A DNA stretch of 64,000 bases from Streptomyces olivochromogenes (GTDB lineage: Bacteria; Actinomycetota; Actinomycetes; Streptomycetales; Streptomycetaceae). The notes below the pieces were generated by a model that saw nothing but the letters and a program-made list of their open reading frames with translations, searched no databases and was not told the DNA's origin. Where the stretch lies: contig NZ_JADDRL010000017.1 of assembly GCF_021538895.1 (NCBI RefSeq), positions 1 through 64,000 of the forward strand. The letters run 5' to 3'. The position numbers were made by a program, and so were the translations under genes. This document shows positions 1-64,000 of the stretch, piece after piece. Numbering within the stretch: position 1 is the first letter of the stretch; every line of letters begins with the position of its first letter.

Positions 1-783
1 TTCGTCCCGGCTCCGCGCGGGCGCCTGCCGGCGCAGCACCCGGGTGTGGGCGGCGGTCAGTTCGGGGCCGGGTACGACGGACAGTTCCGCCGCGAGCCGC
101 CGCCGGACCGTCTCGTACACGTCGAGGGCTTCGGCCCGCAGCCCCTGGCCTTCCAGGGAGCGGACGAGCCGGGCGTGCAACGGCTCGTTCAGGGGGTCGA
201 GTTCGGCGGCGCGGCGCAGGGCGGGCAGCACGTCCTGGGCCCGGTCGCACAGCAGGGCGGCGTCGGCCGCCATCTGCGTGGTGTGGACGAACTCCCGTTC
301 CACGCAGGCGAACTGGACGTGCGCGCGCGTGGCGGCGGGGATCCCCATCGCCACCCGCCCGCGCCACAGGCCGAGGGCATCGGCGAAGTGCCGTACCGCG
401 CTCTCCGGTCGCCCGGTCGCGGCGGCCCGCTCGCCCTGTTTGGTCAGGTCGCAAAAGCGCAGCAGATCGACCTCGTCCCGGTCGGCCTCCAGCAGGTAGC
501 CGCCGGTACGGCTCAGCAGGCGCCGCCCGGGGGCCCGTGGTGGGAGGCCGGGTTCGAGCAGGCGGCGCAGCGAACCGGCGTACCGGCGCACGACGTTCGG
601 CGCGCTGAGGGGCGGCTGCTCGGGCCACAGCGCGTCGACGATCTCGTGCATCCGCACGGGCCGGCCCGTGTGCAGCAGGAGGAGGGCGAGCAGGGCACGC
701 TGCTGGGGGAAGCCGAGATCCAGCTCCCGCTCTCCCTGCCGTACCCGCAGGGGCCCCAGCACCTCGAACCGCAACCGCGTCAC
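1..783 (-). CDS. SARP-family transcriptional regulator, 3' end outside the window
   Basis: This is an AfsR/SARP-type activator. The reading frame starts at a GTG at 783, with GGAGAG about 7 bases upstream, and is still open at base 1, so only about 261 residues are visible. The N-terminus (VTRLRFEVLGPLRV) begins an OmpR-like winged helix with the usual VVRRYAGSLRRLLEPG region. It is followed by the bacterial transcriptional activation domain (about residues 100-250), which reads through EPLHARLVRSLEGQG to a family-typical TRVLR segment. The gene begins 23 bases after the stop of another SARP gene and the two probably form one transcript. Whether it also carries NB-ARC and TPR domains cannot be seen. 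Targets are unknown. Confidence 0.85.
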   Translation of the reverse strand, partial: MTRLRFEVLGPLRVRQGERELDLGFPQQRALLALLLLHTGRPVRMHEIVDALWPEQPPLSAPNVVRRYAGSLRRLLEPGLPPRAPGRRLLSRTGGYLLEADRDEVDLLRFCDLTKQGERAAATGRPESAVRHFADALGLWRGRVAMGIPAATRAHVQFACVEREFVHTTQMAADAALLCDRAQDVLPALRRAAELDPLNEPLHARLVRSLEGQGLRAEALDVYETVRRRLAAELSVVPGPELTAAHTRVLRRQAPARSRDE

Positions 784-806
784 GTCACCGCTCTCCGTCT
801 CGCGCC

Positions 807-3703
807 TCAACCGACGCCGACCCCGACGCCTACGCCCACGCCCACGCCGATGCCTGCGCCGAGGTGTTCGTCCTGCCCCCGCAGCCGGGCCCCGACCCGG
901 TCGGCGTCGGGATGGCCGAGCGGGGTGAGCAGCGCGAGCGCCTCCCGCCAGGAGGCGCGGGCCGCCTCGTGGTCGCCGGTGGCGAAGAGGGTGTCGCCGA
1001 TGCGGACGAGGGTGACGGCCTCCAGGTACGGCACGCCGTGCTCGCGCAGCAGGGTGAGCGCGTTGCGGTAGCCGAGCAGGGCGTGCGGATGGCGGCCGAG
1101 GTGGTGGTAGACGTAGGCGATGCTGTCCCAGGTGGTGGCCTGGCCGTAGCGGTCGCCCAGTTCCTGGAGCATGGCCAGGGCGTCGAAGCAGTGGTTCAGT
1201 GCCTGCCGGTACTCCCCGCGCAACGCGTGGTACCAGCCGACGGAGTTGAGCACGCCGGCCTGCGCCGCCCGGTGACCGGTGGAACGGAACAGGTCGAGGG
1301 CGAGCTGGTTGTGCCGCAGGGCGCCGGTGAGGTCGCCCCGCTGTTCGGACACCCAGCCGAGGCTGCGGTGGGTGTTGGCCCGGCCGAGGTCGTCACCGAG
1401 GCCGGTGAACAGCTCCAGGGCCCGCTCCAGGCGAGGCTCGCACCGGTCGAGGAGTCCCAGCCTGCCCTCCGCCCTGGCGAGTCCGCGCAGGCCGCGGGCC
1501 TCCATGGCGGGGTCCGCGAGCCGCAGAGCGGCGTCGAGCGCGGTGTGCTGCGCCTGCTGCCAGTCGTGCCAGTGGCCCCGCCGGTCGAAGAAGGGTTCCA
1601 GTGCCCAGGCGAGCAGGCAGGCCGACCGGTCGTGGCCGGGTCGTCCGGCGGCCGCCGCGGCGTCGATGACGGCGAGCAGCGCCCCGTACTCGGCGCCGAG
1701 CCAGGCGAGGGCCCGGACGTCGTCGGCGAGTGGTTCGGGGGCCGCGCCCGGCGGGGGCGGTGCGAGGGGCATCGGGTCCGCGTGGGGTGCGAGCAGCAGT
1801 CCTGCGGCGTGGGCGGTGTGCAGGTAGTGCTGGAACAGGCGGTGCACGGCCGCCTGCCGTTCGTCCTCGGTGTGCCGCTCGCGGACCAGGTCTCCGGCGT
1901 GCGCGCGGAGCAGGTCGTGGAAGGCGTAGCGGCCGGGTCCGATCTCGTGGAGCAGGTGGACGTTCGCGAGTTCGGTGAGCAGCCCGCGGACCCGGCGTAC
2001 CGGCAGGGCGGTGAGGGCGGCCGCGGCCGGTGCCGCGAAGTCCGGCCCCGGGTGAAGGGCGAGCAGCCCGAGGAGCCGGGCGGCCTCGGCCGAGACGGCT
2101 CGGGTGGACCAGGAGATCACGGCGCCGACGTCGACGGTGGTGTCGGACCCGGCGAAGGCGTCGAGGGTGCCCTCGGCCTCCAGCAGTTCGGCGGCGACGG
2201 CCGCCAGCGGGAAGTCGGGGTGGACGGCGGCACGGGCGGCGACGCAGGCCAGCGCGAGCGGCAGTCCGGCGCAGCGCCGGATGATCTGCCGCACGGCCCG
2301 GGGTTCGGCGGCGACCCGCGCGGCGCCAGTCGGCGCACGAGGAACGCCCGGGCCTGCTCGGGGTCGAACGGGCGCAGGGTCAGGGAGCGAGCCCCATGCG
2401 CGGCCACCAGTCCGGAGAGCTGGTTGCGGCTGGTGACCATGGTGAGGCAGCCGGGTGTGCCGGGCAGCAGCGGTCGTACGTGCTCGGTGTCCCGTGCGTT
2501 GTCCAGCAGGACGAGCATCCGGCGGCCGGCCAACGCGCTGCGGTAGAGGGCCGATTGGGCGTCCAGGCCGCTCGGGACGCGTTCGGGCGGCACGCCGAGG
2601 GCGTCGAGGAAGCCGCGGACGGCCTCGCCGGGTTCCATGATCGCGCCGGCGCGGTCGAAGCCTCTGAGGTTGACGTAGAGCTGCCCGTCGGGGAACCGGT
2701 CGGCGACCCGGTGGGCCCAGTGGACGGCGAGTGCGGTCTTGCCGACGCCGGCCATACCCCCGATCGCGCTGATCACCACCGTTCCGCCGGGCGGGCCGTG
2801 TTCGGAGGGTGGGGCGAGCACCGCGTCCAGTTCCGCGCAACGCCCGGTGAACGCCGGTATGTCGTGGGGAAGTTGGGCGGGCGTCGGCGCGACCGGCGGC
2901 TGCGGGGCGGGCCAGGGAGGGAGCATGGTCGTCCCGGCCGCGTCGCGCAGTGCGGCCTGGTGGGCGTCGTGCAGGTCGGGCCCGGGGTCGATACCCAGTT
3001 CGTCGGCGAGTCGCGCGCGGGTGGCCTCGTAGACGCGCAGCGCCTCGGGGCGGCGGCCGGCGGCGGTGAGGGCGAGGATCAGCCCGGCCAGCAGGGGTTC
3101 GTCCAGCGGGTGTGCGGCGGCGGCCTTCCGGAGGTCGGGCAGGACCCGGTCGGGGACACCGGCGCGCAGGGCCGCGTCGGCGGCGTCCCGGACGGCCGTC
3201 AGGTGTTCGCGGTCCAGCGCCTGGAACGCGGCGTGCGCGCGGGCCACGGCGGGGATGCCGTCGGCGACCGGTCCCCGCCACAACGACAGGGCCTCGGTGA
3301 GGAGTTCGACGCTCCGGGCGGCCTCCTGCCCGGCGTCCGCCCGCCGAGCCTCCTCGACGAGTCCGGTGAACCGCAGGAGGTCCGAGGACGCGCTGTCGGT
3401 CGACAGCCGGTATCCGCCCGCCTCGCGGAGCAGCCAGTTGCCCGCCGCGCGGGCCGAGAGTCCGGGCTCCAGCAGCCGGCGCAGTGAACCGACGTGCCGA
3501 CGGACCACGTTGACGGCACTGCGCGGCGGGCAGGTGCCCCACAGCACGTCGACGATCTCGCTCACGGCGACCGGTTGACCCGCCCGGACCAGCAACAGGG
3601 CCAGGAACGCGCGCTCCTGAGGCCCCCCGAGATCCAGCTCCGTCCGCCCCCGCCAGGCCCGCACCTGCCCCAGCACCGCGAACCGCACCGGCTCCAGCGG
3701 CAC
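807..3703 (-). pseudogene. AfsR-like SARP regulator (BTAD, NB-ARC, TPR) with one frameshift
   Basis: This is a large SARP/AfsR-class regulator, about 965 residues once a frameshift is bridged. The start is GTG 3703 (VPLEPVRFAVLGQ), with a GGAGGGGG ribosome site. The domains are a winged helix and BTAD (about 1-250), an NTPase domain with P-loop GMAGVGKTALAVHW, and a C-terminal TPR region. The frame breaks near 2325-2330: the sequence reads VRRL in one frame and resumes as AARVAAEPRAVRQIIRR in the next. That fits one missing base in a G/C run, and nothing else in the gene looks decayed. The stop is at 807. The C-terminus is an odd run of Gly-Val pairs encoded by a hexanucleotide repeat. It may be a sequencing error or a truncated SARP that keeps only the DNA-binding and BTAD part. 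Confidence 0.8.
811..852. repeat. Hexanucleotide repeat encoding a Gly-Val tail
   Basis: About seven imperfect copies of a CCGACG/CCCACG-type hexamer lie in frame at the end of the AfsR-like gene. They produce alternating Gly-Val residues just before its stop codon. Repeats of this kind can change copy number by slippage, and each six-base unit keeps the frame. Confidence 0.7.
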
Positions 3704-3806
3704 ACCATCCCCCTCCGCGTTCCCCTCCGATCATCGACTGTACGTCACCGGAGGGGTTACCCGGAGTCACGGCTGCCGCGAGGCAGGGTCCGGGGCGGTG
3801 CCGGCG

Positions 3807-4478
3807 TCAGCCCAGAGGGGCGGCGTTGTCGCGCAGGGCGGCGAACACGGGGCCGTACATACGGGACTTGATGGTGCCGAGAGTGTCGCCGGCCTTGCTC
3901 ACCAGGGCCCCGGCGATCTCCACGGCGGTCGTGCGGACCGCGTCCTCGTCGACGGCGCGGTCGACGATGCCGGCGGCCGCCGCGTCGACGCCGCCGTAGC
4001 GGCGGGCGGTGACCATCGCCTCGTGGGCGACCTGCGGAGCCAGACGGGCCTGGATGAGGGCGGACATGCCCGGCGTGAAGGGGATGTTGATGTCGGCCTC
4101 GGGCAGACACCAGAAGCCGCGGTCGCCCCGCATCACACGGAAGTCGTGGGCCAGGGAGAGCATGGCTCCGGCGGCGAAGGTGTGCCCCTGCAGCGCGGCC
4201 ACGGTGATCATCGGCAGGGCCAGCAGGCGCGCGAAGAGCCCTTGCACGGAGGACACGTAGTCCTCGTGCTGGTCGGCGTGGGCGCCCAGCCAGTCCAGGT
4301 CGAGGCCGTTGGAGTAGAACTTGCCGGTCGCGGCGGTCACCAGGGCGCGGGGGCCGTCCGCCTTCTCCACCTCGTCCAGGGCGGCGCCGACGGAGCCGAT
4401 CCAGTCGGGGTGGAAGCGGTTCTCACCGTCCCCGAGGTCGAGTACGAAGACGTTGTCGTGGCGTTCCAGTGCGGGCAT
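3807..4478 (-). CDS. Enoyl-CoA hydratase/isomerase family protein
   Basis: This is a crotonase-fold protein of 223 residues. The start is the ATG at 4478 (MPALERHDNVFVLDLGDG), with AGGGAG six bases upstream. An upstream in-frame extension to 4607 is not supported by homologous-looking sequence. Visible family features are the FYSNGLDLDWL segment, the oxyanion-hole region ALQGHTFAAGAMLSLAHD and the PEADINIPFTPGM stretch. Such proteins act on acyl-CoA thioesters, as hydratase or delta3-delta2 isomerase. The two usual catalytic glutamates are not both evident, so an isomerase-like role is possible. It is transcribed alone, 103 bases from the divergently read-out SARP start. A TetR-type palindrome lies upstream at 4548-4559. 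Confidence 0.85.
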   Translation of the reverse strand: MPALERHDNVFVLDLGDGENRFHPDWIGSVGAALDEVEKADGPRALVTAATGKFYSNGLDLDWLGAHADQHEDYVSSVQGLFARLLALPMITVAALQGHTFAAGAMLSLAHDFRVMRGDRGFWCLPEADINIPFTPGMSALIQARLAPQVAHEAMVTARRYGGVDAAAAGIVDRAVDEDAVRTTAVEIAGALVSKAGDTLGTIKSRMYGPVFAALRDNAAPLG

Positions 4479-4547
4479 GTCGGCTCCCTGGGTCTGGGCA
4501 TGGATCGGCAGTGCCCCTCTGGTCACATTGTGCGGACATCCAGGGGC

Positions 4548-4559
4548 TACCGCTCGGTA
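4548..4559. promoter_or_regulatory. TetR-type palindrome TACCGctCGGTA
   Basis: This is a 12-base dyad with two 5-base arms, about 70 bases upstream of the enoyl-CoA hydratase-like start. It resembles operators of TetR repressors that control acyl-CoA genes. No regulator gene is adjacent, so the binding protein is unknown. Confidence 0.4.
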
Positions 4560-4603
4560 ACTTATGTCGCGCGCGCAGGACGGACAAGGGGCGTGAGCCG
4601 AAT

Positions 4604-5537
4604 TCACACCCCCGACCGCCGCGGTTGGCCCGCCCCGGAGCTGCCGTCGATCGCGCTGAAGCCGCGGCGGAGGGCGGGCAGCGGGTCACCGCCGTATTCC
4701 CGCACCTCACCGAAGCGGGTGGTGCCCTCCATCCAGTCCTTGCGGGCCTGGACGATGTCCTCGTGGGTGCGGCCGACGAAGTTCCACCACATGACGATCT
4801 CCTCCTCGAACGGTGGGCCGCCGAGCAGCACCGCGCGGGCCGCGGCGTCCGAGTCGTTGACGAGGGTCAGGGCGTCGGCTCCGGGGTGGACGTAACCCAA
4901 CTCCGCCCGACGGACCAGGGTGTCCTCCACCCGGACCTCCCCCTGGTCGACGAGGAGGCCGTGCTCGAAATCGGGGTTCACGGCGACGGTGATCGCCGCG
5001 TACGGTTCGAGGACGATCTCTGCACCGAGGAGAGGCGTGTAGGTGCGCACCGGCGAGACGGCTCCGGCGAGGGAGCCCAGGAAGACCCTGATCACCGCGC
5101 CGTCGACGCGCACCGGCTCGGGCGCGTGGTGCTGGAAGTCCCGGCCCGTGTCGCGGTGCTCCCCCGGCAGCGCCACCCACAGCTGCACCCCGTGCAGGAC
5201 ACCGGTGCGCGGGGTGGAGACCTCCGAGTGGGCGATGCCGCGGCCGCCCGTCATGAGGTTCAGCTCGCCGGGCCGTACGAACGCGTGGCTGCCGAGACTG
5301 TCACGGTGCTCGATCTCGCCGCTGAACAGCCAGCTCACCGTCTGCAGACCGGTGTGCGGGTGCGGGGCCACGTCCATGCCGCCGGTGCGGGTGACGTCGT
5401 CGGGACCGTAGTGATCGGCGAAGCACCAGGCGCCGATCAGCGACCGCTCACGCTGCGGCAGGGTGCGCCGCACGGTCATCGCCCGGGGGCCCGCCCAGGG
5501 GGACGTCACGCGGGGTGAGTATCTCGATCTTGCTCAT
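4604..5537 (-). pseudogene. Pirin family protein, N-terminal frameshift
   Basis: This is a pirin-type bicupin (quercetinase-like fold). Residues such as GGMDVAPHPHTGLQTVSWLF and the metal-binding region GGRGIAHSE are typical. The natural start is probably the ATG at 5537 (MSKIEILTPRDVPLGGP), preceded by GGAGG. It then needs one base fewer in the G5 run at 5485-5489 to join the main frame (PRAMTVRRTLPQRERSLIGAW). Without correction, translation could still start at GTG 5509 and lose only about 10 residues. The gene is divergent from an AhpD-like gene and shares a 66-base promoter region with it. The extra base is either a homopolymer sequencing error or a mild natural frameshift. Confidence 0.75.
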
Positions 5538-5563
5538 CGGGGACCGCCTCCAGCATCCAACCT

Positions 5564-5575
5564 GATAGTTTTATC
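5564..5575. promoter_or_regulatory. AT-rich dyad in the pirin/AhpD-like divergent promoter
   Basis: GATAgtttTATC lies within an unusually AT-rich island (about 5560-5590) between the pirin and AhpD-like starts. It is placed to control both genes. A MarR- or HxlR-type redox regulator would be a typical owner, but none is encoded next to it. Confidence 0.45.
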
Positions 5576-5603
5576 TTCAACAATTATTCCGGAGGAGTCC
5601 AGG

Positions 5604-6080
5604 TTGAGCAACAGCACCCGCCCCGGGTCGGCGGACCGGCGGATCTACATCGACAAGCAGAGCCCCAAGCCGTACCACGCGCTGGTGCAGACCTCCGAGG
5701 CGGTCCGCACGACCGCGGCCGAGGCGGACCTGGACCGTACCGTCGTGGAGCTGATCAACCTGCGCGTGTCGCAGATCAACGGCTGTGCCTCTTGCCTGGA
5801 CGTCCACACCAGGGCGGCCGTGCGCGGCGGCGAGACGGCCCAGCGGCTGGGCGTGCTGGCCGCGTGGCGGGACACCGAGGTGTTCACCGCCGTGGAGCGC
5901 GCCGCCCTCGGCCTGGCCGAGGCCACCACCGATCCGTCCGACGCGGACTTGCAGGAATCCGCGTACGCCACCGCGCGCGAGGTGCTCACCGACGACCAGA
6001 TATCCGCGGTGATCTGGGTGGCGGTCACGATCAACGCGTTCAACCGGGTCTCGATCCTCAGCAAGCACCCGGTGCGGTGA
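5604..6080 (+). CDS. AhpD-like carboxymuconolactone decarboxylase family protein
   Basis: This is a 158-residue alkylhydroperoxidase AhpD-core protein. The start is TTG 5604 (LSNSTRPGSADRR), chosen because GGAGG lies at 5591-5595 and the conserved region begins soon after. The redox motif is INGCASCLDVHTRAA, the CxxC plus histidine of AhpD/CMD peroxidases. The C-terminal NAFNRVSILSKHPV is also typical of this group. It probably reduces peroxides or acts in an electrophile response. Divergent pairing with pirin is common in actinobacteria and suggests a shared quinone or oxidative-stress regulon. It is followed by a decayed gene on the opposite strand. Confidence 0.88.
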   Translation: MSNSTRPGSADRRIYIDKQSPKPYHALVQTSEAVRTTAAEADLDRTVVELINLRVSQINGCASCLDVHTRAAVRGGETAQRLGVLAAWRDTEVFTAVERAALGLAEATTDPSDADLQESAYATAREVLTDDQISAVIWVAVTINAFNRVSILSKHPVR

Positions 6081-6650
6081 CCCGCCGGGCGGCCACGCAG
6101 AGCGCGTTCCCGGGCCTGCCGCTCAGTGAGGCCCACGGCGCGGCGACCTCGGGGTCGGTGAAGGTGACGCGCGGCAGCGCCCGCTAGTCGGCATCGGGGC
6201 CGGGGCGGCCGAGAACGTCCCGCACGGCGATCCGCGCCTGGTACATGGCCACGTGGGTGAAGGCGCCTTGGCCGGTGATGTCGCCCACCGCCCGCAGGCC
6301 GTCCGCCGCCCGCAACTGTCCGTCCGTGGGCACGGCGCCGACCGCCGGGTCGAGCCCCACCGACCCGAGCCCCGGCTCGGCGAGGTCGTTCTGCCGCCTG
6401 GTGGCGACCAGCGGCCGCTCGGCGCGCACCGGCTCCGCCGCGCCGTCGAGCCGCACGCGAACCCGGTGCCGTCGTGGCTTCGAGGGTGCGGTCGCCCACC
6501 GTCACCCGGCGGGGGCCGTCCAGGAGTCCCCGGCCGCGCAGCGGACGCCCGCCCTTGCCCACGAGGCGGTCGACGGCCTCCGCGTCGCCCGGGAGGGCGG
6601 GTGGACCGACGGCCCGATTCCCTGAGCGCACGGTGACGAGCCTGTCAGCG
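6080..6650 (-). pseudogene. Remnant of a pyridine nucleotide-disulfide oxidoreductase
   Basis: Fragments of a mercuric reductase/lipoamide dehydrogenase-like flavoprotein are scattered over two or more frames. In order they read GRGLLDGPRRVTVGDRTLEA (about 6535-6600), then PLVATRRQNDLAEPGLGSVG and ADGLRAVGDITGQGAFTHVA (about 6230-6430), then LPRVTFTDPEVAA (about 6130-6180) and LTERQARERALRGRP. The first 100 or so residues, including the FAD-binding glycine motif and redox CxxxxC, are missing. An internal section between the first two fragments is also deleted, and there is a frameshift after TDPEVAA. No functional product is expected. Confidence 0.72.
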
Positions 6651-6728
6651 CGCCCCACGGACGGAGCGGGCTAGGCTGGCCCGTCCGTTCACCTCACCGC
6701 GTCCGAACCGACCAGCGGAGCCGCGAGA

Positions 6729-6842
6729 TGTCCGTTCGCCGTGTGCTGCCCGACGCCCGGTCGAGCACCCTGCCGAAGAGCCCGCAACCCTTCGTCCCGG
6801 ACCCCGACGCGCGCGTGGTCGAGGTGGTCGGTCATGGCTGAC
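6729..6842 (+). pseudogene. Internally deleted VOC (glyoxalase-like) gene remnant
   Basis: This is a 37-codon frame from ATG 6729 to TGA 6842. Its first part, [13 protein letters not shown], resembles the start of VOC/glyoxalase-family proteins. Its end, [16 protein letters not shown], resembles their C-terminal strand (DPDGxVVxVxxH), so about 80 central residues appear deleted. The stop overlaps the ATG of the following methyltransferase-Nudix gene. It may be a relic, or it may survive as a leader peptide that translationally couples the next gene. The assignment rests on short matches. Confidence 0.5.
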
Positions 6843-8030
6843 GGCGGGCTCGGTGACGCGGAGGCCGTCAACGCCGGTGCCTGGCAGGCGTACGGCGCCC
6901 ACCACCTGCGGCGCGGCACCGTCCCGCCGGACGCGGACCGGTTCGCGTGGGGCCCCGGCAGCGCCGGGCCCGGTGCCGAGGTGCTCGGCGACCTGACGGG
7001 CCGGCGGGTGCTGGACCTCGGCTGCGGCACGGCGTGGCACGCGGCCCATCTGGCCCGTACGCACGGGGCGTCGGTGGACGCGGTCGACGCGTCGCCGGGA
7101 CAGTACGAACGCGCCCGCGCGCGGTACGGCGCCACGCCCGGACTCCGGCTCGTGCTCGGCGACGCGGTCGCCCATCTGCGCACGGCCGAACCGTACGACG
7201 TCGTCTACTCCGTGAACTCCGTGCCGTACCTCGATCCCCGTCGGCTGCTGCCCGCGCTGACGGCGTCCCTGGCGCCCGGCGGAACGCTGTGCTTCACGGT
7301 GCTGCACACCAACTCCGAGGGGGACGGCCCCTCGTGCGAGGTCGCCTCCCGGCCGGAGACGCAGGTGCTGGCCGGCGCTGGAACGACCACGGTACGGATG
7401 TGGGTGCTCACCCCCGAACTCTGGGCGGAACTGCTCGCCGAGCACGGGCTGTGCGTCGAGGGCGTGGACGTCCTGGACGCGCCCGAGGACGGCAATCACG
7501 CGTCCTACCGGCTCTTCCGGGTGCGCCGGCCGGCCCGCGTCTCCTCCCGCCCCCGCGTTGACCTGCCGCCCGTCGCACACGCCGCGTTGGGCGTCGGCGC
7601 CATCCTGCACGGGCCGCGCGGCCTCCTCCTGGGCCGGCACCGCCGGGGCACCTGGGAACTGCCGGGCGGCACGGTGGAGCCCGGCGAGTCGCTCGTCGGG
7701 ACGGTGGTCCGGGAACTGCGCGAGGAGACCGGCCTCGACGCCCGCCCGGCCGATGTACGCCTGCTGGGCACGCTCCTCGACGACGTCGGCGGCGTGGTCC
7801 GGATGACCGTGGCCGCACTGGTCGCCGACTGGCGGGGCGAACCGGCCGACCAGCCGGGCGAGCGCGTCGGCGACTGGCGCTGGTTCGCCCTGGACCGGCT
7901 GCCGCCCGGCTTGTTCGTGTGCAGTGCGCAGGCCCTGACCGCCTGGCGTCCCGACCTGCCCGTCGACCACACGCCCGCCCGGTTCACGCCGTACGCGCAG
8001 GCCGACCACGCAGGCTGGACGGGACCTTGA
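6834..8030 (+). CDS. Bifunctional SAM-dependent methyltransferase / Nudix hydrolase
   Basis: This is a 398-residue fusion. The ATG at 6834 ([17 protein letters not shown]) is chosen because the methyltransferase fold begins there. Residues about 25-235 form a class I methyltransferase with SAM motif [16 protein letters not shown]. Residues about 250-390 form a Nudix domain whose box (GGTVEPGE, then RELREETGL) matches GX5EX7REUXEEXGU exactly. The two activities could modify and hydrolyse related nucleotide-like or metabolite substrates, but the substrate is unknown. The gene has no good ribosome site of its own and starts inside the end of a VOC-like remnant, so it may depend on coupled translation. 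Fused proteins of this layout are known in streptomycetes. Confidence 0.88.
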
Positions 8031-8079
8031 CGAGTCGTGAGACTGGTGGGCACCCGACGCCTCGCCCAGGACGGTGACC

Positions 8080-8448
8080 ATGAACCTGGAAAGCCAGGAA
8101 GCACCACGCGTCGAACTCACCCCGCAGGCCGCGGATCTGCTGCGACGGCTGCGTGCCTCGCACGGCCCGCTGATGTTCCATCAGTCCGGCGGCTGCTGCG
8201 ACGGCAGTGCGCCCATGTGCTATCCGGACGGCGAGTTCCGCACCGGCGGCTCGGACGTGCTGCTGGCCGAACTGGAGGTCGAGGGCGTCGACGAGCCGGT
8301 CACGTTCTGGATGTCGCGCAGCCAGTACGAGGTCTGGAGCCACACGCGCCTCATCGTGGACGTGGTGCCCGGCCGGGGCAGCGGATTCTCGCTGGAAGCA
8401 CCTGAGGGGGTGCGTTTTCTCACCCGTTCTCGTGTCGTAGACCTCTAG
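8080..8448 (+). CDS. DUF779 domain-containing protein
   Basis: This is a small protein of 122 residues. ATG 8080 is preferred over GTG 8074 because AGGA at 8068-8071 is then 8 bases away. Cys/His-rich segments MFHQSGGCCDGSAPMCYP and the FWMSRSQYEVW stretch are diagnostic of DUF779. Members are often encoded beside aldehyde or acetaldehyde dehydrogenases, and a metal- or redox-related role is suspected. No dehydrogenase is adjacent here. It follows the methyltransferase-Nudix gene by 49 bases and may be cotranscribed with it. Confidence 0.85.
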   Translation: MNLESQEAPRVELTPQAADLLRRLRASHGPLMFHQSGGCCDGSAPMCYPDGEFRTGGSDVLLAELEVEGVDEPVTFWMSRSQYEVWSHTRLIVDVVPGRGSGFSLEAPEGVRFLTRSRVVDL

Positions 8449-8524
8449 CCACCGCGGCGGAAACCGCGATCTGGTGCACTTCCCCTGAGCCCTGGAACAG
8501 TTGACGAGACCTCAGGGAGAAGCA

Positions 8525-9763
8525 GTGACGCGTCGTCTGAAGCGGTTAGCGGCAGGCAGAACGGTACTGACGGTCCTCACGGCGTTCGGCATGCTGGCCG
8601 GTACGGCCCTGACGGGGGCGGCACCGGCCGGCGCCGTCGAGGCCGTCACCGAGATCGCGCCGGGTGTCACCTACGAACAGTTCGACATCACGGCGACCCG
8701 GGGCGTGACGCACGCCCATGTGCTGCGGGTGGACCTGCGCAATCCGCAGGTGCACCTGGACTTGCTCTACCCGGGAGTGGTGGCCGACCGCGCCCCCGTG
8801 TCCCGGCTCGCGCAGTCGGTGAGGGCGGTCGCGGGTGTCAACGGCGACTTCTTCAACATCAACGAGGTGCAGCACCCGGGCGTCGAGGCGACGGGCGCGG
8901 CGGTGGGACCGCTGATCGCGCACGGGCGGCCGCTCAAGGCCGCGGTGCCGAACGGCCAGCGGTTCGGTCCCGCGCTGCCGCCCGGCACGAACACCAGGGA
9001 GGTCTTCGGTGTGGGTGTCGACCGGCGGGCCCGGCTGGACCGGCTCTCGCTCGTCGGCTCCGTGCTCACGCCCGAGGGGCGGCTACCGCTCGGCGGGCTG
9101 AACCAGTACGCGCTGCCGGAGAACTCCGTCGGCGCGTTCACCCCGAAGTGGGGCAGCGTCTCCCGGGTGCGCGCGACGTGCGGCACCGACACCGTCCGGG
9201 CGGCCCCGTGCAGCACGGACACCTATGAGGTGACGGTCCGCCGCGGCCGGGTGGTGTCGGCCTCGAACACCCCGGGCAGTGGTCCCATCGCCGCGGGCAC
9301 CACGGTCCTGGTGGGCCGGGAGGCGGGCGCCCAGCAGCTGCGGAAGCTGTCCACGGGCGAGCGGGTGACGGTGCGTCAGCGGCTGTGGGCGGCGCGGTCC
9401 AGGATCCCGTACCGGTTCGCCCTCGGCGGCTACCCGGTGCTGCGCGGCGGGCAGCCATCGGCCGGTCTCGACTCGACCACGTCGGCCGTGCGCACCGCCG
9501 TGGGCATCGCCGGCAACGGGCGGCGGCTGGTGCTGTTGGCTCTGGACGGGGCGCCCGCCTACCGCAGCGGCCTGTCGATCGCCGAAGTGGCCGCCCAGAT
9601 GCGGGCGTTGGGCTCGGTCGACGCGTTCAGCCTGGACGGCGGCGGCTCGTCGACGCTGGTCGCCCGGGAGCCGGGCGCGAGTGCCGTCTCCGTGCGCAAC
9701 CATCCCAGTGACGGCGCCGAGCGCCCGGTGCCCACCGGCATCGGGGTCTTCTCGGCGCCGTGA
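8525..9763 (+). CDS. Secreted phosphodiester glycosidase (NAGPA-like) family protein
   Basis: This is a 412-residue exported protein. The start is GTG 8525, with AGGGAG at 8514-8519. A signal peptide is evident: basic TRRLKRLAAGR, a hydrophobic TVLTVLTAFGMLAGTAL stretch, and APAGA near residue 40. The remainder carries the NAGPA fold marks VNGDFFNIN near the start and FSLDGGGSSTLVAREPG near the end, typical of phosphodiester alpha-N-acetylglucosaminidase-like domains (DUF2233). Bacterial members act on cell-envelope or exopolysaccharide phosphodiester linkages. The true substrate is not known. It converges with a small membrane-protein gene one base away. Confidence 0.87.
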   Translation: MTRRLKRLAAGRTVLTVLTAFGMLAGTALTGAAPAGAVEAVTEIAPGVTYEQFDITATRGVTHAHVLRVDLRNPQVHLDLLYPGVVADRAPVSRLAQSVRAVAGVNGDFFNINEVQHPGVEATGAAVGPLIAHGRPLKAAVPNGQRFGPALPPGTNTREVFGVGVDRRARLDRLSLVGSVLTPEGRLPLGGLNQYALPENSVGAFTPKWGSVSRVRATCGTDTVRAAPCSTDTYEVTVRRGRVVSASNTPGSGPIAAGTTVLVGREAGAQQLRKLSTGERVTVRQRLWAARSRIPYRFALGGYPVLRGGQPSAGLDSTTSAVRTAVGIAGNGRRLVLLALDGAPAYRSGLSIAEVAAQMRALGSVDAFSLDGGGSSTLVAREPGASAVSVRNHPSDGAERPVPTGIGVFSAP

Positions 9764-9764
9764 C

Positions 9765-9959
9765 TCAGGGGCGCAGACTGCTCACCAGGTCCGCGGTCGC
9801 GGTGAGTCCGCTCTGGATGGTGGGCGCCATGTTGGTGCTGGCGATGTAGAAGCCGAGCAGCATGCACACCAGGGCGTGGGAGATCTTCAACGCGCCGTTG
9901 CGCATGAAGATCACCGCAATGATCAGGAGCAACAGCACCACAGAGATGGAAACGGCCAT
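9765..9959 (-). CDS. Small conserved membrane protein
   Basis: This is a 64-residue protein starting at ATG 9959 with a strong GGAGGAGG site. Two hydrophobic segments are visible: SISVVLLLLIIAVIFM (4-19) and HALVCMLLGFYIASTNMA (28-45). The loop is short and basic and the tail is Thr/Ser-rich. It appears to be a two-helix inner-membrane protein of a type common in streptomycetes, and no function can be assigned. Its stop is almost adjacent to the stop of the convergent glycosidase gene. Confidence 0.8.
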   Translation of the reverse strand: MAVSISVVLLLLIIAVIFMRNGALKISHALVCMLLGFYIASTNMAPTIQSGLTATADLVSSLRP

Positions 9960-10080
9960 CGCGAACCTCCTCCGCCACGCCCCTTTCGCGGGCGTTCGGC
10001 CGCAAGTGTGGCGTAGCGGAGGGTTGGTCCGGGCGGCTGACGTGTCCTCCGATCGTGTGGTGTCTACCGAACGTGCGCTC

Positions 10081-10944
10081 TCAGGCCGAGGGGTGAGCGT
10101 CCAGGAACGCCTCCAGGCCGGCCAGGTCGTCGGTGTTGAAGTAGTCGACGTCGGCGGCGAGCAGTTCCGTCCACAGCGCGTCCCGTGCCGGGCCCGCCAG
10201 GTCCGGGGTGGCCCAGAACCGGACGCGCTGCCCGCGCGCGTGCGCGGCGCCGATGATGCCGCGCAGCTTCTGCCGCTCGGCGTCCGGGAACGGTCCGTCG
10301 CCGAGCCAGGTGAAGTTCAGCGTCCAGTTGTCGGAGATCAGCGGGATGAAGGAGGCGGGCGCCGTGCTGCCGAGGTCGGAGAGCCGGCCGTCGTAGAAGG
10401 CGCGGCGCACCTTCTGGGCCTCCATGGGGATCCGGGCGGCCCGGTCTCCGGAGATGACGGCGGTGACCGGGCCCGGGTGCACCCGGCCGTGCGCGTAGGT
10501 CGTGAACAGGTGCTTGTAGCGCAGGAGGTGGCGGTCGAGTTCGAGGTAGGTCGACGACCCCTCGGTCTTGATGTCGACGAGCAGTTGCAGGGACCTGCGC
10601 CGACCTCGGTACACCGAACCGTGGTTGGCCTTCACGCGGGCGGCGAGGGGGGCGAGGTAGAGGGATTCGAGGGTGCGGGTCGGGTCGAGCTCGGAGGCGT
10701 CGTGGGCGACCAGGAGCTGGTCGCCGACGAGGAAGATGTCGGCCTCGACGCTGCCGAAGCGGTGGTCGAGGGCGTCGAACAAGGGGCGCGGGTGCTCGTA
10801 GTCGTTGTGGGCGTGGGCGCGCCACAGCGGGCGCGGGCCGCGGTGACCGCCGCCCGCCCACGCCTGGCCGGCGGGCAGCGCGACCGCGCCGACGAGGGCG
10901 GCGCCGAGGGTGGTGAGGGCTCTGCGACGGGTGGTGAGGGCCAT
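10081..10944 (-). CDS. Secreted PI-PLC/glycerophosphodiesterase-like protein
   Basis: This is a 287-residue protein with start ATG 10944 and GGGAGG 5 bases upstream. The N-terminus MALTTRRRALTTLGAALVG is a twin-arginine type signal, ending around GQAWAGG. The mature part contains AHAHNDYEHPRPLFDAL and SVEADIFLVGDQLLVAHD. This matches the TIM-barrel phosphatidylinositol phospholipase C/glycerophosphodiesterase superfamily, where the first histidine and the acidic pair bind substrate and metal. The C-terminal VDYFNTDDLAGLEAFL is also typical. It probably hydrolyses phosphodiesters outside the cell. It is monocistronic, separated from the upstream acyl-CoA operon by a terminator-like hairpin. 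Confidence 0.85.
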   Translation of the reverse strand: MALTTRRRALTTLGAALVGAVALPAGQAWAGGGHRGPRPLWRAHAHNDYEHPRPLFDALDHRFGSVEADIFLVGDQLLVAHDASELDPTRTLESLYLAPLAARVKANHGSVYRGRRRSLQLLVDIKTEGSSTYLELDRHLLRYKHLFTTYAHGRVHPGPVTAVISGDRAARIPMEAQKVRRAFYDGRLSDLGSTAPASFIPLISDNWTLNFTWLGDGPFPDAERQKLRGIIGAAHARGQRVRFWATPDLAGPARDALWTELLAADVDYFNTDDLAGLEAFLDAHPSA

Positions 10945-11077
10945 GCTCTGCCTCCCTTGTAGGGCCGTACGGGACCGAAGGGAGTATGCGTGCGATCCGG
11001 GCTCAACAGGCCCTGTCATGCGGCGAGTTGGCCGGACCGCCGCCCTGTGTTCACTTCGTCGGAGCAGTGCGCACGAG

Positions 11078-11105
11078 GAAGCCCGCCCCAGGTGGGACGG
11101 GCTTC
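11078..11105 (-). terminator. Hairpin terminator after the acyl-CoA dehydrogenase operon
   Basis: GAAGCCCG and CGGGCTTC form an 8-base stem around a 12-base loop, 33 bases past the stop at 11139. It is followed by TCGC without a U-run, as is usual for streptomycete terminators. Confidence 0.6.
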
Positions 11106-11138
11106 TCGCAGGCTGCCGCTGGCTGCCGCGGGCGGGTG

Positions 11139-12230
11139 TCAGGGGGCCTGGAGGTCGACCAGTTCGGCCAGGGCAGCGCGGTGTGCGCCCGCCGTGCCGA
11201 GGGCGATCGAGTCCGCCTTGGCCCGCTTGAGGGAGAGGTGGATCGGGTGCTCCCAGGTCATGCCGATACCGGCGTGCAGCTGCAGCGCCTCCTCGGCGGC
11301 GTGCACGGCGACCGGTGCCGCGTAGGCCTGGGCGACGGCGACCGCGAGGTCGGCGTCCTGGGTGGTGGAAAGGGCGTCGGCGGCGGCGCGCGCGGCGGCC
11401 CGGAGGTTGACGACCTCCAGCCACAGCTGGGCGAGCCGGTGCTTGAGCGCCTGGAAACCGCCGACCGGCCGGTTGAACTGCTTGCGCTCCTTGAGATAGC
11501 GGACGGTCTCGGTCAACACCCCTTCGGCGATGCCGAGTTGCTCGGAAGCGAGCAGTCCGGCCCCGGCACGCAGGGCCCGGCGCACGGCGGGCTCGGCGGC
11601 GCCGAGACGGCGGCCGGGGGCGCCGTCGAGGGTGACGGTGGCCAGCGGCCGGGTCAGGTCCAGGGCCACCTGCGGGGTGACGGTCACGGCGGAGGCGGTG
11701 ACCGCGTACAGCCCGCCGTCGTCCGCGGGCACGAGCAGCAGGTCGGCGACGGCGGCGTCGGCGATGCCGGTCAACTCCCCGTGCAGGGTGCCGTTTTCGA
11801 GCCGTACGGTCGTGAACGCGGCGCCGGGGGCGGTGTGCAGCCCGACGGCGAGCGCGCCGATCGACGCGCCGGACGCGAGCTCGGCCAGCAGGTCGTCGGT
11901 CCCGCAGGCGAGCAGTGCCTCGGTGGCCAGGACGGCACTCGTCAGATAGGGCACGGGCGCGACCGCGCGCCCCAGCTCCTCCAGGACGACGGCGACTTCG
12001 CGGTGCGTGGCACCCTGGCCGCCGAGCGCCTCGGGGACCAGCAGACCCGCCAGGCCCATGCCGGTGGCGAGCGCCTTCCACAGCGCCACGTCGTGCGGGG
12101 CGTCCGACTCGGTGCGGGCGATCACGCCGGCCGCGTCGCAGCGGTCCGTGAGCAGGTCGCGGACGGCGGCGCGCAGCGCCTCTTCCTCCTCCGAGTAGAG
12201 CAGGTCGGGCTGAGTGCGCTGTGTTGTCAT
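11139..12230 (-). CDS. Acyl-CoA dehydrogenase family protein (small partner)
   Basis: This is a 363-residue acyl-CoA dehydrogenase-fold protein starting at ATG 12230. That ATG overlaps the stop of the preceding dehydrogenase (ATGA). Conserved regions are GLLVPEALGGQG near residue 60, YLKERKQFNRPVGGFQALKH (about 240-260) and the C-terminal GIGMTWEHPIHLSLKRAK. The segment around the usual catalytic glutamate differs from single-subunit enzymes. The pairing with a longer dehydrogenase resembles heteromeric acyl-CoA dehydrogenases used in steroid and other ring or side-chain catabolism in actinobacteria (FadE-type pairs). A heteromer is inferred from coupling only. Confidence 0.87.
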   Translation of the reverse strand: MTTQRTQPDLLYSEEEEALRAAVRDLLTDRCDAAGVIARTESDAPHDVALWKALATGMGLAGLLVPEALGGQGATHREVAVVLEELGRAVAPVPYLTSAVLATEALLACGTDDLLAELASGASIGALAVGLHTAPGAAFTTVRLENGTLHGELTGIADAAVADLLLVPADDGGLYAVTASAVTVTPQVALDLTRPLATVTLDGAPGRRLGAAEPAVRRALRAGAGLLASEQLGIAEGVLTETVRYLKERKQFNRPVGGFQALKHRLAQLWLEVVNLRAAARAAADALSTTQDADLAVAVAQAYAAPVAVHAAEEALQLHAGIGMTWEHPIHLSLKRAKADSIALGTAGAHRAALAELVDLQAP

Positions 12231-13408
12231 CGGGCGAGGTCCTTCCACGCGACGTCCTTGTCGGTGCGCGGCTCGGCGGGCAGGCCGAGGACGCGCTCGG
12301 CGACGATGTTCAGCAGGATCTCGCTGGTCCCGCCCTCGATGCTGTTGCCCTTGGCGCGCAGGTAGCGGTACCCGGCGTCGCGGCCGACGAAGTCGACCAG
12401 TTCGGGGCGCCTCATCGTCCAGTCCTCGTACAGGAGCCCTTCCTCGCCCAGGAGTTCCACCTCCAGGCCGCTGATCTCCTGGTTGAGGCGGGCGAAGCCG
12501 AGCTTCATGCCGGCGCCCTCGGGGCCGGGCTGGCCGACGGTGAGCTGCTGGCGCAGGCGTTCGCCGGTGAGCCGGGCGACCTCGGCCTCCACCCACAGCT
12601 TGAGCAGCCGCTGGTGCAGCTCGTGGGTGCGCAGCTCCGGGCGCTCGCGCCAGGTCTTGGCGACCGGCCCGATCATGCCGCCCTCGCGGGGCAGCCGCAT
12701 GCCGCCGATGGCGACGCGTTCGTTGTTCAGCGTGGTCTGCGCGACCCGCCAGCCGTCGCCGATCTCGCCGAGGCGGCGGGCGTCGGGGATGCGGACGTCG
12801 GTGAGGAAGACCTCGTTGAACTCGGCCTCGCCGGTGATCTGGCGCAGCGGACGGACCTCGACGCCGGGGTCGGTCATGTCGCAGATGAAGTAGGTGATGC
12901 CCGCGTGCTTGGGCACGTCCGGGTCGGTGCGGGCGATGAGGATGGCCCAGCGGGCGACGTGGGCGCTGGAGGTCCACACCTTCTGCCCGTTGACCACCCA
13001 GTCCTCGCCCTCACGCACCGCGCGAGTGCCGAGCGCGGCCAGGTCGGACCCGGCGCCCGGCTCGCTGAACAGCTGGCACCAGACCTCCTCGCCCGTCCAC
13101 AGGGGCCGCAGGAAGCGCCGCTTCTGCTCCTCGGTGCCGTAGCGCAGGATCGTCGGGGCGGCCATGCCGAGGCCGATGCCGATGCGCCTCGGGTCGTTGT
13201 CGGGGGCGCCGACGGCCTCCAGCGCGGCGTCCACGACGGCCTGGAGGGAGCGCGGGGCGCCGAGTCCGCCGAGGCCCTCGGGGTAGTGCACCCAGGCGAG
13301 CCCCGCGTCGAAGCGGGCGCGCAGGAAGTCCAGGCGGTCGGTGGTCGTGGGCGGGTGCGCGGCCAGCAACTCGGCCGTACGGCGCTGGAGTTCGGCGGTG
13401 TCGGTCAT
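12227..13408 (-). CDS. Acyl-CoA dehydrogenase (large partner)
   Basis: This is a 393-residue flavoprotein dehydrogenase. The ATG at 13408 overlaps the stop of the upstream quinone oxidoreductase (ATGA). Signature regions are WCQLFSEPGAGSDLA (FAD/substrate motif), GQKVWTSSAHVARW, the FAD-binding helix region, and C-terminal RAKGNSIEGGTSEILLNIVAERVLG, where IEGGTSE carries the residues near the active site. It oxidises an acyl-CoA to the enoyl-CoA and passes electrons to ETF. It is the middle gene of a translationally coupled trio, with an oxidoreductase before it and a shorter dehydrogenase after it. Confidence 0.9.
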   Translation of the reverse strand: MTDTAELQRRTAELLAAHPPTTTDRLDFLRARFDAGLAWVHYPEGLGGLGAPRSLQAVVDAALEAVGAPDNDPRRIGIGLGMAAPTILRYGTEEQKRRFLRPLWTGEEVWCQLFSEPGAGSDLAALGTRAVREGEDWVVNGQKVWTSSAHVARWAILIARTDPDVPKHAGITYFICDMTDPGVEVRPLRQITGEAEFNEVFLTDVRIPDARRLGEIGDGWRVAQTTLNNERVAIGGMRLPREGGMIGPVAKTWRERPELRTHELHQRLLKLWVEAEVARLTGERLRQQLTVGQPGPEGAGMKLGFARLNQEISGLEVELLGEEGLLYEDWTMRRPELVDFVGRDAGYRYLRAKGNSIEGGTSEILLNIVAERVLGLPAEPRTDKDVAWKDLAR

Positions 13409-14382
13409 GCGGCGGCTCCGTTCTCCAGCGACGGCAGGACGGCGACCCGGCCGGTGGTGACGCCGTCGGCGACCCGTTGCACGGCGGCCGCGGCGCCGGC
13501 CAGCGGCACGCGCTCGCTCACCAGCGGCTTGATCGCGCCCCGGGCGGCCAGCTCGGTGAGCTGCTCGTGGCAGTGCTGGACCAGCTTCGGGTTCTTGGTG
13601 TTGTACAGGCCCCAGTGCAGGCCGAGGATCGAGTAGTTCTTCACCAGGGCGTGGTTGAGGCCGGGGCTGGGGATGGTGCCGCTGGCGAAGCCCACGACCA
13701 CGATCCGGCCCTCGAAGGCGACGACCTTGGTGGACTGCGTGTAGGCCTCGCCGCCGACCGGGTCGTAGATCACGTCGGCGCCCCGGCCGCCGGTGGCCTC
13801 CTTCACGGCGGCCACGACGTCCTCGGCACGCCGGTCGATCACCACGTCGCAGCCCAGCTCCCGGGCGACGGCGACCTTGTCGGCGCCGCCGACGACGCCG
13901 ATGACCGTGGCCCCGGCCGCCTTGCCGAGCTGCACGGCCGCGCTGCCGACCCCGCCGGCGGCGGCATGCACGAGCAGGGTCTCGCCCGCTTCCAGGCGGG
14001 CGCGGCGGTGCAGGCCGAACCAGCCCGTCTGGTAGCCGATGTGCAGGGCGGCGGCCTCCGCGTCGTCGAGGGAGTCGGGAGCGGGCAGCGTCGCGGCGGC
14101 ATCGGCGACGACGTACTCGGCGAATCCGCCGTGCGGCAGCGCGGGGTGGGCGAGCACCCGGCGCCCGTCCTCGGTCTCGCCGCAGATCTCCACGCCCGGC
14201 GTGAACGGCAGCGGCGGCCGGACCTGGTAGTGGCCGCGGCACATCAGCACGTCCGGGAAGTTGATGTTGGCGGCACGCACCTTCAGCAGCACCTGGCCCG
14301 TGCCGGGCGTGGGCCGCTCCACCTCCTGGAGCCGCATCACCTCGCTCGGCTCGCCGTTCTCGTGCACTTGCCATGCCTGCAT
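13405..14382 (-). CDS. NADPH:quinone oxidoreductase family protein (zinc-less MDR)
   Basis: This is a 325-residue medium-chain dehydrogenase/reductase. The start is ATG 14382 (MQAWQVHENGEPSEVMRL), with GGAGG upstream. An upstream in-frame extension is ignored because it lacks conservation and would run over the operator. The GroES-like domain contains NINFPDVLMCRGHYQ. The nucleotide-binding domain has LLVHAAAGGVGSAAVQLGK, and no zinc ligands are present. Such enzymes reduce quinones or enoyl groups with NADPH. It is the first gene of the operon with two acyl-CoA dehydrogenases. A palindrome at 14432-14443 lies in its promoter. Confidence 0.88.
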   Translation of the reverse strand: MQAWQVHENGEPSEVMRLQEVERPTPGTGQVLLKVRAANINFPDVLMCRGHYQVRPPLPFTPGVEICGETEDGRRVLAHPALPHGGFAEYVVADAAATLPAPDSLDDAEAAALHIGYQTGWFGLHRRARLEAGETLLVHAAAGGVGSAAVQLGKAAGATVIGVVGGADKVAVARELGCDVVIDRRAEDVVAAVKEATGGRGADVIYDPVGGEAYTQSTKVVAFEGRIVVVGFASGTIPSPGLNHALVKNYSILGLHWGLYNTKNPKLVQHCHEQLTELAARGAIKPLVSERVPLAGAAAAVQRVADGVTTGRVAVLPSLENGAAA

Positions 14383-14431
14383 GCGGTGCCTCCACGGGAC
14401 TGCTTCGTCTGACCGGGGTCGACGGCATACT

Positions 14432-14443
14432 AAGCGGTCGCTT
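14432..14443. promoter_or_regulatory. Palindrome AAGCGgtCGCTT upstream of the oxidoreductase-dehydrogenase operon
   Basis: This is a perfect 5+2+5 dyad, 50 bases upstream of the operon start. It resembles TetR-family operators seen before actinobacterial acyl-CoA dehydrogenase genes. The adjacent XRE-cupin gene is another candidate binder, but its own promoter holds a different palindrome. Confidence 0.5.
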
Positions 14444-14468
14444 GCCATTCAGGGAACAGGCCCGCGTG

Positions 14469-15041
14469 TCACGACCCGGACGGCCGCGCCCGTACGTGCA
14501 TCCGCTCACCCTGCGGACCGAACAGGCTCAGGAACTCCACCGGCCCCTCCCCCGTCGACCCGAACCAGTGCGGCACCCGGGTGTCGAACTCGGCGGCCTC
14601 CCCCGCCGTCAGCACCACGTCGTGCTCCCCGAGCACCACCCGCAGCCGCCCGGAGAGCACATACAGCCACTCGTAGCCCTCATGGGTCCGCGGTTCCGGC
14701 TCCTGCTGTCGCTGCGGCTCCAGCACCTTGAACGCCTGGAGCCCGCCGGGCTGGCGGGTGAGCGGCCAGTGGGTGCGCCCGTACCGCACGATCGGCTTGG
14801 CCCGCACCCGCGGATCCCCGACCGGCGGGGCACCGACCAGCTCGTCCAGCGGCACCTGATGGGCCTGCGCGATCGGCAGCAGCAGCTCCAGGCTGGGCTT
14901 GCGCAGGCCGGACTCCAGCCGGGACAGGGTGCTGACGGAGATGCCGGTCGCCTCGGACAGCGCCGCGAGGGTCACCTCCCGCTCCTTGCGGATCCGCCGC
15001 AGCCGGGGGCCCACGCCCGCGAGAACGTCGTCGGTGGTCAT
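14469..15041 (-). CDS. XRE-cupin transcriptional regulator
   Basis: This is a 190-residue regulator with start ATG 15041 (MTTDDVLAGVGPRLRRIRK). The N-terminal helix-turn-helix (about residues 10-65) contains LAALSEATGISVSTLSRLES. A C-terminal cupin_2 domain (about 105-180) contains HEGYEWLYVLSGRLRVVLGE and TRVPHWFGSTGEGP, and may sense a small ligand. No ribosome site is visible. A promoter with TTGACA and TGCAAT places transcription start at or next to the ATG, so the mRNA is probably leaderless. The gene is divergent from a thioredoxin reductase-like flavoprotein that it may control. Confidence 0.88.
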   Translation of the reverse strand: MTTDDVLAGVGPRLRRIRKEREVTLAALSEATGISVSTLSRLESGLRKPSLELLLPIAQAHQVPLDELVGAPPVGDPRVRAKPIVRYGRTHWPLTRQPGGLQAFKVLEPQRQQEPEPRTHEGYEWLYVLSGRLRVVLGEHDVVLTAGEAAEFDTRVPHWFGSTGEGPVEFLSLFGPQGERMHVRARPSGS

Positions 15042-15047
15042 GTCCGT

Positions 15048-15076
15048 ATTGCAGTTTCGGCAAACAAGTTTGTCAA
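15048..15076 (-). promoter_or_regulatory. Promoter with embedded palindrome before the XRE-cupin gene
   Basis: On the minus strand TTGACA (15076-15071) and TGCAAT (15053-15048) are separated by 17 bases, and the ATG follows 6 bases later. The spacer holds CAAACaaGTTTG (15061-15072), a good autoregulatory operator that could also act on the divergent flavoprotein gene starting at 15121. Confidence 0.6.
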
Positions 15077-15120
15077 TCCGGCGGCGGGCGCGCGACCGTC
15101 GGCCGCGGAGGTGGTCATCC

Positions 15121-16059
15121 ATGACCGAGAACACCGGGCACTACGAAGTCGTCGTCGTCGGAGGCGGCGCGGCCGGGCTGTCCGCCGCGCTCGTCCTGGG
15201 CCGGGCCCGGCGGCGCACGCTGGTCGTCGACGCGGGCGAGCCGCGCAACGCGCCGGCCGCCCATATGCAGGGCTATCTGTCGCGGGACGGCATGGCGCCC
15301 GCCGAGTTCCTCGCCGTGGGGCGCGAGGAGATCGCGCGGTACGGCGTGGAGCTGGTCCGGGACCGGGTGGTGGACGTGTCGAAGGACGGGGAGTTCGCCG
15401 TCGTCCTCGCCGGTGGTCGCACCGTGAGGGCGCGGCAGCTGGTGGTCGCCACCGGACTGAAGGACGAGCTTCCGGTGGTGGCGGGCCTGGCCGAGCGGTT
15501 CGGCCGGGACGTGCTGCACTGCCCGTACTGCCACGGCTGGGAGGTGCGCGACCGGGCGTTCGGCGTGCTCGCCAGTACCCCGATGAGCGTGCACCAGGCG
15601 CTGATGGTGACCCAGTGGTCCAAGGACGTGACCCTCTTCCTGCACGAGGTCGCCGAGGCCGAGCTGGGCGAGGACGACCGGCGACGGCTGGCGGCGGCCG
15701 GGGTCGTCGTGGTCCCCGGCGCGGTGGCCGAGGTGGTGAGCTCCGACGACCGGCTCACCGGGGTCCGGCTCGCGGACGGCACCGTGCACGAGCGCGAGGT
15801 GCTGTTCGTCGCGCCGCGCGCCGTGCCGCGGACCGGCCTCCTGGCCGCCCTGGGCGCCGAGATGCGCGAGACGCCCTTCGGCACCTACCCGGTGATCGAC
15901 GAGCGCGGCCTGACGACCGTCCCCGGGCTGTGGGCGGCGGGTAACGCGAGCGGATTCGCGGAGCAGGTGGTGAACGCGGCCAGCCGCGGCTACCGGGCCG
16001 GAGCGGCGATCAACGGGGAGCTGCTGTTCGCCGATCTCGACGCGGCCGCCCGGGTGTAG
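15121..16059 (+). CDS. Thioredoxin reductase-like NAD(P)/FAD-dependent oxidoreductase
   Basis: This is a 312-residue two-dinucleotide-binding flavoprotein. ATG 15121 has GGAGG 11 bases upstream. The FAD-binding motif is VVVVGGGAAGLSAALVLGRA near the N-terminus. The redox pair is in VLHCPYCHGWEVRDR, and the C-terminal FAD motif is TTVPGLWAAGNASG. The usual NADPH-binding GGGDSA motif is replaced by GVLASTPMSVHQAL. The protein therefore belongs to the group of thioredoxin reductase-like oxidases or ferredoxin-type reductases rather than classical TrxB. It is divergent from a XRE-cupin regulator. The substrate is unknown. Confidence 0.87.
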   Translation: MTENTGHYEVVVVGGGAAGLSAALVLGRARRRTLVVDAGEPRNAPAAHMQGYLSRDGMAPAEFLAVGREEIARYGVELVRDRVVDVSKDGEFAVVLAGGRTVRARQLVVATGLKDELPVVAGLAERFGRDVLHCPYCHGWEVRDRAFGVLASTPMSVHQALMVTQWSKDVTLFLHEVAEAELGEDDRRRLAAAGVVVVPGAVAEVVSSDDRLTGVRLADGTVHEREVLFVAPRAVPRTGLLAALGAEMRETPFGTYPVIDERGLTTVPGLWAAGNASGFAEQVVNAASRGYRAGAAINGELLFADLDAAARV

Positions 16060-16088
16060 TCGCGGCGCCCGCGGTGCACCATGGCTGC

Positions 16089-17627
16089 ATGCTGCTGACC
16101 CGGCTCGCCCACGTGTCCCGGGAGGTCGCCGCGACCTCGGCACGGTCCCGGAAGACCGCCCTGCTCGCGGAGCTGTTCCGGGACGCGGAGGCGGACGACG
16201 TGCCGATCGTCATCCCGTATCTGGCCGGACGGCTGCCGCAGGGCCGCCTCGGCATCGGCTGGAAGGTGCTGAGCGCGCGGGTGCCGCCCGCCGCGGAGCC
16301 CTCCCTCACGGTGCGCGAGGCGGACGCCCGGCTCACCGCGATCGGCGAGCTCTCCGGTCCGGGCTCGCAGGCCGAGCGGGCGCGGCTGGTCGGAGAGTTG
16401 ATGGGCGCGGCCACCGAGGACGAGCAGCGGTTCCTGGTCGGGCTGATCACCGGTGAGGTGCGGCAGGGCGCCCTGGACGCGCTGGCCGTGGAGGGGCTGG
16501 CCGGGGCGACTGGCGCGGACGCGGCGGAGGTACGGCGGGCGGTGATGCTCGCGGGTTCGCTGCAGACGGTGGCCCGGGCCCTGCTCGCCGACGGCCCCGA
16601 GGCACTCGGCCGGTTCCGGCTCACCGTCGGCCGGCCGGTGCAGCCGATGCTGGCGCAGACCGCCTCCTCGGTGGCCGAGGCGGTGGGGAAGCTGGGCGCG
16701 TGCGTGGTGGAGGAGAAGCTGGACGGCATCCGGGTCCAGGTCCACCGGGACGGCGACTCGGTGCGGATCCACACCCGCACCCTCGACGACATCACCGACC
16801 GGCTGCCCGAAGTGACGGCGGCCGCGCTGGAGTTGAGGGGTGAGCGGTTCATCCTGGACGGCGAGGTGCTCTCCTTCGACGCGTCGGGGCGGCCCCGCTC
16901 CTTCCAGGAGACGGCGGGCCGGGTCGGCTCCCGGGTGGACGTGGCGAGGGCCGCCCGGGAGGTGCCGGTCTCCCCCGTGTTCTTCGACGCGCTCGCGGTC
17001 GACGGCGACGACCTGCTCGACCTGCCGTTCGAGCGGCGGCACGCGGAGCTGGCCCGGCTGGTGCCCGAGCCGATGCGGGTGCGCCGGACCCTGGTGTCCG
17101 GCCCGGACGACGTCGGACGGGCCGAGGACTTCCTCGCCGAGACCCTCGCACGCGGCCACGAGGGGGTCGTGGTCAAGGCCCTGGACGCCCCCTACAGCGC
17201 GGGCCGGCGCGGCGCCTCCTGGCTGAAGGTCAAGCCCGTGCACACCCTCGACCTGGTCGTCCTGGCCGTCGAACGGGGCCACGGCCGCCGCACCGGCAAG
17301 CTGTCCAACCTCCATCTGGGCGCCCGCACCGCGGACGGCGGCTACGCCATGCTCGGCAAGACCTTCAAGGGCATGACCGACGCGATGCTCACCTGGCAGA
17401 CCGAACGGCTGACGGAGCTGGCCGTCGAGGACGACGGCTGGGTGGTGACCGTACGCCCCGAACTCGTCGTCGAGATCGCCTACGACGGTCTGCAGCGCTC
17501 CTCCCGCTACCCGGCCGGCGTCACCCTGCGCTTCGCCCGCGTGGTCCGCTACCGCGAGGACAAGCGCCCCGAGGAGGCGGACACCGTCGCGGCGCTGCTG
17601 GCCGCGCACCCACAGGTGCGGCCGTGA
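16089..17627 (+). CDS. ATP-dependent DNA ligase
   Basis: This is a 512-residue DNA ligase with start ATG 16089 (MLLTRLAHVSREVAATSARS). No clear ribosome site is present. An N-terminal DNA-binding domain (about 1-190) leads into the adenylation domain. Lys210 in VVEEKLDGIRVQVHRDG is the nucleotidylated lysine, and downstream ligase motifs include FILDGEVLSF and EGVVVKALDAPY. The OB-fold domain contains SWLKVKPVHTLDLVVLA (motif V). Such ligases are accessory to NAD-dependent LigA and are tied to repair. The gene is translationally coupled (GTGA) to a Nudix hydrolase, suggesting a linked repair or nucleotide-sanitising role. Confidence 0.93.
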   Translation: MLLTRLAHVSREVAATSARSRKTALLAELFRDAEADDVPIVIPYLAGRLPQGRLGIGWKVLSARVPPAAEPSLTVREADARLTAIGELSGPGSQAERARLVGELMGAATEDEQRFLVGLITGEVRQGALDALAVEGLAGATGADAAEVRRAVMLAGSLQTVARALLADGPEALGRFRLTVGRPVQPMLAQTASSVAEAVGKLGACVVEEKLDGIRVQVHRDGDSVRIHTRTLDDITDRLPEVTAAALELRGERFILDGEVLSFDASGRPRSFQETAGRVGSRVDVARAAREVPVSPVFFDALAVDGDDLLDLPFERRHAELARLVPEPMRVRRTLVSGPDDVGRAEDFLAETLARGHEGVVVKALDAPYSAGRRGASWLKVKPVHTLDLVVLAVERGHGRRTGKLSNLHLGARTADGGYAMLGKTFKGMTDAMLTWQTERLTELAVEDDGWVVTVRPELVVEIAYDGLQRSSRYPAGVTLRFARVVRYREDKRPEEADTVAALLAAHPQVRP

Positions 17628-18091
17628 CGGAGAAGCGGAGCGCCGGCCTGCTGCTGTTCCGGCACACCGACGACGGCACGCAGGTGCTGCTCGGCCACAT
17701 GGGCGGCCCCTACTTCGCCAAGAAGGACGCCGGGGCGTGGACCGTGCCCAAGGGCGAGTACGGGCCCGAGGAGGCCGCATGGGACGCGGCCCGCCGCGAG
17801 TTCCGGGAGGAGCTCGGCCTGCCGCCGCCCGACGGGCGGGCCGTGGCGCTCGGCGAGGTCCGGCAGACGGGCGGCAAGCTCGTCACGGTGTGGGCCGTCG
17901 AGGCCGACCTGGACCCGGAGTCGATCGAGCCGGGCACCTTCACGATGGAGTGGCCGCCGCGGTCGGGCCGGGTCCAGGAGTTCCCCGAGCTGGACCGGGT
18001 GCGCTGGTTCGGTCTGGACCGGGCCCGCGAGGTGATCGTCACGGCGCAGGCCGCCTTCCTGGACCGGCTGGTACGGCACTCGGCCGAGTAG
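17624..18091 (+). CDS. Nudix hydrolase coupled to DNA ligase
   Basis: This is a 155-residue Nudix protein. GTG 17624 overlaps the ligase TGA. The Nudix box runs from GEYGPEEAAWDAAR into REFREELGL and fits GX5EX7REUXEEXGU. Other features are RSAGLLLFR at the start and AGAWTVPKGE before the box, the pattern of diadenosine polyphosphate or nucleotide pyrophosphatases. Its coupling to an ATP-dependent ligase suggests removal of damaged nucleotides, or processing of AMP adducts or diadenosine compounds. That is inference from context. Confidence 0.9.
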   Translation: MTEKRSAGLLLFRHTDDGTQVLLGHMGGPYFAKKDAGAWTVPKGEYGPEEAAWDAARREFREELGLPPPDGRAVALGEVRQTGGKLVTVWAVEADLDPESIEPGTFTMEWPPRSGRVQEFPELDRVRWFGLDRAREVIVTAQAAFLDRLVRHSAE

Positions 18092-18163
18092 CCGATGCAC
18101 GCGTTGCGGTCGTCACCGTCGCGCGCGAAGGTCGAATCAAGCCCGCTCCCAGGGAGGTCAGCC

Positions 18164-19549
18164 ATGCCCATCGCAACGATCAACCCGGCGAACGGCGAGA
18201 CGCTCAAGACGTACGAGGCCATGGGCGAGGAGGAGATCGAGCGCCGGCTCCAGCTCGCGGAGGCCACGTTCCGCACGTACCGGTTGAGCCGCTTCGTCGA
18301 CCGCGGGCGTCTCCTTGTACAGGCCGCCAATCTGCTGGACGAGGACCAGCGGGACATCGCGCGGATCATGACCACCGAGATGGGCAAGCCGATCGCACAG
18401 GCCCGCGCGGAGGCCGCCAAGTGCGCGAAGGCCATGCGCTGGTACGCGGAACACGCCGAGGCGCTGCTCGCCGACGAGGAACCCGCGGAGGCCGATGTGT
18501 CGGACTCGGGGGCGTCCCGGGTCCGGGTCCGCTACCGGCCGCTCGGCCCGGTGCTCGCGGTGATGCCCTGGAACTTCCCGCTGTGGCAGGTGGTCCGCTT
18601 CGCCGCGCCGGCCCTGATGGCGGGCAACGTCGGCCTGCTCAAGCACGCCTCCAACGTCCCGCAGACCGCCCTCTACCTGGAGGACCTCTTCCACCGCGCG
18701 GGCTTCACCGAGGGCTGCTTCCAGACCCTGCTGATCGGCTCCGGCGCGGTCGACGGCATCCTGCGCGACGAGCGCGTCAGGGCGGCCACCCTGACCGGGA
18801 GCGAGCCCGCGGGCCGGTCCGTCGCCGCCACCTGCGGGGAGATGATCAAGAAGACGGTGCTGGAGCTCGGCGGCAGCGACCCGTACGTCGTCATGCCCTC
18901 CGCCGACCTGGACCGCGCCGCGCAGATCGCGGTCACCGCCCGGGTGCAGAACAACGGGCAGTCCTGCATCGCGGCCAAGCGGTTCATCGTGCACACCGAC
19001 GTCTACGACGCCTTCGCCGACCGGTTCGTCGAGGGCATGAAGGCACTCAAGGTCGGCGACCCGATGCAGGAGGACACGCAGGTCGGGCCGCTCGCCAGCG
19101 AGCAGGGACGGGCCGACCTGGAGGAGCTGGTCGACGACGCGAGGCGCAGCGGCGCGGCCGTGCTGTGCGGCGGGGAGCGCCCGGCCTGGCCCGGCTGGTT
19201 CTACCCGCCGACCGTCCTCGCCGGCATCACCCGCCAGATGCGGATCCACCGCGAGGAGGCGTTCGGGCCGGTCGCCACGCTGTACCGGGCCGGCGACCTG
19301 GACGAGGCGGTGCTCATCGCCAACGACTCGCCGTTCGGCCTGAGTTCGAACGTGTGGACCCGGGACGAGACCGAGATGGACCGCTTCGTACGGGACCTGG
19401 AGGCCGGTTCCGTGTACGTGAACGGGATGACCGCGTCCCATCCGGCGTTTCCGTTCGGCGGGGCCAAGCGGTCCGGGTACGGGCGTGAGCTGTCCGGGCA
19501 CGGGATCCGCGAGTTCTGCAACATCACCACTGTTTGGCAGGGTGCGTGA
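18164..19549 (+). CDS. NADP-dependent succinate-semialdehyde dehydrogenase
   Basis: This is an aldehyde dehydrogenase of 461 residues. The start is ATG 18164, chosen for AGGGAGG at 18151-18157. MPWNFPLWQ (about 134-142) binds cofactor, Glu234 lies in VLELGGSDPYVVM, and the nucleophile is Cys268 in NNGQSCIAAKRF. The short GabD1-like form fits succinate semialdehyde oxidation to succinate (4-aminobutyrate and putrescine catabolism). The C-terminal FPFGGAKRSGYGRELS is typical. It is 73 bases from the Nudix gene and has its own translation signals. Substrate specificity within the family is not certain. Confidence 0.87.
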   Translation: MPIATINPANGETLKTYEAMGEEEIERRLQLAEATFRTYRLSRFVDRGRLLVQAANLLDEDQRDIARIMTTEMGKPIAQARAEAAKCAKAMRWYAEHAEALLADEEPAEADVSDSGASRVRVRYRPLGPVLAVMPWNFPLWQVVRFAAPALMAGNVGLLKHASNVPQTALYLEDLFHRAGFTEGCFQTLLIGSGAVDGILRDERVRAATLTGSEPAGRSVAATCGEMIKKTVLELGGSDPYVVMPSADLDRAAQIAVTARVQNNGQSCIAAKRFIVHTDVYDAFADRFVEGMKALKVGDPMQEDTQVGPLASEQGRADLEELVDDARRSGAAVLCGGERPAWPGWFYPPTVLAGITRQMRIHREEAFGPVATLYRAGDLDEAVLIANDSPFGLSSNVWTRDETEMDRFVRDLEAGSVYVNGMTASHPAFPFGGAKRSGYGRELSGHGIREFCNITTVWQGA

Positions 19550-19574
19550 CGTTTCCGCGGCTACGATCCCGTCT

Positions 19575-19808
19575 GTGAACCGCGAAGTGACTCTGCCTCT
19601 GATCGTCGACGACAGCGGTACCTTGCAGGTGGCCGCGGCCGACGTGAGCAAGCTGCTCCGCACGGTGGGAGGCAGGTGGCTGCACCTGGTGGAGGCCGGA
19701 CAGGACGGGCTGGACGAGGACACGGTGGCCGCGCTGACGATCGAGCTGGCGAAGCTGGCCGACCGGATCGACGTGGCCTGCATCGCTCACAGCAGCGGGG
19801 CGCCGTAG
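19575..19808 (+). CDS. DUF6213-like conserved small protein
   Basis: This is a 77-residue protein starting at GTG 19575 (VNREVTLPLIVDDSGTLQVA). No ribosome site is seen. TACGAT at 19562-19567 ends 7 bases before the GTG, so a leaderless mRNA is likely. The sequence GRWLHLVEAGQDGLDEDTVAAL and the following helix are highly reminiscent of a streptomycete-specific family (I believe DUF6213). No catalytic motif or membrane segment is visible. It lies just after the dehydrogenase and before a decayed tenA-like gene on the other strand. Confidence 0.78.
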   Translation: MNREVTLPLIVDDSGTLQVAAADVSKLLRTVGGRWLHLVEAGQDGLDEDTVAALTIELAKLADRIDVACIAHSSGAP

Positions 19809-19844
19809 GGGACGTCCCGGACGTGCGGCAGCCTGCTCCCGACC

Positions 19845-20320
19845 TACGAGGCCGGCGCAGGCCCTCGGCGATTCGGGCGCAACAACCGCCCCACGCCGCG
19901 GAGTTGGCGGTCAGTGCGAGGACCACGTCGGCCGGTGAGCCGTTGAGGGCGAGCCGGGCCACAAGGCGGGTAGGCCTGACACCCCGGCAGCGGCCGGTGG
20001 GCACGCAGGCGTTCCCCGTCCAGTCCGCACGCGGCGGCGAACGCGGTCAGCCGCTCCCCCGCCGGCACCTCGCCCCCGGCGAGCAGGGCGAAGAAAGCGG
20101 CGGCCCGGGGGCGTCGGTCGAGCGTTCGGCCAGATGCCGGAGGGAACGCTCGTCGGCGGTGATCACCCAGCGCTGTTCGAGGGCGAGGGCGGCGAGTGCG
20201 GCGCGGTCGGCCCAGCCAGGCCAGGCCCGCGGCGATGTCCGGGACGACCCGGTTGACCTGCGGATCCGGGGCCGGGTCCCGGGTCGTCGTGGCCAGAATT
20301 TCGCAGGTCGCGGGGGCCAT
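19845..20320 (-). pseudogene. TenA/THI-4-family gene remnant
   Basis: The minus strand carries pieces of a TenA-like (thiaminase-fold) protein in at least three frames. They are MAPATCEILATTTRDP...VNRVVPDIAAG from 20320, then ALEQRWVITADERSLRHLAER (about 20110-20170), then FFALLAGGEVPAGERLTAFA and GLDGERLRAHRPLPGCQAYP (about 19985-20095). The last is LALNGSPADVVLALTANSAA with WGGCCARIAEGLRR (about 19850-19960). The last 60-70 residues are missing. Frameshifts and truncation rule out a functional product. An intact TenA-like gene may exist at this site in relatives. The rest of 19809-20483 shows only the rppA upstream region. Confidence 0.72.
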
Positions 20321-20483
20321 GTGCCCTCCGCCGGAGCGCCCCTGGTTCCTGTCCGTTCCATACCCGTTGTCCCCGATTCGGAGTAATCCGGCGCGAGATC
20401 GTCGCCCCGTCGGGTGAACCTGGGTGGACCACCTTCTGACCGGTGGGCGAAGGCCCGCCGGAAGGCGAAAGCAGGGACGGCTC

Positions 20484-21548
20484 ATGGCGACTTTGTGCAG
20501 ACCCTCGGTGTCCGTACCAGAACACGTGATCACGATGGAGGACACGCTGGAGCTCGCGCGCCAACGGCACGCGGACCACCCACAGCTCCCGCTGGCGCTC
20601 CGACTCATCGAGAACACGGGAGTCCGCACCCGGCACATCGTGCAGCCCATCGAGGAAACCCTGAAGCACCCGGGCTTCGACCAGCGCAACAAGCTCTACG
20701 AGGCCGAGGCCAAGGCCCGTGTCCCCGCGGTGATCCAGCGGGCCCTCGACGACGCCGAAGTCCTCACCTCCGACATCGACGTCCTCATCTACGTGTCGTG
20801 CACGGGCTTCATGATGCCCTCGCTGACCGCGTGGCTGATCAACGAGATGGACTTCCCGAGCACCACCCGGCAGCTGCCGATAGCCCAGCTGGGCTGTGCG
20901 GCGGGCGGTGCGGCCATCAACCGGGCGCACGACTTCTGCACGGCCTACCCGGAGGCCAACGCACTCATCGTGGCCTGCGAGTTCTGCTCGCTGTGCTACC
21001 AGCCCACCGACCTCGGCGTGGGCTCGCTGCTCTCCAACGGCCTGTTCGGCGACGGCGTCGCCGCGGCCGTGGTGCGCGGGCAGGGCGGCACCGGCGTCCG
21101 GCTGGAGCGCAACGGCTCGTACCTGATCCCCAAGACCGAGGACTGGATCGCGTACGACGTCCGGGAGACGGGCTTCCACTTCCTGCTGGACAAGCGGGTG
21201 CCCACGACCATGGAGCCGCTCGCCCCGGCGCTCCAGGACCTCGCGGGCACACACGGCTGGGACGCGTCCGACCTGGACTTCTACATCATCCACGCGGGCG
21301 GGCCCCGAATACTCGACGACCTCAGCAAGTTCCTGCAGGTCGACCCGCACGCGTTCCGGTTCAGCCGGTCGACGCTCACCGAGTACGGCAACATCGCGAG
21401 CGCCGTCGTGCTGGACGCGCTGCGCCGGCTCTTCGAGGAGGGCGGCGCGGCGGACCGGGCGCGCGGACTGCTCGCCGGATTCGGTCCCGGCATCACCGCC
21501 GAGATGACCGTGGGCCGGTGGGTCCGGTCGGACGACGAGGCGTCATGA
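20484..21548 (+). CDS. rppA: Type III polyketide synthase, 1,3,6,8-tetrahydroxynaphthalene synthase
   Basis: This is a 354-residue RppA. Start ATG 20484 has AGGGA at 20473-20477. All marks of tetrahydroxynaphthalene synthase sit at the expected numbering: nucleophile Cys138 (AQLGCAAGGAAI), Cys106 (YVSCTGFMMPS), His270 (FYIIHAGGPRIL) and Asn303 (LTEYGNIASAV). The enzyme condenses five malonyl-CoA units into tetrahydroxynaphthalene, the precursor of flaviolin and polymeric brown pigments. The downstream P450 starts within its stop (ATGA) and a cupin gene follows, so the three form a pigment operon. Confidence 0.97.
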   Translation: MATLCRPSVSVPEHVITMEDTLELARQRHADHPQLPLALRLIENTGVRTRHIVQPIEETLKHPGFDQRNKLYEAEAKARVPAVIQRALDDAEVLTSDIDVLIYVSCTGFMMPSLTAWLINEMDFPSTTRQLPIAQLGCAAGGAAINRAHDFCTAYPEANALIVACEFCSLCYQPTDLGVGSLLSNGLFGDGVAAAVVRGQGGTGVRLERNGSYLIPKTEDWIAYDVRETGFHFLLDKRVPTTMEPLAPALQDLAGTHGWDASDLDFYIIHAGGPRILDDLSKFLQVDPHAFRFSRSTLTEYGNIASAVVLDALRRLFEEGGAADRARGLLAGFGPGITAEMTVGRWVRSDDEAS

Positions 21549-22759
21549 CCGAGGAAGCACTCGCCGGGGCGCCACCCCCCGTCCGGCTGTGGCCGGCGCT
21601 CGATCTGACCGGCATCGACTTCGACCCGGTGCTGACCGAGCTGATGCGCGAGGGCCCGGTCAACCGCATCCAACTGCCCAACGGCGAGGGCTGGGCCTGG
21701 CTGCTCACCCGGTACGACGACGTACGGATGGTGGCCAACGACGCCCGGTTCAGCCGCGAGGCGGTCATGGACCATCCGGTCACCCGGCTGGCACCGCACT
21801 TCATCCCCACCCGGGGTGCGGTCGGCTTCCTGGATCCACCGGACCACACCCGGCTGCGCCGGGCGGTCGCCCCCGCGTTCACCGCGAAGGGCGTCGAGCG
21901 GGTCCGGGACAAGGCCCGCGCCATGCTCGACGAGCTGGTCGACGAGCTCCTCCAGGACGGTCCGCCCGCCGATCTCACCGGGGCGGTCCTCAGCCCCTTC
22001 CCCATCGCGGTCATCTGCGAGCTGATGGGCGTGCCGGCCGACGACCGGCACGCCATGCACTCCTGGACGCAGCTGATCCTGTCCTCCTCGCACGGCAAGG
22101 AGCTCAGCGAGAAGGCCAGGAACGAGATGACCGCGTACTTCGCCGACCTCATCGGCCGGCGTGAGGGAAGTACGGCCGAGGACGTCACCTCGCTGCTCGG
22201 CGCCGCCGTGGGCCGGGGCGAGGTGACGCCCCAGGAGGCGGTCGGACTGGCCGTCCTCCTCCAGATCGGCGGCGAGGCGGTCACCAACAACAGCGGGCAG
22301 CTGTTCTACCTGCTGCTGATCCGCCCCGACCTCGCCCAACGGCTGCGCGCCGAACCGGAGATCAGATCCCGGGGCGTCGACGAGCTGCTGCGCTACATCC
22401 CGCACCGCAGCGCGGTGGGGTTGTCCCGGATCGCCATGGAGGACGTGGAGATCAGGGGCGTACGGATTCGCGCGGGTGAACCGGTCTACGTCTCCTACCT
22501 GGCCGCCAACCGCGACCCGGACGTCTTCGTGGACCCGGAGATGATCGACTTCGCCCGCAGTCCGAACCCGCATGTCGCGTTCGGCTTCGGCCCGCACTAC
22601 TGCCCGGGCGCCCAGCTCGCCCGGCTGGAGTCGGAGCTGTTGGTCGACACGCTGCTGGACCGGCTGCCCGACCTGAGGCTGTCCGTTCCTCCCGACCAGG
22701 TGCCCTTCAGAAAGGGCGCGTTGATCCGCGGGCCCGAGGCCCTGCCCGTGACATGGTGA
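21545..22759 (+). CDS. Cytochrome P450 CYP158A-type, flaviolin/biaryl coupling
   Basis: This is a 404-residue P450 whose ATG overlaps the rppA stop. The length and the position of the haem cysteine, Cys353 in FGFGPHYCPGAQLA, equal those of S. coelicolor CYP158A2. The K-helix ExxR lies in VDELLRYIP. The I-helix reads IGGEAVTNNSGQ, lacking the usual acidic-alcohol pair in the same way as CYP158A2. The known enzyme couples flaviolin into dimers and trimers that protect against UV. Similarity to CYP158A2 appears clear but not near-identical, so regiospecificity could differ. Confidence 0.92.
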   Translation: MTEEALAGAPPPVRLWPALDLTGIDFDPVLTELMREGPVNRIQLPNGEGWAWLLTRYDDVRMVANDARFSREAVMDHPVTRLAPHFIPTRGAVGFLDPPDHTRLRRAVAPAFTAKGVERVRDKARAMLDELVDELLQDGPPADLTGAVLSPFPIAVICELMGVPADDRHAMHSWTQLILSSSHGKELSEKARNEMTAYFADLIGRREGSTAEDVTSLLGAAVGRGEVTPQEAVGLAVLLQIGGEAVTNNSGQLFYLLLIRPDLAQRLRAEPEIRSRGVDELLRYIPHRSAVGLSRIAMEDVEIRGVRIRAGEPVYVSYLAANRDPDVFVDPEMIDFARSPNPHVAFGFGPHYCPGAQLARLESELLVDTLLDRLPDLRLSVPPDQVPFRKGALIRGPEALPVTW

Positions 22760-22766
22760 GCGACTC

Positions 22767-23375
22767 ATGACTACGACGGAAGGGCTGGCGGTACCCGAAG
22801 GCCCCGCGGCCGAAGGAGTGGCGCCGGCCCAGGCGGAAGCACCGCCCGACGAGGTGGCACGGGGCGAAGGACTGCTCGTGCCGCCGGGACACGGCCGCGT
22901 CGTGCACACGCCCGCCCAGCGGGTGACCTTCAAGGTGACCGGCACGCACTCGCGGATGGCCTCCACCTTCGAGGTGGAGGTCCCGCCGGGCTTCGACGTC
23001 GGCGCCCATGTGCACACGCGCAGCGAGGAGTTGTTCTACGTGCTGGAGGGCGAGCTGGACGTGCTCGCCTTCGAGCCGCGCGTGCGCACCCCCGACAACT
23101 GGCAGAAGTGGGAGTCGAGTTCGGGCAACCGGGTGGTCCGGGCGACACCGGGCACGGTCATCGTCGTACCCCCCGGCTGCCCGCACGCCTTCGCGAACCC
23201 GACGGACGCCCCGGCGAAGATGTTCTTCCAGGCGTCCCCGCCCCCCGACCACGAACGCTACTTCGAGGAGCTGTTGGAGATCCTGAACAACTCGGGCCCG
23301 CCCGACCACGAGGCGATCGAGGAACTGCGCCGGCGTTACGACATCGAGCAGCTCACGCCTCTGCGGCACCGGTGA
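22767..23375 (+). CDS. Cupin monooxygenase-like protein of the RppA cluster
   Basis: This is a 202-residue cupin-fold protein starting at ATG 22767, 7 bases after the P450 stop. The metal-binding motif is GAHVHTRSEELFYVLEGELD, with the second half TVIVVPPGCPHAFANP. Relatives next to rppA-P450 pairs are the quinone-forming cupin monooxygenases (MomA type), which oxidise tetrahydroxynaphthalene to flaviolin. That fits its place as the third operon gene. The long N-terminal 35 residues (Glu/Ala/Pro-rich) are probably disordered. Confidence 0.87.
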   Translation: MTTTEGLAVPEGPAAEGVAPAQAEAPPDEVARGEGLLVPPGHGRVVHTPAQRVTFKVTGTHSRMASTFEVEVPPGFDVGAHVHTRSEELFYVLEGELDVLAFEPRVRTPDNWQKWESSSGNRVVRATPGTVIVVPPGCPHAFANPTDAPAKMFFQASPPPDHERYFEELLEILNNSGPPDHEAIEELRRRYDIEQLTPLRHR

Positions 23376-23382
23376 GCGCCGC

Positions 23383-23447
23383 CGCCCCGAAGGGGCGCCG
23401 GGAACTGCGCGACCCACCGCGGCACATCCGCGGCCCGGGTCGCGCAG
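23383..23447. terminator. Tandem hairpins between convergent cupin and acyl-CoA dehydrogenase genes
   Basis: The first hairpin is CGCCCC-GAA-GGGGCG (23383-23397). The second pairs CTGCGCGACCC with GGGTCGCGCAG (23405-23447) and has an inner CCGCGG/CCGCGG stem. The second resembles a palindromic element found often between streptomycete genes. It lies between two converging stop codons and should terminate both directions. Confidence 0.7.
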
Positions 23448-23459
23448 CCCCGTGCGGCA

Positions 23460-24689
23460 CTACCGGATCGGCATCCCGGACAGGGTCCGGGCGATGACCA
23501 GCCGCTGGATCTCGCTGGTGCCCTCGAAGATCGTGTAGATCGCCGAGTCGCGGTGCATGCGCTCCACCGGGTACTCCCGCGTGTAGCCGTTGCCGCCCAG
23601 GATCTGGATCGCCTGCGCGGTGACCTTCTTCGCGGTCTCGCTGGCGAACAGCTTGGACATCGAGCCCTCGGCCGCGGTGAACGGCTTGCCGTTGACGGCC
23701 ATCCAGGAGGCGCGCCACACCAGCAGCCGGGCCGCGTCGACGGCCGTCCGCATGTCCGCGAGCTGGAAGGCAACGCCCTGGTTGTCGATGATCGGCCGCC
23801 CGAACTGCTCTCGGGTCATGGCGTAGTCGAGGGCGACCTCGTAGGCGGCGCGGGCGGTGCCCACGGCCATCGCGCCGACGGCCGGCCGCGACGCCTCGAA
23901 CGTGGCCATGGCCGCGTTCTTCACCCGCTCCCCCGAGGAGGCCTTCGCCCGCTCGCGGGCGCGGGCGAGCCGCTCGTCCAGCTTCTCCTTGCCGCCGAGC
24001 AGGCAGGAACCCGGGACGCGGACCTGGTCCAGGACCACCTCGGCGGTGTGCGAGGCGCGGATGCCGTGCTTCTTGAACTTCTGGCCCTGCGTGAGGCCCG
24101 GCGTGCCCGGCGGGACGATGAAGGAGGCGTGGCCCTTGGAGCCGAGCTCCGGGTCGACCTGGGCGACGACCACGTGGACGTTGGCGATGCCGCCGTTGGT
24201 CGCCCAGGTCTTCGTGCCGTTGATGACCCACTCGTCCTTGGCCTCGTCGTACACCGCCCGGGTGCGCAGGGAGGCCACGTCCGAGCCGGCGTCGGGCTCG
24301 GAGGAGCAGAACGCGGCCACCTTCACGTCATTGGCGTCGCCGTACATCTGGGGGATCCAGGTGCCGATCTGCTCCTCGGTGCCATTGGCGAGGACGCCCA
24401 CGGCGGCGAGGCCGGTGCCGACGATGGACAGGGCGATGCCGGCGTCGCCCCAGAACAGCTCCTCCATGGCCATCGGGATGCCGAGTCCGGTGGGGTCGAA
24501 GTACTGCTGCGCGTAGAAGTCGAGGGAGTAGATGCCGACCTTGGCGGCCTCCTGGATGACGGGCCAGGGTGTCTCCTCGCGCTCGTCCCATTCGGCCGCG
24601 GCGGGACGGATCACATCGGCGGCGAAGCCGTGGAGCCAGTCCCGGACCTCCTTCTGCTCGTCATTGAGCTCCATGGTGAACTCGGCCAT
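23460..24689 (-). CDS. Acyl-CoA dehydrogenase
   Basis: This is a 409-residue acyl-CoA dehydrogenase from ATG 24689, with GGAGGGG just upstream. Signature regions are AAFCSSEPDAGSDVASLRTR, NGTKTWATNGGIANVHVVVAQ, YAMTREQFGRPI and QILGGNGYTREYPVERMHRD. The catalytic glutamate is in YTIFEGTSEIQRLVIART. The whole sequence fits short/medium-chain or branched acyl-CoA dehydrogenases of beta-oxidation. It is divergent from a TetR regulator gene, with two copies of a GTTAC-type operator between them, so repression relieved by an acyl-CoA ligand is likely. Confidence 0.92.
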   Translation of the reverse strand: MAEFTMELNDEQKEVRDWLHGFAADVIRPAAAEWDEREETPWPVIQEAAKVGIYSLDFYAQQYFDPTGLGIPMAMEELFWGDAGIALSIVGTGLAAVGVLANGTEEQIGTWIPQMYGDANDVKVAAFCSSEPDAGSDVASLRTRAVYDEAKDEWVINGTKTWATNGGIANVHVVVAQVDPELGSKGHASFIVPPGTPGLTQGQKFKKHGIRASHTAEVVLDQVRVPGSCLLGGKEKLDERLARARERAKASSGERVKNAAMATFEASRPAVGAMAVGTARAAYEVALDYAMTREQFGRPIIDNQGVAFQLADMRTAVDAARLLVWRASWMAVNGKPFTAAEGSMSKLFASETAKKVTAQAIQILGGNGYTREYPVERMHRDSAIYTIFEGTSEIQRLVIARTLSGMPIR

Positions 24690-24715
24690 GTCCCCTCCAG
24701 CGGCGGCACGTGCAT

Positions 24716-24753
24716 GTTACTAGCGGTAACCCGAGTCTGTTACTCACGGGTAG
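24716..24753. promoter_or_regulatory. Two TetR-type operators between acyl-CoA dehydrogenase and tetR genes
   Basis: Site 1 is GTTACtagcgGTAAC (24716-24730), a perfect 5+5+5 dyad. Site 2 is GTTACtcacgGGTAG (24739-24753), an imperfect copy 23 bases later. They lie 27-64 bases before the dehydrogenase ATG and about 110-145 before the tetR ATG. This suits autoregulation plus control of the dehydrogenase. Confidence 0.7.
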
Positions 24754-24859
24754 GAAAAGTCAACTCCACATGACCTGTCGGCATCCCGTTCGATGTCAGC
24801 AGCCCAGTCAGTGTTAGTTTGCGCAGGCGTCACCGAAACAGCACGGGTGGGGAGAGCAC

Positions 24860-25504
24860 ATGGACACCACGCAGCGGACCGATCAGCAGCGGTCCGCGGA
24901 CCGCCGAAGGCGCGAGCTGCTGGAGGCCGCGGACAGAGTGGTGCTGCGTGATGGTCCGCAGGCCTCGATGAACGCGATCGCCGCGGAGGCCGGCATCACC
25001 AAGCCGATCCTCTACCGCCACTTCGGCGACAAGGGCGGGCTGTACGCCGCCCTCGCCAAGCGGCACACGGACGCCCTGCTCGATTCCCTGCGCGCCGCGC
25101 TGGACGCTCCAGCCGACCGGCGGGAGCGGGTCGAGGCCACCCTGGACACCTACCTCGCGGCGATCGAGGCACGGCCCCAGGTGTACCGGTTCCTGATGCA
25201 CCCCGCCGAGGGGACCCCGGGCGCCGACCAGGGATTCGACGTCGGGAAACACTCGGCACCCCTGCTGCGCAGGATGGGTGAGGAGCTGGCCCAGGTCATC
25301 GAGGACCGCCTCGACCTCGGACCCGGCAGCCAGCAGCTGGCCCGGGTGTGGGGACACGGGATCGTCGGCATGATGCACGCGGCCGGTGACTGGTGGCTCG
25401 GGGAGCGGCCCTGCTCGCGCGCGGAGCTGGTGCGGAGCCTGGCCGACCTGCTGTGGGGCCGCCTCGCGGCGGCCGGGGACAAGATCGGCGGCCCGGGTTT
25501 CTGA
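24860..25504 (+). CDS. TetR family regulator, probable repressor of the divergent acyl-CoA dehydrogenase
   Basis: This is a 214-residue TetR-fold protein starting at ATG 24860, with GGGGAGAG upstream. The DNA-binding domain is at about residues 15-62, with ASMNAIAAEAGITKPILYRHF and GDKGGLYAALAKRH. The C-terminal ligand domain (about 70-200) is helical and contains the GHGIVGMMHAAGDWWLGER stretch. By position and the two GTTAC operators, it should repress the neighbouring acyl-CoA dehydrogenase and itself, with an acyl-CoA as inducer. The ligand is inferred, not seen. Confidence 0.87.
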   Translation: MDTTQRTDQQRSADRRRRELLEAADRVVLRDGPQASMNAIAAEAGITKPILYRHFGDKGGLYAALAKRHTDALLDSLRAALDAPADRRERVEATLDTYLAAIEARPQVYRFLMHPAEGTPGADQGFDVGKHSAPLLRRMGEELAQVIEDRLDLGPGSQQLARVWGHGIVGMMHAAGDWWLGERPCSRAELVRSLADLLWGRLAAAGDKIGGPGF

Positions 25505-25507
25505 CCC

Positions 25508-26047
25508 TCAGCGGCTCCAGGGGGCTCGGTCCACCTGACGCATCAGCCTGCGCCGGCGCCAGCCCGCCAGCCGGTCCGCGTAGACCCGGCCCTCCAGGTG
25601 GTCGCACTCGTGCTGCAGGCACCGGGCGAAGAACCCGGTGCCGTGCACGGTGACCGCCTCCCCCGTCATCGTGAAGCCCTCGACGACCGCGTGGTCGTAG
25701 CGCGGCGTGCCCGCTTCCAGCCCCGGCAGGGACAGACAGCCCTCCGGCCCGCGGATCACCACACCGTCGGCCTCCACCAGCCGCGGGTTCACGAGGTGCC
25801 CCAGGTGACGCACGTCCTCGTCGTCGGGACAGTCGTAGACGAACACCCGCAGTCCCTCGCCGATCTGGTTCGCGGCCAGGCCCACCCCCTGTGCCGCGTA
25901 CATGGTCGCGAACAAGTCCTCCACGAGCACCGAGAGTTCGGGGCCGAAGTCGGTGACCTCGGCGCACGGGGACTGGAGTACGGGGTCACCCACCAGGGAA
26001 AGAGGCCGGACGCGCCCGCGGGCGCCCGGGATCGAGCCGTGTCGCAT
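25508..26047 (-). CDS. def: Peptide deformylase
   Basis: This is a 179-residue deformylase. ATG 26047 is chosen because the core begins there (MRHGSIPGARGRVRPLSL) and the further upstream frame is low-complexity. The three family motifs are present: GVGLAANQIG (54-63), EGCLSLPG (102-109, with Cys104 as metal ligand) and HECDH (146-150). It removes the N-formyl group from nascent proteins in the cytoplasm. It is one of several deformylase genes expected in a streptomycete. It converges with tetR (3-base gap) and is divergent from murT. Confidence 0.93.
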   Translation of the reverse strand: MRHGSIPGARGRVRPLSLVGDPVLQSPCAEVTDFGPELSVLVEDLFATMYAAQGVGLAANQIGEGLRVFVYDCPDDEDVRHLGHLVNPRLVEADGVVIRGPEGCLSLPGLEAGTPRYDHAVVEGFTMTGEAVTVHGTGFFARCLQHECDHLEGRVYADRLAGWRRRRLMRQVDRAPWSR

Positions 26048-26198
26048 GGCGGCAAGGGTACGGTTCCCTCGGCCCACCACCCGCCGCGCGACCGTGGGCC
26101 GGGATTCGGGTGTGCGAATGGATCTCGATAGGCTGAGGCCCACACCCACGTGCCGAATGGCTCAGGCGCGGCGCGTACGCAAGGAGGATCGAGAACTG

Positions 26199-27437
26199 AT
26201 GGCAGGCAACTCGGACCCGCTCACGCCGCGGGCCAAGCTGGCCGTGACCGCGGGCAAGGCGGTCGCGGCGGCGTCCCGTGCGGCGGGGCGCGGCAGCGGA
26301 TCGGTGATCGGTGGCCGGGTCGCGCTGAAACTCGACCCCGACCTCCTCGGACGGCTCGCCCAGAACCTGGACGTCGTCCTGGTCTCGGCGACCAACGGCA
26401 AGACCACGACCACCCGGCTCATCGCCGAGGCGCTGCGCGCCGCGGGCCCGGTCGTCTCCAACGCGCTCGGCGCGAACATGCCCGCCGGCATCACCTCGGC
26501 GCTCGCGGGCAGCTCGGAAGCCCGTTACGGCGTGATCGAGGTCGACGAGAAGTACCTGGCGGGCGTGGCGCGGGACACCGATCCGAAGTGCATCGCCCTG
26601 CTCAACCTCTCCCGCGACCAGCTCGACCGCGCCGCCGAGACCCGCATGCTCGCGGAGAACTGGCGCGAGGGCCTGGCCGGCTCCAAGGCCGTCGTCGTCG
26701 CCAACTGCGACGACCCGCTGGTGGTGTGGGCCGCGTCCTCCTCCCCCAACGTGATCTGGGTCGCGGCCGGCCAGATGTGGAAGGACGACGCCTGGTCCTG
26801 CCCGTCCTGCGGCGGTGTGATGCAGCGCCCCGGCGACGACTGGTACTGCGGCGAGTGCGGCTTCCGCCGCCCCACGCCGACCTGGGCGCTGTCCGGGGAC
26901 CATGTCCTCGACCCGCACGGCTCGGCCTGGCCGATCCACCTCCAGCTGCCCGGCCGCGCCAACAAGGCCAACGCCGCCAGCTCCGCGGCCGTCGCCGCCG
27001 TCTTCGGTGTGCCGCCGCAGGTCGCCCTGGAGCGCATGTACCAGGTGCAGGCCGTCGCCGGCCGCTACGACGTCGTCCAGTTCCAGGGCCGCGACCTGCG
27101 CCTGCTGCTGGCGAAGAATCCCGCGGGCTGGCTCGAAACGTTCTCCCTGATCGACCCGCCGCCGGCCCCGGTGATCCTCTCCGTGAACGCGCGCGGCGCC
27201 GACGGCACCGACACCTCCTGGCTGTGGGACGTCGACTACACGCGTCTGACCGGGCACCCGATCTTCGTCATCGGCGACCGGAAGCTGGACCTCGCCGTGC
27301 GTCTGGAGGTCGCGAACCAGCACTTCCAGGTCTGCGACAGCCTCGACCAGGCCGTCGAGCAGGCCCAGCAGGGCCGGATCGAGGTCATCGCGAACTACAC
27401 CGCGTTCCAGGACCTGCGCCGCCGCGTCGGCAACTGA
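26199..27437 (+). CDS. murT: Lipid II isoglutaminyl synthase subunit MurT
   Basis: This is a 412-residue Mur ligase-like protein. The start is ATG 26199, with AAGGAGG at 26181-26187. Features are the P-loop VLVSATNGKTTTTRLIAEAL, the central Mur ligase region (IEVDEKYLAGV, NLSRDQLDR), and an inserted zinc ribbon with CPSCGG and CGECGF about 18 residues apart. The C-terminal DUF1727 part includes GRYDVVQFQGRDLRLLLAKN. It activates the glutamate of lipid II with ATP while GatD supplies ammonia, giving isoglutamine in the stem peptide. The gatD gene follows after 20 bases. Confidence 0.95.
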   Translation: MAGNSDPLTPRAKLAVTAGKAVAAASRAAGRGSGSVIGGRVALKLDPDLLGRLAQNLDVVLVSATNGKTTTTRLIAEALRAAGPVVSNALGANMPAGITSALAGSSEARYGVIEVDEKYLAGVARDTDPKCIALLNLSRDQLDRAAETRMLAENWREGLAGSKAVVVANCDDPLVVWAASSSPNVIWVAAGQMWKDDAWSCPSCGGVMQRPGDDWYCGECGFRRPTPTWALSGDHVLDPHGSAWPIHLQLPGRANKANAASSAAVAAVFGVPPQVALERMYQVQAVAGRYDVVQFQGRDLRLLLAKNPAGWLETFSLIDPPPAPVILSVNARGADGTDTSWLWDVDYTRLTGHPIFVIGDRKLDLAVRLEVANQHFQVCDSLDQAVEQAQQGRIEVIANYTAFQDLRRRVGN

Positions 27438-27457
27438 CCACGGAGGAGGATCACTTC

Positions 27458-28186
27458 ATGAGCGACAACCAACTGCGGCTGGTGTGGGTCTACCCGGACC
27501 TGCTGAGCACCTACGGCGACCAGGGCAACGCGCTCGTCGTGGAGCGCCGCGCCCGCCAGCGTGGCCTCGACGTGGCCCGTCTCGACGTGCGCAGCGACCA
27601 GCCGGTCCCGACCTCCGGCGACATCTACCTGATCGGCGGCGGCGAGGACCGGCCGCAGCGGCTCGCGGCCGAGCGGCTGCGCCGGGACGGGGGTCTGACC
27701 CGGGCCGCCGAGAACGGCGCGATCCTGTTCTCCGTGTGCGCCGGCTACCAGATCCTCGGCCACGAGTTCATCAACGACCTCGGCCAGCGCGAGCCGGGCC
27801 TCGGCCTGCTCGACGTGGTCTCGGTGCGCGGCGAGGGCGAGCGGTGCGTCGGCGACGTCCTCGCGGACATCGACCCGCGCCTCGGCCTGCCCCAGCTGAC
27901 CGGCTTCGAGAACCACCAGGGCGTCACCCGGCTCGGCCCGACCGCCCGCCCGTTCGCCCAGGTCCGGGTGGGCAACGGCAACGGCGCGGGAGACGGCACG
28001 GAGGGCGCGTACAACGACACCGTCTTCGGTACGTACATGCACGGGCCCGTCCTCGCCCGCAACCCGCTCATCGCCGACCTGCTGCTGAAGCTGGCGCTCG
28101 ACGTGAACGCGCTGCCGCCGACCGACGACCGCTGGTACGAGGCGCTGCGCAACGAGCGCATCACGGCCGCGCAGCAGCCCGCGTAG
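27458..28186 (+). CDS. gatD: Lipid II isoglutaminyl synthase glutamine amidotransferase GatD
   Basis: This is a 242-residue class I-like glutamine amidotransferase (CobB/CobQ type). ATG 27458 has GGAGGAGG upstream. Nucleophile Cys94 is in ILFSVCAGYQILGHE and the catalytic His195 in GTYMHGPVLARNP. These positions correspond to the known GatD residues. It hydrolyses glutamine and channels ammonia to MurT. Together they amidate lipid II glutamate, which is needed for D,D-transpeptidation and lysozyme resistance. Confidence 0.95.
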   Translation: MSDNQLRLVWVYPDLLSTYGDQGNALVVERRARQRGLDVARLDVRSDQPVPTSGDIYLIGGGEDRPQRLAAERLRRDGGLTRAAENGAILFSVCAGYQILGHEFINDLGQREPGLGLLDVVSVRGEGERCVGDVLADIDPRLGLPQLTGFENHQGVTRLGPTARPFAQVRVGNGNGAGDGTEGAYNDTVFGTYMHGPVLARNPLIADLLLKLALDVNALPPTDDRWYEALRNERITAAQQPA

Positions 28187-28197
28187 CCGCCCGCGCG

Positions 28198-28220
28198 GGC
28201 CGCCGCGTATTGCGGCGGCC
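28198..28220 (+). terminator. Hairpin terminator after gatD
   Basis: GGCCGCCGC and GCGGCGGCC form a perfect 9-base stem with loop GTATT, 12 bases after the gatD stop. The rest of 28221-28441 shows no convincing gene. Confidence 0.75.
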
Positions 28221-28441
28221 TGCGCGTACACCGGTGTTCGAGAGGGACCTGAGGGGTCTTCCAGTGGCCGTCGGCATCGTCGTCACCGGGCCCGCCTGAC
28301 AGACCGTCCGCTCACATGTGCGGGCACGTCCAGCAGGCGGACGCCCGCTACGGAGCCACCCCCTCACGCCGGTAGGGTGACCGGGTACCAGCCGGACAAC
28401 GTGGTCCGGTCCCCGGCCCACGTTGAGAAGGTATTCGGGCT

Positions 28442-29467
28442 ATGCGCATTGGTGTCCTCACTTCAGGCGGCGACTGCCCCGGCCTGAACGCTGTCATCCG
28501 GTCCGTCGTGCACCGTGCCGTCGTCGACCACGGCGACGAGGTCATCGGTTTCCGGGACGGCTGGAAGGGCCTCCTGGAGTGCGACTATCTGAAGCTCGAC
28601 CTCGACGCCGTGGCGGGCATCCTCGCCCGCGGCGGCACCATCCTCGGTTCCTCCCGCGTCCAGCCCTCGCATCTGCGGGACGGCGTGCAGCGGGCCAAGG
28701 GCCACGTCGCGGAGCTCGGACTCGACGCGATCATCCCGATCGGCGGCGAGGGCACGCTGAAGGCGGCCCGCCTGCTGTCCGACGGCGGCCTGCCGATCGT
28801 CGGCGTGCCGAAGACCATCGACAACGACATCGCGGTCACGGACGTCACCTTCGGCTTCGACACGGCCGTGGGCGTCGCCACCGAGGCCCTGGACCGGCTG
28901 AAGACCACCGCCGAGTCCCACCAGCGCGTGCTGGTCGTGGAGGTCATGGGCCGCCACACCGGCTGGATCGCGCTGCACTCCGGCATGGCGGCCGGCGCCC
29001 ACGCCGTCGTCGTACCGGAACGCCCCTTCGACATCGACGAGTTGGCCAAGCGGGTCGGCGAGCGCTTCGAGGCGGGCAAGCGGTTCGCCATCGTGGTGGC
29101 CGCGGAGGGCGCCAAGCCGAAGGCCGGCTCGATGGAGTTCGACGAGGGCGGCAAGGACATCTACGGCCACGAGCGGTTCGCCGGCATCGCCCGGCAGCTC
29201 TCGATCGAGCTGGAGCAGCGCCTGGGCAAGGAGGCGCGGCCGGTCATCCTCGGGCACGTGCAGCGGGGCGGGACGCCCACGGCGTACGACCGGGTGCTGG
29301 CGACGCGGTTCGGCTGGCATGCGGTGGAGGCGGTGCACCGGGGGGAGTTCGGTCACATGACCGCGCTGCGCGGGACCGACATCGTGATGGTGCCGTTGGC
29401 CCAGGCCGTGGAGACGTTGAAGACGGTGCCGCAGGAGCGGTACGACGAGGCGGAGTGCGTTCTTTAG
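28442..29467 (+). CDS. pfkA: 6-phosphofructokinase (mixed ATP/PPi-type signature)
   Basis: This is a 341-residue phosphofructokinase with start ATG 28442. Nucleotide-phosphate motif LTSGGDCPGLNAVIR, catalytic loop PKTIDNDIAVTD, and substrate motifs MGRHTGWIALHSG and GHVQRGGTPTAYDR are present. The residue equivalent to E. coli 104 is Gly (IGGEGTLKA), typical of ATP enzymes. The one equivalent to 124 is Lys (PKTIDND), typical of PPi enzymes. Streptomycete ATP-dependent enzymes are known to carry this mixed pair. It converts fructose 6-phosphate to the 1,6-bisphosphate. A strong terminator follows. Confidence 0.93.
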   Translation: MRIGVLTSGGDCPGLNAVIRSVVHRAVVDHGDEVIGFRDGWKGLLECDYLKLDLDAVAGILARGGTILGSSRVQPSHLRDGVQRAKGHVAELGLDAIIPIGGEGTLKAARLLSDGGLPIVGVPKTIDNDIAVTDVTFGFDTAVGVATEALDRLKTTAESHQRVLVVEVMGRHTGWIALHSGMAAGAHAVVVPERPFDIDELAKRVGERFEAGKRFAIVVAAEGAKPKAGSMEFDEGGKDIYGHERFAGIARQLSIELEQRLGKEARPVILGHVQRGGTPTAYDRVLATRFGWHAVEAVHRGEFGHMTALRGTDIVMVPLAQAVETLKTVPQERYDEAECVL

Positions 29468-29503
29468 GACGCTCGCCACAGGGGGACTGTCTCGTGGGTC
29501 GCG

Positions 29504-29535
29504 CCGACCCCGGTCACGAAGGTGACCGGGGTCGG
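29504..29535 (+). terminator. Strong terminator after pfkA
   Basis: This is a perfect 14-base stem (CCGACCCCGGTCAC with its complement) around the loop GAAG, followed by TTCTAG. It lies 37 bases after the pfkA stop. Confidence 0.85.
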
Positions 29536-29540
29536 TTCTA

Positions 29541-29557
29541 GTCTGGTCCGGACAGAC
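29541..29557. promoter_or_regulatory. Dyad GTCTG-N7-CAGAC before the CtaG-like gene
   Basis: The sequence GTCTGgtccggaCAGAC lies 33-49 bases before the ATG at 29590. It could be an operator for a copper- or redox-responsive regulator, or the initially transcribed region. The regulator is unknown. Confidence 0.4.
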
Positions 29558-29589
29558 TTGCACAACCCCCACGAATCAGGAGCCGTCGG

Positions 29590-30540
29590 ATGGATCACAG
29601 CGGGCACGGCATGACCACGGACTTGCCGCCGTTCACGCTGGGGCGAGGTCTTGAGTGGTCGGCGGACCCGTTCTTCCTCGTCGCCTGCCTGGTGGGGCTG
29701 GGGCTGTACGGCTGGGGTGTGGTGCGGCTGCGGCGGCGCGGGGACGCGTGGCCCGTCGGCCGGACCGTGTCGTACGCCGTCGGTGTGCTGACCATCATGC
29801 TGATGATGTGCACCGGGCTGAACGACTACGGCATGGTCATGTTCAGCGTGCACATGGTGCAGCACATGGTGATCAGCATGCTGTCGCCGATCCTGATCCT
29901 GCTGGGCGCCCCGGTCACGCTGGCGCTGCGCGCGCTGCCGGTCGCGGGCAAGGGCCGCAAGGGCCCGCGCGAACTGCTGCTGGCGCTGCTGCACAGCCGG
30001 TACATGCGGGTCGTCACGCACCCGGGGTTCACGATCCCGATGTTCATCGCCAGCCTGTACGCGCTGTACTTCACCCCGCTCTTCGACTTCCTGATGGGCT
30101 CGAAGGCGGGGCACATCGCGATGATGGTGCACTTCCTCGCGGTGGGCGTGGCGTTCTTCTGGCCCATCATCGGCGTGGACCCGGGCCCGCACCGGCCGGG
30201 CTACCTGATGCGGATGCTGGAGCTGTTCGCGGGCATGCCGTTCCACGCGTTCTTCGGCATCGCGCTGATGATGGCGTCGTCGCCGATGGTCGAGACGTTC
30301 AAGAACCCGCCCGCCTCGCTCGGCATCGACGCGCTCTCCGACCAGAACGCGGCCGGCGGCATCGCCTGGGCGTTCAGCGAGATCCCGTCCGTGCTGGTGC
30401 TGATCGCCCTGCTGTTCCAGTGGTACGGCTCCGAACAGCGCCAGGCCCGGCGCAAGGACCGCGCGGCCGACCGGGACGGGGACAAGGAGCTGGCGGCGTA
30501 CAACGCCTACCTGGCCTCGCTGAACGCCCGCGAGGGCTGA
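29590..30540 (+). CDS. CtaG/caa3-type cytochrome c oxidase assembly protein
   Basis: This is a 316-residue polytopic membrane protein with start ATG 29590 and AGGAG 6 bases upstream. About seven hydrophobic segments are visible, for example FFLVACLVGLGLYGWGVV, MVISMLSPILILLGAPVTL and VPSVLVLIALLF-like regions. Conserved Met/His residues occur in MFSVHMVQHMVISML and MMVHFLAVGVAFFWPIIGVD, typical of the caa3_CtaG family. The N-terminal MDHSGHGM could bind copper. The family helps assemble the copper centre of cytochrome oxidase or handles copper at the membrane. It has its own dyad-containing promoter. Confidence 0.88.
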   Translation: MDHSGHGMTTDLPPFTLGRGLEWSADPFFLVACLVGLGLYGWGVVRLRRRGDAWPVGRTVSYAVGVLTIMLMMCTGLNDYGMVMFSVHMVQHMVISMLSPILILLGAPVTLALRALPVAGKGRKGPRELLLALLHSRYMRVVTHPGFTIPMFIASLYALYFTPLFDFLMGSKAGHIAMMVHFLAVGVAFFWPIIGVDPGPHRPGYLMRMLELFAGMPFHAFFGIALMMASSPMVETFKNPPASLGIDALSDQNAAGGIAWAFSEIPSVLVLIALLFQWYGSEQRQARRKDRAADRDGDKELAAYNAYLASLNAREG

Positions 30541-30641
30541 GCGGCGGCGGCAGAACCGGGCACTCATTTCCTCGTCCGTACCGTGCGCGGGCCGAACCGG
30601 GGTCACCATGGAGGAGGACGAACCATGAGGAGGGTGTCGCG

Positions 30642-30812
30642 ATGCCCGGTTCTACGCACGGTTCCACGAAGGCGATGGGGGTGCTCACCGTCGGCGGTCT
30701 CGTGATGGTGACGGCCTACACGGTGGCGCTCGGCAGCAACGGCTGGCTGTGGTTCGGCTGGGTCGTCCTGGGCCTGCTCACCCTGGCGATGGTGGTCACC
30801 CAGAGCGCCTGA
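30642..30812 (+). CDS. Small membrane protein, 56 residues
   Basis: The start is ATG 30642, with GAGGAGGG 8 bases upstream, so it is well translated despite its size. After a polar MPGSTHGSTK it has two hydrophobic stretches, AMGVLTVGGLVMVTAYTVAL and LWFGWVVLGLLTLAMVV. Such small two-helix proteins follow CtaG-like genes in streptomycetes, and an accessory role is possible. No function is known to me. A six-codon frame (MEEDEP) precedes it at 30608-30628 and may be fortuitous. Confidence 0.75.
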   Translation: MPGSTHGSTKAMGVLTVGGLVMVTAYTVALGSNGWLWFGWVVLGLLTLAMVVTQSA

Positions 30813-30826
30813 GAGCGAGGACGCGG

Positions 30827-32032
30827 TCACGGTGCCGAGAGGCGTCCGGCCGAGTGCACGCCCGGCTGGTACTTCGGCACCCTGACCGTGATCTTCATGC
30901 CCGCTCCGGCCGCGGTCTCGATGACGAGGCCGTGGTCGTCGCCGTAGACCTGGCGGAGCCGGTCGTCCACGTTGGACAGGCCGATGCCGCCGGAGGGGCT
31001 GGTCTCCCCGGCGAGGATGCGGCGCAGCAGTGCGGGGTCCATGCCGACGCCGTCGTCCTCGATGACGACCAGCGCCTCGGCGCCCGCGTCCCGTGCGGTG
31101 ATCTGGATGTGGCATGCGTCCGACTTGCCCTCAAGTCCGTGCTTGACGGCGTTCTCGACGAGGGGCTGCAGGCACAGGAAGGGCAGGGCCACCGGCAGCA
31201 CCTCGGGGGCGATCTGCAGGGTGACGGAGAGGCGGTCGCCGAAGCGGGCGCGGACCAGGGCCAGGTAGTGGTCGATGGCGTGCAGTTCCTCGGCGAGGGT
31301 GGTGAAGTCGCCGTGCCTGCGGAACGAGTAGCGGGTGAAGTCGGCGAACTCCAGCAGGAGCTCGCGGGCGCGTTCCGGGTCGGTACGGACGAACGAGGCG
31401 ATCACGGCCAGCGAGTTGAAGACGAAGTGCGGTGAGATCTGGGCGCGCAGGGCCTTGATCTCGGCCTCGATGAGCTTCGTGCGGGACTGGTCGAGGTCGG
31501 CCAGTTCCAGCTGGACGCTCACCCAGCGGGCGACCTCGCCGGCCGCCCGTACCAGGACGGCGGACTCGCGCGGGGCGCAGGCGACGAGGGCGCCGTACAC
31601 CCGGTCGTCGACGGTGAGCGGGGCGAGCACGGCCCAGCGGACCGGGCAGTCGGGGGTCTCGCAGGCCAGCGGGAACGCCTCGCCGCGGCCGGTCTCCAGC
31701 GGCCCGGCGAGCCGCTCCATGATCTCGGCGCGGTGGTGGTCGCCGACGCCGTCCCAGACGAGCACCCGCTTCTCGTCGGTGAGGCAGAGTGCGTCGGTGC
31801 CGAGCAGCGAGCGCAGTCCGCGGGCCGACCGGCGGGCGGTCTCCTCCGTGAGGCCCGCCCGTAGCGGGGGCGCGGCGAGCGAGGCGGTGTGCAGGGTCTC
31901 GAAGGTGGCGTGCTCGACGGGGGTGCCGAGACCGGCGAGGCTCTGTGGGCGGGCCGTGCGCCGGCCGAGCCAGAAACCGGCGGCCAGCAGGGGGAGCACG
32001 GCGACGCAGAGTCCGGCGAGGAAGCCGCTCAT
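30827..32032 (-). CDS. LytS/YehU-type sensor histidine kinase
   Basis: This is a 401-residue kinase. ATG 32032 overlaps the symporter stop (ATGA). One N-terminal membrane segment (MSGFLAGLCVAVLPLLAAGFWL) leads into a GAF-like domain (about 50-190). The LytS-class dimerisation core follows, with IKALRAQISPHFVFNSLAVI carrying the phosphorylated histidine. The HATPase contains LVENAVKHGLEGK, VIEDDGVGMDP and GIGLSNVDDRLR. The partner response regulator is the first gene of the same unit. The symporter between them may serve as a transport sensor. Confidence 0.92.
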   Translation of the reverse strand: MSGFLAGLCVAVLPLLAAGFWLGRRTARPQSLAGLGTPVEHATFETLHTASLAAPPLRAGLTEETARRSARGLRSLLGTDALCLTDEKRVLVWDGVGDHHRAEIMERLAGPLETGRGEAFPLACETPDCPVRWAVLAPLTVDDRVYGALVACAPRESAVLVRAAGEVARWVSVQLELADLDQSRTKLIEAEIKALRAQISPHFVFNSLAVIASFVRTDPERARELLLEFADFTRYSFRRHGDFTTLAEELHAIDHYLALVRARFGDRLSVTLQIAPEVLPVALPFLCLQPLVENAVKHGLEGKSDACHIQITARDAGAEALVVIEDDGVGMDPALLRRILAGETSPSGGIGLSNVDDRLRQVYGDDHGLVIETAAGAGMKITVRVPKYQPGVHSAGRLSAP

Positions 32033-33741
32033 GCCTTGGCCTCCGCCCACAGCTCCTCCGGCAGATGGAACCGGGCCAGGATCGCCGCCGTGCCGGGCGG
32101 CACGCGGGAGGCGGTGGCCAGCGACACCAGCACCATGGTGAGGAAGCCCAGCGGCACCGACCACAGCGCGGGCCAGGCGAGCAGCGCGTGCAGGGGGCCG
32201 CCGCCGGGGAAGCCCGCCATGGTCGCGGCGACGGCGAGGAACGCGGAGCCGCCGCCCACCAGCATGCCCGCGGCCGCGCCGGGCGGGGTCAGCCGCCGCC
32301 ACCAGATGCCGAGGACGAGCAGCGGACAGAAGGACGACGCGGAGACGGCGAAGGCTAGCCCCACCGCGTCGGCCACCGGCAGTCCGCCCACCAGCACGCT
32401 GGCCGCGAGCGGTACGGCCATGGCGAGCACCGTGCCGAGCCGGAAGTGCCGCACTCCGCGCGAGGGGAGGACGTCCTGGGTGAGCACCCCCGCCACCGCC
32501 ATGGTCAGCCCGGACGCGGTCGACAGGAACGCGGCGAAGGCGCCGCCCGCCACCAGCGCGCCGAGCAGGTCGCCGCCGAGCCCGCCGATCATCCGGTCGG
32601 GCAGCAGCAGGACGGCCGCGTCGGTGCCCTTGGTGAGGGTGAGTTCGGGGGCGTAGAGGCGGCCCAGCGCGCCGTACACGGGCGGCAACAGGTAGAAGCC
32701 GCCGATCAGGGCGAGGACGGCGACGGTGGTGCGGCGGGCGGCGACGCCGTGCGGGCTGGTGTAGAAGCGGACCACCACGTGCGGCAGGCCCATGGTGCCG
32801 AGGAAGGTGGCGAGGATGAGTCCGTACGTGGCGTACAGCGGGCGCTCCTCGCGGCTCGCGGCGAGCGAGGTGGACATGGGGCCGGTGCCGGCCCGCTCGG
32901 CGGCGGGGACGGGCGTGCCCGCCGCGAAGGTCAGCCGGGTGCCCGCGGCGATGCGGTGCGGGCCGGCGGAGAGCCGCAGCCTGGTCTCGTCGTGCGGGCG
33001 GCCGTCGACCCGGCCGCGCACGGTGACGGTGAGCGGCCGTTCGAGGTCCAGGTCGACCGTGTCCTCGACGCGTACGGTGCGCTGCTCGCGGAAGGTGGCC
33101 GGTTCCTCGAAGGCGTGGCGGGGTGCGCCGTCGCCCTGCCAGGCGAGGAGCAGGAAGAGCGCGGGGACGAGGAGGGCGGTGAGTTTGAGCCAGTACTGGA
33201 AGGCCTGGACGAAGGTGATGCTGCGCATGCCGCCGGCGGCGACGGTCGCGACGACGACCACGGCCACGACGATCCCGCCGAGCGGGTCGGGCGCGCCGGT
33301 GAGGACCGCCAGGGTGAGCCCGGCGCCCTGGAGCTGGGGCAGCAGATAGAGCCAGCCGACCCCGACGACGAAGGCACCGGCCAGCCGCCGCACTCCCGGC
33401 GAGGCGAGGCGGGCCTCGGCGAAGTCGGGCAGCGTGTAGGCGCCGGAGCGGCGCAGCGGGGCGGCGACGAACAGGAGCAGGACCAGGTACCCGGCGGTGT
33501 AGCCGACCGGGTACCAGAGCATGTCCGGGCCCTGGACGAGGACCAGGCCGGCGATGCCGAGGAAGGAGGCGGCGGACAGGTACTCGCCGCTGATGGCGGC
33601 CGCGTTGAGGCGGGGGCCGACGGTGCGCGAGGCGACGTAGAAGTCGGAGGTGGTGCGGGAGACGCGCAGGCCGAAGGCGCCGACGAGCACGGTCGCCACG
33701 ACGACGAGGGCGACGGCGGGTATCGCGAAGTTCGGGTTCAT
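32029..33741 (-). CDS. Sodium:solute symporter family transporter (acetate/carboxylate-type)
   Basis: This is a 570-residue SSS transporter with start ATG 33741, overlapping the DUF485 stop. About 13 membrane helices are visible, including FAIPAVALVVVATVLVGAF and the core GEYLSAASFLGIAGLVLVQG. A large extra loop of about 90 residues (roughly 215-305) with two strand-rich halves interrupts the family core. The C-terminus is HLPEELWAEAKA. Paired with a DUF485 protein it resembles ActP/MctP monocarboxylate transporters. Coupling to a LytS/LytTR pair suggests import or sensing of a carboxylate nutrient such as acetate or pyruvate. Confidence 0.9.
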   Translation of the reverse strand: MNPNFAIPAVALVVVATVLVGAFGLRVSRTTSDFYVASRTVGPRLNAAAISGEYLSAASFLGIAGLVLVQGPDMLWYPVGYTAGYLVLLLFVAAPLRRSGAYTLPDFAEARLASPGVRRLAGAFVVGVGWLYLLPQLQGAGLTLAVLTGAPDPLGGIVVAVVVVATVAAGGMRSITFVQAFQYWLKLTALLVPALFLLLAWQGDGAPRHAFEEPATFREQRTVRVEDTVDLDLERPLTVTVRGRVDGRPHDETRLRLSAGPHRIAAGTRLTFAAGTPVPAAERAGTGPMSTSLAASREERPLYATYGLILATFLGTMGLPHVVVRFYTSPHGVAARRTTVAVLALIGGFYLLPPVYGALGRLYAPELTLTKGTDAAVLLLPDRMIGGLGGDLLGALVAGGAFAAFLSTASGLTMAVAGVLTQDVLPSRGVRHFRLGTVLAMAVPLAASVLVGGLPVADAVGLAFAVSASSFCPLLVLGIWWRRLTPPGAAAGMLVGGGSAFLAVAATMAGFPGGGPLHALLAWPALWSVPLGFLTMVLVSLATASRVPPGTAAILARFHLPEELWAEAKA

Positions 33742-34139
33742 CGGTCCTCGACGAGGCGCACGAAGTCCCGTTCGTTGCGCTCGGCACGGCGCACGTACCA
33801 GCGGGCGAGCAGGATCAGCGGCGCGTACAGGCAGAAGCCGAGCACCAGCCAGGCCAGGCGGCCGGCGTCCGGGGCGGCCGCGAAGACCAGCGGCAGCGGG
33901 CCGACGAGCAGCACGAGGACCGCGAACACGCTCAGGGCGGCCCGCAGCTGGGTGCGCATCAGGGAGCGGACGTAGGTGTGGCCGAGGGTGGTCTGTTCGT
34001 CGATCTCGGTGCGCGGCCGGTAGTAGCCGGAGGCATGCGGGTGGCGCCTGCGCGAGCGGAGCCGAGCGTGGGGGGCGGTGCGGCGGGGCGGGCCGGTGAC
34101 GACGACACGGCGCTCGGCGGGGTCCTGGGGCACCGTCAT
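33738..34139 (-). CDS. DUF485 family membrane protein
   Basis: This is a 133-residue protein from ATG 34139, overlapping the response-regulator stop. It has two membrane segments: LRAALSVFAVLVLLVGPLPLVF and LAWLVLGFCLYAPLILLARWYV. The cytoplasmic tail VRRAERNERDFVRLVEDR is typical of the family. The N-terminal 60 residues are Arg/His/Pro-rich. DUF485 proteins are encoded directly before ActP-type symporters and probably assist them. The stop overlaps the symporter ATG. Confidence 0.87.
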   Translation of the reverse strand: MTVPQDPAERRVVVTGPPRRTAPHARLRSRRRHPHASGYYRPRTEIDEQTTLGHTYVRSLMRTQLRAALSVFAVLVLLVGPLPLVFAAAPDAGRLAWLVLGFCLYAPLILLARWYVRRAERNERDFVRLVEDR

Positions 34140-34885
34140 GTCCTCCTCATCAGCAGATCCCGCAGCTCGCGCGCATGGCGGCGGCTGACCTGGAGTTCCT
34201 CGCCGCCGACCAGGACGCTCACGGTGCCCGCGTCCAGGCGGAGCTCGCCCACGTGGCTCAGGGCGACGAGGTGGCGGCGGTGGATGCGCACGAAGCCGCG
34301 CGAGCGCCAGCGGTCCTCCAGGGTGGACAGCGGGATGCGGACGAGGTGGCTGCCGCGGTCGGTGTGCAGCCGGGCGTAGTCGCCGCGGGCCTCGACATGG
34401 GTGATGTCCTCGACGGCGACGAAGCGCGTCACGCCGCCGAGTTCGACGGGTATGTGGTCGGGGTCGGGTTCGTGCACGGGGATCCGCGGGGCGGCGCCGC
34501 TCAGTTCGACGGCCCGGCGCACGGCCTCGGCGAGCCGCTCCTTGCGGACCGGTTTGAGGACGTAGTCGACCGCTTCGAGATCGAAGGCGCGGACGGCGAA
34601 GTCCTCGTGGGCGGTGACGAACACGACCAGCGGCGGGCGGGCGAAGCCGGTCAGCAGCCGGGCCATCTCCAGTCCGTCGAGGCCCGGCATCTGGACGTCG
34701 AGGAACACGACGTCGATGGACTCGGGTCCGTCCGGACCGGACTCCAGGGCACGGGTGATCCGGCGCAGCGCGCCGGTCGCGTCGGCGGCGCCCTCGACGC
34801 TGGCGACGCGTGGATCGGCGCCCAGCAGATAGAGAAGTTCCTCCAGCGAGGGGCGTTCGTCGTCGACGGCGAGGGCGCGCAGCAT
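34136..34885 (-). CDS. LytTR family response regulator
   Basis: This is a 249-residue response regulator starting at ATG 34885. The receiver domain is at about 1-125, with acidic pair VDDE, phospho-acceptor Asp63 in VVFLDVQMPGLDG, and VDYVLKPVRKERL. The LytTR DNA-binding domain is at about 145-245, with GDYARLHTDRGSHLVRIPL and GFVRIHRRHLVAL. No ribosome site is visible. TACACT ends 8 bases before the ATG, so translation is probably leaderless. It should activate its own operon, as in other LytS/LytTR carboxylate systems (inference). Confidence 0.91.
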   Translation of the reverse strand: MLRALAVDDERPSLEELLYLLGADPRVASVEGAADATGALRRITRALESGPDGPESIDVVFLDVQMPGLDGLEMARLLTGFARPPLVVFVTAHEDFAVRAFDLEAVDYVLKPVRKERLAEAVRRAVELSGAAPRIPVHEPDPDHIPVELGGVTRFVAVEDITHVEARGDYARLHTDRGSHLVRIPLSTLEDRWRSRGFVRIHRRHLVALSHVGELRLDAGTVSVLVGGEELQVSRRHARELRDLLMRRT

Positions 34886-34894
34886 GAACGTGGA

Positions 34895-34956
34895 GTGTAG
34901 GGGCGATCCGTACGCCTGGACATGTGCCGGGCACGGGCGTTCCCGCTGGATACAGT
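34895..34956. promoter_or_regulatory. Divergent leaderless promoters (LytTR operon and Lrp gene)
   Basis: On the minus strand TACACT (about 34899-34894) precedes the regulator ATG by 8 bases. On the plus strand TACAGT (34951-34956) precedes the Lrp ATG (34963) by 6 bases. Neither gene has a Shine-Dalgarno sequence. Both fit the TANNNT-plus-ATG pattern of leaderless actinobacterial promoters. Confidence 0.6.
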
Positions 34957-34962
34957 GCCGAC

Positions 34963-35448
34963 ATGAACAGCAGGACGGCCCCGTTCGACGAGCTCGACCG
35001 GAAGATCATCACCGCGTTGATGGCGAACGCGAGGAGCAGCTTCGCCGAGATCGGGGCGGACATCGGGCTCTCGGCGACGGCGGTCAAGCGGCGGGTCGAC
35101 CGGCTGCGGGACACGGGCGTGATCACCGGGTTCACGGCCACGGTGCGGCCGTCGGCGCTGGGCTGGCGCACGGAGGCGTACGTCGAGGTGTACTGCGAGG
35201 GCGCGGCCCCGCCCCGGCGCCTGGCGGAGGTGGTGCGCAACCATCCGGAGATCACGGCCGCCATGACGGTGACGGGCGGCGCGGACGCGCTGCTGCACGT
35301 GCGGGCGCGGGACGTGGGGCACTTCGAGGAGGTGCTGGAGCGGATCCGGGTGGAACCGTTCATCCGGAAGACGATCAGCGTGATGGTGCTGTCCCACCTG
35401 CTGCCGGAGAGTCCTGAGGCGGGTGCGACGCACGCGGCTCCGGAGTAA
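34963..35448 (+). CDS. Lrp/AsnC family regulator
   Basis: This is a 161-residue regulator with start ATG 34963 (MNSRTAPFDELDRKIITALM). The N-terminal helix-turn-helix is at about 8-60, with SSFAEIGADIGLSATAVKRR. The AsnC ligand domain is at about 70-145 and includes EAYVEVYCEG and ITAAMTVTGGADALLHVRAR. It lies immediately upstream of the arginine-hydrolase and ornithine aminotransferase genes. Helically phased CGCAG/CTGCG sites separate them, so it very probably regulates those genes in response to arginine or ornithine. Confidence 0.9.
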   Translation: MNSRTAPFDELDRKIITALMANARSSFAEIGADIGLSATAVKRRVDRLRDTGVITGFTATVRPSALGWRTEAYVEVYCEGAAPPRRLAEVVRNHPEITAAMTVTGGADALLHVRARDVGHFEEVLERIRVEPFIRKTISVMVLSHLLPESPEAGATHAAPE

Positions 35449-35459
35449 ACCCGGCAGCG

Positions 35460-35516
35460 CGCAGCAGTCCTGCGTTTTTCCCGGGCACAACGCAGCATTC
35501 CTGCGCACACACGCAG
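35460..35516. promoter_or_regulatory. Phased CGCAG-N5-CTGCG sites, probable Lrp operator
   Basis: Two perfect dyads, CGCAGcagtcCTGCG (35460-35474) and CGCAGcattcCTGCG (35491-35505), start 31 bases apart. A half-site CGCAG (35512-35516) starts 21 bases after the second. These spacings are three and two helical turns. The array ends just before the putative -35 of the downstream operon. It is ideally placed for an Lrp-type oligomer, probably the product of the preceding gene. Confidence 0.75.
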
Positions 35517-35526
35517 CTGTCGTTTC

Positions 35527-35556
35527 TTGTCGGGCCTGCCGGTCACTTCCTACCTT
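35527..35556 (+). promoter_or_regulatory. Promoter of the arginine hydrolase-ornithine aminotransferase operon
   Basis: TTGTCG (35527-35532) and TACCTT (35551-35556) are separated by 18 bases, giving a leader of about 40 bases before GTG 35604. It lies directly after the Lrp-type operator array. Confidence 0.55.
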
Positions 35557-35603
35557 GGTGTCCACCCCCAGTCGACACCGCAGGAAAGCGGAGGAACACC
35601 TCT

Positions 35604-36428
35604 GTGTCCGACAGCCGTGTGCCGCGCCCCCGGCGCTTTCTCGTCTGTGAACCCAGACATTTCGGCGTGCAGTACGCGATCAATCCCTGGATGCAACCCG
35701 ACGTCCAGGTGGATGTGGACCTGGCCCAGGAGCAGTGGCAGGCGCTGATCCGCGTCTACCGTGCCCACGGCCACACGGTCGACACCGTGGAGCCGGTCCC
35801 CGGTCTCCCGGACATGGTCTTCGCCGCGAACTCTGCGGTCGTCGTGGGCGGCCGCGTCTTCGGCTCCCTCTTCCACGCGCCCGAGCGCCGCCCCGAGTCG
35901 ACCCACTACGACACCTGGTTCAAGGCGGCCGGGTTCGACGTGCACCGCCCCGAGTCGGTGTCCGAGGGCGAGGGCGACCTGGTGTGGACGGGCCGGTACG
36001 TGCTGGCCGGCACCGGGTTCCGCACGACCCGGGAGGCCCACCGTGAGGCGCAGGAGTTCTTCGGCCACCCGGTGATCAGCCTGACGCTGGTGGATCCGTA
36101 CTTCTACCACCTGGACACGGCGCTGTTCGTCCTCAACGACGACAACGACCACAACAACATCGTCTACTACCCGGAGGCGTTCTCGCCGGGCAGCCGCGAG
36201 GTGCTCCAGCGGCTGTTCCCGGACGCCGTGCTGGCCACCCGCGACGACGCGATGGCCTTCGGACTGAACTCCGTCTCCGACGGCCGCCACGTGTTCATCG
36301 CACCGCAGGCCGAGGCTCTCGCCTCGCGCCTGGCCGACCACGACTACATTCCCGTCCCCGTCGACCTGTCGGAGTTCCACAAGGCCGGCGGCGGCATCAA
36401 GTGCTGCACCCAGGAGATCCGCTCATGA
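35604..36428 (+). CDS. ddaH: Dimethylarginine dimethylaminohydrolase/arginine amidinohydrolase family
   Basis: This is a 274-residue protein from GTG 35604, with GGAGG at 35590-35594. It has the pentein fold: substrate Asp/Asn residues in GLPDMVFAANSAVVV, catalytic His region DPYFYHLDTALFVL, and the nucleophilic Cys near the end in GGGIKCCTQEIRS. Dimethylargininases give citrulline and dimethylamine; related enzymes act on arginine or ornithine-like substrates. Coupling to ornithine aminotransferase (ATGA) and an Lrp regulator suggests use of arginine derivatives as nitrogen source. The exact substrate is open. Confidence 0.88.
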   Translation: MSDSRVPRPRRFLVCEPRHFGVQYAINPWMQPDVQVDVDLAQEQWQALIRVYRAHGHTVDTVEPVPGLPDMVFAANSAVVVGGRVFGSLFHAPERRPESTHYDTWFKAAGFDVHRPESVSEGEGDLVWTGRYVLAGTGFRTTREAHREAQEFFGHPVISLTLVDPYFYHLDTALFVLNDDNDHNNIVYYPEAFSPGSREVLQRLFPDAVLATRDDAMAFGLNSVSDGRHVFIAPQAEALASRLADHDYIPVPVDLSEFHKAGGGIKCCTQEIRS

Positions 36429-37651
36429 CCGCACCTGCCCGCACGCGTACGTCCGACGACCTGATCCGTGCCGAGCAGCCGGTCCTGGCGCACAACTACC
36501 ACCCGCTGCCGGTGGTCGTGGCCAGTGCCGAGGGCACGTGGGTCCAGGACGTGGAGGGCCGGCGCTACCTCGACATGCTGGCCGGCTACTCGGCCCTCAA
36601 CTTCGGCCACCGCCACCCGGGCCTGATCGAGGCGGCGCACCGCCAGCTCGACCGGCTGACGCTGACCTCGCGCGCCTTCCACAACGACCGGCTCGCCGAG
36701 TTCGCCGAGCGCCTGGCCGCGCTGACCGGCCTGGACATGGTGCTGCCGATGAACACCGGCGCGGAGGCGGTGGAGAGCGGCATCAAGGTGGCCCGCAAGT
36801 GGGCCTACGAGGTGAAGGGCGTCCCGGCCGACCGGGCCACGATCGTGGTGGCCGCGGACAACTTCCACGGCCGTACGACGACGATCGTCAGCTTCTCCAC
36901 CGACGAGACCGCCCGCACCGGCTTCGGCCCGTTCACCCCCGGCTTCCGGATCGTCCCGTACAACGACCTGGCCGCGCTGGAGGAGGCCGTCGACGAGACG
37001 ACGGCGGCCGTGCTGATCGAGCCGATCCAGGGCGAGGCCGGGGTCGTCATCCCGGACGACGGCTACCTCGCCGGGGTCCGCGAGCTGACCCGCCGCAAGG
37101 GCTGCCTGTTCATCGCGGACGAGATCCAGTCGGGCCTCGGCCGCACCGGCCGCACGCTCGCCGTGGAGCACGAGTCCGTCGTTCCCGACGTCCTGCTCCT
37201 CGGCAAGGCGCTCGGCGGCGGCATCGTGCCGGTGTCCGCGGTGGTGGCCCGCCGTGACGTGCTGGGCGTGCTCCGGCCGGGCGAGCACGGCTCGACCTTC
37301 GGCGGCAACCCGCTCGCCGCGGCGGTCGGCACGGCGGTGGTCGAGCTGCTGGAGACCGGCGAGTTCCAGCGCCGAGCCGCCGACCTGGGCGTCGTGCTGA
37401 GCGAGGGTCTCGCGGCCCTGGTCGGCCGGGGCGTGGTGGGCTTCCGGGCGCGCGGGCTGTGGGCGGGCGTCGACGTCGACCCCGCGATCGGCACCGGCCG
37501 CGAGGTCAGCGAGCGCCTCATGCGCGAGGGGATCCTGGTCAAGGACACCCACGGCTCCACGATCCGGCTGGCCCCGCCGCTGACCATCACCGACGAGGAA
37601 CTGCGCTCCGCGCTGGGCACGTTGGAGAAGGTCCTGACCCAGGGCGGCTGA
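36425..37651 (+). CDS. rocD: Ornithine aminotransferase
   Basis: This is a 408-residue class III PLP aminotransferase whose ATG 36425 overlaps the preceding stop. The PLP lysine is Lys261 in VLLLGKALGGGIVPVSAV. Other marks are MNTGAEAVESGIKVARKW, DNFHGRTTTIVSFS and LFIADEIQSGLGRTG. The sequence fits ornithine delta-aminotransferases, which convert ornithine and 2-oxoglutarate to glutamate semialdehyde and glutamate. It completes an arginine-to-glutamate route with the upstream hydrolase. A strong terminator follows. Confidence 0.93.
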   Translation: MTAPARTRTSDDLIRAEQPVLAHNYHPLPVVVASAEGTWVQDVEGRRYLDMLAGYSALNFGHRHPGLIEAAHRQLDRLTLTSRAFHNDRLAEFAERLAALTGLDMVLPMNTGAEAVESGIKVARKWAYEVKGVPADRATIVVAADNFHGRTTTIVSFSTDETARTGFGPFTPGFRIVPYNDLAALEEAVDETTAAVLIEPIQGEAGVVIPDDGYLAGVRELTRRKGCLFIADEIQSGLGRTGRTLAVEHESVVPDVLLLGKALGGGIVPVSAVVARRDVLGVLRPGEHGSTFGGNPLAAAVGTAVVELLETGEFQRRAADLGVVLSEGLAALVGRGVVGFRARGLWAGVDVDPAIGTGREVSERLMREGILVKDTHGSTIRLAPPLTITDEELRSALGTLEKVLTQGG

Positions 37652-37671
37652 CCCGGGGCGAAGCAACGGTG

Positions 37672-37703
37672 AGAGGGGGCCGGCCATGGGGCCGGCCCCC
37701 TCT
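37672..37703. terminator. Bidirectional terminator between rocD and the DUF305 gene
   Basis: AGAGGGGGCCGGCC and its exact complement (14 bases) enclose a 4-base loop. It lies between two converging genes. Confidence 0.85.
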
Positions 37704-37729
37704 GCTGTCGGGGTCGGCCCCCTGCCGGA

Positions 37730-38362
37730 TCAGCTCGCGCCGAGGAGCTGGTTCATCTCCTTGATCTCGCCGTTCTGCGCGGTGACGATGTCGTCGGCCG
37801 TGCTCGTGGCGGGACCGTACCGGCCCTCGTCCTTCTCGGTGGTGGCCATCGCGACGGCGCCCCGGTGGTGGTCGATCATCATGGTCAGGAACATGGTGTC
37901 GAACTCCTTGCCGGACGCCTTCTTCAGCCGGTCCATGTCCTTGGCACTCATCATCCCGGACATGCCGGGCATCCCCGACATACCGGAGTGGTGGGAGTGG
38001 TCCGTGCCGGCCATGGGCACGTCCTCGCCCCAGGACGTCAGCCAGCCGGTCATGGTCCTGATCTCCGGGTCCTGCGCCTTCTGGATGCGCGCGGCGAGGT
38101 CCTTGACCCGCACCGAGGACGCGCGGTCGGCCGCGAGTGCGGCCATCTCCAGGGCCTGCCGGTGGTGCGGGATCATGCCCTGCGCGAAGGAGACGTCCTG
38201 GGCGTTGTGGGCCTCGGCGCCCGCACTCGGGGACGCGGAGGCGCCGTGGCCGGTGTGACCGGCGCTGTCGTGGTCCTCGCCGCCGCAGGCGGCGAGGAGG
38301 AGCGCGGCGGCGGCGAGGACCGCGACGAGGGCGGCACGGCGCGCCGGGGTACGGGTGGTCAT
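37730..38362 (-). CDS. DUF305 lipoprotein
   Basis: This is a 210-residue exported protein with start ATG 38362 and AGGAG upstream. The signal ends in a lipobox LLLAACGG near residue 30, so it should be membrane-anchored. DUF305 motifs GMIPHHRQALEMA and MMIDHHRGAVAMA are present. A His/Met-rich loop (DHSHHSGMSGMPGMSGMM) lies between them. Such proteins accompany copper-handling genes and probably bind copper outside the cell. A DUF6153-type gene is just upstream in the same direction. Confidence 0.88.
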   Translation of the reverse strand: MTTRTPARRAALVAVLAAAALLLAACGGEDHDSAGHTGHGASASPSAGAEAHNAQDVSFAQGMIPHHRQALEMAALAADRASSVRVKDLAARIQKAQDPEIRTMTGWLTSWGEDVPMAGTDHSHHSGMSGMPGMSGMMSAKDMDRLKKASGKEFDTMFLTMMIDHHRGAVAMATTEKDEGRYGPATSTADDIVTAQNGEIKEMNQLLGAS

Positions 38363-38444
38363 ACGTGAACTCCTGCGGTGGAAAAGGGAAGTGGGCACGC
38401 GTGGGACCGCATCGGCCAGGGGCTCGGTGCGGTCGGCGCGGCTT

Positions 38445-38843
38445 CTAGATCCGCAGGAGTTGGAGTTCCGCCAGGGACGGTGGCGCGCGTGCGCCGTCCG
38501 GTGCCGTCGCCGGGTGGGAGCGGGCGCGTTCGGCCCGTACGGGCGCGGCCACCGGGTCGGGAACCAGCGCGGGCAGCTGCGGTCCCCCGCTCACGGCGGC
38601 CGACGCGCACGTCGCGTCGGCGTGCCGCAGGTGGTGTCCGCCGCAGTGCCCTTCGTCGGGGCAGTCGTCGACGGCGGTGAGCGTCGCCACGGCGTGCGCG
38701 GAACGGACGTGCTCCGCTCGCTCGACGGCGCCGCCGGGGGCCAGGGCGTGCATACCGAGCAACCCGGCCAGCAGGCCCAGCACGAGCAGCGCGTGCCACC
38801 GCCGCGTGGGCGGTCGCGGTGCGCTGTGCTCGGCTGCGATCAT
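38445..38843 (-). CDS. DUF6153-like secreted or membrane protein
   Basis: This is a 132-residue protein. ATG 38843 (MIAAEHSAPRPPTRRWH) is favoured because TACGAT ends 7 bases upstream, giving a leaderless mRNA. ATG 38852 overlaps that box. One membrane segment (ALLVLGLLAGLLGMHALAPGG) is followed by an exported region with Cys/His clusters (DDCPDEGHCGGHHLRHADATC). The tail ends in AELQLLRI. This layout is seen next to DUF305 genes in streptomycetes. A metal-binding role is plausible but unproven. Confidence 0.75.
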   Translation of the reverse strand: MIAAEHSAPRPPTRRWHALLVLGLLAGLLGMHALAPGGAVERAEHVRSAHAVATLTAVDDCPDEGHCGGHHLRHADATCASAAVSGGPQLPALVPDPVAAPVRAERARSHPATAPDGARAPPSLAELQLLRI

Positions 38844-38976
38844 CCCGGCCATCGTAGCCAGGGCGCCGGCGGGCGACGCGACCGGGCGCATCCGCACGGA
38901 AAGCGGAGGGCCACGATCGGGTGATATGTACTGCCGAACCCTGCGCGTCGCGCGTCGCGTGGGAAGAACCTGGGAT

Positions 38977-41900
38977 ATGCGCGGTACGACGAAGTCCGGA
39001 CTCGATGACCGCAGGCCGAGGCTGAAACTCGGGCCCGGCACCCAGGAGCTGCGGATCGCCACGGCGATGACCGGCGGCGTGAGCCTGGCGATCTGGATGG
39101 GCGGCGTGGCGCGCGAGCTGAACCTGCTCCAGCAGGCGGCCTGGTGGCGCGACGGCCTCCCCGAGGACGCGGCGCTCCCCGAGGCGGCCGCCTCGGCGAC
39201 GGGCGACGAGCGGGCGAAGGCGCTGTACCTGCGGCTGCTGGACCTGCTGGACACCACCGTCTCCGTCGACATCCTGTCCGGCACCAGCGCGGGCGGCATC
39301 AACGCCGCGCTGCTGGGGCTCGCACGGGCCCGGTCCTGGGACCTCGGGCCGCTGCGCGACTTCTGGCTGACCTCCGGCGCGTTCGAGACCCTGCTGCGCG
39401 ATCCCGACGAGAAGCGGCCGCCCTCGCTGCTGCAGGGGGACGGCGTCCTGTTCCAGGAACTCGTGGACGGCATCGCCGATCTGGGCGTACGGGCGTCGTC
39501 CACGCCCCCGCTTCCCGGCCCCGGGGACGACGACGCCACACCCCGCCCGCCCAGGACCACCAGGGTCCTCATCACCACCACCCTGCTCACCGGGGAGACG
39601 GGCCGGTTCACCGACTCCTACGGCACCCAGGTCCAGGACGACGACCACCGGGGACTGCTCGTCTTCGACGAGGAGGCACTGGCCGACGAGGGCGGCAAAC
39701 AGGCCGTGGCGCTCGCGGCGCGCAGCAGCGCCTCGTACCCGGCCGCGTTCGAGCCCTCGTTCCTGCCGTACGACACGGCGATCCCGGGACGGCCCGGCGC
39801 CCCCGAGCGCCCTCCGATGCGCCAGTACGCCAACATCACCCGCCCGCACTGGGTCGCGGACGGCGGGCTGCTGGCGAACCGTCCGATCCGGCCGCTGCTG
39901 CGAGCCGTCTTCGAGCGTCCGGCCGCCCGCCAGGTGCGGCGCGTCCTGCTCTACGTCGTTCCCACGGCCGGCGGCGCGCCCGACCCCCGTCCCACGCCCG
40001 CCCCGGAGTCCTTCGAGCGGCCGTGGACCCTGGGCGAGGCCCTGGCCAAGGACCTCGGTGCCGCGCTCAACCAGTCCGTCAGCGCCGAACTGACCGAACT
40101 GCGCGACCACAACGACCGGATGGACGCCCTGCGCGACACCCGGCGCCGCATGGCCGAGCTCGGCGCGCAGGGCCGTACGGTCCAGGAGGAACTGGCCGCG
40201 TGCCGGCGGCGGCTGGCCGAGGCGACGGGCGCCCCGGCCGACGGGGCCGGCCCGCCGGCTCCGGGGTGCGGGCTGCTCGGCCCCGCGATGCGCGACGACT
40301 TCCGCGGCCGTGAGGGCGCCTGGCTGGCCCGTCCCGTGATCGCCGCCCTGATGCGCGCCCTGACCACACGGCCGTACGGCGCGATGACGCGCGCCTGGCT
40401 GGACGCCCTGGGGCCGGGCCGCAGCGCCGAGGAGGAGTGCCGGGCCGCCGCGGTGACCGAGACGACGCGGGGGTGGCGCTTCCCGGAGCCCGGCGACGAG
40501 GGCACCGCCCTGTACCCACGGCTGGCGGCCTTCGGCGTGGCTCCGTTCAACGGCGCCAAGGCGACGGTGCTGGCCCTGCTCCGGGAGGCGCACGTCTGCT
40601 GCCCCGACCGGCGCGACCGGCTGGCCGATGTCGTGGAGCGGGTGCACGAGGCGTACGAGCCGCCGCCGCGGCCGAACCTGGAGGACCTGGTCGAGGAGGT
40701 GCTCGACGAGGGGTACGCGGCCGGCTGGCCGCTCCCGCGCGTGGCGGCCGAGGCGATGAAGCGGTACGCCCCCGAGCCCGCCGAACCGGCCACGGGGCCG
40801 GGGTCCGACGGCCGACGGGATCCCCGCCTCCGGAACGGCTGGGAGCGGCTCGCCGAGGCCGTGGTCGTCCTGCGCGACATCGTCCCGGACGCGCTCCTCG
40901 CCCCGCCCGCCACCGGCGTCCCGTCCCCTCCCAGCAGCGCCGAGGGGCGACGGCAGCGGGCCGCCGCGGAACTCCTCGCCTACTTCGACTTCCTGCCCGC
41001 CCACGCCGACGGCACGGCCCTCGCCCTGTTCGAGCTGCACGTGGCGACCCGCTCCGTGCTCCCGGTGGGCACCGAGGTCGAGCAGCCCGTCGAGCTGGTG
41101 CAGGTCAGCGCCGACACCCGGTGCCTCCTCGCACACCGCCGCGCGACGGCGGCCTCGAAGCTCACCGGTCTCCAACTGCACCACTTCGGCGCCTTCTACA
41201 AGTCCTCCTGGCGGGCCAACGACTGGACCTGGGGCCGGCTGGACGGCGCCGGCTGGCTGGTGCACCTCCTGCTCGACCCGAGGCGGATCCTGACCGTCGT
41301 ACCGGAGCACCCGCCCACCGGGAGCCGCGGCGAGTGGTTCTACGGGAAGTTGCGCGAGCTGTTCGCGGCCGGCGCGGACCCGGACGACGTCGTCGGTACG
41401 GCCGCCGACGGATCCGGGATCCGGCTGACCGAGCGGGACGTCCTGGGCGAGCTGGGCTTCCTCGACGACGGCGACGCACCCCTGCCGCGCAGCCTGCCCC
41501 TGACGTCGATGTGGGTGGCGAAAGCCTGGCAGCGGTGCGTCGTCGAGGTCGAACTGCCGGTCCTCGCACGGGAGGTGATGGCCACACCGTCCGCACGGGG
41601 CCACACCTGGGCCGCCCAGGTGCTCGACGCGGCGGGCCGCCCCGCCCGGGCCCAGGCGGCCGCCCGGACCGCCGAGGCGGCGGTGGTGAACGGCACCTGG
41701 ACCCCCGTACAGCGCGGACTGGTCACCACGGCGCTGCTGGACGGCTCGCCCGCCGCGGCGCCGGACCCCGACGCGCTGGCCGCCCCTCCTCATCGGGCTG
41801 GTGGCGCTGGTCGTCGGCGTGCTGTCGATGTTCCAGCAGGCCACCTGGCTCGGTCTGACCGGCGTGGTGCTCGCGCTGATCGGCGGCTATCTGCTCGCGC

Positions 41901-42214
41901 TCGGCGGCTACGCGCACTGGCGCAAGGTGCTGGTCGGCGCGGGGACGTTCACGCTCGTGGTGGCGGTCTTCTTCCTCGCCTGTCCGATCGGGCGCCGCTG
42001 GCTGTTCGGCAACGACCACGGCGACGTGGGGGCGTTCGGCCGGCACGCGCTGCCGTGGCTGCGCGCGCCATGGTGGCACCCGCTCGTCGCCCTGGGCGCG
42101 CTCGTGGCCCTGGCGCTGCTGCTCAGCGGCCTGTTCGGAGCACTCCGACGGCGTGAACGGGCCCCCGCCGTCGCTCCGTTGGCCGACTCCGGGCCCGGGT
42201 CGGGCGCCGGGTGA
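38977..42214 (+). pseudogene. Very large patatin-like (DUF3376) membrane-associated protein, one frameshift
   Basis: This is a patatin-fold lipase-like protein of about 1080 residues from ATG 38977. The catalytic parts are near the N-terminus: oxyanion region TAMTGGVSLAIWMGGVARE, nucleophile elbow SGTSAGGINAAL, and the Asp in HWVADGGLLANRP. A long middle region (about 350-930) has no motif I can name. A C-terminal hydrophobic part (LLIGLVALVVGVLSMF, TGVVLALIGGYLLALGGYA, and others) should be membrane-embedded. That part is reached only after removing one base from the C4 run at 41783-41786. The uncorrected frame continues to 42156 with non-conserved residues. Probably a homopolymer error, otherwise a loss of the membrane anchor. 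Confidence 0.82.
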
Positions 42215-42451
42215 ACACCTGGCGGCCCGGCGGCAAGACCCGCGCGCCTGCCACTCAGCACCGCTATCGCGCCAGCCTGCGGCTTCGGGTTGCCCCACGG
42301 CCGCGACGGAGACGAGTGTGGTCCGGCGACCGACGTCCGCGACGGTTCCGGCCCGCTGTGCCTGCCCCTACACTGGCACCCCATCACGCGCCGGTTGACC
42401 TGCGAGAACACGGCGGCTCAGGAGATCCACCGGAGTGAGGAGCGACCCCCT

Positions 42452-43177
42452 TTGTTCTACTACCTGCTGAAACATGTGTTGTTGGGTCCCTTGTTGAGAC
42501 TGTTCTTCCGGCCGCGAATAGAGGGCCTGGACAACGTGCCGGCGTCGGGGCCGGCCATCGTCGCCGGCAACCACCTCTCGTTCTCGGACCACTTCCTGAT
42601 GCCGGCGATGCTCAAGCGGCGCATCACCTTCCTCGCCAAGGCCGAGTACTTCACCGGACCGGGCATCAAGGGCCGTCTGACCGCGGCCTTCTTCCGCAGC
42701 GCGGGCCAGATCCCGGTCGACCGCTCCGGCAAGGACGCGGGCCAGGCGGCGATCCGCGAGGGTCTCGGGGTGCTGCGCAAGGGCGAGTTGCTCGGCATCT
42801 ACCCGGAGGGCACGCGCTCGCACGACGGCCGGCTCTACAAGGGCAAGGTCGGGGTCGCCGTGATGGCGCTGAAGGCCGGGGTCCCGGTCGTCCCCTGCGC
42901 GATGATCGGCACCTTCGAGGCGCAGCCGCCCGGCAAGGTCATCCCGAACGTCCACCCGGTCGTCATCCGCTTCGGCAAGCCCCTCGACTTCTCCCGCTAC
43001 GCCGGAATGGAGAACGAGAAGGCGATCCTGCGCGCCGTCACCGACGAGATCATGTACGCGATCCTGACGCTCTCGGAGCAGGAGTACGTCGACCAGTACG
43101 CGGCGGTCGTCAAGGCGGAGGAGACCGCCTCGAAGGGCGAACGGGAACGCAGATTCCCGCGGGCGCCGCTCGGTTGA
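42452..43177 (+). CDS. PlsC-type 1-acylglycerol-3-phosphate acyltransferase family protein
   Basis: This is a 241-residue acyltransferase starting at TTG 42452 (LFYYLLKHVLLGPLLRLFF), with GAGGAG about 10 bases upstream. An upstream in-frame region is not conserved. The hydrophobic N-terminus is membrane-inserted. Motif NHLSFSDHF is the HX4D catalytic site, YPEGTRSHDG the phosphate-binding block, and VPVVPCAMIGTF block IV. It acylates lysophosphatidic acid or a related acceptor. It may act with the patatin-like protein upstream in membrane lipid turnover, but there is a 237-base gap and probably a separate promoter (TACACT at 42369-42374). Confidence 0.9.
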   Translation: MFYYLLKHVLLGPLLRLFFRPRIEGLDNVPASGPAIVAGNHLSFSDHFLMPAMLKRRITFLAKAEYFTGPGIKGRLTAAFFRSAGQIPVDRSGKDAGQAAIREGLGVLRKGELLGIYPEGTRSHDGRLYKGKVGVAVMALKAGVPVVPCAMIGTFEAQPPGKVIPNVHPVVIRFGKPLDFSRYAGMENEKAILRAVTDEIMYAILTLSEQEYVDQYAAVVKAEETASKGERERRFPRAPLG

Positions 43178-43210
43178 GCCTCGCGCTCGACGGGCGCGGA
43201 CGAAGAGGAA

Positions 43211-43236
43211 GGGGCGGCCGGAGTTCCGGCCGCCCC
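43211..43236. terminator. Bidirectional terminator between plsC-like and peptidase genes
   Basis: GGGGCGGCCGGA and TCCGGCCGCCCC form a 12-base perfect dyad with a 2-base centre, between two converging stop codons. Confidence 0.85.
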
Positions 43237-43257
43237 TCGCTCGTGTACCGGACGTGG

Positions 43258-44853
43258 TTACGGCTTGGGCGTCGCGTGCGGCGCGCAGGTCACGTCGGCG
43301 GTGTCGACCTTGCCGTCGATCAGGTAGGCGTCGACCCGGCTGTTGATGCACGGGTTGACCAGGCCGGTCACGCCGTGCGAGCCCGCGCCCTTCTCGGTGA
43401 TCAGGCGGGAGCCCTTGAAGCGCTGGTGCAGTGAGACGGCGCCCGGGTACGGGGTGGCCGCGTCACGCGTGGACTGCACGATGAGGACCGGCGGCAGACC
43501 CTTGTGGGTCTTGACGTTCACCGGGGTCTGCTGCTTGACCGGCCAGGTGGCGCACGGCAGGTTCATCCATGCGTTGGCCCAGGTCATGAACGGGTAGTCC
43601 TTGTTGAGCTTCGTGTTGTCCCGGTCCCACTTCTTCCAGCTGGTGGGCCACTTGGCGTCGGTGCACTCGACGGCCGTGTAGACGGCGTTGCCGTTCTCCG
43701 CGGAGATGTTGCCCGCGGTGTCGGACAGGTCGGGCGAGGCCGCGTCGACGAGTGCCTGGGTGTCACCGGCCACGTACTTGCTGAAGACGGTGGCGACCGG
43801 CACCCACGAGGAGTCGTAGTACGGGGCGCTCTGGAAGAAGGAGATCAGCTCGGCCGGGCCGACGACCCCGCCGATGGGGTTCTTCTTGGCGGTCGCGCGC
43901 AGTTCGAGCCACTTGGCCTGGACGGCGTCGCGAGTCGTGCCGAGGTGGAAGGCGGCGTCGTTGGCGGCGACCCAGTCCTCCCAGTCCTTCCAGCGGCCCT
44001 CGAAGGCGATGTCCTGGTTCAGGTTGGCCTGGTACCAGATGTTCTCGCGCGCCGGGTCGACCACGCTGTCCACGATCATCCGGCGGACGTGGCCCGGGAA
44101 CAGCGTGCCGTAGACGGCGCCGAGGTAGGTGCCGTAGGAGACGCCCAGGTAGTTGAGCTTCTTCTCGCCGAGCGCGGCCCGGATGACGTCCAGGTCGCGT
44201 GCGGTGTTCGGCGTGGTCATGTGCGGCAGCATCGTGCCGCTGCGCTCGTAGCAGCCGTCGGCGTACTCGCGGGCCAGCTTGCGCTGGGCCTTCTTGTCGG
44301 CCTCGGTGTCCGGCACCGGGTCCATCTTGGGCGCCTTGACGAACTCCTGCGGGTCGATGCAGGAGATCGGCGTGGAGTGGCCGACGCCGCGCGGGTCGAA
44401 GCCCACGAAGTCGTACGCCTTGGAGGTGTTGACCCACAGGGGGTTCTTGGTGGTGACCCGGCGCGGGAACCGCAGGCCGGAGCCGCCGGGGCCGCCCGGG
44501 TTGTAGATGAGCGCGCCCTGGCGCTCCGACTTCGTCCCGGTGCTGCCGATGCGGTCGACGGCGAGCTTGATCTGCTTGCCGAACGGCTTCGCGTAGTCGA
44601 GCGGCACGGTGACCCAGCCGCACTGGATCGGCTTCTCCAGCCCCCAGTCGGCCGGGCAGTCCTGCCAGTCGATGCCCGCCTTCGCGGCCCGCGCGGCGGC
44701 GATCGTGGCGCCGCGGGCCTCCCGGTCCTGGCCGGGCCGGCTGTCGGCGCTGGCCGTGGGCGCCGCGAGGGCGCCGGTTATCAGCGTGGCCGTGACGAGG
44801 ACTCCGGCCGAACCGAGCGTCAGCGCGCGGTTCTTCGGTCTGATGTCCCTCAA
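43258..44853 (-). CDS. tap: Secreted tripeptidyl aminopeptidase (S33 family)
   Basis: This is a 531-residue exported alpha/beta hydrolase. The start is TTG 44853 (LRDIRPKNRALTLGSAG), chosen for the GGGAGGGG site 6 bases upstream. The signal sequence runs to about GALAAPTASADS. Catalytic Ser is in NYLGVSYGTYLGAVYG, Asp in VLIVQSTRDAATPYPG, and His in GAGSHGVTGLVNPC. YNPGGPGGSG provides the oxyanion site. Length and motifs match streptomycete tripeptidyl aminopeptidase, which removes N-terminal tripeptides from secreted proteins. ATCCGataacCGGAT at 44946-44960 may be part of its regulatory region. Confidence 0.92.
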   Translation of the reverse strand: MRDIRPKNRALTLGSAGVLVTATLITGALAAPTASADSRPGQDREARGATIAAARAAKAGIDWQDCPADWGLEKPIQCGWVTVPLDYAKPFGKQIKLAVDRIGSTGTKSERQGALIYNPGGPGGSGLRFPRRVTTKNPLWVNTSKAYDFVGFDPRGVGHSTPISCIDPQEFVKAPKMDPVPDTEADKKAQRKLAREYADGCYERSGTMLPHMTTPNTARDLDVIRAALGEKKLNYLGVSYGTYLGAVYGTLFPGHVRRMIVDSVVDPARENIWYQANLNQDIAFEGRWKDWEDWVAANDAAFHLGTTRDAVQAKWLELRATAKKNPIGGVVGPAELISFFQSAPYYDSSWVPVATVFSKYVAGDTQALVDAASPDLSDTAGNISAENGNAVYTAVECTDAKWPTSWKKWDRDNTKLNKDYPFMTWANAWMNLPCATWPVKQQTPVNVKTHKGLPPVLIVQSTRDAATPYPGAVSLHQRFKGSRLITEKGAGSHGVTGLVNPCINSRVDAYLIDGKVDTADVTCAPHATPKP

Positions 44854-44945
44854 GTGGGCCCCTCCCGTGCATGGTTGCGGATGGTCACCGGGATCCTCGC
44901 GGCTGTGAAGAGCCTGAGAACAGGGGTCGTCGACCTTCTTTACCA

Positions 44946-44960
44946 ATCCGATAACCGGAT
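44946..44960. promoter_or_regulatory. Dyad ATCCG-N5-CGGAT upstream of tap
   Basis: This is a 5+5+5 inverted repeat 93-107 bases before the tap start, in a short AT-rich stretch between ureD and tap. The binding protein is unknown. Confidence 0.35.
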
Positions 44961-44982
44961 GATCATGTCCCGCTGAGCGGAA

Positions 44983-45737
44983 TCAACCGATCAGTGCCAG
45001 TGCCTCGTCCAGCACCCGCCGCAACCGCAGCCCGTCGGACGCCAGAGCGGTCACCAGCACGGCGGGCCCCGCGAGCGGCACCAGCGCAGCGCACTCCCCC
45101 AGCATCCGCGCGGCCGCCGGCTCCTCCTCGAACTCCTGCCGTACGACCACAAGTTGCCCCACGGCCCGATGCCCGGCGAGCACGGCGGGCCCGTCCCAGC
45201 CGCCCGGCGCACCGGGTCCGCAGGCCAGCTCCTGATCGAGCACGGTCCGCCCCGCCACCCGCACCGTAAGACGACTGCCGAGCCGTCCGGGTTGCTCACC
45301 CACCCGCCCCAGCACCTGCTCCTCGCGGAACACGAGCCGCGCACCGCCGGCGAGCTCGACCCGGGTGGTGACCCGCAGGTCGCTCCCCGCCGCCGAGATC
45401 AACGGCTCGGGCAGCCACCGCAGTTCCCCTTCGTCGGCGACGTCGAGCCGGACGTCGTAGTGCGCCTCGCCCTTCGCCTGCCCCGGCAGCGCGAGGGTGG
45501 CGGCGGCGGACCGGACCTCCAACCGGGCCCCCTGTCCCACCTCCGCCGCGACGGCGAAGCGGTCCCCGCCGAGCGGCCCGCTCATCGCCCCCACCAGCAT
45601 GACCCGGGCCTCGTCACCGCCCGCCCTCGTCCGGCGGAGCGCGAGCGGCCCCTCCCCTCGCAGCACGGGCAGCGAGGTGCCGCCGCGCCCGTCCGCCCGC
45701 GCGACGATCCGCGCGACGGCCCGTACCCCGGTCGCGG

Positions 45738-45741
<4 letters not shown>
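44983..45741 (-). CDS. ureD: Urease accessory protein UreD
   Basis: This is a 252-residue UreD/UreH. ATG 45741 overlaps the ureG stop (ATGA). Conserved stretches are [30 protein letters not shown] and [14 protein letters not shown]. It forms the urease activation complex with UreF and UreG and guides nickel into the UreC active site. It is the last gene of ureABCFGD. No ureE is present, as is usual in streptomycete urease operons. Confidence 0.92.
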
Positions 45742-46415
<674 letters not shown>

Positions 46416-46505
46416 GTACGGCTCCTGTACGAGCTGACGTGATTCCTGGAAAGGCCCGAATCCCGTGGGCCGGCGTCTCGACCCACCGAGTCCGGCGCCG
46501 GGCAC

Positions 46506-47180
46506 CTACGAAGCGAACAGCCGGACAGCCCACGCCGCATGAGCCTCCGCGCTGACCTCCAACACCGGCCCGGAAGCCGCGGGCAACACATCCACCCCGT
46601 CGACCGATGCCCGCCGCCCCGCCTCCACGGCCTGGTCCACCACCCGGTCCACCTCCCCGGCCAACCGCGCCAACACCCCGGCCGCATCGAACGGATCGAG
46701 ACTCAGCAACCGCACCGCCGCCGTCGCGGGCCCACTGACGCTCTCGTACGCCGCGCAGTACGCCGCGTCGTCCGCCCCCAGCCCCGCCGCCCGTGCCGTG
46801 AGCCCGAGCACCACCGGCTGATGCGCCCCCTTGGGGAACTCCCCTGCCAGGGCGTCCAGTTCGGCCGAGGGCCAGGTCGCCCGCGCCGCCCGCGTCAACT
46901 GCCGCCCGAGCCGCCGCGCGGCACCCCGCAACGCCGGCGAGGGCGTCCGCGCGTCCGCCGCCGCGTCCAACTCCCCGGGATCCAGCCCGAGTACGGCCGC
47001 CGCGGCGATCGAGGCCGCGACGAGCCCCGCCGTGTGCAGCCGGCCCCGGCAGAAGTCCTCCAGGTTCGCGGCCCCGGTGATCCGCCCGGCGCGGACGGCC
47101 GCCTCCGCCCCGCCGGAGTGCGCGTGCCCCCCGGCGGGAAAGCGGCCGTCGGCCAGGACCAGTAGCGCTGCCCGTGCCAT
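46506..47180 (-). CDS. ureF: Urease accessory protein UreF
   Basis: This is a 224-residue helical protein from ATG 47180. It shows ALLVLADGRFPAGGHAHSGG at the start, followed by RLHTAGLVAASIAAAAV and FPKGAHQPVVLGLTARAAG. UreF gates UreG activity in the UreD-UreF-UreG complex. It lies 9 bases after ureC in the operon. Confidence 0.9.
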   Translation of the reverse strand: MARAALLVLADGRFPAGGHAHSGGAEAAVRAGRITGAANLEDFCRGRLHTAGLVAASIAAAAVLGLDPGELDAAADARTPSPALRGAARRLGRQLTRAARATWPSAELDALAGEFPKGAHQPVVLGLTARAAGLGADDAAYCAAYESVSGPATAAVRLLSLDPFDAAGVLARLAGEVDRVVDQAVEAGRRASVDGVDVLPAASGPVLEVSAEAHAAWAVRLFAS

Positions 47181-47189
47181 CTCGCCCCC

Positions 47190-48911
47190 TCAGAAGAGGA
47201 AGTAACGCTGGGCCATGGGAAGTTCGGCGGCCGGTGCCGCCTCGACCAGCTCCCCGTCGATGCGTACGGCGAAGCTGTCGGGGTCGACCTGGACCCGCGG
47301 CCGCGCGTCGTTCTCCTTCATCTCGGCCTTCGTCACCCCGCGCGTCGACTCGATGGCGACGAAGCGCTTGCCCAGCCGCAGCCGCTCCGGCAGCCCGTCC
47401 TCGACGGCCAGCGGCGCCACGAAGTTGACCGAATTGGCCGCGGGCGCCCGCCCCATCGCCCCGTACATCGGACGCGGCAGGATCGGCTGCGGCGTCGGAA
47501 TGGAGGCGTTCGCGTCGCCCATCTGCGCGTACGCGATCTGCCCGCCCTTGATGACGAGCTGCGGCTTCACACCGAAGAACGCGGGCTCCCACAGCACCAG
47601 GTCGGCGAGCTTCCCGGTCTCCACGGAGCCCACCTCCCGCGCGAGACCCTGCGCGAGCGCCGGATTGATCGTGTACTTGGCGACGTACCGCCGCACCCGC
47701 AGGTTGTCGGCGCGCCCGTCCCCCGGCAGGGCGCCCCGCCGCCGCTTCATCACGTGCGCGGTCTGCCAGGTCCGCAGGACGACCTCGCCGACCCGCCCCA
47801 TGGCCTGGGAGTCGGACGAGATGATCGAGATGGCGCCCAGGTCGTGGAGTATGTCCTCCGCCCCGATGGTGGACGGCCGGATCCGGGACTCGGCGAAGGC
47901 GAGATCCTCCGGCACGGCAGGGTTGAGGTGATGACACACCATCAGCATGTCGAGGTGTTCCTCGGCGGTGTTGACGGTGTACGGCCGCGTCGGATTCGTC
48001 GAGCTGGGCAGCACGTGCGGCTCGGAGACGACGGTCATGATGTCCGGCGCGTGCCCGCCGCCCGCGCCCTCCGTGTGGTACGCGTGGATGCCGCGCCCGC
48101 CGATCGCGGCGAGGGTGTCGCCGACGAACCCGGCCTCGTTCAGCGTGTCCGTGTGGATGGCGACCTGGATGCCGGTCCGGTCGGCGACGGTCAGCGAGGC
48201 GTCGATGACGGCCGGGGTGGAGCCCCAGTCCTCGTGCAGCTTGAGGCCCAGCGCACCGCCGCGGATCTGCGAGAGCATCGCCTCCTGGGAGACGGTGTTG
48301 CCCTTGCCGAGGAAGCCGATGTTGAGCGGGTACCGCTCCATCGCCTCCAGCATCCGGGCCAGATGCCAGGGGCCGGGCGTCACGGTGGTCGCCTTGGAGC
48401 CCTCGGCGGGCCCGGTGCCGCCGCCGACCAGGGTGGTGATGCCGGCGGAGAGCGCCTCGTCCGCGATCTGCGGGCAGATGAAGTGGACGTGCGCGTCGAT
48501 GGCGCCCGCGGTCAGGATCCGTCCGTTGCCGGCGATCACCTCGGTCTCCGGGCCGATGACCAGATCCGGGTGCACGCCGTCCATGGTGTCGGGGTTGCCC
48601 GCCTTGCCGATGCCGGCGATCCGGCCGTCGCGGATGCCGACGTCGGCCTTGACGATCCCCCAGTGGTCGATGACGACGACACCGGTGATCACGGTGTCGG
48701 GGGTGCCGTCGGCGCGGGTGGCGCGCGACTGGCCCATGGACTCCCGGATGACCTTGCCACCGCCGAACACGGCCTCGTCACCGGCGAGTCCGGGCCCGCC
48801 GCAGCGGTCCTCCTCGATCTCGACGAGCAGGTCGGTGTCGGCGAGCCGGATCCGGTCGCCGGTGGTCGGCCCGAACAGGTCGGCGTACGCGGCGCGGGAG
48901 AGCTCAGGCAT
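47190..48911 (-). CDS. ureC: Urease subunit alpha
   Basis: This is a 573-residue catalytic subunit from ATG 48911, with GGAGG upstream and an 8-base overlap with ureB. Nickel ligands include His141 and His143 (DAHVHFICP) and the carbamylated Lys224 ([10 protein letters not shown]). The mobile flap contains [20 protein letters not shown]. It hydrolyses urea to ammonia and carbamate with UreA and UreB. All expected active-site residues are intact. Confidence 0.97.
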
Positions 48912-49215
48912 CGAGGGCACCTCCGGTCTCCCCGCGCAGTCCGGGCACGACGCGGGCGCCGGCCAGCGGTACGAGTTCGACGTCGACGGGGATGCCGGGC
49001 TCGAAGCGCACGGCGGTGCCGGCGGCGACGTTCAGCCGCAGCCCGCGCGCGGCGGCGCGGTCGAACTCCAGGCCGGGGTTGGCCTCGGCGAAGTGGTAGT
49101 GGGAGCCGACCTGGACGGGCCGGTCGGCGGCGTTGAGCACGGTCAGGCGAGTGACCTCGCGGCCCTCGTTGCAGACGATCGGCTCGTCGGCGAAGAGGAT
49201 CTCTCCGGGAATCAC
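48904..49215 (-). CDS. ureB: Urease subunit beta
   Basis: This is a 103-residue structural subunit with start ATG 49215. [20 protein letters not shown] and [17 protein letters not shown] are characteristic. It overlaps ureC by 8 bases and follows ureA after 13 bases. The beta subunit is part of the trimeric urease core. Confidence 0.95.
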
Positions 49216-49228
49216 GACGGCCTCCCCG

Positions 49229-49531
49229 TCATACGATCGGGTCGTGGACGGTGACGAGCTTGGTGCCGTCCGGGAAGGTCGCCTCCACCTGGACGTCGTG
49301 GATCATCTCGGGGATGCCCTCCATGACGTCGTCCCGGGTGAGCAACGTGCGGCCGGAGGCCATCAGTTCGGCGACGGTACGTCCGTCGCGCGCGCCTTCG
49401 AGGATGTGCGACGTGATGAGCGCGACCGACTCGGGGTGGTTCAGCCTGAGGCCCCGGGCCCGGCGCTTGTCGGCCACGTCGGCCGCCACGTGGATCAGCA
49501 GCCGTTCTTGCTCGTGCGGGGTCAGTTGCAC
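49229..49531 (-). CDS. ureA: Urease subunit gamma
   Basis: This is a 100-residue subunit starting at GTG 49531 ([20 protein letters not shown]). That start gives the standard family length, so the longer in-frame extension is not used. [21 protein letters not shown] is diagnostic. It is the first gene of ureABCFGD. Its upstream region holds a GlnR-like box, consistent with nitrogen control of urease known in S. coelicolor. Confidence 0.94.
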
Positions 49532-49614
49532 GTCCCACCTCACCGTCCTCGCCCGGACCGTGCGGGGTCCGGATGCCGCGCCCCGGGGCAAAGTCCCTGG
49601 TGGCGTGATGCGGC

Positions 49615-49646
49615 AGGCTAGTTGGACCGAGTTTCGAGCACGTTAA
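49615..49646 (-). promoter_or_regulatory. Urease promoter with GlnR-like box
   Basis: On the minus strand TTAAC-N6-GAAAC (49646-49631) matches the GlnR half-box pair gTnAc-N6-GaAAc except at the first base. A TAGCCT -10-like element follows at 49620-49615. The box would overlap the -35 region, suiting repression. The distance to the ureA start is about 85-100 bases. GlnR control of ureA is established in S. coelicolor. Confidence 0.5.
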
Positions 49647-49769
49647 CCAAGCTGTGATCCCTCGGTCACCGGTGCGCGGTGCGCGCAGGCCCGTCAACGC
49701 CCTCAGTCCCGCCCTTCAGGGTTCCCTCGGGCGGTTCGCCGACAGGCGGCGGCCGAGGGTACCCCCGTG

Positions 49770-50120
49770 CCGAGCGTCGGCATGGTGGCCGCCCCCGCGA
49801 CGGACCCGCGCGGCAGCGCCCTCACGGCGAGCGTGCTACCGCTGGCCCCGGCCGCCACAGCGGCGGGCGCGGTGAGGACCCTGCTCGGGCTGCGCGGGTG
49901 GTGGTATTCGGCAACCCGTTCTCGGGCGCCACCTCGGCCCCGCAGGTGCCGACCGAGGCCGTCGGGACGATCGGCCAGTGGCTGCCGCTGGGCGCGGGCG
50001 CGACCCTGCTGGGCTCGGTGTCGTTCTTCGACGGCGCGGCGGCCGCCCCCCGCCCTCGGCCTGGGCGCCGCACTGGCCGGCAGCGCTGCGGTCCCGCGCC
50101 ACGAGCATCGCGTCGGCCCG
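49770..50120 (+). pseudogene. Remnant of an ABC-2 type/YhgE-like permease C-terminus
   Basis: Pieces of a membrane permease lie in two frames. They are ALTASVLPLAPAATAAGAV with RTLLGLRG (about 49815-49900), then VVFGNPFSGATSAPQVPTEA and TIGQWLPLGAGATLLGSVSF (about 49903-50040), then ALGLGAALAGSA (about 50055-50090). The GNPFSG, WLP-GAG and SFFDG words match the C-terminal part of actinobacterial ABC permease-like proteins. The N-terminal two thirds are missing and there are at least two frameshifts. This accounts for the otherwise gene-free 49650-50133. Confidence 0.55.
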
Positions 50121-50133
50121 GAGAGCCGTACCC

Positions 50134-50412
50134 CTAGGCCCCGTTGGACCCCCGGTGCTCGGCGGCGATGCCGAAGCGCCTGCGTTCGCGGGACGCGGGG
50201 GCGGGGTCGCGGACGCCGGAGACCGAGCTGATCACCGGCTCCTCGGCGGGCTCCTGGAGCTCCTCCAGCCGTTCGAGGTCGGCGGCGGAGACGAGGGCGA
50301 CGAGAGGCTTGCCGTGCCGGGTCACGACGACACGCTCACCGCCGTACACCACCCGGTTGATCAGGTCGGCGAGCTCAGCCCTGGCTTGAGTCACCGGAAT
50401 CTCGTAGGCCAT
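50134..50412 (-). CDS. Phd/YefM family antitoxin-like protein, no adjacent toxin
   Basis: This is a 92-residue protein from ATG 50412 ([20 protein letters not shown]). The N-terminal Phd/YefM DNA-binding fold runs to about residue 55, with [21 protein letters not shown]. The C-terminal 40 residues are charged and probably disordered, ending in EHRGSNGA. No toxin gene of RelE, Doc or PIN type lies downstream; only a permease remnant does. It is divergent from a clpP paralogue and shares its promoter region. It may be an orphan regulator or a solitary antitoxin acting on a distant toxin. Confidence 0.83.
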
Positions 50413-50480
50413 ACCCACAGCTTACGGGGCTCCCCCGGACACACCGCCCCGAGGACAGCCATCCCAAGAGTCTGTACGTC

Positions 50481-50497
50481 CTGTACATTTTTTACAG
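50481..50497. promoter_or_regulatory. Dyad CTGTA-N7-TACAG between the antitoxin and clpP genes
   Basis: CTGTAcatttttTACAG-type symmetry (50481-50497), with a further CTGTAC at 50472-50477, lies in an AT-rich stretch in front of the clpP-like gene. Phd-type proteins bind such dyads, so the antitoxin could control itself and clpP. Confidence 0.5.
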
Positions 50498-50540
50498 ACA
50501 GCTCTGCCGGAGACGGCTCTGCCGACAGGAGGGGTATGCC

Positions 50541-51176
50541 ATGACCCGACCGTCCGCCCGCTATGTCCTGCCCGAGTTCACCGAGCGCACGAGCACCGGC
50601 CACCGCACGCTCGATCCGTACTCCAAGCTCCTTCAGGAGCGGATCGTCTTCCTCGGCACACCCATCGACGACACGTCGGCCAACGACGTGATGGCACAGT
50701 TCATGCACCTGGAGCACGACAACCCCGACCGGGACATCTCGCTGTACGTCAACTCCCCCGGCGGCTCCTTCAGCGCGGCGGCGGCGATCTACGACACGAT
50801 GCGGTACGTCACCTGCGACGTGGAGACGATCTGCTTGGGCCAGACGGGTTCCTGCGCCGCGCTGTTGCTCGCGGCCGGCACACCGGGCAAGCGGTTCACG
50901 CTGCCGGGCGCGCGCATGCTGCTCCGGCAGCCGTCCCTGCCCGAGCCGGTGCAGGGCCAGCCGAGCGACCTCGTCATCCAGGCCGAGGAGTTGACCCGGG
51001 TCCGCGCCCTCCTCGAAGAGATGCTCGCCCGGCACACGGGCCGCGACCCGGAGCAGGTGCACGAGGACCTGGAGCGGGACATGGTGCTCGACGCGCAAGG
51101 AGCGCTGGAGTACGGGCTGGTGGACGGGATCATCCCGAGCCGCAGGGCCTCGCGCGGCACGCCGGACGCGAGGTGA
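50541..51176 (+). CDS. ClpP-like protease subunit lacking the catalytic histidine
   Basis: This is a 211-residue ClpP/S14-fold protein from ATG 50541, with AGGAGGGG upstream. The ClpP fold is clear ([37 protein letters not shown]). The nucleophile Ser104 is in TGSCAA and Asp180 in [10 protein letters not shown]. At the catalytic His position, 25 residues after the serine, the sequence is [10 protein letters not shown] with Arg129 instead of the usual IHQP. The serine protease triad is thus broken, and it may work only in mixed rings with another ClpP, or as a regulator. A small unknown gene follows after 7 bases. Confidence 0.9.
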
Positions 51177-51183
51177 GCCGCCG

Positions 51184-51492
51184 ATGCTGCCACCGGAACT
51201 TCCGCCGCTGCCCGCGCTGACCCGTGCCGAGGGCGAGTTGATCGACCGATACCTGGACGTGGTCGATCTGCTCGGCCGGATCAACCCGGGCCGGCACGGG
51301 GACACGTACCGTGGACTGCGGGCGGCCCAGGCGCTGGTCGCCAAGGCCACGGACTTGCGCGACGCGCTGGCCCTGATGCACCGAAGGGGCGAGGCGGAGG
51401 TGCACGCGGCCACTCTGGCACGGGCGTTGCGGGTGCTCGACGGCGAACGACGCACCGCCCGCCTCGCCGTGCCGCCCGACGACACCTGCTGA
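51184..51492 (+). CDS. Uncharacterised small protein downstream of clpP
   Basis: This is a 102-residue protein starting at ATG 51184, with GAGGTGAG 8 bases upstream, inside the clpP stop region. It is predominantly helical (RAEGELIDRYLDVVDLLGR, RAAQALVAKATDLRDALALM, HAATLARALRVLDGERR). It has no signal peptide, membrane segment or cysteine pair. I do not recognise the family. Tight spacing with the clpP paralogue suggests they act together. Confidence 0.7.
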   Translation: MLPPELPPLPALTRAEGELIDRYLDVVDLLGRINPGRHGDTYRGLRAAQALVAKATDLRDALALMHRRGEAEVHAATLARALRVLDGERRTARLAVPPDDTC

Positions 51493-52047
51493 CGGCGTGG
51501 GTTGACCGCGCGGCTGTCCGTCGACACGTGCGCGGTCCGGTCGAAACGATCCAAATGACGTACCCCCGTTCGGCGTAGCGGCGCGTCCTTTCACTCGACC
51601 GTCAGGGTTGCGCAACGCGCTTGCCCGAGAGGTGTCGTGAGGCGCTTTCGCGCTGGTCCGGGGCCTCGTGACCCACTGGACCATGACTCGAACACAGCAC
51701 TGTCCACCCGAACGGGTGAGTGGTGAGTAACACCACAAATCCCCGATTCCATTGGGATTTTCGGACACCTGTGAGTGAAGATCCCTGTCTGACGACAAGC
51801 CCCCGCCACAACGGCGGGGCGGTCCGGGCGGACGCCGAGTCCTGCCGCCGCCCGGATGACCGGTCGACAGGAGTGGATCGGCAGGAGTGGAGGACCCGAG
51901 CAAGACGGGTCGCCGGAACGGACGTTCTTCGTCTGTTTGTTCGTTCCGAGCAGCCCTTGGGGTGAAGCCGCGGCAACGCGGCCGGGCAACTTCGCCAGCC
52001 CGAATCCGACAGGTCATCCTTCACAGGCGGCTGACGAAGGGTTGCGC
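51493..52047 (+). promoter_or_regulatory. Long leader region of the NlpC/P60 gene
   Basis: This 555-base stretch has no credible gene. It contains AAATCCC-N10-GGGATTT (about 51736-51759), a GC hairpin (CCCCGCC-ACAA-GGCGGGG, about 51805-51823), a second large GC-rich dyad (about 51824-51862), and then the riboswitch aptamer. The promoter was not identified with confidence. Confidence 0.55.
51900..52036 (+). ncRNA. Cyclic-di-AMP riboswitch (ydaO-yuaA type)
   Basis: The leader carries consensus blocks of the ydaO class in order: GGTCGCCGGAACGG, CAGCCCTTGGGGTGAAGCC, the GCCGGGCAACTTCGCC region, AGCCCGAATCCGACAGGTCA and CACAGGCGGCTGACG. The class binds cyclic di-AMP and switches off cell-wall hydrolase genes in actinobacteria. 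The aptamer ends only a few bases before the ribosome site GAAGGG (52036-52041) and the ATG (52048), so ligand folding could affect either transcription or ribosome access. Confidence 0.87.
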
Positions 52048-52521
52048 ATGACTGCGCTCAATCGTGTCCCGTCGCTCATGGCCCGGGCCGGTACGGCCTC
52101 GGCCCTCACCATCGCCGCCGTGGGCGGCTCGATCGTGGTCCCGGGCTTCGCCGCCGACGCCTCGGCGGCGACCATGGCGACGAAGGCACTCCAGGTCGCG
52201 GCCTCCAAGAAGGGTGCCCCGTACAAGTGGGGCGCCACGGGGCCGCGCAGGTTCGACTGCTCCGGGCTGACGCTGTACTCGTACAAGAAGGCGGGCAAGA
52301 CCCTGCCCCGCACGGCCGCCCAGCAGTACAACAGGACGCACCACGTCTCGGCCAGGAACCGCAAGGCCGGAGACCTGGTGTTCTTCCACTACGGCTCCAG
52401 CGTCTACCACGTCGGCATCTACGCCGGGAAGGGGAAGATCTGGCACGCCCCGAAGACCGGGGACGTGGTGAAGCTCCAGAAGATCTGGACGAGGAGCGTC
52501 TGGTACGGCCGGGTCAGCTGA
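52048..52521 (+). CDS. Secreted NlpC/P60 peptidoglycan hydrolase
   Basis: This is a 157-residue protein with ATG 52048 and GAAGGG 6 bases upstream. The signal peptide is residues 1-40 (SALTIAAVGGSIVVPGFAADA). The NlpC/P60 domain has the nucleophilic Cys in RRFDCSGLTLYSY and His in SVYHVGIYAGKGK. The third catalytic position is His in KIWHAPKTGD. It cleaves gamma-D-glutamyl-diamino acid bonds in the stem peptide. The riboswitch upstream links its synthesis to cyclic-di-AMP, as for resuscitation and cell-wall hydrolase genes. Confidence 0.93.
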   Translation: MTALNRVPSLMARAGTASALTIAAVGGSIVVPGFAADASAATMATKALQVAASKKGAPYKWGATGPRRFDCSGLTLYSYKKAGKTLPRTAAQQYNRTHHVSARNRKAGDLVFFHYGSSVYHVGIYAGKGKIWHAPKTGDVVKLQKIWTRSVWYGRVS

Positions 52522-52525
52522 CCTG

Positions 52526-52568
52526 CCCGAGGGGGTGGCGGCGACTGACGTGCCGTCACCCCCTCGGG
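52526..52568. terminator. Hairpin terminator after the NlpC/P60 gene
   Basis: CCCGAGGGGGTG pairs with CACCCCCTCGGG around a 19-base loop, between two converging genes. Confidence 0.8.
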
Positions 52569-52596
52569 GCCTGGCCCGAGATGACGTGCGGTCAGG

Positions 52597-53214
52597 TCAC
52601 GACACGTACGGTTCGAGCAGCAGGGCCCCGCCCAGAACCGTCAGCGCCAGGCCGGTCCCCGTCCGCAGGGCCCGGGCGGCCCGCGGCCGGCGCAGCCACC
52701 CGCCGAGCCGGTCGACGAGCAGCGCGACCGTCGGGAACCACACGAGGGTCAGCCCGATCACGATCAGGGCGAGCAGCAGGGTCCTGGGCAGCGCGGGGCT
52801 CCCCGCGGGCACGAACTGGGGCAGCAGACTGAGGAAGGTCAGCGAGACCTTGGGGTTGAGGGCGTTGGTGACGAACCCCTGCCGCACGGGGTGCGTGGCC
52901 GCCGCCGAGAGCGCCTCGGGCTCCTCCACCGGCCCCCGCAGCGCCCACAGGGTCCGTACGCCGAGATACAGGACGTAGGCGCCGCCCAGCAGTTGCAGGG
53001 TCCGGAACAGCGCCGGCACGGCCACCAGGACCGCGGCGACCCCCGCGACCACCAGCGTCGTGTGCACGAGCAGCCCGCCCGCGATGCCCAGCGCGCAGGC
53101 CACGCCCGCGCGGCGGGAGACCAGTGCGTTGCGTACGACGACGGTGAAGTCGGCACCCGGCATGGCGACCATGCCGGCGGCGACCCCGGTGAAGGCGATG
53201 AGCTGTCGGTCCAT
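52597..53214 (-). CDS. LysE family amino-acid exporter
   Basis: This is a 205-residue membrane protein from ATG 53214. It has six hydrophobic segments, with typical VAAGMVAMPGADFTVVVRNAL near the start, AYVLYLGVRTLWAL in the middle, and GFVTNALNPKVSLTFLSLLPQF. Such proteins export basic amino acids or homoserine lactone-like metabolites. It is divergent from a LysR regulator, the standard arrangement in which LysR activates the exporter. Confidence 0.88.
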   Translation of the reverse strand: MDRQLIAFTGVAAGMVAMPGADFTVVVRNALVSRRAGVACALGIAGGLLVHTTLVVAGVAAVLVAVPALFRTLQLLGGAYVLYLGVRTLWALRGPVEEPEALSAAATHPVRQGFVTNALNPKVSLTFLSLLPQFVPAGSPALPRTLLLALIVIGLTLVWFPTVALLVDRLGGWLRRPRAARALRTGTGLALTVLGGALLLEPYVS

Positions 53215-53261
53215 GGGCTCAGCCTGCCGGAGCACAGCCTTCAGCAGGTATGTCGAATCCT

Positions 53262-53292
53262 CTGGGTTAGCCTTAAGCATCTCTTTAGGCAC
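53262..53292. promoter_or_regulatory. Probable LysR-type binding region
   Basis: CCTTAAGcatcTCTTTAGG-like imperfect dyad, with T and A-rich arms, lies between the lysE-like and lysR starts in a local AT-rich island. It fits the T-N11-A class of LysR sites. Confidence 0.45.
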
Positions 53293-53316
53293 GGGACGGC
53301 AGACGGGCGGCCGGGC

Positions 53317-54231
53317 ATGTACGACCCCACACGGCTCGCCGCGCTGGTCGCGGTGGCGGAGGCGGGTTCCATCACGCGGGCCGCCGAGCGGCTCGGCTAC
53401 ACGACCCCCGCGCTGTCTCAGCAGCTGGCCAAGCTGGAGCGGGAGGCGGGCACGGCGCTGCTGGTCCGCCACCACCGCGGAGCGCGGCTGACGGACGCGG
53501 GCGAGCTGCTGGTGGCGCGGGCGCGCCGGGTCCTGGACGAGCTGGAGCGCGCCCGGCACGAACTGGCCCGGCTGGCCGGGCTCTCGGGCGGCACGCTCAG
53601 GCTCGGCACCTTTCCGACGGCCGGGATCCATCTGCTGCCGCCGGCGCTCAGCGCGTTCCGCCGGGCGCATCCGGACGTGGAGCTGTCGGTGGCGGACTAC
53701 GATCCGCCGGCCGGGGTGGCCGCGGTCGCGGCCGGGGAGGTGGACCTGGCGCTGACGCACGCATACCACCCGGCGGAGCCGTGGCCGGTGCCGTCCTCGG
53801 TCGGTCTGGAGCCGGTGCTGGAGGAGGAGCTGGTCCTGGTGACCGCTCCGGGGCACGTCCTGAGCGAGGGTTCCGCCCGGCTGCCGCTGTCCGAGCTGGC
53901 CGGCCAGCCGCTGATCAGCATGGCGCCGCACAATCCGGCCCGGCAGGGCGTCGAGTCCTTGCTGGCGGCGGCGGGGGCCACGCCGTCCGTGCTGGTCCCG
54001 ACTCCCGGGTATGCGGTGGTGTGCGCGCTCGTGAGCGCGGGACTCGGCGTGGCGGTGGTACCGGAGATGGTGGCGCGGACGGCGGTCACTCCGGTCGGGG
54101 TACGGCCGTTGGCGGCGGGAGAACTGCGCCGTACGATCTCGGTCGCCCACCGGGCCGACGAGGTGGCCCCGGCCGCGGACGCCTTCCGGGCGCTGCTGCG
54201 GGGCGCGTTCGGTCGCGCACGACAGGGCTGA
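53317..54231 (+). CDS. LysR family regulator
   Basis: This is a 304-residue regulator from ATG 53317. The N-terminal helix-turn-helix (about 1-60) contains GSITRAAERLGYTTPALSQQLAKL. The effector-binding domain (about 90-290) contains LRLGTFPTAGIHLLPPAL, the hinge LALTHAYHP, and AVVCALVSAGLGVAVVPEMVA. It is divergent from the lysE-like gene by 102 bases and probably controls it. The inducer is unknown. Confidence 0.91.
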   Translation: MYDPTRLAALVAVAEAGSITRAAERLGYTTPALSQQLAKLEREAGTALLVRHHRGARLTDAGELLVARARRVLDELERARHELARLAGLSGGTLRLGTFPTAGIHLLPPALSAFRRAHPDVELSVADYDPPAGVAAVAAGEVDLALTHAYHPAEPWPVPSSVGLEPVLEEELVLVTAPGHVLSEGSARLPLSELAGQPLISMAPHNPARQGVESLLAAAGATPSVLVPTPGYAVVCALVSAGLGVAVVPEMVARTAVTPVGVRPLAAGELRRTISVAHRADEVAPAADAFRALLRGAFGRARQG

Positions 54232-54264
54232 CGCCAGAGGTCCTGCCGGCCCGCACGGCTCACG

Positions 54265-54723
54265 CTAGGGTTCCTGCTGACCCGCCGCGCTGACCGGCTG
54301 GGCCCGTACCGTCCAGGGCAGTTCGATGGAGACGGTCTTGCCGCCCTCGCGGGTGGGCCGCACCCGCAGCTTTCCGCCGCATTCGGCGGTGAGCCAGCGG
54401 ATGATGACCAGACCGCGCCCGTTGTCCTGTTGGACGGCGGCGGGGAGTCTCTTGGGGAAGCGGGGGTGACTGTCGGTGACGCCGATACGCAGGTGTTCGT
54501 CGCGGTGGAGGACCATGTCCACCGTGAAGGTGGGTGACTGTCCGAACGTGTGCTGTACGGCGTTGGTGGCGAGTTCGGAGACGATGAGCCGGATGGTGTC
54601 GGCCACTTCCGTGTCCGCCGGCAGACCCCATTCCGCGAGCGTTCCCACCACGTAGGTACGAGCCACGGAGACCGAGGCGGGATCGCTCGGCAGAGTGACG
54701 GATGCTTCCAGATGGTCTGCCAT
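54265..54723 (-). CDS. HATPase_c anti-sigma-like ATP-binding protein
   Basis: This is a 152-residue protein starting at ATG 54723 (MADHLEASVTLPSDPASVSV). It has the RsbW/SpoIIAB-like GHKL ATPase fold with N-box LIVSELATNAVQHTFG, G1 GVTDSHPRFP and G2 DNGRGLVIIRWL. The C-terminal CGGKLRVRP completes the ATP lid region. In streptomycetes such genes stand beside XRE and DUF397 genes as developmental or antibiotic regulators (abaA/whiJ-like clusters). It is divergent from the XRE gene across an AT-rich palindrome. Confidence 0.88.
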   Translation of the reverse strand: MADHLEASVTLPSDPASVSVARTYVVGTLAEWGLPADTEVADTIRLIVSELATNAVQHTFGQSPTFTVDMVLHRDEHLRIGVTDSHPRFPKRLPAAVQQDNGRGLVIIRWLTAECGGKLRVRPTREGGKTVSIELPWTVRAQPVSAAGQQEP

Positions 54724-54849
54724 GGCGACGTCGTCCCTTTCCCACGGGACCGGAGTCCGACACGGTGCGGATGGTTCGAGTACGGTCCCGGACTGGTGCT
54801 TCGTCGCCAGACTGCCATTACCAGGCCGGTCACGGGTGGCGATCCACCA

Positions 54850-54865
54850 AGATATGCATATATCT
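54850..54865. promoter_or_regulatory. AT-rich palindrome AGATAT-GCAT-ATATCT
   Basis: This is a perfect 6+4+6 dyad in a region of otherwise high GC. It lies between the divergent ATPase (ATG 54723) and XRE (ATG 54937) genes, a good operator for the XRE regulator or its co-regulators. Confidence 0.6.
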
Positions 54866-54936
54866 GTCGCTCGAAGCGGTGAACTCTGCGACGGCAGACC
54901 GTATTTGGGCGGCTCGGAAGGAGTAAGGAGTAGCCC

Positions 54937-55803
54937 ATGCAGAACGGTCCCGCGGTGCGCCGCCGGAAACTGGGCGCCGAACTGCGCACCTTGCGCACCG
55001 AGGCGGGTCTCACGAGCGGCGAGGCGGCCCGGTTGGTGGGCTGGCACCAGTCGAAGGTGAGCCGCATCGAAACCGGCGCCAGCGGTGTGAAATCGGCCGA
55101 TGTGCGGTTACTCCTCGATGCCTACGGAGTGACGGACGGCGAACTGCGTGACCTCCTGATGGTGTTGGCGGGGTCGGACGACGTCGCCGGCCGGCACCAC
55201 TGGTGGCACGCCTATCGCGGGGTACTGCCGCACACCTACCGGGACTTCATCAGCCTGGAGTCGCAGGCCAGCGGGATGCGCACGCTGGAGACGTCGGTGG
55301 TCCCGGGGCTGTTGCAGACGCCGGAGTACGCCCGCGCGGTGACCAGGGCGGCCGTGAACGGGCGGGACGACGCCGAGGAGCGGCTGGCCGCGCTGGTGGA
55401 GGTGCGGCTCGCCCGGCAGGACGTGCTGCGTTCGGATCCGCCGCTGGAGCTGACCGCCGTGCTGGACGAGGCGGTGCTGCGGCGCGAGGTCGGAGGTCCT
55501 GACGTGATGGCGCGGCAGCTGGAACGGCTGATGGACGCGGCGCGCCTGCCCCAAGTACGGCTTCAGGTACTGCCGTTCGCGGCCGGTGCTCACATCGGCA
55601 TCACCGGCCCTTTCGTTATCTTCTCATTTCCGAGCACATCTGATCTGGATGTGGTTGTTCTGGACCACTTGACGAGTAGCCTCTATCTCGAACGGAAAGA
55701 AGACCTCCAGGCCTACTCGGAGGCCTTCAACAACCTTCAGATCCACGCCCTTTCACCCGAGGACTCGTTGGAATACATCGCCGGGATAGGTGACGGCGCG
55801 TAA
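54937..55803 (+). CDS. XRE family regulator with DUF5753 domain
   Basis: This is a 288-residue protein from ATG 54937, with AAGGAG upstream. The helix-turn-helix (about 8-62) is RRKLGAELRTLRTEAGLTSG then AARLVGWHQSKVSRIETG. Residues about 95-280 form DUF5753, with SLESQASGMRTLETSVVPGL and LQTPEYARAV. This is the WhiJ/Scr1-like class of streptomycete regulators that pair with a small DUF397 protein. That partner follows after 9 bases. Confidence 0.92.
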   Translation: MQNGPAVRRRKLGAELRTLRTEAGLTSGEAARLVGWHQSKVSRIETGASGVKSADVRLLLDAYGVTDGELRDLLMVLAGSDDVAGRHHWWHAYRGVLPHTYRDFISLESQASGMRTLETSVVPGLLQTPEYARAVTRAAVNGRDDAEERLAALVEVRLARQDVLRSDPPLELTAVLDEAVLRREVGGPDVMARQLERLMDAARLPQVRLQVLPFAAGAHIGITGPFVIFSFPSTSDLDVVVLDHLTSSLYLERKEDLQAYSEAFNNLQIHALSPEDSLEYIAGIGDGA

Positions 55804-55812
55804 GGAGGCACC

Positions 55813-56037
55813 ATGACTGCACTGCCTCGGAACGTTCCCTCAAGTACCGATCTGCACGGTGTGCGGTGGCTGCGCAGCAGTTACAGCACGGGAGCCAACA
55901 ACTGCGTGGAGACGGCACGGCCGCGCTCCGGTCCGATGACCGGACAGCTGGCCGTGCGCGACTCCAAGGAACCGGCCGGACCCGCGCTGCTCTTCTCCCC
56001 CGAGAGCTGGGCGGGATTCGTCAGCGCGTTCCGTTGA
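55813..56037 (+). CDS. DUF397 domain protein, small partner of the XRE regulator
   Basis: This is a 74-residue protein from ATG 55813, with AAGGAGG overlapping the XRE stop region. The core WLRSSYSTGANNCVETAR and the end LLFSPESWAGFVSAFR are diagnostic of DUF397. Such proteins probably bind and modulate the adjacent XRE-DUF5753 regulator, in a way compared with toxin-antitoxin pairs or with BldB-type control. Confidence 0.91.
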   Translation: MTALPRNVPSSTDLHGVRWLRSSYSTGANNCVETARPRSGPMTGQLAVRDSKEPAGPALLFSPESWAGFVSAFR

Positions 56038-56113
56038 TCCCCGCGCACCCCGACTCGATCGATCCCAACTGATCACATTCCGTCAAGGCGGCGCTCGGCC
56101 GTGTCACGCCGAC

Positions 56114-57241
56114 TCATGGTCGCGCCTCGCCGATCACACGTACAGCGCGTTCGATCTCGGCCCCGGAGAGGTCCGCTCGGGCGGTCAGCCTGAGCCGTGA
56201 GATGCCGTCGGGTACGGAGGGAGGACGGAAGCAGCCCACGACCAGGCCGGCCGTACGGCAGTCGGCCGCCCAGCGCACGGCCTGCTCCGGGGACGGTGCC
56301 CGCACCGAGACCACCGCGGCGTCCGGACGTACCGCTTCCAGACCCGCGGCGGTCAGGCGCGCGTGCAGTTCGGCGGCCACCGCGCGGGCCCGCGCGGCCC
56401 GCTCGGGCTCGCGGCGCAGCAGCCGGAGCGCCGCCAGGGCCGCGCCGGCCGACGCGGGGGCCAGGCCCGTGTCGAAGATGAACGTCCGTGCCGCGTTGAC
56501 CAGATGGTCGATCACCCGGGCCGGGCCGAGCACCGCACCGCCCTGGCTGCCCAGCGACTTGGACAGGGTCACCGACACGACGACGTCGTCGGCACCGGCC
56601 AGTCCCGCCGCGTACGGGGCTCCCTGCCCGCCGTCGCCCAGGACACCGAGACCGTGGGCGTCGTCGACGACCAGCCCCGCCCCGTGCTCCCGGCACGCCG
56701 CGGCGAGTTCCGCGAGCGGCGCGGCGTCCCCGTCGACCGAGAACACCGTGTCGGAGACGACGATCGCGGGCCCCTCGTGCGTGCCCAGCGCCTTGCGCAC
56801 CGCGTCCGGGTCGGCGTGCGCGACGACCTGCGTGGTGCCGCGGGCCAGCCGGCAGCCGTCGATGAGCGAGGCGTGGTTGCCGGCGTCGGAGACGATCAGG
56901 GAGTCGTGCGGGCCCAGCGCGGTGACCGCGGCGAGGTTGGCCGCGTACCCGGAGGAGAACACCAGGGCCGCCTCGAAGCCGCAGAAGTCGGCCAGCTCGC
57001 GCTCCAGCTCGGTGTGCAGTTCGGTGGTTCCGGTGACCAGCCGGGAGCCGGTCGCGCCGCCGCCCCAGGCGCGGGCCGCGGCCGCCGCGCCCTCGGTGAC
57101 CTCGGGGTGCCGGGACAGGCCCAGGTAGTCGTTGCTCGCAAGGTCCAGCAGAGGTGAATCGGCGGGACGGGGCCGCAGGATCCGCACGAGTCCGGCGCGG
57201 CGCCGTTGCTCCGCCTGGTCGTCGATCCAGCCGAACACCAT
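56114..57241 (-). CDS. bioF: 8-amino-7-oxononanoate synthase
   Basis: This is a 375-residue alpha-oxoamine synthase from ATG 57241, with GGAGG 5 bases upstream. PLP lysine Lys228 is in [14 protein letters not shown]. Other conserved stretches are [30 protein letters not shown] and [15 protein letters not shown]. It joins pimeloyl-ACP/CoA and alanine to KAPA, the first dedicated step of biotin ring formation. It is divergent from bioBAD across 147 bases that contain a dyad. Confidence 0.93.
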
Positions 57242-57302
57242 GGGTCCTCCGAGGCTTTTGTAGGTAGCGGACAGACACTAGTCGGACGCCCAGCCGCCCA
57301 GG

Positions 57303-57320
57303 GTGTGGCAATACCCACAC
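57303..57320. promoter_or_regulatory. Dyad GTGTGG-N6-CCACAC between bioF and bioB
   Basis: This is a perfect 6+6+6 inverted repeat in the centre of the divergent biotin promoter region, about 62 bases from the bioF ATG and 69 from the bioB ATG. It is a candidate operator for a biotin repressor. Confidence 0.5.
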
Positions 57321-57388
57321 GTCCAACCGTCTCCGTTGTGCAAACTCTCCTTGGCCCCGGGCGGTCCCGTAGGACAGGATCGGACCTC

Positions 57389-58606
57389 ATGGACCTGCTG
57401 AACACGCTGGTGGACAAGGGGCTTCGGCGCGAGCTGCCGACCCGCGAGGAAGCACTCGCCGTGCTGGCCACCTCCGACGACGACGTACTCGATGTGGTGG
57501 CCGCGGCCGGCAAGGTGCGCCGGCACTGGTTCGGCCGGCGCGTGAAACTTAACTACCTGGTCAACCTCAAGTCCGGCTTGTGCCCGGAGGACTGCTCCTA
57601 CTGCTCGCAGCGGCTCGGCTCCACGGCCGGCATCCTGAAGTACACCTGGCTCAAGCCCGACGAGGCCTCCGAGGCCGCCGCCGCGGGCCTGGCCGGTGGC
57701 GCCAAGCGGGTCTGTCTGGTGGCCAGCGGGCGCGGCCCGACGGACCGGGACGTGGACCGGGTGTCGGACACCATCAAGGCCATCAAGGAGCAGAACGAGG
57801 GCGTCGAGGTGTGCGCCTGCCTCGGTCTGCTCTCCGACGGTCAGGCCGAACGGCTGCGCGACGCGGGCGCGGACGCGTACAACCACAACCTCAACACGTC
57901 CGAAGGGACGTACGGGGACATCACGACCACGCACACGTACGCCGACCGGGTGGACACGGTGCAGAAGGCCCACGCGGCCGGTCTGTCCGCCTGCTCGGGT
58001 CTGATCGCGGGCATGGGCGAGAGCGACGAGGACCTGGTGGACGTGGTCTACTCGCTGCGCGAGCTGGACCCGGACTCGGTGCCGGTGAACTTCCTCATCC
58101 CGTTCGAGGGCACCCCGCTCGCCAAGGAGTGGAACCTCACCCCGCAGCGCTGTCTGCGCATCCTGGCGATGGTCCGGTTCGTCTGCCCGGACGTCGAGGT
58201 GCGGATCGCGGGCGGCCGCGAAGTGCATCTGCGCACCCTGCAGCCCCTCGCGCTGAACCTGGCCAACTCCATCTTCCTCGGCGACTACCTCACCAGTGAG
58301 GGCCAGGCCGGCAAGGCCGACCTGGACATGATCGCGGACGCCGGGTTCGAGGTGGAGGGCACCGACCAGGTGACGCTGCCCGAGCACCGGGCGACGGCCG
58401 GGGGCGGCTGCGGGTCCCACGAGAGCGCTGGTTGCGGCTCGCACGAGGGTGCCGGCTGCGGTGGGCACGAGGCCGCGGGCTGCGGCTCCCACGAGGGCGG
58501 CGGTGTCTGCGGGACGGCTCCGGTGGCGCAGACCGCCGAGCCGCGCACGGACCTGGTCTCCGTGCGCCGCCGGGGCGCCGGAACGGACCTCGCGCCCAAT
58601 GCCTGA
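57389..58606 (+). CDS. bioB: Biotin synthase with Cys/His-repeat C-terminal tail
   Basis: This is a 405-residue radical SAM enzyme from ATG 57389. The [4Fe-4S] cysteines are Cys65, Cys69 and Cys72 in [12 protein letters not shown]. Other core marks are [16 protein letters not shown] and the [2Fe-2S]-region arginine in [12 protein letters not shown]. The enzyme core ends near residue 335. A further 70 residues contain four 8-residue repeats of the form GCG[SG]HExx ending in VCG (codons about 58408-58512), which is absent from E. coli BioB. The tail could store metal or protect the clusters. The stop overlaps bioA. Confidence 0.94.
58408..58512 (+). repeat. 24-bp in-frame repeats coding GCGSHE units
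   Basis: These are four tandem imperfect 24-base repeats, each coding GCGSHExx or GCGGHExx, plus a partial GVCG unit at the end of bioB. The third bases vary while Cys and His are kept, which points to selection at protein level rather than a recent duplication. Confidence 0.8.
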
Positions 58607-59888
58607 CCTTCCGGACCTGAGCGTCCCCGAGCTGCTGGATCTCGACCGGCGGCACGTGTGGCATCCGTACGGACCGATGCCCGGGCGCACCGAACCGCTC
58701 GTCGTGGAGGCGGCGAGCGGGATCCGGCTGACCCTCGCGGACGGCTCGGGCGAGCTGGTGGACGGCATGTCGTCCTGGTGGTCGGCGATCCACGGCTACA
58801 ACCACCCGGTGCTCAACGAGGCCGTGCAGGCGCAGTTGGGCCGGATGAGTCACGTGATGTTCGGCGGGCTCACGCACGAGCCCGCCGTGCGCCTCGCGAA
58901 GCTCCTTGTCGACATGTCGCCCGACGGTCTGGAGCACGTCTTCCTCGCCGACTCCGGCTCGGTGTCGGTCGAGGTCGCCGTGAAGATGTGCCTGCAGTAC
59001 TGGCGCTCGCTCGGCCGTCCGCAGAAGCGGCGGCTGCTGACCTGGCGGGGCGGCTACCACGGCGACACCTGGCAGCCGATGGCCGTGTGCGACCCCGACG
59101 GCGGGATGCACGAGCTGTGGACCGGCGTCCTGCCGCGCCAGGTGTTCGCGGACGCGCCGCCGGCCGAGTACGAGGAGTCGTACGCCGAACACCTGCGCTC
59201 GCTGATCGAACGTCACGCCGACGAGGTCGCCGCGGTGATCGTCGAGCCCGTGGTGCAGGGCGCGGGCGGCATGCGCTTCCACTCCCCCGCGTATCTGCGG
59301 GTGCTGCGCGAGGCGTGCGACGCGCACGACGTGTTGCTGGTGTTCGACGAGATCGCGACCGGGTTCGGGCGCACGGGCGCGCTGTTCGCGGCGGACCACG
59401 CCGCGGTGACGCCGGACGTGATGTGCCTGGGCAAGGCCATGACCGGCGGCTATCTGACGATGGCGGCGACGCTGTGCACGCCGCGGGTGGCCGACGGCAT
59501 CTCGATGGGCGAGGTCCCGGTGCTGGCCCACGGGCCGACGTTCATGGGCAACCCGCTGGCGGCGGCGGTGGCCTGCGCCTCGATCGGGCTGCTGCTCGGG
59601 CAGGACTGGCTGTCCGAGGTGAAGCGGATCGAGACGGGCCTCAGGGACGGGCTCGCCCCGGCCGCGGAGCTGCCCGGAGTGAAGGACGTACGGGTCCTGG
59701 GTGCCATCGGGGTGGTCCAGCTGGACCACGAGGTGGACATGGCGGCGGCCACCCGGGCCGCCGTGCGCGAGGGCGTGTGGCTGCGGCCGTTCCGCGACAT
59801 GGTCTACACGATGCCGCCCTATGTCAGCGGCGACGAGGACGTGGCACGAGTCGCCCGCGCGGTGTGCGCGGCGGCGCGGGAGGGTTGA
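58599..59888 (+). CDS. bioA: Adenosylmethionine-8-amino-7-oxononanoate aminotransferase
   Basis: This is a 429-residue class III aminotransferase. ATG 58599 overlaps bioB by 8 bases. PLP lysine is Lys279 in [13 protein letters not shown]. Substrate-site residues include the WW pair in [11 protein letters not shown] (60-61), plus WRGGYHGDT and [13 protein letters not shown]. It converts KAPA to DAPA with SAM as amino donor. It is the second gene of the bioBAD operon. Confidence 0.95.
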
Positions 59889-59889
59889 G

Positions 59890-60606
59890 ATGCCGGTACT
59901 GATGATCACGGGCACGGGCACGGAGGTCGGCAAGACCGTCACGACCGCCGCCGTGGCCGCCGCCGCGCTCGCGGCCGGGCGGTCGGTGGCCGTGCTGAAG
60001 GCGGCCCAGACGGGCGTAGGGCCCGACGAGCCCGGCGACGCCGACGAGGTGGTCCGGCTCGCGGGCCCGGTGGCGGCGAGCGAAATGGCCCGCTACCCCG
60101 AGCCGCTGGCGCCGGGCACGGCGGCGCGCCGGGCGGGTCGCGCCCCGGTCCATCCCCAGGAGGTGGCCGAGGCCGCCGCCAAGCTGGCCACCGAGCACGA
60201 TCTGGTGCTGGTCGAGGGGGCCGGCGGGCTGCTCGTCCGGTTCGACGCCGCGGGCGGGACGCTGGCGGACGCCGCCCGGCTGCTGAACGCGTCGGTGCTG
60301 GTCGTCGCCTCCGCGGGGCTCGGCACGCTGAACACGACGGAACTGACGGCGCGGGAACTGCGTTCCCGGGAACTCACCCTGCTGGGTGTGGTGATCGGCA
60401 GCTGGCCCGACTCCCCGGACCTCGCGTCCCGGTGCAATGTGGCCGACCTCTCGGAGGTCGCGGGCGCCCCGCTGCTCGGTGCGCTTCCCGCCGGTGCCGG
60501 GTCGCTGGCGCCCACCGACTTCCGTACGGCGGCTCCCGGCTGGCTGTCGCCACGGCTGGACGGGACCTGGGACGCGGAGGCGTTCCGGGTGCGCGAGGCG
60601 CCCTGA
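59890..60606 (+). CDS. bioD: Dethiobiotin synthetase
   Basis: This is a 238-residue ATP-dependent carboxylase from ATG 59890, one base after the bioA stop. Modified Walker A is GTGTEVGKTVTTAAV, with KAAQTG carrying the substrate lysine and VEGAGGLLV the metal-binding acid. It closes the ureido ring from DAPA and CO2, giving dethiobiotin for BioB. It is the last gene of the operon. Confidence 0.94.
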   Translation: MPVLMITGTGTEVGKTVTTAAVAAAALAAGRSVAVLKAAQTGVGPDEPGDADEVVRLAGPVAASEMARYPEPLAPGTAARRAGRAPVHPQEVAEAAAKLATEHDLVLVEGAGGLLVRFDAAGGTLADAARLLNASVLVVASAGLGTLNTTELTARELRSRELTLLGVVIGSWPDSPDLASRCNVADLSEVAGAPLLGALPAGAGSLAPTDFRTAAPGWLSPRLDGTWDAEAFRVREAP

Positions 60607-60635
60607 GGCGACCGCTCGGGGGGTGTCGGCGTCCG

Positions 60636-62816
60636 TCAGGTTCTGTCAGGGTCCGACAGCAGCCGCACCAGTTCGATACGGGAGCGGATGCCCAACCGGG
60701 CGAAGACACCGCGCAGATGGTGGTCGATCGTGCGGCGGCTGAGCGCGAGCCGGTCGGCTATCTCGCGGTTGGTGGCGCCCTCGGCGGCCATGCGGGCGAC
60801 CATCAGCTGCTGCGCGGTGAGCAGGGCGGCCGGATCCGTCGTGGTGGGCGCGTTCACCGGCGTGCCCAGGGCGCGGAGTTCGGCGCGGGCCGAGGCCGCG
60901 CAGTGCGCGGCGCCGAAGGATTCGAAGGCCTCCAGGGCGCTGTGCAGACGGTCACGGGCCTCGGGGCGGTGCCGCAGACGGCGCAGGGCGCCCGCGAAGA
61001 GCAGCTCGGTGCGGGCGCGTTCGACGTCGCGGGTGCCGCGCGCGTGCAGGTCGAGGGCGGCGCGGTAGTGCTCGACGGCCTCGGCGCCCGGGGCGAGCAG
61101 GGCCTGGCAGCGGGCGCTGAGCGCCAGGTCGTCGGGGCTGCCGACGGCGCTCGCCCACCGGTGGTAGTCGGCGTGGGCGGCGCGCGCGACCCGGGTGTCC
61201 CCGGTGCGGACGGCGGCCTCGACGTAGTGCGGGGTGGCCAGGTGCCGGATGGCGCGGTGCCCGTGGCCGGGGCCGAATCCGGCGAGGGCACGCAGCCGGG
61301 CCGCCGCCGCCGGGAAGCGCCCGCCGGCCAGGTCCAGGAAGGCGAGCGCCCATTGGGCGAGCGCGGCGGGCAGGCCCAGGCCGTGGGCGAGGGCGTGGGA
61401 GCGGGCGGCCGCGGCACGCTCCCGGCACGCCCGCTCGTCGCCGGTGACCGCGGCGAACATGGCGAGGGCGGCCCGCAGATGGCAGGCCCCGTTGTCCTGC
61501 CCGGTGGCGTACGCCTGGGCCAGCGCCTCCTGGGCTGCGGCCTCGGCGGCGCGGGTGCGTCCGCTCCAGAAGTCGGCGTACGCCCGGAACTCCTGGGCCT
61601 GTACGGCGATGGCGGGGGTGCCCCGTGCCCGGGCCGAGGCGGCCGCGCGGAGGGTGGCGGTGGCGGCGCGGGTGTGGTCGCCGAGGAGGAGGGCGGCGAT
61701 GCCCGCGTGGATCAGCGCGGTCGGGTCGTCGCCGGGCCCGCAGCGGCCGGCCGTCGCTTCGAGCGCGTCGCGTGCGTCCTCGTAGCGGCCCTCGACCGCG
61801 GCGTCGAGTCCGGCGAGGGCACCGGGAGGCGGCACGCCGAGCCGGTGGGCGACGGCGGAGGCCTCCCGGCACCTTTTCAGGTCGCCGGTGTAGACGGCGG
61901 CTTCGGTGGCCAGCGCCAGTAGTTCGACGGAGTGCGCGGCCGGTGACGGCGGGCGGGCGGCGGCGAGCAGGGCGTCGAAGGCCTCCGAGGCGTCTCCCGC
62001 GCGCAGGGCGAGGACACCGTCGAGCGCGGAGTCGTCCGTGCGGGCGGCGAGCCGGCGTGCCCGGTCGGCGTCCCCCGCCGCCCAGGCGTCGGCGGCGGCG
62101 CCGGCCACCAGCCGGGCCTGGGCGCGGGGATCGGGGCAGAGCGCGGCGGCGCGTTCGGTGAGCGCGCCGGCCAGGGCCCGCCGGCCGGCGGCCCGGGAGC
62201 GGTCGGCGGCGGTGCGGAGTTCCGCCGTGAGCCGTCCGCTGGGCCCGAGCGCGGCGGCGCCCCGGTGCCAGGAGCGGTGCGGCGCCTCCCCCTTGCCGCT
62301 CAGCACCCGGGCGAGCAGCCGGTGGGCGTCGCGCCGGTCCGCCGGGGAGGCGGTCTCGTAGGCGGCGATCCTGGTCCAGGTGTCCCGGAAGACCACGCCG
62401 TCGGCCGTGGGGTGCGCGAGACCGGCCGCCTCCGCCGGCTCCAGGGGGCGGGTGTCGAGGCGGGCGGCGGCGACCGCGCGCAGGAACGCCCGTGTGGGAA
62501 CCGGGTGCTGGTCGGCGGCGGCGAGGAGGAGCAGCAGCCGGGTGTCGTCGGGCAGGGCGCGGATCGCCCGGCGGTGGGCGCGCAGCAACTCGGGGGCGAG
62601 GTCGGCGGGTTCGGTGGGCAGCGGGTCGAGTCCGGCCCGCTGCCGTGCGGTCAGGCGGGCGGCGAGTTCGGCGGCCGCGCGCGCATCGCCGTGTGCGAGG
62701 CGGCGCACGCGCGCGTGCACGCCTTCGGCGAGCGTTGGGTCAGGGTGTCGCCCCGCGTCGGTGGGCTGCGGTGGCGAAGTGCGGTCGAGAGGTGGGGGGT
62801 TCACCGGCGTCACCAC
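60636..62816 (-). CDS. LuxR family regulator with large helical N-terminal region
   Basis: This is a 726-residue protein starting at GTG 62816. No Walker A motif is visible, unlike classical LAL regulators of about 900 residues. Residues about 100-620 are alanine-rich helical repeats resembling TPR. The C-terminal LuxR domain (about 660-720) reads LTAQQLMVARMAAEGATNRE and LALSRRTIDHHLRGVFARL. It is divergent from a secreted lipase gene, an arrangement like LipR and LipA in other streptomycetes. It therefore probably activates the lipase, perhaps through the ACTGGCGA repeats between them. Confidence 0.87.
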   Translation of the reverse strand: MVTPVNPPPLDRTSPPQPTDAGRHPDPTLAEGVHARVRRLAHGDARAAAELAARLTARQRAGLDPLPTEPADLAPELLRAHRRAIRALPDDTRLLLLLAAADQHPVPTRAFLRAVAAARLDTRPLEPAEAAGLAHPTADGVVFRDTWTRIAAYETASPADRRDAHRLLARVLSGKGEAPHRSWHRGAAALGPSGRLTAELRTAADRSRAAGRRALAGALTERAAALCPDPRAQARLVAGAAADAWAAGDADRARRLAARTDDSALDGVLALRAGDASEAFDALLAAARPPSPAAHSVELLALATEAAVYTGDLKRCREASAVAHRLGVPPPGALAGLDAAVEGRYEDARDALEATAGRCGPGDDPTALIHAGIAALLLGDHTRAATATLRAAASARARGTPAIAVQAQEFRAYADFWSGRTRAAEAAAQEALAQAYATGQDNGACHLRAALAMFAAVTGDERACRERAAAARSHALAHGLGLPAALAQWALAFLDLAGGRFPAAAARLRALAGFGPGHGHRAIRHLATPHYVEAAVRTGDTRVARAAHADYHRWASAVGSPDDLALSARCQALLAPGAEAVEHYRAALDLHARGTRDVERARTELLFAGALRRLRHRPEARDRLHSALEAFESFGAAHCAASARAELRALGTPVNAPTTTDPAALLTAQQLMVARMAAEGATNREIADRLALSRRTIDHHLRGVFARLGIRSRIELVRLLSDPDRT

Positions 62817-62828
62817 ACCTTCGACGTT

Positions 62829-62865
62829 ACTGGCGAGTTAGTTGAGACGTAAAGACTGGCGACTT
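62829..62865. promoter_or_regulatory. Direct repeats ACTGGCGAnTT in the LuxR/lipase intergenic region
   Basis: ACTGGCGAGTT (62829-62839) and ACTGGCGACTT (62855-62865) start 26 bases apart, upstream of the lipase promoter region and next to the LuxR start. They are candidate activator sites. Confidence 0.55.
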
Positions 62866-62933
62866 CACCGATGCGGCGCGCGTAGACCCGTCCCGACACT
62901 CCTGAGCGACCCCACCCGTTTCAGGAGGCATCC

Positions 62934-63620
62934 ATGCAACGCCACAAGCGTCGCGTCGCCACGGCACTGTCGGCGATGACCGCATCGCTCCTTCTGTCAC
63001 TCCCCCTCACCGCGGCCCCGGCGCACGCGGCGAGCCACAACCCGATCGTGTTCGTCCACGGGATCAGCAGCTCGGCGAGCAGCTGGGACGACTGGGTCGC
63101 GGACTTCGAGGCCGACGGCTACGCGTCCTCGGAGCTGTTCGCCTGGTCGTACGACTGGTCGCAGTCGAACGCCACCACCGCCCAGCAGCTGGCCACCGAG
63201 GTCAAGAGCGTGCTGGCGCGGACCGGCGCGTCCAAGGTCGACCTCGTCGTCCACTCCATGGGCGCGCTCAACGGCCGCTACTACCTCAAGAACCTCGGCG
63301 GAACGTCGTACGTGGACGACTTCGTGTCCGTCGCCGGGGTGAACCACGGCACCTCCACCGCCTCCCTGTGCGGGTGGCTGTACACGTCCTGCAAGGAGAT
63401 GCAGACGGGCAGCTCGTTCCTGACGGCGTTGAACTCCGGTGACGAGACGCCGGGCAGCGTGTCGTACGCGAGCTACTGGTCGAACTGCGACGAGGCGATC
63501 AACCCGGACAGCTCGGCGCTGCTCAGCGGAGCGACCAATGTCGGGGTCGGCTGCATCTCGCACACCGACATGAACAACGACCACGGCGTGTACGAACAGG
63601 TGCGCGACTTCATCGCGTGA
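62934..63620 (+). CDS. Secreted triacylglycerol lipase/esterase (alpha/beta hydrolase)
   Basis: This is a 228-residue exported hydrolase from ATG 62934, with AGGAGG upstream. The signal peptide is residues 1-32, with cleavage after AHA ([13 protein letters not shown]). The oxyanion motif is [13 protein letters not shown] and the nucleophile Ser108 is in [15 protein letters not shown]. The catalytic His is probably in [14 protein letters not shown] near residue 213. Four cysteines suggest two disulfides. It belongs to the streptomycete lipase class 2 group. The adjacent LuxR gene supports regulated secretion. Confidence 0.9.
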
Positions 63621-63660
63621 GCGTCAGCGGGGGTGTGACGGGCCCGCGCGGGGGACAATG

Positions 63661-63687
63661 CCCTTGTCGCCCTTGTCTCCCTTGTCC
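63661..63687. repeat. Three tandem 9-bp repeats CCCTTGTCN
   Basis: CCCTTGTCG, CCCTTGTCT and CCCTTGTCC follow one another without gaps, 39 bases before the start of the next gene. They could be a triple regulator site or a slippage-prone motif. Confidence 0.75.
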
Positions 63688-63725
63688 CCCAGTACCGTCC
63701 CGACCGTCCTGTTGGGGAGGTTGCC

Positions 63726-64000
63726 ATGCGGATGCGCCCCGCCGGCTCCGGCAAGGTGGTGCGGGATCCCGTCCACCACCCGCTGTTCGCCCGCTACTAC
63801 GCCCGCGTCAGCGTGGGCGCCGAGACGCGGCTCGGCATGGCCGGGGTGCGCGACCGGCTGCTCGCCGGGCTGTCCGGCCGCGTGATCGAGATCGGCGCGG
63901 GCAACGGGCTGAACTTCGGCCACTACCCGGGCGCCGTCTCGGAGGTCGTCGCGATCGAACCGGAGCGCCGGCTGCGGCAGTTGGCGGTGGAGGCCGCGCT
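63726..64000 (+). CDS. Class I SAM-dependent methyltransferase, 3' end outside the window
   Basis: The start is ATG 63726, with GGGGAGG 6 bases upstream. The visible 91 residues contain HPLFARYYARVSVGAETRLG, typical of UbiE/phospholipid methyltransferase-like proteins, and SAM motif VIEIGAGNGLNFGHYP followed by VVAIEPERRLRQLA. The reading frame is open at the window end. The substrate cannot be told. Confidence 0.85.
   Translation, partial: MRMRPAGSGKVVRDPVHHPLFARYYARVSVGAETRLGMAGVRDRLLAGLSGRVIEIGAGNGLNFGHYPGAVSEVVAIEPERRLRQLAVEAA

Follow-up and report, generated by a model that had tools for sequence, protein, structure and literature searches.

A Streptomyces ClpP2-type subunit with recurrent loss of its catalytic triad, encoded beside a solitary Phd antitoxin and a conserved promoter element

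Why would Streptomyces keep a ClpP paralogue that is missing its catalytic histidine, and why would this gene lie divergently from an antitoxin gene that has no toxin beside it? Both questions are raised by a locus of Streptomyces olivochromogenes (source genome of 10.2 Mb in 281 contigs) located in a stretch of 64,000 nucleotides, hereafter the window. The original prediction viewed the ClpP paralogue, the solitary antitoxin and a protein of 102 amino acids as a candidate regulatory module. Among the relatives, the three genes form a conserved unit and keep the same order across the genus, with the 102-aa gene of the window starting 7 nt past the clpP stop. Because this gene order and a 26-bp promoter element both recur genus-wide, the arrangement of the locus is more than chance.

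The clpP gene of the window (positions 50541–51176, plus strand) encodes a protein of 211 aa that matches the Pfam family CLP_protease (PF00574) over residues 20–200, i.e., the whole fold (E = 5.7e-66). Its Ser104 and Asp180 were predicted to be in place and Arg129 to occupy the position of the catalytic histidine. Alignment with the Ser-His-Asp ClpPs of the same genome leads to the same assignment: Ser104 (TCC, 50850–50852), Arg129 (CGG, 50925–50927) and Asp180 (GAC, 51078–51080) fill the triad columns. With Arg129, the protein departs from the Ser-His-Asp triad of an active ClpP peptidase and, judging from this residue, the subunit is very probably incapable of cutting alone, as had been anticipated. 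Its AlphaFold2 model presents a mean pLDDT of 72.6. A search of the source genome returned three ClpPs, namely the window copy and an adjacent pair on contig 68 that we assigned to ClpP1 and ClpP2 from gene order and motifs. The window ClpP shares 59% identity with its own ClpP2 and 45% with its own ClpP1, and the best eight chains that it matches among solved structures, which we take to be mycobacterial, carry the name ClpP "subunit 2". By these comparisons it belongs to the ClpP2 type and is more distant from ClpP1. In the Streptomyces nomenclature it probably corresponds to "ClpP5", a name given by elimination as the gene lies outside the two clpP pairs.

We then searched for this subunit in a sample of 121 genomes of the same genus (G000–G120), with one genome per species. 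The clpP5 gene was counted when the match was better than the range of the housekeeping ClpP2, and all the matches counted have the 102-aa gene behind them. It was found in 95 of the 121 genomes and is absent from 26. We added 80 titled loci, and all but two of these ClpP relatives name Streptomyces. This makes 176 loci, among which the window copy appears twice; without its second entry and without identical proteins, 168 distinct ClpP5 proteins remained. The triad is intact in 66 of them (34 of 95 in the one-per-species sample) and the remaining 102 lack at least one triad residue. Serine is retained in 122 proteins, aspartate in 150 and histidine in 87. The histidine is substituted by Gln (31), Arg (27), Ser (9), Glu (7), Gly (3), Asp (3) or Lys (1), the serine by Ala (29), Pro (7), Thr (6) or Gly (4), and the aspartate is altered in 18 members. 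A histidine at this position in orthologues had been named beforehand as the finding that would speak against the prediction; with 87 of the 168 proteins keeping it, the objection holds for half of the family, and the missing histidine of the window copy recurs in the other half. The ClpP5 family retains a median of 97.6% at the 87 columns that show no variation among 17 other ClpP rows (16 distinct). Several of the drifting columns adjoin the triad (103, 127, 128, 181 and 182), which suggests that the whole cutting groove of ClpP5 is relaxed.

The family was first chosen by its downstream 102-aa gene, and a quick ClpP tree then put exactly these proteins in one clade. This tree was built without the three triad columns and with 16 other ClpP2-type rows for comparison, from which all 168 ClpP5 proteins are set apart (SH-aLRT 78). 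The members with an intact triad occupy early-branching positions, and the histidine at position 129 looks ancestral in ClpP5 and lost many times. When losses were treated as irreversible, we counted approximately 28 independent losses of an intact triad, with serine lost 28, histidine 17 and aspartate 13 times, and 22 changes of triad state when free reversal was allowed. A conservative count, with branches below SH-aLRT 80, 90 and 95 collapsed, yielded 25, 18 and 11 triad losses, respectively. Triad loss and its recurrence are shown by these data, as are the purifying selection, the co-occurrence of the genes and the conservation of the operator described below.

We propose, with slightly better than even confidence, that ClpP5 is an accessory ClpP2-type, ClpR-like docking ring that pairs with ClpP1, is co-expressed with a helical partner and is encoded by an operon switched by Phd. 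ClpP5 would be maintained for the structure and the ATPase docking that its ring provides and not for proteolysis; like that of ClpP2, this ring would most likely pair with the ring of the catalytic subunit ClpP1. With such a pairing its own triad would be free to decay, and it has decayed many times. The small helical partner would be co-expressed with ClpP5 and may help assembly or adapt substrates, whereas the divergent solitary Phd/YefM protein would bind the element TGTACR-N3-TGTACA and switch the clpP5 operon. Since Clp proteases degrade antitoxins of this kind, the level of Phd could serve as a readout of Clp activity and determine how much of the accessory subunit is made. We infer the co-expression, the ring pairing, the binding of Phd and the feedback. 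Streptomyces ClpP is reported to degrade one antitoxin, RelB2 from S. cattleya, in E. coli (PMC4989188). The original prediction was that an inactive ClpP variant could modulate ring composition and antitoxin stability. An effect of ClpP5 on ring composition seems the most sensible reading; as for the antitoxin, it is more plausible that Phd regulates the clpP5 operon via a fixed operator than that ClpP5 governs how stable the antitoxin is. Viewing the locus as a regulatory module appears strengthened by the analysis.

The docking-ring proposal finds a precedent in S. hawaiiensis, where the ClpP1 ring cuts, the mutation S131A of ClpP2 leaves the mixed core fully active and the ATPases dock on ClpP2, with which cell work in S. 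lividans agrees (PMC9765437). The active site of ClpP2 is dispensable there because ClpP1 does the cutting (PMC9765437), which suggests that a ClpP2-type accessory subunit would need just its docking and ring surfaces. Tyr69 of the window protein, which we mapped to Tyr96 in the docking pocket of ClpP2, is a tyrosine in all 168 family members. Several observations count against a docking ring, however. Residue 89 (mapped to ClpP2 residue 116, also in docking) is mostly aromatic, but at least 11 of the 102 broken members have V or S there, and residue 67 (mapped to ClpP2 Ser94) varies, with S, A or T in 98 of these 102. Some non-catalytic columns drift as much as the triad or more (59, 145, 54, 61 and 78), and the support of the ClpP5 clade is modest (only SH-aLRT 78). 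Finally, ClpP5 is dispensable in places, since it is absent from 26 of the 121 genomes and reduced to a remnant in two.

The Phd open reading frame (50134–50418, minus strand) matches PF02604 (E = 4.3e-14) and TIGR01552 (E = 5e-17), the former over profile positions 4–51 of 74 with the C-terminal third unmatched. Relatives begin with MAYEIPVTQ, so the ATG at 50412 is the likely start (gene at 50134–50412), with a GTG at 50418 as the alternative. Among 151 distinct sequences, the N-terminal half is near-invariant and a C-terminal tail is conserved behind a variable linker; this tail may represent a degron or a partner-binding motif. The antitoxin was described as solitary, and we saw no toxin profile among its neighbors: the next gene encodes urease gamma (PF00547), clpP5 lies on the other side, and among five further open reading frames in and around the gap four have no Pfam match and one has a sub-threshold zinc-finger match. 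The locus thus lacks the adjacent cognate toxin of a type II toxin–antitoxin system. The N-terminal domain belongs to the same family as the antitoxins of YefM-YoeB and Phd-Doc, from which the window Phd differs in that no toxin gene was seen adjacent to it. A Phd orthologue (E < 1e-28) is present in all 95 genomes with ClpP5 versus 4 of the 26 without. The two genes lie within 350 bp of each other in 79 of these 95 genomes and are separated in the other 16, where phd lies at a distance of as much as 31 kb (G068) or, in G032, on a different contig; the intervening sequence varied in the cases examined.

The shared divergent promoter had been noted for a dyad, which lies within a conserved element of 26 bp (50473–50498, plus strand) that we propose as the Phd operator. 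The element, TGTACGTCCTGTACATTTTTTACAGA, comprises two TGTACR hexamers with a spacing of 9 bp and an additional arm, TTTACAGA. It was detected within seven mismatches in all 168 clpP5 promoters of the family (166 within six), with TAC at positions 3–5 and TGTAC at positions 10–14 invariant, and within eight mismatches in none of 167 background windows downstream. Its 21-bp core has a single copy in the source genome at up to three mismatches. A stricter pattern was found once each in 56 of 199 genomes, in 55 cases before clpP5 and in one (G087) before a clpP5 remnant. The co-conservation of element and Phd, together with a hexamer of the TGTACA type, suggests that Phd is likely the reader of the element. 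Operators of YefM consist of TGTACA hexamers (PMC7730913, PMC3303803) with centers 12 bp apart (PMC7730913). One hexamer of the element is this TGTACA core, but the pair (TGTACG and TGTACA) is spaced by 9 bp instead of 12 and so departs from the YefM-type operator. Unlike the operators of YefM-YoeB and Phd-Doc, the window element is kept at the operon of a protease subunit.

It is possible, although we think it rather unlikely, that the element has no relation to Phd and serves as the site of a different regulator or as an unusual promoter. When the two genes are separated, the element stays at clpP5: it is missing from the 140 bp before the displaced Phd in all 23 loci with gaps above 250 bp (19 of them above 350 bp), and it is missing before Phd in all seven further loci. 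Together with the 9-bp spacing, which is unlike that of YefM operators, this weakens the link between Phd and the operator on which our best explanation draws. Against another regulator, every genome with ClpP5 in the sample keeps Phd even when the genes are separated, one hexamer is the YefM core TGTACA, and the same core is paired with a diverged Phd in paralogous modules and in G010, although the neighboring gene differs. The element also adjoins Phd in L194, L195 and L199, three loci in which clpP5 is missing or shortened.

These paralogous modules (G058, G064 and G016; L198, L201 and L202) contain Phd, the operator core, a thioesterase-like gene, ClpP and a diverged 102-aa homologue. In all three, the diverged Phd lies beside the element core and the gene read as thioesterase-like sits between Phd and clpP. 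The triad of paralogous-module clpP was read as intact in L189 and L191. We also considered a PopR-like box (motif from PMC9775585) made of two TCTGCC copies that are spaced by 15 bp and lie close to the ribosome-binding site, and rejected it: among 28 promoters it is kept just partly, in the nearest relatives.

Returning to the docking ring, we compared ClpP5 with the other ClpPs of Streptomyces. Among 80 distinct ClpP rows, some of which come from other genera, Ser-His-Asp was found in 31 of the 31 rows with the ClpP2 motif and in 31 of the 31 with ClpP1 motifs. In 30 clpP3-clpP4 pairs (L272–L301), where the names rest on pair order and ClpP4 is the ClpP2-type member, ClpP3 presents Ser-His-Asp in all 30 and ClpP4 presents Gly for the catalytic histidine in all 30 (29 SGD and one SGE). 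The substitution in ClpP4 was first noticed in L212–L241. Another P2-type paralogue, in G004, has Gln at the position of the histidine. ClpP2 is of the same type as ClpP5 but keeps its triad. ClpP4 is both ClpP2-type and His-less like ClpP5, but it adjoins a Ser-His-Asp partner, ClpP3, whereas ClpP5 has no such neighbor. A link between triad loss in ClpP5 and the absence of ClpP3P4 was rejected: 33 of 42 were broken without P4 versus 10 of 27 with it (P = 0.0008; Fisher test), but a tree-aware test gave no support (five usable pairs, median P = 1). In the passages covered from PMC9765437, PMC12607617, PMC9775585, PMC8182300, PMC3258218, PMC4416901, PMC4673316 and PMC4989188, we met no statement of triad loss in ClpP4 or ClpP5.

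A close parallel is ClpR, a triad-less ClpP paralogue with the fold kept that is part of mixed cores; restoring its site in Synechococcus made the core no faster (PMC4673316). As in the ClpR of cyanobacteria and plastids, the triad of ClpP5 is lost and the rest is conserved, as judged from sequences alone. ClpP5 differs in that its triad loss is still incomplete and has recurred inside a single genus, that the subunit is ClpP2-type and that it adjoins a solitary antitoxin and a conserved element. A second parallel is ClpP_ADEP of S. hawaiiensis, which like ClpP5 is an accessory ClpP of Streptomyces and alters core composition: it binds ClpP1 and prevents active 14-mers (PMC12607617). With this precedent, ClpP5 might be a dominant-negative or poison subunit that joins assemblies of ClpP1 or ClpP2 and reduces or diverts the activity of Clp, a role to which triad loss would be harmless. 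We consider this unlikely. ClpP_ADEP is reportedly closest to ClpP1 and also forms an active core with ClpP2 (PMC12607617); it is encoded near ADEP biosynthesis genes, whereas ClpP5 is ClpP2-type and has urease and NlpC/P60 genes as near neighbors, so that the window ClpP presents neither of the traits that define ClpP_ADEP. In addition, a full triad is kept in 66 of the 168 ClpP5 members.

Alternatively, clpP5 could be a gene on its way to being lost, with relaxed constraint followed by triad decay and final deletion, and without function in the broken lineages. The absence of clpP5 from 26 of the 121 genomes, its remnants in G107 and G087 and the drift of the residues flanking the triad would all fit. 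The pairwise dN/dS values (NG86) fit as well to some extent: the median for clpP5 is 0.23 in 28 independent broken–broken pairs and 0.19 in 20 intact pairs, and the value is 0.28 in 12 mixed intact–broken pairs. The higher dN/dS of mixed pairs and the slightly higher dN/dS of broken pairs are as relaxed constraint would give and count against the docking ring. However, a dN/dS of 0.23 in broken pairs speaks against a gene being lost, as do the 67 of 195 columns that are at least 97% conserved among the 102 broken members, the operator kept in all 168 and two clades of 33 and 26 members that are entirely broken, the latter containing the window copy. The rest of the ClpP5 protein is under purifying selection despite triad loss, and we judge functionless decay to be quite improbable. 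In the two remnant loci (L194 in G107 and L195 in G087), clpP5 is a short remnant while Phd, the operator and the 102-aa gene are intact.

The gene behind clpP5 (51184–51492, plus strand) encodes a conserved 102-aa protein that is predicted to be all-helical. A profile search of this protein returned zero Pfam or NCBIfam matches, and 34 members of its family gave no convincing Pfam match. Its structure model suggests three helices with low confidence (pLDDT 65), and a fold search with this low-confidence model found nothing at E = 0.001 or better. PADLOC likewise gave no match for Phd, ClpP5 or the 102-aa protein. In all 95 sample genomes with clpP5 and in all 80 titled loci, the gene follows clpP5. 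Its match starts 4–54 nt past the stop of clpP5 in 167 of the 168 loci; the exception is L047, where the start of the BLAST match was oddly placed upstream. Within the genus it was found in 100 of the 121 genomes, i.e., all 95 with ClpP5 and five without, among which it is intact in G087 and G107 and partial or diverged in three. A stand-alone homologue with no clpP in the 6.4 kb examined was found in another family (G188; L200). Over 40 pairs picked from the clpP5 set, dN/dS is 0.135 for the 102-aa gene, 0.192 for phd and 0.242 for clpP5, and the 102-aa gene is thus the most constrained of the three. This low dN/dS, the intact gene kept with Phd and the operator beside the clpP5 remnants of G087 and G107, and the homologue of G188 could be taken to mean that Phd, the operator and the helical protein form the functional core, with ClpP5 as an optional passenger and the helical protein acting on ClpP1P2 or on something unrelated, but this is very unlikely, as the gene is intact without ClpP5 in only two genomes of the genus and its homologue again lies directly behind clpP in the paralogous modules of G058, G064 and G016.

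The ClpR-like subunits known from cyanobacteria and plastids represent the completed state. In the case of ClpP5, intact, half-broken and fully broken versions of one subunit coexist within one genus, and these natural variants therefore allow the change from protease to pseudoprotease to be followed while it takes place. The docking-ring reading also suggests a rule for asymmetric Clp cores, namely that cutting would not be needed from the docking ring; accessory docking rings would therefore lose their sites, with the loss fixed in ClpP4 (30 sampled) and in progress in ClpP5. The locus further offers a testable case of an antitoxin acting as an ordinary regulator of protein degradation. More speculatively, and with considerable doubt, a solitary antitoxin may have become the dedicated switch of an accessory Clp core with a pseudoprotease docking ring. 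Phd, itself a putative Clp substrate, would sense Clp capacity; a changed level of Phd would act through the operator to alter how much clpP5 and its helical partner are expressed, and ClpP1 would then be reassigned by the new docking ring to other ATPases or substrates.

Finally, between ureA and phd, we observed the remnant of a membrane-protein-like gene (49722–50032, plus strand) that is split over two frames. These two frames share 63% and 73% identity with an open reading frame in L196 and, by this comparison, the remnant is a decayed neighbor gene.
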